Assembly (NCBI GenBank): GCA_021774575.1
Contig: JAJFIX010000042.1
Coordinates: forward strand, 1 to 38,018
Length of the DNA stretch: 38,018 nt
Direction: 5' to 3'
Source: Alphaproteobacteria bacterium
GTDB taxonomy: Bacteria > Pseudomonadota > Alphaproteobacteria > UBA6615
The first letter of the stretch is position 1, and each line of letters begins with the position of its first letter. This document shows positions 1 through 38,018 of this stretch, in pieces. The notes beneath the pieces are model-generated. The model searched no databases. It was not told where the DNA came from and worked only from the letters and a program-made list of their open reading frames with translations. Position numbers and translations under genes: made by a program.

Positions 1-449
1 TCCATTTCTTTTTTGTGGGTGCCGCTATCGTCGCCTCGCGACGCGAAGGAGGCGTTTGCCTGGGCGATTTTTGCCAGGGCCCGGGTCGGGCTCAGCCCGG
101 CGATTTGAGCGGGGTCGGCGGTGGGGCCGATCAAAACAAAATCATTGAACATGAGATCAAATCGCTCGACACCATCACCGGCGGCGACGAAGTGCTCTTC
201 CGATGGGCGGTGGTGGACCATTAAAACATCGGCGTCGCCGGCCCGTGCGATACGTAGCGCCTGCCCGGTACCGACGGCGAGAACGCGCACCTCGATCCCG
301 GTTGCCGCCTCGAACAACGGTAGAATATGGGCAAAAAAACCCGAATTTGCCGTCGACGTTGTCGAGGCAAGGGTGATGGTCCGGGTTTCGGCTGCTAGTC
401 CCGAAGCGGTGCAGAAGAAAATCCAGAATGCGGCGAATGCAATCCGCAT
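1..449 (-). CDS. tupA: Tungstate ABC transporter substrate-binding protein, N-terminal part
   Basis: Partial gene that runs off the left edge; the first 149 codons are visible, starting from ATG at 449. It begins with a hydrophobic signal peptide (about residues 1-20, ending near GLAA). The mature start TITLASTTSTANSG, then AVGTGQALRIARAGDADVLM, VHHRP, MFNDFVLIGP and RRDDSGTHKKE follow the TupA-type periplasmic tungstate-binding family closely; the TTSTxxSG, GTGQAL and DDSGTHKKE stretches supply the oxyanion site in that family. It should capture tungstate (or molybdate) in the periplasm for a TupBC permease and ATPase, presumably encoded outside the window. Its start lies 4 nt after the stop of the FAH-family gene on the same strand, so the two are probably co-transcribed. 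Family assignment is firm; the exact anion is inferred. Confidence 0.85.
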   Translation of the reverse strand, partial: MRIAFAAFWIFFCTASGLAAETRTITLASTTSTANSGFFAHILPLFEAATGIEVRVLAVGTGQALRIARAGDADVLMVHHRPSEEHFVAAGDGVERFDLMFNDFVLIGPTADPAQIAGLSPTRALAKIAQANASFASRGDDSGTHKKEM

Positions 450-453
450 CGCC

Positions 454-1326
454 CTAGCGCACCTCAACTCGCATCGAACCCAACCCTTCAATGCCGGCCT
501 CCATCACATCGCCGGCGCCAACCGGACCGACCCCCTCGGGGGTGCCGGTCATAATCACGTCGCCGGGGTATAGTGTGTACCAACGCGATGCCAAGGCGAT
601 CAGTTCGGGCACCGAAACAGTGAGCAGGCTAGTGTTGGATTGCTGCTTGATCTCGCCATTGACGGTGATTTGCAGATCGAGATTGCCGGGATCGGCAATC
701 TCGTCGGCGGTGGTCAGCCACGGTCCGAGCACGGTGTAGCCATCGGGAGATTTCCGAAATGAACGCGCTTCGGTTCCCCGCACCGACATATCAAGACCGA
801 TGCAATAACCGGCAACGAAGTCGAGCGCCCCTGCCGCGCTGACATTTTTTGCCTGGCGTCCAATCACCACAGCCAGCTCGACCTCGTGATCGGTGCGGCG
901 CTCGGGAAACATCACCTCGACCCCCTGGCCCGCCCCGGCGACCGAGGTCGCCGCCTTCAAAAATAGGCCATATTTGGCGATTGGGGTGGCAAATCCGGTG
1001 AAATCGGTTTGATGGGTGCCATGATGCAAGCCTGGGTCCTGCCCCGCCTCGGCCCGGTGCGCCTCGTAATTGATCGGCGCGCCAATAATTTTGGCTGGAT
1101 TGGCGATGGGGCTGAGCAGGGCAACATCGCCGATATTGTGTTTGACGCCACTCATTCCACGCGCCTCGATCGCCGCCACAAGTTCGGGCAGTCGGGACAT
1201 GGCGAGGTCACCGGGCGGAAAGGGCCAATGACACGGGGGCAAAACCTCTGCCGCGTCGGTCACATCGTATACGGTCTCGCCAATAACGGCGCCTAGACGG
1301 TTATCATCAAAACGGCAAATTTTCAT
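454..1326 (-). CDS. Fumarylacetoacetate hydrolase (FAH) family protein
   Basis: A 290-residue protein of the FAH superfamily, whose members use a divalent metal to hydrolyse or decarboxylate beta-diketo or 2-oxo acids. A lid-like N-terminal part (about 1-75) is followed by the FAH fold: KIIGAPINYEAH, then DHEVELAVVIGR carrying the acidic metal ligands, GYCIGLDMSVRG, SPDGYTVLGPW, and the C-terminal PGDVIMTGTPEGVGPV loop, all characteristic. Length is normal for a single-domain catabolic FAH enzyme (such as fumarylpyruvate hydrolase or the HpcE type), but the substrate cannot be read from sequence. It is divergent from the malate synthase gene across a 150-nt spacer and is followed 4 nt later by the tupA-like gene. 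Start ATG at 1326 is the first methionine before the conserved MKICRFDD start. Confidence 0.85.
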   Translation of the reverse strand: MKICRFDDNRLGAVIGETVYDVTDAAEVLPPCHWPFPPGDLAMSRLPELVAAIEARGMSGVKHNIGDVALLSPIANPAKIIGAPINYEAHRAEAGQDPGLHHGTHQTDFTGFATPIAKYGLFLKAATSVAGAGQGVEVMFPERRTDHEVELAVVIGRQAKNVSAAGALDFVAGYCIGLDMSVRGTEARSFRKSPDGYTVLGPWLTTADEIADPGNLDLQITVNGEIKQQSNTSLLTVSVPELIALASRWYTLYPGDVIMTGTPEGVGPVGAGDVMEAGIEGLGSMRVEVR

Positions 1327-1358
1327 CGCGTGGTTCTCACTCCAATTTTGCCTCGCAC

Positions 1359-1401
1359 TTTAGTCAGCTTCACTAAAATTTGCGCGGTTTCTTAGCGCAA
1401 A
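1359..1401. promoter_or_regulatory. Two inverted repeats in the FAH/glcB divergent spacer (candidate operators)
   Basis: The 150-nt spacer between the divergent FAH and glcB genes holds two perfect inverted repeats. TTTAGT (1359-1364) and ACTAAA (1372-1377) are separated by 7 nt. TTTGCGC (1379-1385) and GCGCAAA (1395-1401) are separated by 9 nt. Arm and spacer lengths suit dimeric repressors, and the position suits control of either gene. No confident -35/-10 pair was found and no regulator gene is adjacent, so function is inferred. Confidence 0.35.
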
Positions 1402-1476
1402 GACTTTGATTTATAGTCACAAACGTGTAGACCGGCGCACACGAATTTCCTTTTAAAAATTGGGGCAGGTTACATC

Positions 1477-3648
1477 ATGGTCGAACGTGTGCAATCGGGC
1501 GGACTTCAAGTTGCTAAATCCCTCCACGATTTCGTCACAGATGAAGCGCTGCCGGGCACCGGCATAGACCCGGCAAAATTCTGGGCGGATTTCGACGCAA
1601 TCGTGCATGACCTGGCCCCGCGCAATCGGGCCCTGTTGGCCACCCGCGACGCGCTTCAAGAAAAAATCGACACATGGAATATCGCCAACCGCGACAATCC
1701 ATTCGATATCGAGACCTATAAGGCCTTTCTGACCGAAATCGGCTATCTGGTACCCGAGGGTGATGATTTTCAAGCGACCACCGATAATGTCGACCCGGAA
1801 TTTTCCACCACCGCCGGTCCGCAGCTTGTCGTGCCCGTGACCAACGCCCGTTACGCCTTAAATGCCGCCAATGCCCGCTGGGGCAGCCTCTATGATGCGC
1901 TCTATGGCACCGACGCCATTGCCCAAGAGGGCGGCGCGGAAATAACCGGGGATTATAATCCAGTGCGCGGGGCCAAGGTGGTCGCCTTTGCCCGCGACTT
2001 TTTGGATAAAGCGGTGCCATTGACTGGCGGCTCTCATGCCGACGCCGCCCTTTATGCGATCAGCAATAAGAACCTCGCCGTCACCCTATCCAACGGCGAT
2101 ACTGTCGGCTTGGCTGATGCGCAAACATTTGCCGGCTTTCAGGGTGCCCTCGCCTCACCGACCAGCTTCCTTCTGGCCGGCAACGGGCTGCATATCGAGA
2201 TCCGCATCGATCGGGCTCATCCGATCGGCAAGGACGATCCCGCCGGGGTCAGCGACGTCGTACTGGAATCCGCCATCACGACGATCCAAGATTGCGAGGA
2301 CTCGGTTTCGACAGTCGACGCCGAAGATAAAATTCTCGCCTATCGTAATTGGCTGGGCCTGATGAAGGGCGATCTTTCTGCCAATTTGGAAAAGGGCGGT
2401 AAGACCATCGAGCGGCGGCTCAACCCCGACCGGACCTATACCGGCCCAGATGGCGGAAGTTTTACCCTGCCCGGCCGTAGCCTAATGCTGATCCGCAATG
2501 TCGGCCATTTGATGACCAATAGCGCGGTGCTTGATAAGGATGGAAACGAGGTGCCCGAGGGCATTCTCGACGCGATGATTACCGTCCTTGTTGCCAAGCA
2601 TGAGCTGGACGGAGACGGGCCGAGCAATAGTCGCGCCGGATCGGTCTATGTCGTCAAACCAAAAATGCATGGCCCCGAAGAAGTCGCCTTTGCCGACGAA
2701 ATTTTTGCCCGGGTCGAAGACGCGCTGGGTCTGGCCCGCAATACGGTCAAACTCGGCATCATGGACGAAGAGCGCCGCACGACGATCAATTTGAAAGAAT
2801 GCATCCGGGCGACCAAGGACCGGGTCGCCTTCATCAATACCGGTTTTCTCGACCGCACCGGCGACGAAATCCATACCTCGATGGAGGCCGGACCGATGAT
2901 CCGGAAGGCCGATATGAAGGCCGCCCCCTGGATCGCCGCCTATGAAGACTGGAATGTCGATATCGGGCTGGCTTGCGGGCTCAAAGGCCGGGCGCAGATC
3001 GGCAAAGGCATGTGGGCCATGCCCGACCTGATGGCCGACATGCTCAAAATTAAAATCGGCCATCCTAAGGCGGGGGCAAATACCGCCTGGGTCCCGTCGC
3101 CAACCGCCGCGACCCTGCATGCCATGCATTACCACGAGATCGATGTCGCGGCACGCCAGGACGAATTGAAGTCGCGGCCACGGGCCAATCTCGACCATAT
3201 ATTGACCGTTCCCGTCGCCACCCGCCCGAACTGGGAGCCCGTCGACATTCAAGCCGAGTTGGACAATAACGCCCAGGGTATTCTCGGTTATGTCGTGCGC
3301 TGGATCGACCAAGGCGTCGGTTGCTCGAAAGTTCCCGATATAGATAATGTCGGATTGATGGAAGATCGCGCCACGTTGCGCATTTCCAGCCAGCATATTG
3401 CCAACTGGCTGCATCACGGCATCTGCACCCAAGACCAAGTCGCCCAGACTATGCAACGCATGGCCGGGGTGGTCGATAAACAGAACGAGGGCGACCCGGA
3501 CTATTCCCCGATGGCGGCCGACTTCGACAATAGCGTCGCCTTTCAGGCCGCCTGCGACTTAGTCTTTAAGGGCCGCGCCCAGCCCAACGGCTATACCGAG
3601 CCGATCCTGCACGCCCGGCGCGCCGAGGCGAAGGCAAAACTCGGCTAA
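1477..3648 (+). CDS. glcB: Malate synthase G
   Basis: Full-length (723 residues) malate synthase G, which condenses glyoxylate with acetyl-CoA to malate and lets the cell grow on acetate, glycolate or glyoxylate. Family signatures appear throughout: [27 protein letters not shown] with the glyoxylate-binding Arg at about residue 340, [42 protein letters not shown], and [18 protein letters not shown] with the catalytic Asp at residue 630 (E. coli Asp631). The length matches isoform G (about 720) rather than A (about 530). ATG 1477 follows a weak GGCAGG-like ribosome site. No isocitrate lyase gene is in the window. It may be controlled by the inverted repeats upstream. Confidence 0.97.
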
Positions 3649-3719
3649 TTCGCCACGATATGGCTGTTAGCCCTACAGACGGCGGTGACAAAAGTAGCGC
3701 CAGGTTTTAGTACTGACCT

Positions 3720-5207
3720 ATGAGCAGCTCAAACGCACCCACCCGGCCACGTCTCGGCGGCTTTACATCCCGCATCGGCGCCATTTCTGGTGGTTTGGCG
3801 GTTTTTGGCGCGATGATTGCCTTGCCGCCACCCGCCGACCTCAGCCCCGCCGCCTGGCATGTTGCCGCTGTCGCCGCGTTGATGGCGGTGTGGTGGATCT
3901 TTGAAGCGGTGCCCGTTGCGGTGACCGCCTTAATGCCAATTTGTTTATTTCCGTTTCTCGACATTTTATCGATCCGCGACACCACCGCACCCTATGCCAA
4001 TCCGCTGATTTTTCTGTTCATGGGTGGTTTCATGATTGCCCTAGCGGTGGAGCGCTGGCATCTCCACCGGCGGATCGCGCTCAATGTGTTGGGATTGTTC
4101 GGCGCCCGCCCGGCACGGCTCGTCGGCGGCTTCATGTGCGCCACGGCGGGTTTGAGCATGTGGGTCAGCAATACAGCGACAACGGTCATGATGCTGCCGG
4201 TTGCGCTCTCGGTCATTGGCTTGCTGAAAGACCATGAAGATACGCAGAGCACTGATCGCGAGAACCGAAACTTTGCCATCGCGCTGCTCTTGGGTACAGC
4301 CTACGCGGCCAGTATCGGTGGGTTGGCGACCCTGGTTGGCACACCGCCCAATGCCCTGCTCGCCGGATATATGGAGCAGGTTTATGACCGTTCCATCGGC
4401 TTTGGCCAGTGGATGCTGGTTGGCCTGCCGCTAACCCTCATATTATTGCCGATTGCCTGGCTGCTGCTGACCCGGTTCATTTTCCCCGTAGCCCACCACG
4501 AAATTACTGGCGCGACGGATATTATCGACGACGAGGTCGAAAAACTCGGGCCGATCACCTATCAAGAAATCGCCGTTGCGCTGGTCTTTGCCGCGACGGC
4601 AGCACTTTGGATCGCGCGCCCGTTGATTAACAAGGCGCTGCCGGGCTCGGGCCTATCTGATGCCGGTATCGCCATCATGGGCGCCGTCGCCCTGTTCATA
4701 ATTCCGGCCAGAACCGGAAAGGGTGACTTCCTGATGAATTGGAATTGGGCGGTTCGCTTGCCCTGGGGGGTCTTGATATTGTTTGGCGGCGGATTGAGCC
4801 TGGCCTCGGCGGTCGACAAAACCGGGCTTGCCGCATGGATCGGCGCGGCTCTCAGCGGCATTGACGGCTGGCCGGTCTATTTGATCCTGCTGGCCATTAT
4901 TGCCGTCGTTATCTTCCTCACCGAAATCACCAGCAACACGGCGACGGCCGCTGTGTTTTTACCGGTCATGGGTGCAGCCGCCCTCACATTCGGGGCCGAT
5001 CCACTGTTTTTTGCCGCGCCAACGGCCATCGCGGCCAGCTGCGCCTTTATGATGCCGGTGGCGACCCCGCCCAATGCGATCATCTTTTCCAGCGGCCATA
5101 TAAAAGTGCCGCAAATGGCGCGGGCGGGACTGCCGTTAAACATCATCTCGATCGCGGTCATTTTAACCGCCGCATATAGCCTCATCGGCTGGGTTTTCGC
5201 CGGCTGA
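3720..5207 (+). CDS. DASS/SLC13-family anion:sodium symporter
   Basis: A 495-residue polytopic membrane protein of the divalent anion:Na+ symporter family (SLC13, CitMHS/ArsB-like fold). Both Na+-binding SNT motifs are present: Ser150-Asn151-Thr152 in WVSNTATTVMMLP and Ser405-Asn406-Thr407 in ITSNTATAAVFLP, each in a re-entrant hairpin of the two inverted repeats. GTPPNALLAGY and VATPPNAIIFSSG are the matching downstream motifs. Members import dicarboxylates, citrate or sulfate; the specificity is not readable. Its location 71 nt after malate synthase suggests C4-dicarboxylate uptake (inference). The ribosome site is weak. The stop at 5207 abuts the stop of the convergent uracil-DNA glycosylase gene with no spacer, so neither gene has room for its own terminator there. 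Confidence 0.9.
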   Translation: MSSSNAPTRPRLGGFTSRIGAISGGLAVFGAMIALPPPADLSPAAWHVAAVAALMAVWWIFEAVPVAVTALMPICLFPFLDILSIRDTTAPYANPLIFLFMGGFMIALAVERWHLHRRIALNVLGLFGARPARLVGGFMCATAGLSMWVSNTATTVMMLPVALSVIGLLKDHEDTQSTDRENRNFAIALLLGTAYAASIGGLATLVGTPPNALLAGYMEQVYDRSIGFGQWMLVGLPLTLILLPIAWLLLTRFIFPVAHHEITGATDIIDDEVEKLGPITYQEIAVALVFAATAALWIARPLINKALPGSGLSDAGIAIMGAVALFIIPARTGKGDFLMNWNWAVRLPWGVLILFGGGLSLASAVDKTGLAAWIGAALSGIDGWPVYLILLAIIAVVIFLTEITSNTATAAVFLPVMGAAALTFGADPLFFAAPTAIAASCAFMMPVATPPNAIIFSSGHIKVPQMARAGLPLNIISIAVILTAAYSLIGWVFAG

Positions 5208-6095
5208 TTATTCGGCCTCAATCTCTTCCAGCTTTGTTTTAATCGCCAGGAAATCTTGCCATGCTTGGCGCTTAGCGATTGGTTGGCGCAATAGATAGGC
5301 GGGATGGTAGGTCGCAAATGCGGGAATGGAAACCGGTGCGGCCTCGGCCACCAGCGGGGCCGGCAGATAGTCGAACCAGGTGCCGCGCAGCTTGGTAATG
5401 CCCTCGCTTCGGGCCAGCAACGTCTTAGCTGAAGTGCCGCCGAGGCAAAGGATGATCTTGGGTTTCGCCAATTCAATATGGCGCTGGATGAAGGGCAAAC
5501 AAGCGGCAACCTCTATCGGCGTTGGCTGGCGATTTCCCGGCGGCCGCCAAGGCAAAATGTTACTAATATAGACTGAGCTGCGGTCGCGCCCGATTGCCGC
5601 AAGTATGGCATCGAGCAATTGCCCGCTGGCCCCAACAAAGGGCAGGCCTTGCCGATCTTCATCGCGCCCCGGCGCCTCACCAATAAGCATCAGCGGCGCC
5701 CCAAATTTGCCATCGGCGAAGACTAAATTAGTTGCTGTCTTGCGAAGTGAGCAGCCATCGAAATCACTCAGTGCGGCACGCAGAGTGTCGAGATCTTGGG
5801 CGCTACCGGCCAATGACCTTGCTTTCGCCGCAACCGCAATTTCGGGCCGGGCCGGGCCGGTCCCGGCATTCCGGCCAGCCCCCCCATCCTGGGGCATTTG
5901 TGGTGGTGCGGCTGGTGCGGGTGCTGGAGCGGGCGCTGGTTTATCTGCCCGCATTTTTTCCCGCTGCGCGGCGAATCGGTCGACCGGGTCCGGCAATATA
6001 GCCTCATCGGCACCTGCTTCAACCTGCCAGTCGAGCACTTGGCGAAGCGCGGCCCGGTCTTCCGGTGGGATCGAGGGGCTCGGCGGGTTGGGCAT
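5208..6095 (-). CDS. Uracil-DNA glycosylase, family 4-type without Fe-S cysteines
   Basis: A DNA repair enzyme removing uracil from DNA. The last 200 residues hold the UDG superfamily core: motif [33 protein letters not shown], and motif [10 protein letters not shown]. The first 90 residues are Pro/Ala-rich low complexity. Classical family 4 enzymes bind [4Fe-4S] with four cysteines (CxxC before motif A, one in the KCRPPGNR position, one in the following helix). Here only Cys in DGCSL and AACLPF remain near those sites, and the RPPGNR position has Trp, so a cluster is unlikely. As I recall, a similar cluster-free class was described from Bradyrhizobium. Start: ATG 6095 has AGGAA 7 nt upstream; the longer TTG start at 6110 overlaps that site and is less likely. 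Confidence 0.88.
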
Positions 6096-6284
6096 TCGAG
6101 GATTCCTCAAGCATTCCTAATGTCGCAAAAGTGTAGTCTCGGGCGAAAAATTGCGTAACAATCAGCGCCGCCAGACTGCTATACCACGAATATTATCACG
6201 AATTTGCGCCACCAGTGATATTGAGACCCATGACTTTGGTAAACGATGACAAAATCACGCAGCAATAGGTAGGTCGTTTCGGCT

Positions 6285-8207
6285 ATGACACAGGACCAGC
6301 ATCAATCTCAGACAAAGACCCCGACTTCGTTGCGAAAAACGGATTCCGGGGAAAAATCCGGCGGCCGCGGGCTGCAAGTCATACTGATTTCAGCCGGCTT
6401 GATTGGCTTAATGGTTTTAGCTGTCGGCGTCCGCGAGTATGTCGGTGGACAATCCGGCGAGACCGGGTCCGACACCGGGCCGTCTGCCGAAACCACCGCG
6501 GCACCGTCAAATGCCGTCGCCGAACTGGATAACGAAATTTGGGAATCGCAAGGTGACTCGATTTCCGGCAAATATCTCGCGTCGCGCCACGCCGAGCGCA
6601 CTGGAAATCTGAGCATTGCCGCCGACCTGTTGCTCGAAATTCTTGAGCTTGAACCACAGAATAGCCGCGCCCTGGCCCGCGCTCATATCCTGCTTATCGC
6701 CGAGGGCCGCTTCGACGAAGCGACAATTCTTGCCGAGACCATGCTTGCCGAAGAGGGCAGTAGCTCGGCGCTGGCCGAAATGACCCTGGCCATGCAGGCG
6801 GTCAAAGGCGACGACTATGACGCTGCTTTATCGCATATCCTTAAAATTCCCTATCAGGGTCCCTATGGCTTTTTGATGCCACTCATCGAAGCCTGGACAT
6901 TTATCGGCATGGGCGAGAGTGAAGCGGCAATCGAATCCCTCGACCCACTTGCTAGCAATGGTGCCCTATCGGGGCTGAAGGGCGTACATGCCGGCGTGAT
7001 CGCCGACCAATCCGGCGACATGACCCGGGCCGAAGCGGAATATCTTGTTGCCCTGGGCAACGGTGAGAGCGTGCCGCTACGGGTGGCCGAGCTCTATTTT
7101 TCGTTCCTCAGCCGGCAAGATCGCTGGGAAGAAGCCGAGGCATTTCTTGCCACATATCTAGAACAAAACCGCGATAATTTGATGGCCGACCCGATGGCAC
7201 AAGCGGTGGAAACCCACACCGCGATGCCTCTCCCCATTCCCACCATTCATGCTGGATATGCCGAAGCATTTTATAGCATTGCCAACCGGCTTAATTCAGG
7301 ACGGGCTGATTTAGAGACGTTAATTTTCGTTCGGTTTGCCCGTCATCTCGACCCAGAAAATCCTCGGATTTTATTTTTGCTGGGCGACGTACTGGCCGAC
7401 CAGGATCGCTCGACCGACGCGATCGAAGTGCTGGAGCAAGTCGACACCCAAACACCATTTGGCTGGTATGCACGCCTCAGCATTGCCAGCCGACTGTCCG
7501 AAATGGACCGAGAAATTCAGGCAATTGACATGCTCTCGAACATGATCGATGAGCGACCGGAGCGCACGGATGCGGCCCACACCCTCGGCGATATTCAGCG
7601 TATCGACGAAAACTACGGCGAGGCAGCGGACGCTTATGGCATCGCCATCGAACGGCTGGTCGATCCGGGCGAGCGCGATTGGCAAATTTTTTACACGCGC
7701 GGCATTTCCCTCGAACGTGTCTCCGTTGACCGCGAACTGAGTGACCGGGAAAAAGACGACGCCTGGAGCCAGGCCGAAAGAGATTTCCTCTTCGCCCTCG
7801 AATTAAATCCCGATCAGCCTCAAGTGCTGAATTATCTCGGCTATTCCTGGGTCGAAAAAGGCGTACATCTCGACCAGGCGCGAGAGATGATTTCCAAATC
7901 CGTCAGCCAGAGACCGCGCGACGGCTATATTACCGATTCGATGGGTTGGGTGCTTTATCGGATGGGCGAATACGAAGAAGCGGTGGTCCATTTGGAGCGC
8001 GCCGTTTCCCTGGTCCCGTCGGACCCAATCCTCAATGATCATTTGGGTGATGCCTATTGGCTGGTCGGGCGAACCAATGAGGCACGTTTTCAGTGGGAAC
8101 GGGCATTGGAAAACGAGCCCACCGCAAAGCAGACCGAGGAACTCCGGGCCAAACTGTCCGGCGAGACCGAGCCTCAGCCCCGCCCGCCGGGCCAGGAAGA
8201 AGACTGA
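6285..8207 (+). CDS. Membrane-anchored tetratricopeptide repeat protein
   Basis: A 640-residue TPR protein. A short cytoplasmic tail (1-29) precedes one membrane helix (about 30-47, VILISAGLIGLMVLAVGV), then an acidic linker and an all-helical domain that should sit in the periplasm. TPR-like units are visible from about residue 95, with the clearest in the C-terminal third (NYLGYSWVEKG..., DSMGWVLYRMGEYEEAVVHL, DHLGDAYWLVGRTNEARFQW). The tail is Pro/Gln/Glu-rich. TPR proteins act as protein-docking scaffolds; no partner can be named. A TPR gene directly before ispE is a familiar arrangement in alphaproteobacteria. Its stop overlaps the proposed ispE start. ATG 6285 is chosen because it gives the shortest sensible tail before the helix. 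Confidence 0.85.
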   Translation: MTQDQHQSQTKTPTSLRKTDSGEKSGGRGLQVILISAGLIGLMVLAVGVREYVGGQSGETGSDTGPSAETTAAPSNAVAELDNEIWESQGDSISGKYLASRHAERTGNLSIAADLLLEILELEPQNSRALARAHILLIAEGRFDEATILAETMLAEEGSSSALAEMTLAMQAVKGDDYDAALSHILKIPYQGPYGFLMPLIEAWTFIGMGESEAAIESLDPLASNGALSGLKGVHAGVIADQSGDMTRAEAEYLVALGNGESVPLRVAELYFSFLSRQDRWEEAEAFLATYLEQNRDNLMADPMAQAVETHTAMPLPIPTIHAGYAEAFYSIANRLNSGRADLETLIFVRFARHLDPENPRILFLLGDVLADQDRSTDAIEVLEQVDTQTPFGWYARLSIASRLSEMDREIQAIDMLSNMIDERPERTDAAHTLGDIQRIDENYGEAADAYGIAIERLVDPGERDWQIFYTRGISLERVSVDRELSDREKDDAWSQAERDFLFALELNPDQPQVLNYLGYSWVEKGVHLDQAREMISKSVSQRPRDGYITDSMGWVLYRMGEYEEAVVHLERAVSLVPSDPILNDHLGDAYWLVGRTNEARFQWERALENEPTAKQTEELRAKLSGETEPQPRPPGQEED

Positions 8208-9151
8208 TCACCCCAACGCGGGCCGTTCGGGTCGAAGTTCTCGCGCCGGCAAAGGTCAATCTCTATCTGCATATTACCGGCCGACGAGATGATGGTTTCC
8301 ACATTCTCGACAGCTTGGTCGCCTTTGCCGATATCGGCGATCGGGTCACAGTCTCGCGGAATGTTGAGGCGCCAATAAATGAGGGCGGGTTAACTGTCAC
8401 TCGCACCGGCCCATTTGCCGCCGGTTTACCAGAAAGTGACGCGGGGGATTTGGTAACGCGGGCGGCGCATAGCTTGTTTGCCAACATTCCAGATGAGGCG
8501 AATTTATTTAGCGCCCTTCATATTAAACTTTTCAAATCACTTCCCATTGCCGCCGGCATTGGCGGAGGATCGGCCGATGCGGCGGCCACTCTGCGCGCCC
8601 TGTTGGCCCTGACCGGCGCCAAGATAGCCCCGAGCCGCCTGCATGCCTTGGCATTGGATTTGGGCGCCGATGTTCCGGTTTGCCTTGATGGAACGCCGAC
8701 CATAATGCGCGGCATCGGAGAAGATTTAACGCCATTCCCCGCCTTACCCAACCTAGGCGTGGTCCTGCTCAACCCAAGCCGCCAATTATCGACCCCAGCC
8801 GTATTCGCCGGTTATAAAGACCAAAACCCCACCTTCTCAAAACCGATCGAATTACCGAGCGAGTTCAAGAATACCGGTCACTTGATGTCCACCCTTGCCG
8901 ACCAGGGCAATGATTTGAGCAGGGCGGCGAGTGATTTGATGCCGGAAATCACCGCGCTGCTGACCAGTTTAGAAAACTCACCCAATTGCTTGCTCGCTCG
9001 AATGTCGGGAAGCGGGGCAACCTGCTTTGGCCTTTTCGACACCGTTGCCGCTGCACAAGTCGCTGGGGAACGGATTTCGGCTGATCATGCAGACTGGTGG
9101 TGCGCTGCGGGCCAGCTTCTCGCCCAGTCACCGCCGCCCAAGCTGTTATAG
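8204..9151 (+). CDS. ispE: 4-diphosphocytidyl-2-C-methyl-D-erythritol kinase
   Basis: GHMP-family kinase of the non-mevalonate (MEP) isoprenoid pathway; it phosphorylates CDP-methylerythritol. Signatures: APAKVNLYLHITGRRDDGFH near the N-terminus with the catalytic Lys, the ATP-binding loop AAGIGGGSADAAATLRAL, and ARMSGSGATCFGLF. Start choice is unusual. There is no ATG, GTG or TTG between a GTG at 8093 and the conserved core. Using 8093 would add 37 Arg/Pro-rich residues and overlap the TPR gene by 115 nt. CTG at 8204 overlaps the TPR stop as CTGA, has AGGA 6 nt upstream (8194-8197), and gives a normal 315-residue enzyme with about 13 residues before APAKVNL. ATC at 8207 is the other rare-start option. 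Confidence 0.9.
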   Translation: MITPTRAVRVEVLAPAKVNLYLHITGRRDDGFHILDSLVAFADIGDRVTVSRNVEAPINEGGLTVTRTGPFAAGLPESDAGDLVTRAAHSLFANIPDEANLFSALHIKLFKSLPIAAGIGGGSADAAATLRALLALTGAKIAPSRLHALALDLGADVPVCLDGTPTIMRGIGEDLTPFPALPNLGVVLLNPSRQLSTPAVFAGYKDQNPTFSKPIELPSEFKNTGHLMSTLADQGNDLSRAASDLMPEITALLTSLENSPNCLLARMSGSGATCFGLFDTVAAAQVAGERISADHADWWCAAGQLLAQSPPPKLL

Positions 9152-9179
9152 GGCCGCCGCCTTCGCCTAAGCAAAAGCG

Positions 9180-9207
9180 TTGACATCGTTTCGGTTCGCC
9201 CCAATCT
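9180..9207 (+). promoter_or_regulatory. Candidate promoter for the DUF4389 gene
   Basis: A perfect TTGACA hexamer at 9180-9185 is followed after 16 nt by CAATCT (9202-9207), a mediocre -10. It sits 90 nt before the ATG of the DUF4389 gene, after the ispE stop. The -35 is convincing and the -10 is not, so the call is tentative. Confidence 0.25.
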
Positions 9208-9297
9208 CAATTGATATGGATTAACTCACTCTCCCCATGACCCTGATAAACTTTGCCCAATACTAACGATCCCATTTCGGGCGAAAAGGAGACGAAA

Positions 9298-9672
9298 ATG
9301 GCCGATCAACCTGATGAAAACGCTAAAGAACCCACCGAAAATCAGCCTACTTCGGAGCCGGAAACAGAAAGTTCCGAAGAACCCACCTTGAGTGAGAATA
9401 TGCGAGCTGGCGACACTTGGATGCGCGGCTTCTATGTGCTTCTATTCCTGATCATTTTCGGGTTGGCGAAAACCTTGCTGATCGCCATGGTCATTTTTCA
9501 ATTCCTCTCAACGCTGTTTGTTCATCGGACCAATAGAAGGCTCGTGACCTTCGCCGGGTCGCTTTGCGCCTTTATTTACGAGGTCGCGTCTTATCTATCT
9601 TATGCCAGCGACGAGCGACCTTTTCCGTTCAAGGAATGGCCGAAGTCAGCAAATGCCAAACAAGAGGCCTGA
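9298..9672 (+). CDS. DUF4389 domain membrane protein
   Basis: A 124-residue protein with a very acidic, Gln/Glu/Thr-rich first 45 residues, then two membrane helices (GFYVLLFLIIFGLAKTLLIA and a second around LVTFAGSLCAFIYEVASYL), ending in the DUF4389 signature SYASDERPFPFKEWP. The segment IFQFLSTLFVHRTNRRL between the helices also fits that family. DUF4389 proteins are small inner-membrane proteins of unknown role in proteobacteria. ATG 9298 is preceded by AAAGGAGA, a near-ideal ribosome site; an in-frame TTG at 9253 would add 15 residues without such a site and is rejected. Confidence 0.85.
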   Translation: MADQPDENAKEPTENQPTSEPETESSEEPTLSENMRAGDTWMRGFYVLLFLIIFGLAKTLLIAMVIFQFLSTLFVHRTNRRLVTFAGSLCAFIYEVASYLSYASDERPFPFKEWPKSANAKQEA

Positions 9673-9714
9673 CCGCTTCATGATCTAGCTCATCGCGGCC
9701 GGCGGCGTTCATAT

Positions 9715-9729
9715 TTCTATAATATAGAA
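9715..9729. promoter_or_regulatory. 15-bp perfect palindrome containing TATAAT, upstream of the multicopper oxidase
   Basis: TTCTATAATATAGAA is a perfect palindrome (7-bp arms around a central A), and 9718-9723 within it reads TATAAT, the consensus -10. No good -35 lies 16-18 nt upstream (the sequence there is GC-rich). It could be a -10 occluded by a repressor bound to the palindrome, or an activator-dependent promoter. It lies 111 nt before the oxidase ATG. Confidence 0.35.
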
Positions 9730-9760
9730 TCTGCTTGTACTTTCCTTCCTCTCACGGCAT

Positions 9761-9778
9761 GATCACGCCTTCGTGATC
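9761..9778. promoter_or_regulatory. 18-bp inverted repeat upstream of the multicopper oxidase
   Basis: GATCACG-CCTT-CGTGATC has 7-bp perfect arms around a 4-nt centre. It lies between the TATAAT-bearing palindrome and the start codon, where it could act as an operator or form a 5'-leader hairpin. There is no T-run after it, so it is not a terminator. No known regulator site is recognised. Confidence 0.35.
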
Positions 9779-9840
9779 TGTCGTTACTGTGCGTTGCAGC
9801 GCTTACTAGTACGTGCTCATTCACATTTCGGGGGAGTCCC

Positions 9841-12800
9841 ATGTCCGGCAAAAAGCACGCCTGGACGGCCCGCCTATTGGCGGCCGGCAAAAGTTTTCCT
9901 ATGTCAGCAACCCTATTGAGTCTTGGACTCGTAACGGGGTTGGCGCTCTTACCGAAACCGGCATACCCCCAAAACCTTGATGATCCCGGGACCGCCTTCG
10001 CCCGCGATATGGAGGCTCGGCTTGCCGCTCGTATCGAAGCGGAAAGTGACTTTCAAATTGACGGACATCAGGAAGGCGAGGGACCGACACTGGGCGCTGC
10101 CCAGGTAGAACATGTCGCCCAGCTTTTTTCCGGTGGCCCCTGCCCAGTTGGTCTCGACGTTAAGCTCTACGAGATTGCCGCTGTCAGCACGAAAATTACT
10201 CTAAATCGGTGGGGCGATAATGATCCCGACGGTTTCATTTACACGATGGTCGATAATATTGGCGCCGTCCGCGCCCAAGCCGCCGCGAGTGAAGATCAAG
10301 CCTATGGGCTGACCCTTGGTCTCGGTCCCGACGTCATTCAGCCCCTAACCATGCGCGCCAATGTCGGCGATTGCCTGCGTATCTCGCTGACCAACACCCT
10401 GGCCGAGCCAACCTCAATGCATGTCCACGGTGCGGACCTCGTTCTCGCCGGCACCCAAGACCCAGCTCTCTCGACCAACCCCGACGCCATGGCCCTGCCC
10501 GGCGAGACCGTATCCTATGAATGGTATATCGATCCCACCTACTATTCAGAAAACACTCATTACGCGCACCCCCATGGACCGCGCGCCCGGTTCCAAGTCG
10601 GTCACGGACTGTTCGGCGCGGTCATTGTCGAGCCGGAACGTTCCGAATATTACGACCAGCGCGACCGTTCCTTGCTCTGCAGCCCGCGCTCATTTGACGG
10701 CGTAAGGCGCTGCCGAAATAGCTGGGACGCCATGATATCGCCGGGCGAAGGCGTCGATTTTCGCGAATTCGCCATGTTTTATCATGAAATCGGCAACGCT
10801 AAATATGCCGTATTCGACAAAAACGGCGAACAATTACCGATCATTGATCCGATCGTAAATTCCTATAAACCCTCAGGCCGAGCGATTAACTATCGCAGCG
10901 AATCCTTTGCGAACCGATTGCTTGAGAACGAAGAGCAGGTTGCTTTTTACGAGGAGTTTTCCGCCGACGAAGCCCTCGCCTATTCCTCCTACGCCAATGG
11001 CGACCCAGCGACGCCAATCCCCCAAACCTATCTTGGCGATCCGGTAAAATTCCGTTTGATCCACGGCGGCAGTGAGACATTTCACGTTCCCCATTTGCAT
11101 GGCGGCGGCATTCAATGGCAGCGCCAACAGGATATGGGCAAGGACAGCGCCGACGATTATGTGCCGATTAATGCCGGCCTGACCAAGCAATTTGCCGCCT
11201 CAATGCCGAGCTCGGGAAATGATTCCCAGACCATCGGACCATCGGAAACCTATGAAATGGAGATCGCCTGCGGCTCAGGCGGTTGCCAGCAAACCGTCGG
11301 CGACTTCCTGTTCCACTGCCATGTCGCCTCTCACTATGTGTCCGGCATGTGGCATTTTTGGCGGGTCTACAACACCTTACAGTCGGGCCAGGGCAAAACC
11401 GACCGGCTGGCCGTGCTTGCTGAATTGCCCGACAGGCGCGATATCATCGAGCTCCCCGTCACCTCGGAAGGGCTGATCGGCCGCACCGTAGAATTTTCCG
11501 GGCAGACCATACAGGTTGAGGAAGAAAACCTCGCCGAGTTGGTTGAAATGCAGTTGCCGCCCCAGGGCACCCCCCACCATGTGCAGGATGCCCAGGTTTT
11601 CGATTGGCAACGTGAGGGCAATCTATATCTTAACGAGCCGGAAACCGCTTATGTCTGGCCTGACTATGCCTCGCCCGCTCCCGGCGAACGGCCGCCATTT
11701 CTATTTGCCGCCAATACCGGCAAATTTGCCTGGCCGTATTTGCGACCGCATCTTGGGGAACGCCCGCCCTTTGCCCCCCATCATGGCCCGTCGCCATATA
11801 TGGAGCCCTTTGACCACGCCAACGAAGAACCGTCCGCCCCAGGAGCGAATGGAGCCGGCAGCCTGTGTCCGACGGGCGCGCCACGGCGGTTTTATAATGT
11901 TCATGCCATCCAAACACCGATCGAAGTCACCCACGACTTAACCGAAACCGATGGGATGATATTTGTCCTCAAAGAACATGAAGCCAAGGCGCGGTCCGAT
12001 CCCGAGTTTAAAGTTCCGTTGGCAATCCGCGCCAACCAGGGTGACTGCGTCGATATCTTTTTGATCAATGAGCTCGAAGGCTTGCCCAAAGACAATGGTG
12101 AGCACCGCAGTCTACTCAAAACCAACATTCATATTCATTTTGTCCAGTTCGACGTGCAGGCGTCCGACGGAGTGATCACCGGTGCGTCCTTCGAACAAGC
12201 GCCGCGTCCGTTTGCCAGAGACAATCAGTCGGTCGATCTCACGAGCGGCGCAGCAGCGGGCAGTAACCGGCTCGAACTTGCCGATGCGTCGCTCTTTCAC
12301 GTCGGTTCGGTGATTGCCGTCGGCATCGACCAAGCAACGGAGATACTCGAAACCGCGACCATCGCCGCAATCGATGGCCGCACCCTGTCCCTTGTCGAAC
12401 CGCTAAAAAACAATCATGCGATCGGTGAAATTGTCAGTGCCGAATTCGTCCGTTATCGCTGGTTCGTGGCGCGCCAGAATGGGGCGATTTATTATCACGA
12501 TCATGTTGATGCCTTGGCGCGCTGGACCAGGGGGCTGTTTGGCGCCTTGATCGCCGAGCCTCAGGCCTCAACCTGGCATCACCCGAGAACCGGTGAGGAA
12601 ATCACCTCCGGCCCCTTTGCCGATATTCATACTGACCGCGAAGTGGTACCCGGCCTGACCGGAAGTTTCCGCGAATTCGTGTTGTTCATGAACGACCGCA
12701 ATCCTCAAACCGGCAGCTCTTTTAACTTGCGCGCCGAACCTTTGGCTGCCGACACCGACCGCGGCCAAGGGCCCGAGCATCTTCTGCTCAGCTCCACGCT

Positions 12801-14319
12801 CCACGGAGACCCGGCGACGCCAACTTTGCAGGCCTATCCCGGCGACCCAATTATGTTGCGGCTTCTGACGTCGGCGACCGAGGAGGTGCATCCTTTCCAC
12901 ATTACCGGCCACCGGTTCCGTCAAGAACGCTTCCAGGCTAATTCCCCAATGATCAGCAATTTCGGCGTTGGTATCTCTGAACGCTACAACGCCTATATCC
13001 CGTCGGCCGGTGGGGCGGCCGAATTGCCCGGCGACTATTTATATTATAACGCGGCAGAGCGTCATTTCCGCGAGGGCTCGTGGGGACTGCTCAGAGTCTA
13101 TGAGGCCCTATCGGCAAACCTGCAGCCGTTGCCTGGTCGCAAAGTACCCAAAAGTGAACCTCGCGCCGAGATCGCGTCTGGTATTCCCGCCGACGCCACT
13201 GACCCAGGCAATCCTTGCCCGGCGACGGCTAATATTCGTCGATATGCGGTATCAGCGATAGATGCGAGCTACGTGATCAATGCCGCCTCCGGACTACGCC
13301 AACCAAATGGTCGGGTCTATGTGCTCGATTCCGATTTCAGCCCGGCCCGGCTTCCCAGCGAAGATATATCGCCCTTGGTTTTGCGGGCGAATGCCGGAGA
13401 CTGCCTGGAGGTTAGTTTCTCCAATCGCTCGACCAATCCAGCCAGCCTTTATATCGATGGCGCCGAAGTCGATCCCCAAGGGTCCCTTGGTATGACCGTT
13501 GGCTACAATCTCAATCAGGCCACTCAACCGGGATCACGGCGGCTCTATCGTTACTATCTGCCCGATGAAATGGGCGCGTTGCTAATCCGTGATTTCGGCA
13601 GCCCGCTGCAAAATGGTGCTGTTGGCCTCTATGGCGCACTCATCGTCGAACCTGCGGGCGCCACCTATCATGATACGATCACCGATAGCGCACTCAACAG
13701 CGGTGTCGCCGCGGTTATCCGTCTGCCAGGCGGCGAATCGTTTCGCGAATTTGTGACGGTTTTCGCCGATCAAGATCCCGATATCGGACTGTTCCTGATG
13801 CCCTATGACGCCGATGTAGATCGTGAGGCAACGGTTAATTATCGCGCCGAACCGATGCGCCCGCGCACCGCCCTGTTCGGTTTCCTCGAAGACCAGGATT
13901 TCATCAACCCGGCCGATTTCAATATTGCCGCGCGGCTGTTTGATCAGGACATATTTGGGCCGCCCGCGACAAATGTTTTCCCGGCCCTGGCCGGTGAAAC
14001 CGTTCGTTTCCGTGTCATCAGCGGCTTTTCCGAGCAGGTCCAAATGTTTTCTATCGAGGGTCATGAATGGGAACTCACCCCAACCCTGGCCGGTTCCGAT
14101 GTCGTGAGCAGTCGCTACCTCCCCTCGGGAGGAACTCTCAATATCGAATTGAAAAGCCTTGGGGGCCCAGCAAGCCGTCCCGGCGACTATCTATGGAGCA
14201 ACCATCGCCTGCCTTATATGAAGGCCGGGCAATGGGGTCTGCTGCGCGTCCTGCCATCGGACGGACGATTGGCCGGCGCTGCGCCCCAAGACAATCCTTC
14301 TCAATTATCCCTTAGATGA
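9841..14319 (+). CDS. Giant secreted multicopper oxidase with three cupredoxin-pair repeats
   Basis: A 1492-residue exported copper protein, in the size range of the large putative Mn(II) oxidases MnxG and MofA. It has a signal peptide (core about 22-36). Three homologous units follow, each with two cupredoxin-like domains: about 100-510, 675-1090 and 1125-1470. Each repeats FREF (307, 943, 1301) and an N-x-R-x-E motif (350, 962, 1333). Unit 1 has the full copper set: HVHG 194-197, HPHG 243-246, HVPHLH 415-420, and HCHVASHYVSGM 492-503, giving type 1 ligands His415, Cys493, His498 and Met503. Unit 2 keeps HIH 764-766, HDH 886-888 and HPFHITGH 1017-1024 but has Asn for the type 1 Cys. Unit 3 has lost nearly all ligands. 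The substrate is unknown; metal oxidation is an inference from size and layout. GGGGGAG precedes ATG 9841. Confidence 0.85.
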   Translation: MSGKKHAWTARLLAAGKSFPMSATLLSLGLVTGLALLPKPAYPQNLDDPGTAFARDMEARLAARIEAESDFQIDGHQEGEGPTLGAAQVEHVAQLFSGGPCPVGLDVKLYEIAAVSTKITLNRWGDNDPDGFIYTMVDNIGAVRAQAAASEDQAYGLTLGLGPDVIQPLTMRANVGDCLRISLTNTLAEPTSMHVHGADLVLAGTQDPALSTNPDAMALPGETVSYEWYIDPTYYSENTHYAHPHGPRARFQVGHGLFGAVIVEPERSEYYDQRDRSLLCSPRSFDGVRRCRNSWDAMISPGEGVDFREFAMFYHEIGNAKYAVFDKNGEQLPIIDPIVNSYKPSGRAINYRSESFANRLLENEEQVAFYEEFSADEALAYSSYANGDPATPIPQTYLGDPVKFRLIHGGSETFHVPHLHGGGIQWQRQQDMGKDSADDYVPINAGLTKQFAASMPSSGNDSQTIGPSETYEMEIACGSGGCQQTVGDFLFHCHVASHYVSGMWHFWRVYNTLQSGQGKTDRLAVLAELPDRRDIIELPVTSEGLIGRTVEFSGQTIQVEEENLAELVEMQLPPQGTPHHVQDAQVFDWQREGNLYLNEPETAYVWPDYASPAPGERPPFLFAANTGKFAWPYLRPHLGERPPFAPHHGPSPYMEPFDHANEEPSAPGANGAGSLCPTGAPRRFYNVHAIQTPIEVTHDLTETDGMIFVLKEHEAKARSDPEFKVPLAIRANQGDCVDIFLINELEGLPKDNGEHRSLLKTNIHIHFVQFDVQASDGVITGASFEQAPRPFARDNQSVDLTSGAAAGSNRLELADASLFHVGSVIAVGIDQATEILETATIAAIDGRTLSLVEPLKNNHAIGEIVSAEFVRYRWFVARQNGAIYYHDHVDALARWTRGLFGALIAEPQASTWHHPRTGEEITSGPFADIHTDREVVPGLTGSFREFVLFMNDRNPQTGSSFNLRAEPLAADTDRGQGPEHLLLSSTLHGDPATPTLQAYPGDPIMLRLLTSATEEVHPFHITGHRFRQERFQANSPMISNFGVGISERYNAYIPSAGGAAELPGDYLYYNAAERHFREGSWGLLRVYEALSANLQPLPGRKVPKSEPRAEIASGIPADATDPGNPCPATANIRRYAVSAIDASYVINAASGLRQPNGRVYVLDSDFSPARLPSEDISPLVLRANAGDCLEVSFSNRSTNPASLYIDGAEVDPQGSLGMTVGYNLNQATQPGSRRLYRYYLPDEMGALLIRDFGSPLQNGAVGLYGALIVEPAGATYHDTITDSALNSGVAAVIRLPGGESFREFVTVFADQDPDIGLFLMPYDADVDREATVNYRAEPMRPRTALFGFLEDQDFINPADFNIAARLFDQDIFGPPATNVFPALAGETVRFRVISGFSEQVQMFSIEGHEWELTPTLAGSDVVSSRYLPSGGTLNIELKSLGGPASRPGDYLWSNHRLPYMKAGQWGLLRVLPSDGRLAGAAPQDNPSQLSLR

Positions 14320-14332
14320 CGGAGGCAACCCC

Positions 14333-16495
14333 ATGTTCAAGCGGACACCTCGTTGCAATTTTTGTACCGTCCTCCTGACCGCCGCCCTGCCGGTCATGCT
14401 CACCGGCGCGCCGGTATGGGCGCAAGCAGACAAAAACAGCGCCAAGACCGAAGCGTTGGCCGCCATCGCCAACGACGCCGGTATCAACGAAGCCCATGAG
14501 AATGTCGTCGACCCGGTTCTCTCTGCGGTTTTGGGCAGGAACATCTATATTCCAAGCACCATCGCCGCCCTTGCCGGCGAGCCATTACTGCACGATAGCG
14601 ACCTCGTCAAAACACCGTTACGCGGCGCGGTCAGTTTGACCGGCCACACAATTGAGCGGGTCAATGACCCCCTGACCGACGTTGAATTGGCGCTGTTTAG
14701 AATGGTGCGCAATGCGCGGTTAGCCGGATCCGCGCCCTATCTTGATGACGGCGCGGCCCAAGACATTATCGATATCATGACCGGCCAAACCCGCGGCCGG
14801 GCTTATGATGGATTTGCCCTGCTCAATTATAATCGGGGCGCCTTTGCCCCCGGTCATATTGAGGGCGAATACAAGATGAAACGCCTGGTCGATAGTGGCG
14901 AAACCGTCGTCAGCGATATCGATGGCGAGCGTCATAAAATCTGGGAACTCACAGTCAACATGCTGTGGACCGGACAAAATTTCGACAGCGACACATTCCT
15001 CATCCGCATCCCGTCCGAGGCCGATCGTTTTGACGAGTTGCGGATAAATTGGCGGGTCTATTCACTGATCCATGAGGATCTTGCACCCACGACCATCGTC
15101 AATGACGGATTTGGGCGCATCATGTCCGGCCTTGACAGCACGTTCGAGACCCTGCCCGAGCGCCATCTATCGACGTTAAGCGTCCGCTACCCAAGCCTCG
15201 TCCATTTTCGCGGCATGTATATTTGGGGCTGGGGCGTTCACCCACCCCGTGTCCAATTTTTACAGCCGGTATGGGAAACCCCTGACGGCAGTCTAAATCC
15301 GGCCGGCCAATCCTTTGCAACCCGGACACGGGAAGACCTGACCCTTGAGGCCATCGGTGCCGACGCGCCGGAAATGAAAATTTTCGATATCGCGCGCCAC
15401 GCCCTGGGCGGTCAACGGACCGGCGCTGAAATCGTCGGCATGGTGACCGACCCGACAGTCGCGCCGTCCGGAACCTTTGCCGAATGGCTCAATCTTTCAA
15501 AAGATTTGCGCCAGTTGCCCCCCGAAGCCTGGGAGGCGGTGGCCAGAGAAGATGGGCTGGCGCCTGGCGAATTCGGCCCCTATGACGTCATCGTCGCCTA
15601 TCTCAATAACGAGATTTACGGCTCGACGCCCTTTGCAAATTCGTTCTCCGAAGGCAAATCGGGAGTAATGCGCGACTGGGACCAGGGCGGCACGGTGCGC
15701 GTCAAGGTCATCAATCTCGACAATATCACCCACTATTATCGCAATGTTGATTTCGGCGCCCGCCAGTCAGCCGAAATCGCCAGCGCCTTTGGCAACGGTC
15801 AATTCAGCTTCGAGCGCTTCAGCCCCAAGCCGACCTTCGGCGTGCCCAAGGTCGCGGAAATGCAATGGCGCACCGGGTGGGGCTATGTCCCCCATCTCGG
15901 TATCGCCGGGCAGCCGGGCGTGTTTCCCCGCCAAGTTGACCGAGCCCGACTGGAAACCTTCACCGGGCAGCTTGGCCAGACCTATACCGGTTATCTGTTC
16001 CGCAAAGTATCGGGCTATTGGCGGTTCAACCCGCCAGCGGCGATCCGCGCCGGGGCAACTCTTCCGGCAGGTGATCCACTGCGCGACGGCGCCGGGGATG
16101 ATGGTGTGCGTATCGGCCTGAATACCGCCGGGTTTGGCATTGCCAAAATGCCCGACGGTCCGATCACCACCCACCCGAACCGGGCCCAGTTTGCCGAAGT
16201 TCGGTTCCCCGGGTTTCTGCGCAACCCTGGTGCCGGTGGCGACATCATTCCGCCGACGCCGGTTTGGGCGCCTTTCTTGACCCTAAATCCAGAAACCGGA
16301 ACCCTCAAATCACCCGACGGCAGCTGGTGGGTCGATCAAACCTATTTCCATGGTCAACCGATCCAGCCGGGTCAATCCCTGGTCGCAGAAATTGAAGCGC
16401 CCAGGGCCAGTGCCCAGCTATTTTATCAATTCGACCCTTTGTTTCACGACAATATGATCTTCTCCCTCCACCCCCGTTCCGACGCCGCGCGCTAG
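14333..16495 (+). CDS. Secreted protein of unknown function, partner of the multicopper oxidase
   Basis: I do not recognise this 720-residue protein. It has a clear signal peptide (hydrophobic TVLLTAALPVMLTGA, likely cleaved after VWAQA near residue 32). The mature part shows no cysteine, no CxxCH haem site and no obvious copper motif, so it is probably not a redox protein itself. It is rich in Gly, Pro and aromatic residues with long loops (WGWGVHPPRVQFLQPVW, WRTGWGYVPHLG), which suggests a large beta-rich periplasmic or outer-surface fold. It starts 13 nt after the oxidase stop with GGAGG before ATG 14333 and ends before a strong terminator, so the two genes form one transcription unit. A role in binding, presenting or anchoring the oxidase or its substrate is an inference from this pairing. 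Confidence 0.75.
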   Translation: MFKRTPRCNFCTVLLTAALPVMLTGAPVWAQADKNSAKTEALAAIANDAGINEAHENVVDPVLSAVLGRNIYIPSTIAALAGEPLLHDSDLVKTPLRGAVSLTGHTIERVNDPLTDVELALFRMVRNARLAGSAPYLDDGAAQDIIDIMTGQTRGRAYDGFALLNYNRGAFAPGHIEGEYKMKRLVDSGETVVSDIDGERHKIWELTVNMLWTGQNFDSDTFLIRIPSEADRFDELRINWRVYSLIHEDLAPTTIVNDGFGRIMSGLDSTFETLPERHLSTLSVRYPSLVHFRGMYIWGWGVHPPRVQFLQPVWETPDGSLNPAGQSFATRTREDLTLEAIGADAPEMKIFDIARHALGGQRTGAEIVGMVTDPTVAPSGTFAEWLNLSKDLRQLPPEAWEAVAREDGLAPGEFGPYDVIVAYLNNEIYGSTPFANSFSEGKSGVMRDWDQGGTVRVKVINLDNITHYYRNVDFGARQSAEIASAFGNGQFSFERFSPKPTFGVPKVAEMQWRTGWGYVPHLGIAGQPGVFPRQVDRARLETFTGQLGQTYTGYLFRKVSGYWRFNPPAAIRAGATLPAGDPLRDGAGDDGVRIGLNTAGFGIAKMPDGPITTHPNRAQFAEVRFPGFLRNPGAGGDIIPPTPVWAPFLTLNPETGTLKSPDGSWWVDQTYFHGQPIQPGQSLVAEIEAPRASAQLFYQFDPLFHDNMIFSLHPRSDAAR

Positions 16496-16524
16496 CTCTC
16501 CTATAAGCAGCGTCCGGCCTCAAT

Positions 16525-16565
16525 CAGTTGCCCCTTGCGATAATCGCAGGGGGCAATTGGCTTTT
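16525..16565 (+). terminator. Rho-independent terminator after the oxidase operon
   Basis: A long stem, TTGCCCCTTGCGA (16528-16540) paired with TCGCAGGGGGCAA (16544-16556) around a TAA loop, has 13 pairs with one G-U and can extend three or four more pairs outward. It is followed closely by TTTT (16562-16565). It should end transcription of the two-gene oxidase unit. Confidence 0.8.
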
Positions 16566-16570
16566 CGCAC

Positions 16571-16610
16571 ACTGCGCCCTTCGGCGTGTCAAACTGCGCC
16601 TTCGGCGTGT
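16571..16610. repeat. Tandem 19/18-nt direct repeat
   Basis: ACTGCGCCCTTCGGCGTGT (16571-16589) recurs as ACTGCGCCTTCGGCGTGT (16593-16610), one C shorter, with 3 nt between. Each copy can fold a small GCGCC/GGCGT hairpin. It lies between the terminator and the next gene. It may be a recent slippage duplication or a paired protein-binding site. Confidence 0.6.
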
Positions 16611-16651
16611 TAGACTAGCGCCACAAGTCAACATATGAAGGGACGAAAACG

Positions 16652-17521
16652 GTGGCGGATAAAGTCGGGATCATCGGCATTGGAGTAATGGGCAGTGCTT
16701 ATGCGCATCATCTCATTGAGGCAGGGTTTGAGGTGATCGGTTATGAGCCCGATTATGGCCGGGCCGGCGTATTTGCCGATCTCGGCGGCACCCAAGCAGG
16801 TTCGGCGGCCGAAGTCGTAATGACCTGCCCGATTTCAATCATCTCCGTTCCAAGTATCGCCGCCCTGGAGGCTATCGCTGCAGACATTGCCACCAACGCT
16901 GCGGCGGCTGACGGTGCCTTAGTAATGGAAACCGGAACCCTGCCCATTGCCGCCAAAGAGGCCGCCAGGGACACCATGGCAAAAGTCGGTGTCACCCTGC
17001 TCGATTGCCCGGTCAGCGGCACCGGGTCCCAGGCCCAGTCGGGGGATCTCGGTGTCTTTACCAGCGGTGATGAGGCGGCCTGCAAGAAACTCGACCCGGT
17101 GGTCTCGGCGATTTCACGCACCCACCGCTATGTCGGTCCGTTCGGCCATGGTAGCCGGATGAAATATGTCGCCAACACGCTGGTCTCGATCCACATCGCG
17201 GCGGCGGCCGAGGCGCTGCACCTGGCCGAAAAGAGCGGTCTAGACCTCAAGCTCACCCATGATGTTATTTCAGATCACGCGCCGGCGGCGACCTCGGCGA
17301 TGTTTAAAATTCGCGGCGCACTGATGGCCAATGATACGTTTTCGCCGCCCCAGGGCAGTTTTGATATATGGACCAAGGATACCGGTATTATTTCAGCACA
17401 CGCCAAATCAGTTGGGGCGGACATGCCGGTCTATAGCTCGACCATCCCCCGTTTCGAGGCGGCGCGAGACAAATATCCGACGCTCGATTACGGGTCCGTT
17501 TTTAAGATTTACGGTGAGTAA
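16652..17521 (+). CDS. NAD(P)-dependent beta-hydroxyacid dehydrogenase (3-hydroxyisobutyrate dehydrogenase family)
   Basis: A 289-residue two-domain enzyme. The N-terminal Rossmann fold opens with VGIIGIGVMGSAYAHHLIEAG (GxGxMG dinucleotide loop). The substrate-binding motif appears as LLDCPVSGTGSQAQSGDLG (about 117-135). The catalytic Lys lies in SRMKYVANTLVSIH, and the all-helical C-terminal domain follows. Family members oxidise or reduce 3-hydroxyisobutyrate, tartronate semialdehyde, glyoxylate or related 3-hydroxy acids, and imine reductases also belong here; the substrate cannot be fixed. GTG 16652 is preceded by AAGGGA at 8 nt; the nearby ATG at 16635 is out of frame. It is followed 32 nt later by the MFS gene, so they may be co-expressed. 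Confidence 0.85.
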   Translation: MADKVGIIGIGVMGSAYAHHLIEAGFEVIGYEPDYGRAGVFADLGGTQAGSAAEVVMTCPISIISVPSIAALEAIAADIATNAAAADGALVMETGTLPIAAKEAARDTMAKVGVTLLDCPVSGTGSQAQSGDLGVFTSGDEAACKKLDPVVSAISRTHRYVGPFGHGSRMKYVANTLVSIHIAAAAEALHLAEKSGLDLKLTHDVISDHAPAATSAMFKIRGALMANDTFSPPQGSFDIWTKDTGIISAHAKSVGADMPVYSSTIPRFEAARDKYPTLDYGSVFKIYGE

Positions 17522-17553
17522 CCGGCCAGTACCCGTATAGAACCGATCCATTC

Positions 17554-18846
17554 ATGTCAGAGGCAGAACCGAATGCGCCGACCCGGCGTTCCGGCGGCAT
17601 GGCCGCCTTTCAGCATCGCGACTATGTGCTTTACTGGATGTCGAGGGTCATTGGAATTATCGCCATCGAGGCGATGATCACCGCCATCGGCTGGCAGGTC
17701 TATACATTGACCGGCCGGGAGCTGGATCTCGGCCTGGTCGGGCTGGCGCAATTTGCGCCATTTGCCCTGCTCTTTCTAATTTCGGGCATTGCGGCGGATC
17801 GATTTTCGCGGGTACGCATTCTGACCGCTTGTATCAGCTTGCAAGTTATCTGCGCGGCGGCATTTTTCGCCATGACCCTGCTCGGCGCCACCACGTTCGC
17901 CTTGATCTTCCTCATCCTGATTTTCATCGGTGTCGCCCGCGCCTTTCAGGCACCGGCCCAGCAGGCCATCGTGCCCATTCTCGTGCCCAAGGGCACCTTC
18001 GCCAACGCCGTCGCCTGGACCTCTTCGGGCTTTCAGATGGCGCGTATCGCCGGTCCGGCGATCGCCGGATTATTGATCGGTGTCGGTGCCAAATTCGATC
18101 TTTCCGAAGCCATCGTCTACGGTCCAGTCACCATATTATTTGCCATGTCCGCCGCCCTTACATTTTTAATTCGCGCCAAGGCTCAGGTCAAAAGCCAGGC
18201 ACGGGTTTCCCTGACAACGATCCTTGCCGGGATCAAATTCATCTTCCGTAATCAAATCATCCTTGGCGCCATCGGCCTCGATCTTTTTGCTGTTTTACTG
18301 GGCGGCGCCGTTGCTCTGCTGCCCATATTTGCCATCGATATTCTACATGTGGGCGCCGAAGGTTTTGGCATTCTGCGCGCCGTCTTCATGTCTGGCTCGT
18401 TCCTTTGCGCGCTCACTCTAACCCAGCGTCCGATACGCCGACATGCCGGCAAGGCCCTCCTCACCACGGTCGCCATATTCGGCATCGGCGTCATTGTCTT
18501 CGGCACCTCCCAGCTCTTCGTCTTGTCGCTCGGCGCGCTCTTTGTCATGGGGGCCGCCGACGCTATCTCGGTATTCATCCGGCAAAACCTGGTCCAACTC
18601 TCCACCCCCGACGACATGCGCGGGCGCGTCAGCGCCGTCAACGCCGTCTTCATCGGCGCCTCCAACGAGCTGGGCGAATTCGAATCCGGCGTCACTGCCC
18701 ACTGGTGGGGCGTGGTTCCGGCAGTCGTGATAGGCGGAGTTGGCACGGTGCTGGTAGCGGTGGGATTTGCTTTTATTTTCCCGAAACTGCGGCGGGTCGA
18801 TAGCTTGGACCAGGATGAATTAATGGCAAAATCACGCCCTAAATAG
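17554..18846 (+). CDS. MFS transporter (MFS_3/EntS-like)
   Basis: A 430-residue major facilitator with about 11-12 hydrophobic helices. The N-terminal FQHRDYVLYWMSRVIGIIA is typical of the MFS_3 (enterobactin exporter-like) group, as are the cytoplasmic loop DRFSRVRIL between helices 2 and 3, FQAPAQQAIVPILVP, and the late loop STPDDMRGRVSAVNAVFIG. These proteins are proton-coupled exporters of siderophores or drugs; the cargo is unknown. Its end overlaps the end of the convergent DUF2306 gene by 8 nt. Confidence 0.88.
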   Translation: MSEAEPNAPTRRSGGMAAFQHRDYVLYWMSRVIGIIAIEAMITAIGWQVYTLTGRELDLGLVGLAQFAPFALLFLISGIAADRFSRVRILTACISLQVICAAAFFAMTLLGATTFALIFLILIFIGVARAFQAPAQQAIVPILVPKGTFANAVAWTSSGFQMARIAGPAIAGLLIGVGAKFDLSEAIVYGPVTILFAMSAALTFLIRAKAQVKSQARVSLTTILAGIKFIFRNQIILGAIGLDLFAVLLGGAVALLPIFAIDILHVGAEGFGILRAVFMSGSFLCALTLTQRPIRRHAGKALLTTVAIFGIGVIVFGTSQLFVLSLGALFVMGAADAISVFIRQNLVQLSTPDDMRGRVSAVNAVFIGASNELGEFESGVTAHWWGVVPAVVIGGVGTVLVAVGFAFIFPKLRRVDSLDQDELMAKSRPK

Positions 18847-19288
18847 ACCTTCTTACCGCCCCTATAACGCGCGTATGAATGATGGCTCCAGCACAGGCCA
18901 ATATTATGGCGACGACGAGTAAGACGTTCAGACCTACAGCCGCCGCCGCTTGCCCTCCTCCGGCACCGAGCAGCCCGGCATAGGACCACGACATGAGATG
19001 CGCGTGCACGGCAATGCGAGAGGTTCGCCGGTGCGCTAACCGAATGAACGAAAAGCCGGCTATCAGCGTTGCCAGACTAACAACCGCCAAATAGTGAAAG
19101 ACACCAAAAGCCCCTTGAGAATCTTCGTATATCGACAGGGCGGCGCCGTTCACGAAAATCATGGACACGAGATAGATATACCCCATCCAGCGATGGTTGA
19201 CCGTTCCCTTCGGTCGGAAAAAGATCGTCGCGCCGGTCAGCAAGGCGATTACCGCGGCCACCACATGAATGACGCCAAACCAAGTCAT
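18839..19288 (-). CDS. DUF2306 family membrane protein
   Basis: A 149-residue protein with four predicted membrane helices. Features of DUF2306 are visible: FRPKGTVNHRWMGYIYL after helix 1, a second block with HYLAVVSLATLIAGFSFIR, and HAHLMSWSYAGLLGAGGGQ with conserved His residues facing the membrane. The family has no established function, though the conserved histidines invite the idea of metal or haem binding. It starts 16 nt after the stop of the AhpD-like selenoprotein gene on the same strand, so it is probably in one operon with it. Confidence 0.75.
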   Translation of the reverse strand: MTWFGVIHVVAAVIALLTGATIFFRPKGTVNHRWMGYIYLVSMIFVNGAALSIYEDSQGAFGVFHYLAVVSLATLIAGFSFIRLAHRRTSRIAVHAHLMSWSYAGLLGAGGGQAAAAVGLNVLLVVAIILACAGAIIHTRVIGAVRRSI

Positions 19289-19304
19289 TCAGCGCCCCAT
19301 TCGC

Positions 19305-19967
19305 TCAGTCTTCATTCGGTCCGGGAATAACTTTTGGCCATTGCTCGACCATGGTTGCCAAATATCCGCGCACCTTCTCCGGGTCGAGATGGACCGACCG
19401 CTTGATCTTGGCCACCTCGTCGCCGCTTTCGACAGGGATATGGAGACTGTCGGTGAACCGGTTAAAGAGGTTGAAAAACCCGCTCATCAGGGTGAGTTCG
19501 ATGATTTCTTCTTCGCTGAAGACGTCGCGGACTTGCTCGAAGACACCGTTTTCTTCTTTGGCTGTATTTAGAGTTACATGCTCGGCCCAGAGAATGGCCA
19601 TTTTCTCGCGCTGGGTGAATAGATCGGACGTAAGGTAATCCCCCAACCCGATTTCAATCGTCTGTTCGTCTGTGATGCCTGCCGCTTGACCAAGCGACGT
19701 ATTGTGGGCAATTCAGTATCGACACCCGTTGAGGTGGCTGGTCTTAATGATGACCATTTCTTTGATTTTGGCCGTCAGGATACTGCCCGCACCTTGGCGC
19801 TGCATCGCCGCATTGAACGGGATAAGCAGCTTGGCGACCAAGGGAACTCGCGCCAATACCCGGTATGAATTAGGAACTCGCCCCAGCATGGCGATGACGG
19901 CGGCAAACAGCCGGCTTGTCTCGCCGGTCAATTCCTGGTCGCGAACCAGGCGGATGCGGTCGGCCAT
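19305..19967 (-). CDS. AhpD-like (carboxymuconolactone decarboxylase family) selenoprotein with in-frame TGA as Sec85
   Basis: A single 220-residue gene split in ordinary translation by TGA at 19715-19713. Both halves are in the same frame and both belong to the AhpD/carboxymuconolactone decarboxylase fold. The first half ends in IKTSHLNGCRY (Cys82) and the second begins IAHNTSLGQAAGIT. The family's redox motif is CxxC followed by a His, as in CxYCxAH, so TGA stands exactly where the resolving or attacking Cys belongs, giving Cys82-Arg-Tyr-Sec85-Ile-Ala-His88. Such proteins act as alkylhydroperoxidase-type thiol peroxidases or reductases. A hairpin with a GGUC loop follows the TGA (see the SECIS entry). 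AhpD-like selenoproteins are, as I recall, known from marine metagenomes. GGGAG precedes ATG 19967. The alternative is a nonsense-mutated pseudogene or a sequencing error, which the exact position and the hairpin argue against. Confidence 0.85.
19681..19712 (-). promoter_or_regulatory. Bacterial SECIS element candidate
   Basis: In the mRNA directly after the UGA, 14 nt lead to a 7-bp stem GUCGCUU/AAGCGGC (one U-G pair) capped by the tetraloop GGUC; the stem-loop occupies 19698 down to 19681. The loop starts 21 nt after the UGA, within the usual bacterial spacing, and GGU in the apical loop is the SelB contact seen in E. coli fdhF (loop AGGUCU). A further GCC/GGC pairing could extend the helix. 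The sequence also encodes the protein, as bacterial SECIS elements do. Confidence 0.75.
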
Positions 19968-20024
19968 TAAAGTCTCCCAATTGTTTCTCTGGTTAGTATA
20001 GCGGATTCGCGTATTAGCCCCACC

Positions 20025-20375
20025 CTAGCTCATGCATTCAATGCAGCGCGGCGTAACCGGGTCGACATCCAAACGCTTGGCCGGAATATCGTCGCCGCAT
20101 TCGGCGCAATATCCGTACGCCCCGTCTTCGAGGCGTTTCAGTGCGGCGTCGATTGCCAGCATTCGGGCCTGGCGGCGGGATTCCTGGGCCTTGGACATCG
20201 CCTGGACCTGGAGCGCATCCATGCGCGACAGACGGCCCACCGATTGCTGATCGAGGATCACCGGTTTGCGGTCGGCAACGAGCGCTTGGCTCGCGGCACG
20301 CAATTCGCTGCGCTCGGTTTCCAGAGCGCCTCTAACGGCCTTGAAGTCGAGGTCGGAACGGCGGTCAGTCATCAT
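20025..20375 (-). CDS. DksA/TraR-family zinc-finger protein
   Basis: A 116-residue protein with a helical N-terminal two-thirds (coiled-coil-like, rich in Arg/Ala/Gln) and a C-terminal four-cysteine zinc finger YCAECGDDIPAKRLDVDP...CIEC, the TraR/DksA C4 type. DksA-type proteins enter the RNA polymerase secondary channel and modulate transcription with ppGpp. This one is shorter than DksA (about 150), and the coiled-coil tip lacks an evident DxxDxA motif, so it may be a paralogue with another role. It lies 57 nt upstream of the AhpD-like selenoprotein gene and just downstream of bipA. Confidence 0.85.
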   Translation of the reverse strand: MMTDRRSDLDFKAVRGALETERSELRAASQALVADRKPVILDQQSVGRLSRMDALQVQAMSKAQESRRQARMLAIDAALKRLEDGAYGYCAECGDDIPAKRLDVDPVTPRCIECMS

Positions 20376-20393
20376 GCCGCCACTATAACAACT

Positions 20394-22217
20394 CTACCCG
20401 TTTGCCGCAGCCCGCATTGCCTTTTTACGCAAATGAGTGTCGAGATAGCGTTTGCGCATACGAATATGATCCGGCGTCACCTCGACCAGCTCATTATCAT
20501 CGATATAGGCGATCGATTGTTCGAGACTGAGGCGCCGTGGCGGGGTCAGACGAACCGCCTCATCGGTGCCCGAAGCGCGAATGTTCGTCAGCTGCTTGCC
20601 TTTGAGCGGGTTGACCTCAAGGTCCGATCCACGGGCGTTTTCGCCGATGACCATGCCGTCGTAAATATCGACACCCGAGCCGATGAACAGCGCCCCACGG
20701 TCCTCGAGATTGGCCAGCGCGTAGGCAACACTTTTGCCCGAGACCATCGAAATAAGCACGCCGGTGCGTCGTCCCGGAAGGACCCCCGCATGGGCTCCGT
20801 ATTCGCGATAAAGCCGGTTCATCACGCCGGTGCCCCTGGTCTCGGTCAAGAAATCACCGTGATAGCCGATCAAGCCGCGTGCCGGAGCCAAAAACTGTAG
20901 CCGCGTCTTGCCGCCGCCCGAAGGCCGCATATCTTCAAGGCGGCCCTTGCGCGCTGCCATCGATTCGACAACGGTGCCCGCAAATTCTTCATCGACGTCG
21001 ACAACCACTTCCTCAAAAGGCTCGAGGGTCGCACCGGTTTCCTCTTCGACCCGGGTCAGCACCCTGGGGCGGGAAATCGACAGCTCAAAACCTTCGCGCC
21101 GCATGGTCTCGATCAAGACGCCGAGTTGCAGCTCGCCACGACCGGCGACGACAAAACCGTTACCTTCGTCGGTTTCACTGACCTCGACGGCAACATTGCC
21201 TTCGGCCTCGGCCAACAGCCGATCGCGGATCATGCGCGATGTCACCTTGCTGCCGGACCGGCCGGCCAGGGGCGAATCATTGACCGAAAACACCATCGAT
21301 ATGGTCGGCGGATCAATTGGCTGGGACGGCAATCCTTGGGTCACTTCGGGGGCGGCCAGGGTGTCGGCAACCGTCGCCTTGGTAAAACCGGCGATAGCGA
21401 CAATATCACCAGCCTGGGCCTCTTCAACCGGCTGGCGCTCTAAACCGCGGAAGGCGAGCACTTTGGTAATCCGGGTTGTTTCGATTTGTTTGCCGTCACT
21501 GGTCAGCGCTTTAGCCGTCATATTCGGTCGCGCCGTGCCCGACAAAATGCGCCCGGTCAGCACCCGACCGAGAAACGGATCGCTCTCAACCGTTGTCGCC
21601 AACATGCGGAAATCGTCACCCTCACCAACAGAGGGGACCGGCACATGGCTCAGCACTGTATCGAAAATCACCGCCATATCGTCGGCCTTGGCATCCGCCG
21701 CGCCGCTGGCCCAGCCTTGTTTGGCCGAGGCAAATAAAATCGGGAAATCGAGCTGTTCCTCGTTGGCATCCAACGCAACGAAAAGGTCGAAAACCTCGTC
21801 ATGAACGGCCTCAGCCCGCGCATCGGGCTTATCGATTTTATTGACCACGACGATGGGTCTAAGGCCGAGTTTCAAAGCCTTTGCAGTGACGAATTTTGTT
21901 TGCGGCATCGGGCCTTCGGAGGCGTCAACCAACAACAAAACGCCATCGACCATGCCCAGAATACGTTCGACCTCACCGCCGAAATCGGCATGACCGGGCG
22001 TATCGACGATATTGATCCTGGTGTCCTGCCACTCGACCGAAGTACATTTCGACAGGATCGTAATGCCTCTCTCACGCTCCAACTCATTGGAATCCATAGC
22101 CCTTTCGACAATTTTTTGATTGTCGCGAAAAACGCCGGACTGGCGCAAAAGAGCGTCGACGAGGGTGGTCTTGCCATGATCGACATGCGCGATAATGGCG
22201 ATATTTCGAATATTCAT
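20394..22217 (-). CDS. typA: Translational GTPase BipA/TypA
   Basis: Full-length (607 residues) ribosome-binding GTPase of the EF-G-like family, involved in ribosome assembly and stress or cold adaptation. The G motifs are intact: G1 [10 protein letters not shown] near residue 10, G2 ERGITI, G3 [14 protein letters not shown], and G4 NKIDKPDAR. The BipA-specific C-terminal domain is visible, with [26 protein letters not shown] and [26 protein letters not shown]. Length and motifs are standard. It stands between soeC and the dksA-like gene with short spacers (49 and 18 nt). Confidence 0.97.
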
Positions 22218-22266
22218 TTTTTTGCCCGGAAATTGAGGTTGGTCCCCATATCACGGGTACGCCGGA

Positions 22267-23232
22267 TCAGCCAGCGTCATTTTGACCCAGCCCCTGCCCA
22301 TAATAGAGCATCGCGCTATGTTCTGCCTCGGCAAAAAACAGCCAGCGCTCGATAAATATGGCGGTTGCCGTGGCAAAAACAGCTAAAATCGACAGACCAA
22401 GATCAACCACCGGGCCGACAAATAGGGCCGCAACGATGAGCATAATTATTGCCCCTCCACCCACGGTCAAACCGATCCGTCGCAATTTTCGCGCATGTTT
22501 GCGCGCCACCCGATAACCCATCTCCCGCATAACAAAATTAGCGCCGCTATGGGGGCCTTCAAGCTGGCGCACCTCTCCTAGATGTTCCATGCCGACCGCC
22601 CGCGCCACTGTCATAAGTCCGCGCGCACGATCGATATGGCGCCAGTACCCCAGCTTTAACCCCCAGGCTATGGCACCGGAAATCACCGCTATCCAAACCG
22701 TCAGATGAAAAACCTCAAGGCCGAGAAGGCGAGTAACAGGCACCAGACAGACCGATCCGGTTGCCAAAGAAAAGGCGAGATAGATCGGTACAACCCAGCC
22801 ATTATTCCAACGGGGAATAGGTTTGAGCGACGCATAAATCATCCCGGTGCAAACAACGGTAATTGCCGCCCCTAGGGCCATTCCCGCCGCCACCAGACCC
22901 CAAGCCCCAGTATTGCGACCGAGGATCACCCAGGCCACAGCCGCCGCCATAGTCGGGGCATAGGTTACCACCGCAGCAACGCCTTCGCGCGCCAACCAGG
23001 AACTCCGCCACTGGCTGAGGGCCCGCCAGGCACGTTCCGGATGACCGAGATGCAGGGTCGACGACAACAAGCCGGCGGTAATGAGGAAAAGAGCCAGCCC
23101 AAAGGCGAGCAAGCCAAACACGCTATTGGGCGGCAATCGCCCGGCCAGCGTCAGGCCACCAAGAAGCCCCAGCATGCCGTATCCCGCGCCCGAGCTGGTG
23201 GTGAAAAATATAACGGAATAGGCTGGATGCAT
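22267..23232 (-). CDS. soeC: Sulfite dehydrogenase membrane anchor subunit (DmsC family)
   Basis: A 321-residue polytopic membrane protein with about eight helices, of the DmsC anchor family. It starts with HPAYSVIFFTTSSGAGYGMLG, characteristic of the family, and contains FLITAGLLSSTLHLGHPERAWRA, where the conserved His-Pro and Glu lie near the quinone or haem-free electron entry site. It should anchor the SoeAB subunits on the cytoplasmic face and pass electrons to ubiquinone. It lies 12 nt after soeB. Its identity as SoeC rather than another DmsC homologue rests on the SoeA-like catalytic subunit. Confidence 0.85.
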   Translation of the reverse strand: MHPAYSVIFFTTSSGAGYGMLGLLGGLTLAGRLPPNSVFGLLAFGLALFLITAGLLSSTLHLGHPERAWRALSQWRSSWLAREGVAAVVTYAPTMAAAVAWVILGRNTGAWGLVAAGMALGAAITVVCTGMIYASLKPIPRWNNGWVVPIYLAFSLATGSVCLVPVTRLLGLEVFHLTVWIAVISGAIAWGLKLGYWRHIDRARGLMTVARAVGMEHLGEVRQLEGPHSGANFVMREMGYRVARKHARKLRRIGLTVGGGAIIMLIVAALFVGPVVDLGLSILAVFATATAIFIERWLFFAEAEHSAMLYYGQGLGQNDAG

Positions 23233-23244
23233 GTCGGTACCGTT

Positions 23245-23982
23245 CTAGCGTGATAAAGTTCGATCGACCCAGGCGAGAAAGCCGGAGAGCTCCGCCCCCT
23301 GGCCCGGCCCGGCGTCATTTGCCGCGCCCGCCTCGGTTTTGCGCGCCCGTGGCGGCAAATAGCGATTGACCGGCTTATAGCCAAGTTCGGGCATCAGCTC
23401 ATAACCGCCACGCCCGGCAACCAATTTCGAAACATCGGACCCCGGATCGCCGAGATCACCAAAGTGCCGCGCGCCAGCGGGGCAGGTGGAGACGCAGGCC
23501 GGAACCCGCCTTCCCTCTTCGATTTCTTCGTCGTAGATCCGGTCAACGCAGAGGGTGCATTTTTTCATCACCCCTTCGGCCTGGTCATATTCGCGCGCGC
23601 CATAGGGGCAGGCCCAGGAGCAGAGCTTACAGCCGATGCACGTATCGTAATTGACCAGAACAATTCCGTCCGTGTCGCGCTTATAAGACGCGCCGGACGG
23701 GCAAACGGTGACGCAGGCTGGCTCCTCGCAATGCAAACAGCTGCGGGGGAAATAGACCGTGCGACTATCGGCGCCCGAGCCTGCTTCATAGGTATGGACC
23801 CGGTTAAACCAAACCCCTTCCGGGTCGGCGCCATAGGGGTCTTTATCGGTCAGCGGACCTGCCTCCCCGCCGGTATTCCATTCTTTGCAATTGACTGCAC
23901 AGGCATGGCAGCCGACACAGATATCAAGGTCGATCACCAAGCCAAGTTTCTTTTCCGGCGGCGTTGTCGGCAGGCTGGTCAT
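23245..23982 (-). CDS. soeB: Sulfite dehydrogenase iron-sulfur subunit
   Basis: A 245-residue electron-transfer subunit of the DmsB/PsrB type. Four cysteine clusters for four [4Fe-4S] centres are seen: CVGCHACAVNC (22-32), CLHCEEPACVTVC, CIGCKLCSWAC, and CTLC with a distant CVSTC. There is no Tat signal. Its ATG overlaps the end of the catalytic subunit gene by 4 nt, which indicates translational coupling. It wires the molybdenum subunit to the membrane anchor. Confidence 0.9.
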   Translation of the reverse strand: MTSLPTTPPEKKLGLVIDLDICVGCHACAVNCKEWNTGGEAGPLTDKDPYGADPEGVWFNRVHTYEAGSGADSRTVYFPRSCLHCEEPACVTVCPSGASYKRDTDGIVLVNYDTCIGCKLCSWACPYGAREYDQAEGVMKKCTLCVDRIYDEEIEEGRRVPACVSTCPAGARHFGDLGDPGSDVSKLVAGRGGYELMPELGYKPVNRYLPPRARKTEAGAANDAGPGQGAELSGFLAWVDRTLSR

Positions 23983-26810
23983 CGCGCGATCACCCCGCCC
24001 AGACGGGTCGGCGGTGGATCCAGAACGTCACGGACCGGCAAAGGGTCAAACTGCGGCATTGCCTCCCCAACTTCTTCGGGCAAGGCCTTAACAATCCGTA
24101 CTTTGAGGTCAAACCATGCCGCCTGGCCGGTAATCGGATCGGAGTTTGAATAGCCGCGCCCCTTGCTCTCTCCCTTGGGCGTTAGAATGTCGGCGATCAG
24201 ATGATTTAACAGAAATCCCTTTGTTGCCTCGGGTGCATCCTCATCAAGGTTCCAGGCACCGCGTCGTTTGCCAATGGCGTTCCACGTCCAAACGGTATCG
24301 GGATTGCACCCCTCCATGCATTTGATTTGGCCTTTGACCCGGCCCCGACCGTTTTCAATCCAAACCCAGTCATCATCGACAAGACCCAGTTTTGCTGCCG
24401 TAGCACTGTTTATGAACAAACGGTTCTGGCCGTGAATTTGGCGCAACCAAGCGTTTTGTGATCCCCAGCTATGATACATCGCCATCGGTCTTTGAGTGAT
24501 TGCATGCAGGGGCAGATCATCCCCGTCGCCATCACTGCCCCCATCGTCAAATGGCGGAAACCAAAAGGGCAGCGGGTCGAAATAGGTCGCTACCCGCCCG
24601 CGATGTTCGTCGGGCGGTTGCACCGGTCCGTGGCCGTTTGCGGCCAGCCTGAACCGCTGCAAGGGCTCGCAATATAGTTGCAGAGTTATCTGTCCGGTAT
24701 GAGCAATCCAGCCCATATCGAAAGCGTAGCGCAAATATCCGCCATTGGCGTGCCGGTAATACCGATGTTCGGGCGGCAATTCATGGCGCCAAAAACAGCC
24801 GTTCTCGATATAGGCGTCGAGCTGCTTGGGATTGACGGCGCCCCGCCCTTGCTCGGTACCCGAAGCGCCCCGCCAACCAGCCAAACTACCGATCCCGGGT
24901 GCACGCTCGTGATTGACGATATAATCGGCATAGCCGCCGGGAAATTTCGCCCCGCCATCGCTATTGGTGAAGGCTGGCAAACCAAGTCGCGCCCCCAAAT
25001 CGATCAGCACATCTTGAAACGGCAGCACATTCCGGTCGGGCTTGACCACCGGTTGACGGATCGCATCGGCAGGCCCATCGGCACTCGATATCGGGCGATC
25101 GAGCATTGAGACCACGTCCCAACGCTCCAAATAAGTTGTATCGGGCAAGATCAAATCGGCATAGGCGACCGTCTCGGAATAGAAGGCGTCGGAATAGATG
25201 ATGTGGGGAATTTTATAGTCGCCGGTTTCTTCATTCTTATCGGTCAGCATGGCAATGGTTTCGCCAGTATTCATCGACGAGTTCCAGCCCATATTGGCCA
25301 TATACATAAACAAGGTATCGATCGGATAGGGATCCCCCGCCCAGGCATTGCGAATGACCATATGCATCATGCCGTGGGCGGCCAGGGGGTATTCCCAAGA
25401 AAACGCTTTATCGAGGCGGGCCGGGCTTCCATCTGCCTCGACCAGAAGATCTTTCGGCTCTTGGGGAAAGCCAAGGGGCATGCCTGGCATCGGTGTATCT
25501 GGATTTACCTGCGACGGCTTTCCGACCGGTTTGGGGCCGGGGGGCACGGGCTTGGGAAACGGCGCCTTATAGAGCGACCCACCGGGGCAATCGATACTGC
25601 CGAGAAGCATCTGCAAAACATGCAGAGCACGGCAGGTTTGAAAACCATTGGCATGGGCCGAGATGCCCCGCATCGCATGCATCGCGACAGGGCGTCCAGT
25701 GGTCTTTGAATGCTTGCGGCCGACCCAATCGGTCCAGGGAATATCAAGGGTAATCTCTTGGGAAAACGCGGCTTGCGCCAGCTCGGCAGCAATGCGCCGA
25801 ATTGTGCCAGCGGGCACGCCGCATTTATCGGCGACCGCGTCGGGGGCATTTTCCGCCGCCAGATAACGTTGGGCCATCAAATGTAGAACCGGCGCCACCC
25901 TGGCGCCACCGGGCAGCTCAAATTCACCGGCCAAAGCCGGGTTTATGCTCGGCAAGTGTGCCCCGACCGTCAAGCCGCGCGCATTGTCCCAGGCAAGTGG
26001 GTTGCCGAGCCCGTCGCGGATGAACAGCCCATGTTCGGGGCTATCCTCATCCAGCGACACCAGCCAGTGAGCGTTGGTGTAGCGGACAAGATAATCGAGA
26101 TCGATTTTACGGGTTCGCATTAATTCGTGAATCAGCGCCAGAACAAACAACCCGTCGGTTCCCGGCTTTATTCCGACCCATTCATCAGCGATTGCCGAAT
26201 AGCCGGTGCGCACTGGGTTGACCGAGACAAATTTTGCCCGACCACCGGTTTTTAATTTACCAAGCCCTGCTTTGATCGGATTGGAATCATGGTCCTCGGC
26301 AACGCCGAACATGAGAAAATAACGGGTCTTTTCCCAGTCAGGTTCACCAAATTCCCAAAACGAACCACCAATTGAATAGAGCCCAGCAGCCGCCATATTG
26401 ACCGAACAGAAACCGCCATGGGCGGCAAAATTGGGCGTACCGAACTGGCTCGCCCAATAGCCCGTCATCGCTTGGCTTTGATCGCGCCCGGTGAAAAAGG
26501 CAAGTCGGCGTGGGTCCCTCGCCCGAATATTTGAAAGCCAAGTGGTCGCCGTTTCGAGCGCCTCGTCCCAGCTAATTTCCTCAAATTCGCCGCTGCCCCT
26601 CGGGCCGACCCGCTTTAAGGGACCGGTCAGTCGGGCCGGGGAATTATGATGCATAATGCCCGCCGACCCTTTGGCGCAGAGGACGCCTTTATTGATCGGG
26701 TGATCCTTGTTCCCCTCGATATAGCGAACCTTGTTGCCGTCCAGATGCACCTTGATGCCGCAACGGCAGGCGCACATATAACAAGTTGTGGTTTTGACGT
26801 CCGTCGCCAT
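23979..26810 (-). CDS. soeA: Sulfite dehydrogenase molybdopterin catalytic subunit (SoeA-like)
   Basis: A 943-residue molybdopterin oxidoreductase of the DMSO reductase family. The N-terminal [4Fe-4S] motif is Cys10-x2-Cys13-x3-Cys17 ... Cys45, followed by VLCAKGSAGIMHH. The likely Mo ligand is Cys135 in AAHGGFCSVNMAA. FMFGVAEDH-like and FVSVNPVRTGYSAIADEW segments and the molybdopterin-binding C-terminal domain (MYHSWGSQNAWLRQIHGQN) match what I know of SoeA. No Tat signal is present, in line with cytoplasmic SoeABC, which oxidises sulfite to sulfate and feeds the quinone pool. Polysulfide or thiosulfate reductase (PsrA/PhsA) is the alternative, but those carry Tat signals. Start: ATG 26810 after a G-rich stretch is preferred to GTG 26834. 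Confidence 0.85.
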   Translation of the reverse strand: MATDVKTTTCYMCACRCGIKVHLDGNKVRYIEGNKDHPINKGVLCAKGSAGIMHHNSPARLTGPLKRVGPRGSGEFEEISWDEALETATTWLSNIRARDPRRLAFFTGRDQSQAMTGYWASQFGTPNFAAHGGFCSVNMAAAGLYSIGGSFWEFGEPDWEKTRYFLMFGVAEDHDSNPIKAGLGKLKTGGRAKFVSVNPVRTGYSAIADEWVGIKPGTDGLFVLALIHELMRTRKIDLDYLVRYTNAHWLVSLDEDSPEHGLFIRDGLGNPLAWDNARGLTVGAHLPSINPALAGEFELPGGARVAPVLHLMAQRYLAAENAPDAVADKCGVPAGTIRRIAAELAQAAFSQEITLDIPWTDWVGRKHSKTTGRPVAMHAMRGISAHANGFQTCRALHVLQMLLGSIDCPGGSLYKAPFPKPVPPGPKPVGKPSQVNPDTPMPGMPLGFPQEPKDLLVEADGSPARLDKAFSWEYPLAAHGMMHMVIRNAWAGDPYPIDTLFMYMANMGWNSSMNTGETIAMLTDKNEETGDYKIPHIIYSDAFYSETVAYADLILPDTTYLERWDVVSMLDRPISSADGPADAIRQPVVKPDRNVLPFQDVLIDLGARLGLPAFTNSDGGAKFPGGYADYIVNHERAPGIGSLAGWRGASGTEQGRGAVNPKQLDAYIENGCFWRHELPPEHRYYRHANGGYLRYAFDMGWIAHTGQITLQLYCEPLQRFRLAANGHGPVQPPDEHRGRVATYFDPLPFWFPPFDDGGSDGDGDDLPLHAITQRPMAMYHSWGSQNAWLRQIHGQNRLFINSATAAKLGLVDDDWVWIENGRGRVKGQIKCMEGCNPDTVWTWNAIGKRRGAWNLDEDAPEATKGFLLNHLIADILTPKGESKGRGYSNSDPITGQAAWFDLKVRIVKALPEEVGEAMPQFDPLPVRDVLDPPPTRLGGVIAR

Positions 26811-26932
26811 TCGCCCCCCGTCCGATGGAATCACCTATGACGGTACAAATAACACAAAATTTGAGTGTAAAAAAGTGCTTCGGGCGCTATATGTTACGGG
26901 TGCTCATATTGGACTGAAATAGGACCCGGTAG

Positions 26933-27988
26933 ATGATTTTCCGCCAGCTCTTCGACAATATTTCCTCGACCTATACCTATATACTGGCCAGTCGAATTGG
27001 CGGAGAGGCACTTATTATCGATTCCGTCCTGGAACGGGTTGATCGCTATATTCAGCTTTTCGATGAGCTCGATTTAAAACTCGTCAAAGCCATCGATACC
27101 CATGTCCATGCCGACCATATCACCGGTCTCGGCGCCCTGCGCGACCGGACAAATTGCATTACGGTGATGGGCGAACAATCGAGCGTCGATATTGTTTCGA
27201 TGCGGGTCAATGACGGCGACAAGATAGAGATTGAGGGGATCGATCTCACGGCGATCTACACCCCCGGACATACCTCTGATTCATACAGTTTTCTGTGCCA
27301 CGACCGGGTTTTCACCGGCGACACATTGTTCATTCGCGGCACCGGACGCACTGATTTCCAGCATGGCAGCGCCAAAGACCAATATAACTCGCTGTTTTCC
27401 AAACTCCTCACCCTGCCTGAAGAGACCCTAGTCTATCCAGGTCACGACTATAAAGGCGATACGGTAAGCACCATCGGTGAGGAGAAGGCCTTTAACCCAC
27501 GCCTGCAGGTGGGCTCGGAAGCCGAATATGTTGAGCTAATGAACAACCTCAACCTGCCCAACCCTAAATTGATGGACGTGGCGGTTCCGGCCAACCTGAA
27601 AATCGGCTTGTCCCAGGAAAATATTGCGGCGAAAGGTTGGGCGCTTAATTGCGGCCAGCTCAAGGGCCGGTTGGATGGCAGCTTGGATGATGATGGCATA
27701 TTGTTGATCGACCTGCGCGACGGCAATGAACGCGAGCAGCACGGTGTTATTGAAGGCTCGGTGCACGCCCCCTATCCCGATCTCGACAAAAACGTTCATG
27801 CGGGTGGGTTACTCCATGAACTCGCCAAAGGAAATGAGAAAAAGCTGGTCTTTTATTGCGCCTATGGCGAACGGTCGGCGATGGCGGTCCAGGCCGCCCA
27901 GGACGCGGGCCTGACCCGAGCCTGCCATCTCGAAGGCGGGATCAACGCCTGGCGGAAAGCCGATGGACCGCTGGTGCGCCCGGCGTAA
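26933..27988 (+). CDS. Persulfide dioxygenase-rhodanese fusion
   Basis: A 351-residue fusion. Residues 1-240 are an ETHE1-type metallo-beta-lactamase-fold persulfide dioxygenase: THVHADHITG (His57, His59, Asp61, His62), PGHTSDSYSF (His113), FTGDTLFIRGTGRTDFQHG (Asp130) and YPGHDYKGDTVS (His171). By comparison with ETHE1 the single iron is held by His57, His113 and Asp130. Residues 250-351 are a rhodanese domain with active-site loop CAYGERS (Cys309). The enzyme oxidises glutathione persulfide to sulfite and glutathione, and the rhodanese domain can shuttle sulfane sulfur to or from thiosulfate. It is divergent from soeABC, which would remove the sulfite. ATG 26933 has AGGA about 9 nt upstream. 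Confidence 0.92.
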   Translation: MIFRQLFDNISSTYTYILASRIGGEALIIDSVLERVDRYIQLFDELDLKLVKAIDTHVHADHITGLGALRDRTNCITVMGEQSSVDIVSMRVNDGDKIEIEGIDLTAIYTPGHTSDSYSFLCHDRVFTGDTLFIRGTGRTDFQHGSAKDQYNSLFSKLLTLPEETLVYPGHDYKGDTVSTIGEEKAFNPRLQVGSEAEYVELMNNLNLPNPKLMDVAVPANLKIGLSQENIAAKGWALNCGQLKGRLDGSLDDDGILLIDLRDGNEREQHGVIEGSVHAPYPDLDKNVHAGGLLHELAKGNEKKLVFYCAYGERSAMAVQAAQDAGLTRACHLEGGINAWRKADGPLVRPA

Positions 27989-28002
27989 CTCGGTAAAAAT
28001 TT

Positions 28003-29841
28003 ATGTCCGTATCCACACCGATCCGTCGGGATAAAAAAACCATCCTGACCGAAATTTTTGGTTTCGAGGAGTTTCGCCCGGGCCAAGAGGCGGTCGTCGA
28101 CACCATTTTGGATGGCCGCCATGTCCTTATGGTGATGCCGACCGGGGCGGGAAAATCGCTCTGTTTCCAAGTCCCCGCCCTGGTAATGGGCGGGCTGACA
28201 ATTGTCGTTTCACCCTTGGTCGCGCTGATGCAGGATCAAGTTGCCGCCCTCACCTTGGCCGGCGTTGCCGCAGGCAGTATTAATTCGTCGCGCCAGCGCG
28301 CCGAAAACATCGAGACTTGGCGTCGCGCCCAATCGGGGGAACTAAGACTGCTTTATATGGCGCCGGAAAGACTGATGACGGCGGCCATGCTGTCGGCATT
28401 AACTAAACTCGAAATCCGCATGTTTGCCGTCGATGAGGCCCATTGCATTTCCCAGTGGGGTCCGGCATTCCGCCCCGAATATGCCGATCTCGCCCAGCTT
28501 GCCGACCGCTTTCCCAAGGTACCGATCGCTGCCCTAACAGCCACCGCCGACGCGGCGACGCGCACCGATATTAAGAAACGGCTTTTTGGCGGCCGGGGCG
28601 AAATTTTTGTCCAGGGCTTTGACCGGCCAAACATCACTCTGGCCGTCGAGCCGAAAACCCAGTGGAAGCGCCAGCTCCTCGACTTTATTTCCGGGCACAT
28701 GGGCGAGTGCGGTATCGTCTATTGCCTGTCGCGCAAGAAAACCGAAGAGGCCGCCGAATTCTTGCAAGATAACGGCACCGCCGCCCTGCCCTATCACGCC
28801 GGCATGGACCAAGACCTCCGCCAGGCGAACCAGAATATTTTCATGACCCGCCCCGGCACGGTGATTGTCGCGACAATCGCCTTTGGCATGGGCATCGATA
28901 AATCCGATGTGCGGTTTGTCTTTCACACCGACATGCCCGGTGGTGTCGAAGCCTATTACCAAGAAATCGGGCGCGCCGGTCGCGATGGAAAGCCGGCACA
29001 GGCTCATATGCTATATGGCCTTGATGATATTCGCATGCGCCGCGTTTTCATCGAAAACGAAGACAGCGATAGCGACCGAAAACGCCGGGAGCATAAGCGC
29101 CTTGATGCGCTGATCGGCTATTGCGAAAGCCCGGAATGCCGTCGACAAACTTTGCTCGCCTATTTCGGCGACGTGACTGAGCCGTGCGGTAATTGCGACA
29201 TCTGCCTGAACCCAATGGAAAAGACCGACGGGTCCGATGATGGGCGAAAAATTATCGCGGCCGTCGAGCAAACCGGTCAGCGGTTTGGGGCGGTCCATAT
29301 CATCGACGTGCTGCGCGGTGCCGATACGGAAAAAATTCGCCAGTTCGGCCATGATCGGCTGACGCCTTATGGAACCGGTGCCGAACGCAAAAAACCCGAA
29401 TGGCAATCGTTGATCCGCCAGATGGTCGCGGCTGGTTTTCTCTCCCTCGACATTAATGGTTATGGGGGGCTCTCGATGACCGCAAAGGGCGACCGATTAT
29501 CATCTGGAGAAACTGATTTTTTCTTTCGCTCGGACTTAGTTTCTCGAAGCGCAAAAGCGTCAGAGCCGAAAAAACGCCGGGCCGGGACGGTCGCCACCGC
29601 CGATCTCAGTGAAAGGGCGGGCGATCTTCTGACCCGATTAAAGGAACTGCGGATGGAACTGGCGCGCCGCCAATCGGTGCCCGCCTATGTCATATTTCCC
29701 GATAAATCGCTGATTGAGATGGCGCAGAAAATGCCGGAAAACCGCACTGCATTCGCCGACATAAATGGCGTCGGTCAGGCAAAGCTCGATAAATTTGCCG
29801 ACATCTTCCTGGCCGCGATCAATGACGGGCGAGGGCGATAG
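28003..29841 (+). CDS. recQ: ATP-dependent DNA helicase RecQ
   Basis: A 612-residue 3'-5' DNA helicase used in recombination repair. Order: helicase domain with Walker A PTGAGKSLCFQVPAL, DEAH box at 144-147 in AVDEAHCISQWG, and VATIAFGMGIDKSDVRFV with QEIGRAGRDGKPA as motifs V and VI; RecQ zinc-binding region (CESPECRRQ ... CGNCDIC); winged-helix RQC domain; and a C-terminal HRDC domain (LKELRMELARRQSVPAYVIFPDKSL). Length matches E. coli RecQ (about 610). It begins 14 nt after the persulfide dioxygenase stop and may be read from the same promoter; a functional link is not implied. Confidence 0.96.
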   Translation: MSVSTPIRRDKKTILTEIFGFEEFRPGQEAVVDTILDGRHVLMVMPTGAGKSLCFQVPALVMGGLTIVVSPLVALMQDQVAALTLAGVAAGSINSSRQRAENIETWRRAQSGELRLLYMAPERLMTAAMLSALTKLEIRMFAVDEAHCISQWGPAFRPEYADLAQLADRFPKVPIAALTATADAATRTDIKKRLFGGRGEIFVQGFDRPNITLAVEPKTQWKRQLLDFISGHMGECGIVYCLSRKKTEEAAEFLQDNGTAALPYHAGMDQDLRQANQNIFMTRPGTVIVATIAFGMGIDKSDVRFVFHTDMPGGVEAYYQEIGRAGRDGKPAQAHMLYGLDDIRMRRVFIENEDSDSDRKRREHKRLDALIGYCESPECRRQTLLAYFGDVTEPCGNCDICLNPMEKTDGSDDGRKIIAAVEQTGQRFGAVHIIDVLRGADTEKIRQFGHDRLTPYGTGAERKKPEWQSLIRQMVAAGFLSLDINGYGGLSMTAKGDRLSSGETDFFFRSDLVSRSAKASEPKKRRAGTVATADLSERAGDLLTRLKELRMELARRQSVPAYVIFPDKSLIEMAQKMPENRTAFADINGVGQAKLDKFADIFLAAINDGRGR

Positions 29842-29880
29842 GCTTTCGCCACACTCGAAAACCCGGTTAAGATAGTCGGT

Positions 29881-30705
29881 ATGAAACTTTTTTTGATTGC
29901 CGTCCTTACTTTATTTGCGCTGCCTGGGGAGCTAAACGCCCAAGCCTTCGACCGCATCCGTATCGGCAATGCCGACGGGTTTGGCTTTACCGATACCAGC
30001 GATTTGCAGCGACCCCTGCGCGACTTCGGGCCGGGGCCCGCTGACACCGACGGTGACGGTTTGCTGGAACCTACCGAGTTTCTGCCCGACCTTAATGGCG
30101 ACGGTGCGGTCTGGTATTTTCTTGGGCTCGACGCCTTTGATAATCGGGACGAGGCGGTGCGCGCCAACCGGCAAGCAGACTGTATCGGCTGCCTCTCTAT
30201 TGCCGCCAAGACTCAAGGATCGGCCTGGACAAACCTAGCCTTAACCCCCAACTCGCCGGCCCGTGACTGGCCCGACATCAACGGGCCCAACATCCCCAAC
30301 AGCCCCACATTCGTTTTCGACTTCACCGTCGCCCGTGACGCGATTGTCGAAGGCAGCAACATATTTTTCAATTTGGTTGCCGCCGATTTTGATTTTGAAG
30401 TCGCCCAGGTGCAGGTGCGTTTTGCCAACGGCAATCGGCAGAGCTTTCTATTGCAAACCCCCGGTCAGGCGAATTTGGACGGCATGATCCAGAAAAGCAC
30501 CGCGACTTTTGCCTTCGATGATGTCTTTACCATCGACCAGGACGATAACTGGCACGGCTCGGTTACGATAACCGTCGCGACGTTTTTCGAGCCGTTTACC
30601 GCCGTTGACTATGCCGAGCTCTCCACCTTTGCCGCCGTTGCACAAATCCCCATTGGCGGGCGGCACTATGCGGCGCACCTAGTCAGGTTACCAATATCGC
30701 TCTGA
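29881..30705 (+). CDS. Secreted protein with Asp-rich calcium-type loops, unknown function
   Basis: Not recognised. It has 274 residues with a clean signal peptide (MKLFLIAVLTLFALPGELNA, cleavage before QAFD). Near residues 54-78 are two EF-hand/dockerin-like loops, DTDGDGLLEPTEF and DLNGDGAVW, that could bind Ca2+. A pair of cysteines (CIGC, about residue 101) may form a disulfide or bind metal. The rest is beta-rich (FVFDFTVARDAIVEG, VQVRFANGNRQSFLL). It probably acts in the periplasm or outside the cell. Its 3' end overlaps the convergent glycerate kinase gene by 23 nt. Confidence 0.7.
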   Translation: MKLFLIAVLTLFALPGELNAQAFDRIRIGNADGFGFTDTSDLQRPLRDFGPGPADTDGDGLLEPTEFLPDLNGDGAVWYFLGLDAFDNRDEAVRANRQADCIGCLSIAAKTQGSAWTNLALTPNSPARDWPDINGPNIPNSPTFVFDFTVARDAIVEGSNIFFNLVAADFDFEVAQVQVRFANGNRQSFLLQTPGQANLDGMIQKSTATFAFDDVFTIDQDDNWHGSVTITVATFFEPFTAVDYAELSTFAAVAQIPIGGRHYAAHLVRLPISL

Positions 30706-31960
30706 AGTCATTGATATTGGTTCCCGTCGGGCCGGTTCGCACCAGCCCACCAGCCCGGTCAAAAAACGACAGGCTGTCATTGTTATCGAGATAGGCGGCC
30801 GCCGACATCCGGGCCGCACGGGCCCGCTTCATCGTCGCCGGCCCAAATACTGCCCCCGCATAATCAGATACACCGTCAATCCCGTCGGTATCGCAGGCAA
30901 GTCCATAGATCCCCGCCGGATCGTCGATCGCATCGGCGAGGGCGAGCAAATATTCGCTATTGCGCCCGCCTTGGCCGGTGCCGGTCACGGTGACCCCGGT
31001 CTCGCCACCCGACAATATGAGACAGGCCTTGCCCTCTGCTCGCGCTCGCCTCGCAAGCTGGGCATGGGCGCGGCCGAGGTCGCGCGCCTCACCTTGTAAT
31101 TCAGCGCCGAGATTGACCACGGTAAGCCCGTCATCGCGAGCCCGTTTTTCCGCCGCCCGAAGGCCCGACGCCCCATTGGCGATCATGGTAAAGCGTGTCG
31201 CGGCCAATCTCGGGTCGCCGGGTTTTGGGCTCTCATTGGCCGCGTCTTGCAAGGCTGCGGCAACCGCAGTTGGAATATCGATTTCATAGGCTGCCAGGAC
31301 CGCGCGCGCATCGGAAAGCGTCGATCCGTCACCGATCGTCGGGCCCGACCCAATGGAACCCGGATCGTCATTCGGCACATCCGATATGGCAAAACACTCA
31401 AGCCGGACGCCAGCCGCCGCGACGCCAAGCCGCCCCCCATTTATCCGCGACAGATGCTTTCGCACGATATTCATATCGCCTATCGGCGCGCCACTTTTAA
31501 GAAGGGCACGGGTCAATTTAGCGATGGCCTCCAGCCCCACCCCTTCAGGGGGCAAAGCCCAAAGCGTCGATGCGCCGCCCGACATCAAACAGACAACCAA
31601 GTCGCGCGGCGTTAATCCGGCAACAAGGTCGAGACTATGCCGGGCGGCGCGTTCGCTCTTCGAACTTGGAACCGGATGGGTTGCAAAAAACCGTTCAATT
31701 GCGCCCGAACCAAAAACATCGGTCCCCGCGGGGACCGTGACCGCACCGGTGGCGTCGGGGAAATGCGCTGCCGCGACCCGCGCCATTTCGTCGGCTGCCT
31801 TTCCGGCGCCGACGATGATCGTGCGACCGGCCGGTGGTTCGGGCAGATATGCCGGCAGACAATTTTCCGGCATCGCCGCATCGACGGCGCGGGCAAAAAA
31901 CGCCGCAAGGCGTTTGGTCTCCCCGTCGTTTCGGTCGGGCCCGCAAATTTCAATATCCAT
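30683..31960 (-). CDS. Glycerate 2-kinase (MOFRL family)
   Basis: A 425-residue enzyme of the GckA/TtuD glycerate kinase family, which phosphorylates D-glycerate to 2-phosphoglycerate in the serine cycle or in glyoxylate and tartrate breakdown. N-terminal domain: IVGAGKAADEMARVAAAHF, THPVPSSKSERAA, LMSGGASTLWALPPEG and MNIVRKHLSRINGGRLG. C-terminal MOFRL domain: ILSGGETGVTVTGTGQGGRN followed by SEYLLALA and CDTDGIDGVSDYAGAV. The length is usual. The MDR oxidoreductase gene ends 2 nt before this start, so the two form an operon. It could work with malate synthase in glyoxylate metabolism, but the genes are far apart. Confidence 0.9.
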   Translation of the reverse strand: MDIEICGPDRNDGETKRLAAFFARAVDAAMPENCLPAYLPEPPAGRTIIVGAGKAADEMARVAAAHFPDATGAVTVPAGTDVFGSGAIERFFATHPVPSSKSERAARHSLDLVAGLTPRDLVVCLMSGGASTLWALPPEGVGLEAIAKLTRALLKSGAPIGDMNIVRKHLSRINGGRLGVAAAGVRLECFAISDVPNDDPGSIGSGPTIGDGSTLSDARAVLAAYEIDIPTAVAAALQDAANESPKPGDPRLAATRFTMIANGASGLRAAEKRARDDGLTVVNLGAELQGEARDLGRAHAQLARRARAEGKACLILSGGETGVTVTGTGQGGRNSEYLLALADAIDDPAGIYGLACDTDGIDGVSDYAGAVFGPATMKRARAARMSAAAYLDNNDSLSFFDRAGGLVRTGPTGTNINDFRAILVT

Positions 31961-31962
31961 CG

Positions 31963-32946
31963 TTAACCGATATCGATCACCACGTTGCCGATATGTGATG
32001 CCGCCTCCACCATTTCATGCGCCGCAGCAATGTCGTTCAAGGCAAAGCGCGCCGCGATAATTGTTTCGAGCTTATCGGCCGCCAGCATCCCATTGAGATC
32101 GGCAACACCCGCCGCCTTATCGGTCGGATCAAGATCGTAGACGATGAACCATTTGAGGGTGGCGCCGCGCCGGATGAAGGCCATGCCCGGAACCTTGGCG
32201 TACATCTCATCGGTTCCATAAGTGACAACGGTGCCGCCCGGCGCAAGGATACGGTCATACAGCGGCGCGTTGGTGCTCAAATTAACCTCGAGAATGCGAT
32301 CGGCACCTTGACCGTCCGTCAGCCCTTGGATTTGCTCGGCGACATCGCCGTCACGATAATTGACCACCTCGTCGGCCCCGGCTGAACGGGCAATGCCCGC
32401 CTTTTCCGGCGAGCTCACCGTTGCAATAACCCGCGCTCCTTTATATTTGGCGACCTGTATCGCATGGTGACCAACCGCCCCAGCGCCACCGGCCACCAGC
32501 ACCGTCTGCCCCGCGACATCGCCATCGATAGTGACGGCCCGATGAGCGGTGAGAAACGGAATACCGAAACAGGCCGCCTCAGCGAGATCGGCGCCGTCAG
32601 GCAAGGCCACCGCATGAGCCGCCTCGAGCGCAATATAGCGCGCCGCCGTGCCGAAGGGCCGCTGCCATTGGCCATTATGAACCCAGACCGACTCGCCGAC
32701 CTGGCGCCCATCGACGCCACCACCGACCGCCTCAATCACCCCCGCCCCGTCACTCTGGGGGATAATCCGGGGAAATGGCATCCCGCCATCGCGCCCCCGC
32801 GTTCGCGCCTTCCAGTCCGATGGATTAACCCCCGAAGTGGCAAGCCGCACCAAAATTTCGCCGTCGCCCGGTGTCGGTGTCTCCACCTCGCCGACCTGCA
32901 AGACATCGCTGGCAGCCCCAAGGGCGTCATAATATGCGGCTTTCAT
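31963..32946 (-). CDS. Zinc-independent MDR oxidoreductase (NADPH:quinone reductase-like)
   Basis: A 327-residue medium-chain dehydrogenase/reductase resembling zeta-crystallin/QorA. It has the GroES-like N-terminal part (LVRLATSGVNPSDWKARTRG, PQSDGAGVIEAVG) and a Rossmann domain with VLVAGGAGAVGHHAIQVAKY and ATVSSPEKAGIARSAGADEV. The catalytic-zinc Cys/His pattern of alcohol dehydrogenases is absent, which fits the quinone reductase group. Members reduce quinones or enones with NADPH; the substrate is not identifiable. GGGAGAG lies just before ATG 32946. It is followed 2 nt later by the glycerate kinase gene. Confidence 0.88.
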   Translation of the reverse strand: MKAAYYDALGAASDVLQVGEVETPTPGDGEILVRLATSGVNPSDWKARTRGRDGGMPFPRIIPQSDGAGVIEAVGGGVDGRQVGESVWVHNGQWQRPFGTAARYIALEAAHAVALPDGADLAEAACFGIPFLTAHRAVTIDGDVAGQTVLVAGGAGAVGHHAIQVAKYKGARVIATVSSPEKAGIARSAGADEVVNYRDGDVAEQIQGLTDGQGADRILEVNLSTNAPLYDRILAPGGTVVTYGTDEMYAKVPGMAFIRRGATLKWFIVYDLDPTDKAAGVADLNGMLAADKLETIIAARFALNDIAAAHEMVEAASHIGNVVIDIG

Positions 32947-32950
32947 TTCA

Positions 32951-33434
32951 CTCTCCCAAATCGAATTTCTGCCCCTTCGAGCCTACTCCATAACCTATTG
33001 AGTTCGCCGGGTGTTTGCCATCGATACGGTTGCGGGGGCCCGATACCAACAATATCCGATGATCGTGGCGTCGGGGATTGGGATCAACAAACCGGCGCCC
33101 CTCGCCCTTTTTATAAAGGCACGGCACCGGACTTAATTCGGACCTACTACAGCCGAAAATCGCGATAACTACTATCGACTCCAACGCTATTTGTAAATTC
33201 TTCAAATCCGGTTGCGGATTGTTGCGGAGCTTCGAAGCGCGTGCCTACGGCACTTGAGGTTTCAGTCGCCGGACAATCCAGAAATCGGTTACGATGCCCT
33301 TGACTACCTCCAATGCGCAAGTGCGCCGGGCAGTTCTGGATGACACTGTCAGGTCCGGTCGCACACCGCGAGGATTGAAGGGTCGCGGTTGGGAAATAAT
33401 TTCCCTTGACGCGCTGCCACGGAAATTTGGGCCA
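32951..33434. other. Intergenic region between divergent MDR and hydroxylase-GH3 operons
   Basis: About 480 nt without a confident gene. On the minus strand an 85-codon ORF from TTG 33205 to 32948 begins MKNLQIALESIVVIAIFGC, loosely like a lipoprotein signal, but has only a TTG start, no good ribosome site and codon use unlike its neighbours; I give it little weight. A small hairpin GTGCC-TAC-GGCAC lies near 33240-33252. The segment 33294-33434 is open in frame with the hydroxylase and may be its N-terminal extension. The promoters for both flanking operons should be here, but no convincing -35/-10 pair was seen. Confidence 0.5.
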
Positions 33435-34829
33435 ATGCCAGACAAAGACCGACTTGCCACCATGGGTTCGTCTCCCCCTTCGCCCACTGGCATGAACGCA
33501 GAAACGAGCGGCGGGCGGGACGGCATGGCTCCCTACAAATCGGTACTAGCCTTATTAGCTTTTATTTTTGGGCTTCGCGTTGCCGGGCAGCTACTCGTCC
33601 TCTATTACGAAATACCGTTTCTGCCGGTGTTCGAGAGGCGGCATGGCGCAACGATGCCTTATGCGACTCTGCTGAGCGTCCAAGTCGCCATTTTTTTTAC
33701 TATGTTGATTGTAATATTCCGTCTTGCCGTAATTGGATATCGACCAATGGCCGGGATCGCGCTGAAATGGTTGGGTTCGATCTATTTCGCATCGATGACG
33801 ATCAGAATGATCATTGGCGTATCGGGGGTCAGCGAAACAAGCTGGTTTGACGGCGCCATACCGACCGCTTTCCACTTTGTTATTGCCGCCTACGTTACGA
33901 CCGTGGGCGTGGCGATTCATCGACCTTCAAGTCAGGCCGTTCCGGATACTCTCGCCCGCCGCGCCGTGCGCATCGGCGGCTATCCGGTAGTAATGATCGG
34001 TGGGTTTACCCTCTATGTTTGGCTGCTTCAGACAGGTTCCCCTTTTCTTTTTTCGTCTTATCTGAGCGTGCTTATTGGCGCAACAGCGGTTTTTTTACAT
34101 GAGTCGCTCTTACCCGCCCGCGAGGATTGGCGGCCGGTCCTAGACAATTTCATCCAAGACGGATTGTTTCTGGCTATTGTCCAAATCGCCCTGCCCGCGG
34201 TTATGAAAGTTTCGGCCCTCGCATTGATCGTCGGGTTGGCGGCGGGCGGTGCGGCCTCCTGGCAAGGCTACTGGCCCCATGGCGCGCCGATAGCCATACA
34301 AATAATACTTATGCTCGTAATCGCTGAATTCTTTCGCTATTGGATACACCGGGCGCTCCATATTTACCGGCCGTTGTGGCGACTGCATGCCGTTCACCAT
34401 GCCTCCGACAAGCTCTATTCGGTAAATGTCGGCCGCTTTCATCCGTTCGACAAATCGCTTCAATTTTTTGGGGATACTGTCCCCTTTTTATTTTTGGGCG
34501 TCGCACCGGAAGTATTCGCGGCCTACTTCGTATTTTATGCAATCAACGGTTTCTACCAGCATTCCAACGCGGATATCCGGCTTGGTCCGGTCAATTGGAT
34601 TGTCGCCGGTCCCGAATTACACCGCTGGCATCACTCCGACGTCTATTCCGAGGCGCAATCGAATTACGGTAACAACCTGATTATATGGGATGCGGCGTTC
34701 GGCACACGCTACCTACCGAAAGAGCACGGCGTGAACCGTGTCGGCATCGGCAACCCATTGTGGCCGGAGGGGTTTCTGGCCCAGATGACAGCCCCATTCA
34801 TTACCTCAACCGATAGCCCCGACAGATGA
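33435..34829 (+). CDS. Sterol desaturase/fatty acid hydroxylase superfamily membrane protein
   Basis: A membrane di-iron oxygenase-like protein. The N-terminal half has about six to seven hydrophobic helices with no clear function. The C-terminal half carries the histidine boxes of the fatty acid hydroxylase superfamily: HRALH (about 34347-34361), HAVHH (about 34386-34400), QHSN after GFYQ, and HRWHHS (34620-34637). Such enzymes use O2 to hydroxylate or desaturate sterols, fatty acyl chains or carotenoids. Start is uncertain: ATG 33435 has GGAA about 10 nt upstream; 33294, 33462, 33492 and 33525 are other in-frame ATGs, the last just before the first helix. Its stop overlaps the ATG of the GH3 gene by 4 nt, so the two are translationally coupled. 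Confidence 0.82.
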   Translation: MPDKDRLATMGSSPPSPTGMNAETSGGRDGMAPYKSVLALLAFIFGLRVAGQLLVLYYEIPFLPVFERRHGATMPYATLLSVQVAIFFTMLIVIFRLAVIGYRPMAGIALKWLGSIYFASMTIRMIIGVSGVSETSWFDGAIPTAFHFVIAAYVTTVGVAIHRPSSQAVPDTLARRAVRIGGYPVVMIGGFTLYVWLLQTGSPFLFSSYLSVLIGATAVFLHESLLPAREDWRPVLDNFIQDGLFLAIVQIALPAVMKVSALALIVGLAAGGAASWQGYWPHGAPIAIQIILMLVIAEFFRYWIHRALHIYRPLWRLHAVHHASDKLYSVNVGRFHPFDKSLQFFGDTVPFLFLGVAPEVFAAYFVFYAINGFYQHSNADIRLGPVNWIVAGPELHRWHHSDVYSEAQSNYGNNLIIWDAAFGTRYLPKEHGVNRVGIGNPLWPEGFLAQMTAPFITSTDSPDR

Positions 34830-36520
34830 CCGGCGGTAAATTTTTGGCAAACCGATTGATCGATATGTCAATGCTATGGGACATCATTGCGCACCGCGGT
34901 CCCATGAAGCGCGCTTTTCGGCGACCCAGAGCGGTGCAGAACGACCTCCTACTGCGAATATTGCATCGCAATGCGGATACAGCATTCGGCCTGCAGCATG
35001 ATTTTTTATCGATTTCGACATTTGATGATTACCGCAAGATCGTGCCCGTTCAGAGCTTCGATGACCTCGAACCGCACATCGAAGACCAGCAAAAAAACAC
35101 CAAGGCCAAGGCTCTCACAGCGGATAACCCCCTCTATTACGCGCGGACCAGTGGAACAACCGGCCGTTTCAAATATCTCCCCATGACGCAAGGTGGGATT
35201 AGGCAGGTAAAACTGGCGCAAAAAATTCTCGCGATTTCGCTTTGGAAGGACACGAGATTTTTTGACGGGTCCATTCTCGGAATGGCGAGTCCGGCAATCG
35301 AAGGATATTTTGAAAACGGTCTACCATACGGATCGAGCTCCGGCAGCGCATATCAATCACTACCGAAAATCGTTGAACGGAAATTCGCTACACCGAGCAC
35401 TGCCTTCGAGATCCGTGACATGACCGCCAAGTACCAGGTCTATGCGTTGGTCGTATTGGCAAACGGTGATGTAACCGGCGTCGCTGCCGCCAATCCATCA
35501 TCCATCCTAAAGGTCTGCGAAATCATTGCAGCCGACGGCGAGGGGCTCGTCGCTTCCCTCGAACGTAAGTCGATCACAGGCCTTCCTACCGACGCCGCCG
35601 AAGTGGCCGGAAACGTCATGCGCCATGCGGATGTCGGGCGGATCCGCCACCTTCGCCAAGAGCTGAACAAGACCGGCCGGCTGGATGCGGACATAATCTG
35701 GCCGCGACTCTCGGCGATCACCACTTGGTCCGGCGGAAGTTGCGGAATCGCGCTTGAGCGACTGCGCCGCAACCTTCCTAGTAGGGTCCAAATAGTCGAA
35801 TACGGGTATGCCGCCAGCGAATTCTTCGGGGCACCAAATTTTGATGCGCGCACGAATATTTGCATGCCACTCTTAACGGAAAACGTCTATGAGTTTGTCC
35901 GCCGCAATGACTGGGACGCGGGCCGCGAAATATTTCTAGGGATAGAAGAGCTCGAACCCGGTCAGGAATATTATATCTTCGTGACCACCCAGTCGGGACT
36001 GTATCGATATAACATCAACGATATCGTGCGAGCCGAGCCTGGGATTCAGTTATGTCCGGCCCTGCGTTTTCTGCAAAAAGGCAAGGGCGTAACGAACATC
36101 ACCGGCGAAAAATTGAGCGAACATCAAGTGATTACGGCCATGTCGGCGACTTTGACTGAACTGGATCTCGCGGCCAAAGGCTATATTGCACTCGCCGACG
36201 AAAAGGCATCGCGGTATGAACTCTATTTCGAGTGCCCGGAATCCGGTTCTCTGGACACGCTTGCCGCGCGCGTCGACACGATGCTCTGCTCGTTGAATGG
36301 CGAGTATGAAGACAAGAGAGCGAGCGGCCGTCTTGGCGCTTTGGTTGTCGTCCTGCTGCGCGACGGTGCGATGGAAACAATCCGAAGCATGAGCGTGGCA
36401 AGTGGCATCCGCGAATCCCAATATAAGCCGGTCGCGCTGGATTATGCGCGCAACTGGTCGGATCGTTTGCCTGAATTGGTTGGCGGGGATGCGCCGACCG
36501 GCTACGGGACCCGCCGGTAA
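34826..36520 (+). CDS. GH3-family acyl-adenylating amide synthetase
   Basis: A 564-residue member of the GH3 (auxin-responsive) family in the ANL adenylate-forming superfamily. Plant members adenylate an acyl acid (auxin, jasmonate) and couple it to an amino acid. The three ATP motifs are visible: TSGTTGRFKYLPMT (from residue 108), EYGYAASEFFG (326-335; the xxSE motif), and YRYNINDIV with Asp399. LQKGKGVTNITGEKLSEHQV marks the hinge to the mobile C-terminal domain. Bacterial GH3 proteins are mostly uncharacterised. Here it lies between a membrane hydroxylase and an enolase-superfamily enzyme with overlapping start and stop codons, which suggests that it links a hydroxylated acid to an amino acid or amine made or epimerised by its neighbour (inference). 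Confidence 0.88.
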   Translation: MTGGKFLANRLIDMSMLWDIIAHRGPMKRAFRRPRAVQNDLLLRILHRNADTAFGLQHDFLSISTFDDYRKIVPVQSFDDLEPHIEDQQKNTKAKALTADNPLYYARTSGTTGRFKYLPMTQGGIRQVKLAQKILAISLWKDTRFFDGSILGMASPAIEGYFENGLPYGSSSGSAYQSLPKIVERKFATPSTAFEIRDMTAKYQVYALVVLANGDVTGVAAANPSSILKVCEIIAADGEGLVASLERKSITGLPTDAAEVAGNVMRHADVGRIRHLRQELNKTGRLDADIIWPRLSAITTWSGGSCGIALERLRRNLPSRVQIVEYGYAASEFFGAPNFDARTNICMPLLTENVYEFVRRNDWDAGREIFLGIEELEPGQEYYIFVTTQSGLYRYNINDIVRAEPGIQLCPALRFLQKGKGVTNITGEKLSEHQVITAMSATLTELDLAAKGYIALADEKASRYELYFECPESGSLDTLAARVDTMLCSLNGEYEDKRASGRLGALVVVLLRDGAMETIRSMSVASGIRESQYKPVALDYARNWSDRLPELVGGDAPTGYGTRR

Positions 36521-37629
36521 TGGCTATCGATCTGCGAATCGGTACCTTCAAAAGCCGCCTGCGATTCCAGTTCTCCCATGCATCGGCGACACGCACCATG
36601 ACAGAAAATGTCATTGTCGAACTCCGCGACGACGACCGACTAACCGGATTTGGAGAGGGATGCCCGAGACATTATGTCACCGGCGAAACGCAAACGGGCG
36701 CCGAGGCATTTATTCGCTCCCACGGTCCAGAAATTCTTGAGCGCTGCACATCGATTGACAAGCTGAGAGGCTGGATCAACGAGAATGGGTCACTTATCGA
36801 TAGTAATCCCTCGGCCTTCTCCGCCCTCGAATTGGCGCTCCTCGATTTACTGAGCCGGCGACAAGGCATCTCCGTCGAACGCCTTATCGGCGCAGGTCCG
36901 CTTCGCGGAAACCCCCACTACAGCGCGGTCATAGGCGACAGTTCCGCCCTCAAGACCGGACTTGCAAGCGCTGCCTATGCGCTGTTGGGATTTGCCGATT
37001 TCAAAATCAAACTAAGCGACGACATCGAACATGATTCAAAAAGATTATCCCGATTGCCGCGCAACAATCCACTGCGGGTCGATGCCAATAATCTTTGGCA
37101 CGACCCGGAACAATGCATTCGTCACATCCGTTCTCTGGGACGTAAAGTTTGGGCAATCGAGGAGCCGGTTGTGGCGGGCGACATCGGTTCAATGAGAGTT
37201 ATTGCAAAACAATTGTCAGTGAAGATCATTCTCGATGAAAGTCTCCTCACCTGTTCGCAGATCAACCCGTTGCTTGCGGAACCGGACATATGGGTGCCCA
37301 ACATACGTGTATCGAAATGCGGTGGCGTCCTGCGGTCGATAGAAATTGCGCGCATCGCCCAAGACGCCGGAATGGCCGTCATTCTGGGCGCCCATGTCGG
37401 AGAAACGAGCTTACTCACCCGTGCCTCGCTGGCAGTGGGGCAAGCTATGAAGCGCGCACCGATTGCGCGCGAGGGCGGTTACGGCACATGGTTGCTTCGG
37501 CGGGATATCTCGGCGCCACCGCTGAGATTTTCACGCCGCGGCATACTCAATATCAACAAATATTCACTTTCCGATGCGGTCGGCTGGGGCCTGGACGTCC
37601 AACCAGACCGTATACACTGGCGACCTTGA
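36520..37629 (+). CDS. Enolase-superfamily enzyme (MLE/dipeptide epimerase-like subgroup)
   Basis: A 369-residue enolase-superfamily enzyme with a capping domain (1-125) and a TIM barrel. Catalytic and metal residues of the muconate lactonising/epimerase subgroup are in place: Lys162-x-Lys164 (DFKIKL), Asp188 (RVDANN), Glu214 (AIEEP), Asp239 (ILDES) and Lys266 (VSKCGG). This two-lysine set supports 1,1-proton transfer, as in racemases and epimerases. The region after strand eight reads HVGETSLL ... EGGYGTWLLRRD, without the DxD that holds the alpha-amino group in Ala-Glu epimerases, so the substrate differs. The ATG overlaps the GH3 stop as TAATG. It may epimerise an amino acid or an acyl-amino acid conjugate (inference). 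Confidence 0.85.
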   Translation: MAIDLRIGTFKSRLRFQFSHASATRTMTENVIVELRDDDRLTGFGEGCPRHYVTGETQTGAEAFIRSHGPEILERCTSIDKLRGWINENGSLIDSNPSAFSALELALLDLLSRRQGISVERLIGAGPLRGNPHYSAVIGDSSALKTGLASAAYALLGFADFKIKLSDDIEHDSKRLSRLPRNNPLRVDANNLWHDPEQCIRHIRSLGRKVWAIEEPVVAGDIGSMRVIAKQLSVKIILDESLLTCSQINPLLAEPDIWVPNIRVSKCGGVLRSIEIARIAQDAGMAVILGAHVGETSLLTRASLAVGQAMKRAPIAREGGYGTWLLRRDISAPPLRFSRRGILNINKYSLSDAVGWGLDVQPDRIHWRP

Positions 37630-37885
37630 GACGACTGAGTTCTGATCAGTTCTTCAGGATATCGCCTATTCATTACGTTCCCCGTTTCATCAGTTTAACG
37701 GGATCGGCTCGCCCCCAAAAACCCAGTGAAATTATGAATGTCTTTCGTTCGTTTTGGTTGCAGGGGCTCGCAACCGTCTTTATCTACTTTTTTCGGTCAT
37801 TGATCTCGACCATGAAAAACGTATGTAATCCAATGCCTTGACCGCACGCGGCATTCAGCGCGATGTCCGCATTGACTCTGCGAAT
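37630..37885. other. Non-coding stretch between the cassette and the IS30 remnant
   Basis: No gene is supported. A weak inverted repeat CCCGTT (37681-37686) / AACGGG (37697-37702) lacks a T-run. A 35-codon ORF at 37734-37841 has no recognisable features. The last 20-30 nt next to the transposase stop (around GAATTCAATTGATCGCTGCAAC) probably contain the terminal inverted repeat of the IS30-type element. Confidence 0.4.
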
Positions 37886-38018
37886 TCAATTGATCGCTGC
37901 AACACAGGTGTTAAATCTCTCTGCCGGAGTTTCATATTGCAAGGTTTTTCGTGGTCTCTCATTCAATTCACGTGCAAACCTATTGAGCTCGACCTGTGAG
38001 AACACGGAGAGGTCTGTG
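37886..38018 (-). CDS. IS30-family transposase, C-terminal end (cut by window edge)
   Basis: The final 43 codons of a reading frame that enters from the right edge, ending at TGA 37888-37886. The residues [20 protein letters not shown] and [16 protein letters not shown] match the C-terminus of IS30-family DDE transposases, where [17 protein letters not shown] is highly conserved. The rest of the element lies outside the window. It shows that a mobile element sits just beyond the hydroxylase-GH3-enolase cassette. Confidence 0.85.

Follow-up and report, generated by a model that had tools for sequence, protein, structure and literature searches.

A gene for a probable CxxU-type AhpD-like selenoprotein in an alphaproteobacterial genome, with a conserved hairpin downstream of its in-frame UGA

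We report that a minus-strand gene at positions 19305-19967 of the window (the whole 38,018-nucleotide stretch of alphaproteobacterial DNA analysed) in all likelihood encodes one 220-residue AhpD/CMD-fold selenoprotein with UGA codon 85 specifying selenocysteine (Sec), a reading to which we assign a probability of roughly 0.92 on the strength of sequence comparisons. Its basis is a single reading frame, a Sec machinery in the same genome, a conserved TGA, a hairpin under selection and a predicted fold.

Standard ORF calling presents the gene as two ORFs (19967-19713 and 19646-19305, both on the minus strand), which the original prediction had placed in one frame with a single TGA between them. 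Inspection of the sequence bore this out: the coordinates are correct, TGA at 19715-19713 (codon 85) is the sole internal stop, and the 220 codons contain no further stop besides this one and the terminal TGA. The read-through product extends from M1 to D220 and carries the motif C82-R-Y-U85-I-A-H88, and homologues match it on both sides of codon 85. The features of the gene are listed here with the basis of each assignment; two alignments of selected sequences were used, A2 with 27 rows and A3 with 18.

19305-19967, minus: probable AhpD-like selenoprotein gene, 220 aa when read through (ATG 19967-19965, terminal TGA 19307-19305)
19713-19715, minus: UGA codon 85, probably read as Sec, at the second Cys position of CxxC (frame and homologue alignment)
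19722-19724, minus: Cys82 codon, putative partner (resolving) thiol of CxxU (alignment A2)
19704-19706, minus: His88 codon, Sec +3 (alignment A2)
19758-19760, minus: Glu70 codon, 12 residues before Cys82 (AhpD spacing comparison)
19681-19698, minus: SECIS-type hairpin with a 7-bp stem (folding, conservation, covariation and frozen codons)
19688-19691, minus: GGUC apical tetraloop (comparison of Sec and Cys rows)
19974-19978, minus: Shine-Dalgarno-like GGGAG preceding the ATG (seen in the nucleotide sequence)
18839-19288, minus: DUF2306 membrane protein gene, downstream (ORF list and domain search)

The claim that the TGA replaces the second Cys of the CxxC motif held when homologues were aligned at this codon: of 76 homologous rows, 29 have Sec (U) in this column, 46 have Cys and one has Ser. 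These 76 rows were kept for the tree from 90 matches, after removal of matches with E over 1e-9, those shorter than 110 aa, duplicates, and loci L001 and L023. A scan of genome contigs for homologues returned 21 loci, and the four closest genes (L053-L056, 73-75% identity), whose sources are designated Rhodospirillales or Alphaproteobacteria MarineAlpha3, carry TGA at codon 85 in four of four cases. As L053 and L054 are near-identical and come from isolates with similar names, the four assemblies do not represent four fully independent cases. At the level of the order, the genomes searched were the 24 already included for the family, and at class level (385 genomes drawn evenly from the larger group) matches at E <= 1e-60 occurred in five genomes, each being either the own genome or a member of its family. 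The branch spans one bacterial family and its kin, within the Alphaproteobacteria according to the nearest named relatives. Plasmid sequences yielded 408 matching records, every one below 60% identity, and tblastn found a relative encoded in none of the 91 stretches of viral contigs that matched a pattern. At another locus (L084 779-1357, genome G006) a homologue has Cys at the Sec position and TGA and TAG elsewhere, and is perhaps a decaying copy.

Strong purifying selection acts on the part of the gene that follows the TGA, with dN/dS of 0.080 versus L053 and 0.068 versus L054 (0.182 and 0.243, respectively, before the TGA), which argues that this is not a gene truncated at codon 84; dS was saturated versus L055 and L056, giving no ratio.

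The selA, selB, selC and selD genes, whose absence would have spoken against Sec insertion, were sought in the genome as the original prediction had proposed, and all four are present in the assembly (3.5 Mb in 46 contigs, 96.9% complete). On contig C45 lie selA (268452-269567, 521.7 bits), selB (269624-271513, 425 bits), selC encoding tRNA-Sec (271629-271718, 64.5 bits versus a gathering threshold of 47, with ARAGORN also reporting tRNA-SeC with anticodon tca) and selD (264573-265493, 276 bits). The selD frame encodes a 753-aa fusion of a Pyr_redox_2 domain (residues 10-317) to two AIRS domains, resembling the Ndh-SelD fusions as outlined in PMC2398784. Of the 24 genomes of the own family, 22 gave a SelA match, weak in G009 (34 bits) and G013 (46 bits), and G011 and G019 gave none. 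The latter genome (assembly 87% complete) does have a TGA row and so counts against a perfect association.

Two CMD-family genes with 32% mutual identity (L074 6771-8046, G000:C45:266771-268046) are located between selD and selA-selB-selC, which run divergently. One member (7363-8046, minus) contains an in-frame TGA within a CNYUGNVRS motif, belongs to a clade separate from that of the window gene and is, we take it, of the COG2128 type, and the other (6771-7310, minus) is without the Cys pair. Locus L062 has a similar pair of a U-containing and a Cys-less gene (3905-4396 and 4544-4987). A complex may exist between the Sec protein, linked as it is to the Sec machinery, and its Cys-less partner.

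We then turn to the SECIS element, for which the original prediction had suggested a computational check. With limits coded directly from the published bacterial model, a hairpin downstream of UGA85 falls within those limits and is conserved. As given in PMC13188914, the model specifies an apical loop of 3-9 nt with G in the first two places, a stem of 4-16 bp, a distance of 16-37 nt from the UGA and an MFE <= -7.5. The hairpin has a 4-nt GGUC loop on a stem of 7 bp, the loop being 21 nt after the UGA, and an energy of -7.5 kcal/mol that is exactly at the limit of the model; it spans nt 18-35 when the U of UGA is counted as nt 1. Rows with Cys and rows with Sec were compared, with His at +3 required, which retained 26 of the 29 U rows (the omitted ones being the two of L062 and that of L074) and 37 of the 46 C rows. 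All 26 Sec rows have a GGTC loop versus 4 of 37 Cys rows, stem pairs are formed at 93% versus 49%, and none of the Cys rows pairs at more than five of the seven stem positions. The Sec-type hairpin is carried by all five genes of the closest group (the window gene and L053-L056), in which hairpin codons 91-95 are identical in five of five cases versus 10 of 123 other amino-acid-invariant degenerate codons.

Pairing was also assessed by shuffling. Among the 22 distinct Sec rows, 92.2% of cells are paired versus 75.8% in shuffled alignments (0/500 as high), the covariation score is 0.587 versus 0.263 (0/500), and sliding the partner strand by 1-3 columns lowers pairing to 26-53%. Two-sided changes are found in four of the seven stem pairs, a count matched by 63/500 shuffles, while the number of stem pair types was reached by 463/500; at one stem position, 12 of these rows have a G-G mismatch. 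When the sequence is folded singly, the hairpin is unremarkable (z -1.14, 22/200 shuffles as good). A loose single-sequence SECIS rule was rejected as sole evidence, since 65 of the 1103 TGAs of the window pass it, including the terminal UGA of the gene itself (-10.9); coded without mismatches, the rule passes 14 of 29 Sec rows and one of 46 Cys rows. A GGUC loop on a stem of at least 6 bp at SECIS distance follows only two of the 1103 window TGAs, and the second of these (17708, plus strand) was dismissed as a chance occurrence, lying in an MFS gene in another frame (10 codons before, 22 after). Rfam searches gave no match on the window at gathering thresholds and nothing relevant on L023, L053, L055, L077 and L079 at E <= 1, where one sub-threshold snoRNA match reached 27.2 of 100 bits. 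The case for this putative SECIS element rests on the comparison across rows, which we find convincing.

How else might an in-frame TGA at this codon have arisen? A pseudogene, or two independent fragments, would result if the Cys codon had mutated to TGA and left a protein truncated at residue 84, and both the split ORF call and the nearest rows in the sampled family, which among the matches listed are Cys forms without a stop, are in line with such a decay. It is nonetheless very improbable: the same TGA recurs in four other assemblies at 73-75% identity, dN/dS versus L053/L054 stays at 0.07-0.08 beyond it, the 220 codons hold no other stop, the hairpin is frozen and covarying, and the genome has a complete Sec machinery. 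Still less probable is that the true codon is TGC or TGT and the TGA an error of sequencing or assembly. The assembly is a draft in 46 contigs, but the four other assemblies with TGA at this codon make such an error very unlikely, as does the fact that the hairpin seen in all five genes is fully formed in 0 of 37 Cys rows. Near-cognate readthrough of the UGA (as Trp or Cys), or reassignment of UGA in this organism, would likewise keep the frame open, and we consider it barely credible: the gene terminates with TGA, as do L055 and L056, so that UGA is a stop in this very gene; tRNA-Sec (anticodon tca) and SelB are encoded in the genome; and the residue aligned in relatives is Cys, not Trp. The selenoprotein reading that had originally been proposed is, by comparison, supported jointly by the frame, the conserved TGA, the Sec machinery and the conserved, covarying hairpin. 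On this reading, UGA codon 85 would be decoded as Sec by the genome's own SelA-SelB-tRNA-Sec-SelD system, SelB being recruited by the GGUC-loop hairpin that begins 14 nt past the UGA, while the terminal UGA of the same gene would end translation.

The protein belongs to the CMD domain family (Pfam PF02627, 37.1 bits versus a cut-off of 23) and is accepted by TIGR00778 (ahpD_dom, 30 bits versus 27.8), a model that also accepts L077, the other tested relatives being rejected or unlisted. TIGR01926 (peroxidase-related enzyme) matches 27 of the 27 rows of A2 at E <= 1e-3, with 65.4 bits for the window protein and 40.4 to 79.7 bits for nine relatives of the branch (L053 being closest, at 79.7), all below the curated cut-off of 81.8. 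The scores against the NF053654 GroundWater_YciW (seleno)protein (65.4 bits) and NF041238 AhpD_rel_CFYUT (seleno)protein (33.1 bits) models are likewise below the curated cut-offs of 310 and 175, respectively. Thus 10 of 10 branch members tested, the window protein and nine relatives, fell below the specific NCBIfam cut-offs (TIGR01926, NF053654 and NF041238); the relatives come from a selection of 10 proteins, nine of them of this branch. An AlphaFold2 model built from the 18-row alignment with C in place of Sec (pLDDT 85.4) has the all-helical AhpD fold. Peroxidase-related proteins of the AhpD type head the list of structural matches, with VIA Z scores that differ by no more than about 1: 6k40 (Z 21.4, rmsd 2.8, 184 residues aligned), 2oyo (21.0, 3.0, 184) and 6e8l (20.8, 2.5, 178). 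Further matches are the Bmp8 debrominase (Z 19.2, rmsd 2.8, 177 aligned) and Mycobacterium tuberculosis AhpD 1gu9 (Z 12.1, rmsd 2.6, 136 aligned). The protein is therefore predicted by the model to fold as the AhpD/CMD "peroxidase-related" type.

We compared the active site with the catalytic relay of AhpD (Glu118, Cys130, His132, Cys133 and His137), in which Cys133 is the attacking Cys. A Glu at -12 together with a CxxC/CxxU motif is present (E70, C82, U85), and the His expected four residues after the second Cys is not: the window protein has H88 at +3 and N89 at +4. All 27 rows of A2 have both Cys82 and the His at Sec +3, but some Sec clades have lost Glu70. The enzyme would most likely be a small thiol/selenol oxidoreductase in which Sec85, at the position of AhpD Cys133, attacks a peroxide-type oxidant, Cys82 then makes a Se-S bond, and a cellular thiol reduces this bond. 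Like Sec insertion itself, this chemistry, the substrate, the reductant and the higher activity envisaged in the original prediction are what we infer for the enzyme. Because of the His at +3 and the loss of Glu70 in some Sec clades, an AhpD-like peroxidase/reductase mechanism with peroxide chemistry is most likely but not certain, and we favour it with some reserve.

A possible though less likely reading is that the protein is a selenoprotein but not a peroxidase, Sec attacking another electrophile as in a Bmp8-like reductive dehalogenase or a thiol-disulfide oxidoreductase. Bmp8 (6ohi/6ohj) is among both the sequence matches (8.1e-7) and the fold matches (Z 19), but at 16-17% identity it is no closer than several peroxidase-related structures. 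The His at +3 and the loss of Glu70 in some Sec clades speak against an unaltered AhpD relay, and 20 selected neighbour ORFs of relatives include an FAA hydrolase, TPP enzymes, a TauD-type dioxygenase and a zinc dehydrogenase; these neighbours, however, vary between loci and include transporters and other genes. Bmp8 has been likened to thyroid deiodinase, and on a far more speculative note the whole CxxUxxHN branch could, instead of being an alkylhydroperoxidase, reduce organic electrophiles by means of Sec, perhaps as a bacterial reductive dehalogenase of CMD fold that uses Sec in the manner of thyroid deiodinase, with several paralogues generated in these Alphaproteobacteria by repeated Sec/Cys exchange; we regard this as a long shot. 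A peroxidase-type thiol/selenol oxidoreductase remains our preferred view of the enzyme.

As the column of codon 85 varies between Sec and Cys, we analysed its history on a tree of the 76 rows from which the Sec column was excluded. L053-L056 group with the window gene in a clade of Sec rows (support 100/98) placed beside 26 Cys rows, with a support of only 95/63 for the joint placement. Parsimony requires a minimum of six U/C changes over all 76 rows and four in an inner group of 57 of the 76 rows that was used for the clade test under a plainer model, where the test rejects one single split between Sec and Cys rows (p-AU 4.6e-8). As far as the aligned sequences record it, this shows that the branch underwent more than one Sec/Cys exchange, making it usable as a natural series for studying the advantage of Sec over Cys within a single fold.

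Several relatives carry more than one such gene. Clusters in which a Cys form accompanies two distinct genes for AhpD-like selenoproteins, each within about 13-17 kb, occur at L081 (5132-5671, 13730-14296 and 17308-17934) and L082 (2122-2751, 6054-6617 and 18192-18734), in two genomes of the own family. L053 (1988-2638), L054 (1985-2638) and L055 (50-691, minus) each have a further gene for an AhpD-like selenoprotein, belonging to a different clade; it is divergent from the gene that is closely homologous to that of the window and 0.2 to 1.4 kb away from it. No second gene of this kind was detected in the window by the same search.

Downstream of the selenoprotein gene, the DUF2306 gene begins 16 bases after the stop and is perhaps co-transcribed, a neighbour that was not found in the relatives compared. 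A blastp comparison of the window ORFs with the ORFs of 21 out of 93 loci revealed no conserved neighbourhood: besides the gene itself and antisense ORFs, only FAA-hydrolase and zinc-dehydrogenase matches (29-45% identity) were obtained, whose counterparts in the window sit 12-19 kb away from the gene. With the neighbourhood unconserved in these 21 loci, context gives no clue to the substrate. Elsewhere in the window are a three-gene molybdopterin oxidoreductase operon (22267-26834, minus) for catalytic, 4Fe-4S and DmsC/NrfD-like anchor subunits, with thiosulfate reductase PhsA as top NCBIfam match (224/694 bits), and a gene for a 1492-aa protein with multicopper oxidase domains Cu-oxidase, _2 and _3 (9841-14319, plus).

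That CxxU AhpD-like selenoproteins had been reported from bacteria, as the original prediction stated, is borne out by what PMC1088965 and PMC2398784 say of them. The Sargasso Sea survey of 2005 describes CMD domain-containing selenoproteins (4 sequences; PMC1088965), and the GOS survey of 2008 describes AhpD-like 1 (COG2128, 299 sequences) and AhpD-like 2 (pfam02627, 70 sequences; PMC2398784). The window protein shares with these the CxxU motif, the AhpD/CMD domain and a SECIS-type stem-loop past the UGA, the agreement with GOS AhpD-like 2 being one of domain and motif. A 2026 review lists CxxU AhpD-like proteins with TIGR01926, PF02627 and NF041238 (PMC13188914), and its TIGR01926 AhpD-like protein has the same CxxU motif as the window protein. 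With such proteins already in print, the finding is less novel. Literature searches for selenocysteine together with debrominase and for selenoprotein with Rhodospirillales and metagenome-assembled returned nothing, and the matches listed for debrominase, Bmp8 and deiodinase concerned adipose tissue, metabolism and thyroid hormone.

At the level of structure, the fold is common to PA0269 (2o4d, 2ijc) and M. tuberculosis AhpD (1gu9, 1knc). The spacing of Glu118 and Cys130 in the latter equals that of Glu70 and Cys82 (12 residues), and Tyr84 is the equivalent of Tyr50 that precedes the second Cys of PA0269. Both of these proteins have a second Cys and a His at +4, whereas the window protein has Sec, His at +3 and Asn at +4. 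The Bmp8 debrominase (6ohi, 6ohj) has a CMD fold as well, dehalogenation by the window protein being hypothetical at 16-17% identity. NF053654 and NF041238 are related AhpD-fold (seleno)protein families to which neither the window protein nor any of nine relatives belongs. The analysis removes a false pseudogene, yields a covariation-supported set of SECIS elements with a fixed GGUC loop, and makes the window gene a well-supported further example of a kind of selenoprotein known from the sea since 2005; what appears to be new, judging from the comparisons made here, is a branch whose tested members score below the specific NCBIfam cut-offs, whose active-site His comes one residue early and in which Sec and Cys were exchanged more than once.
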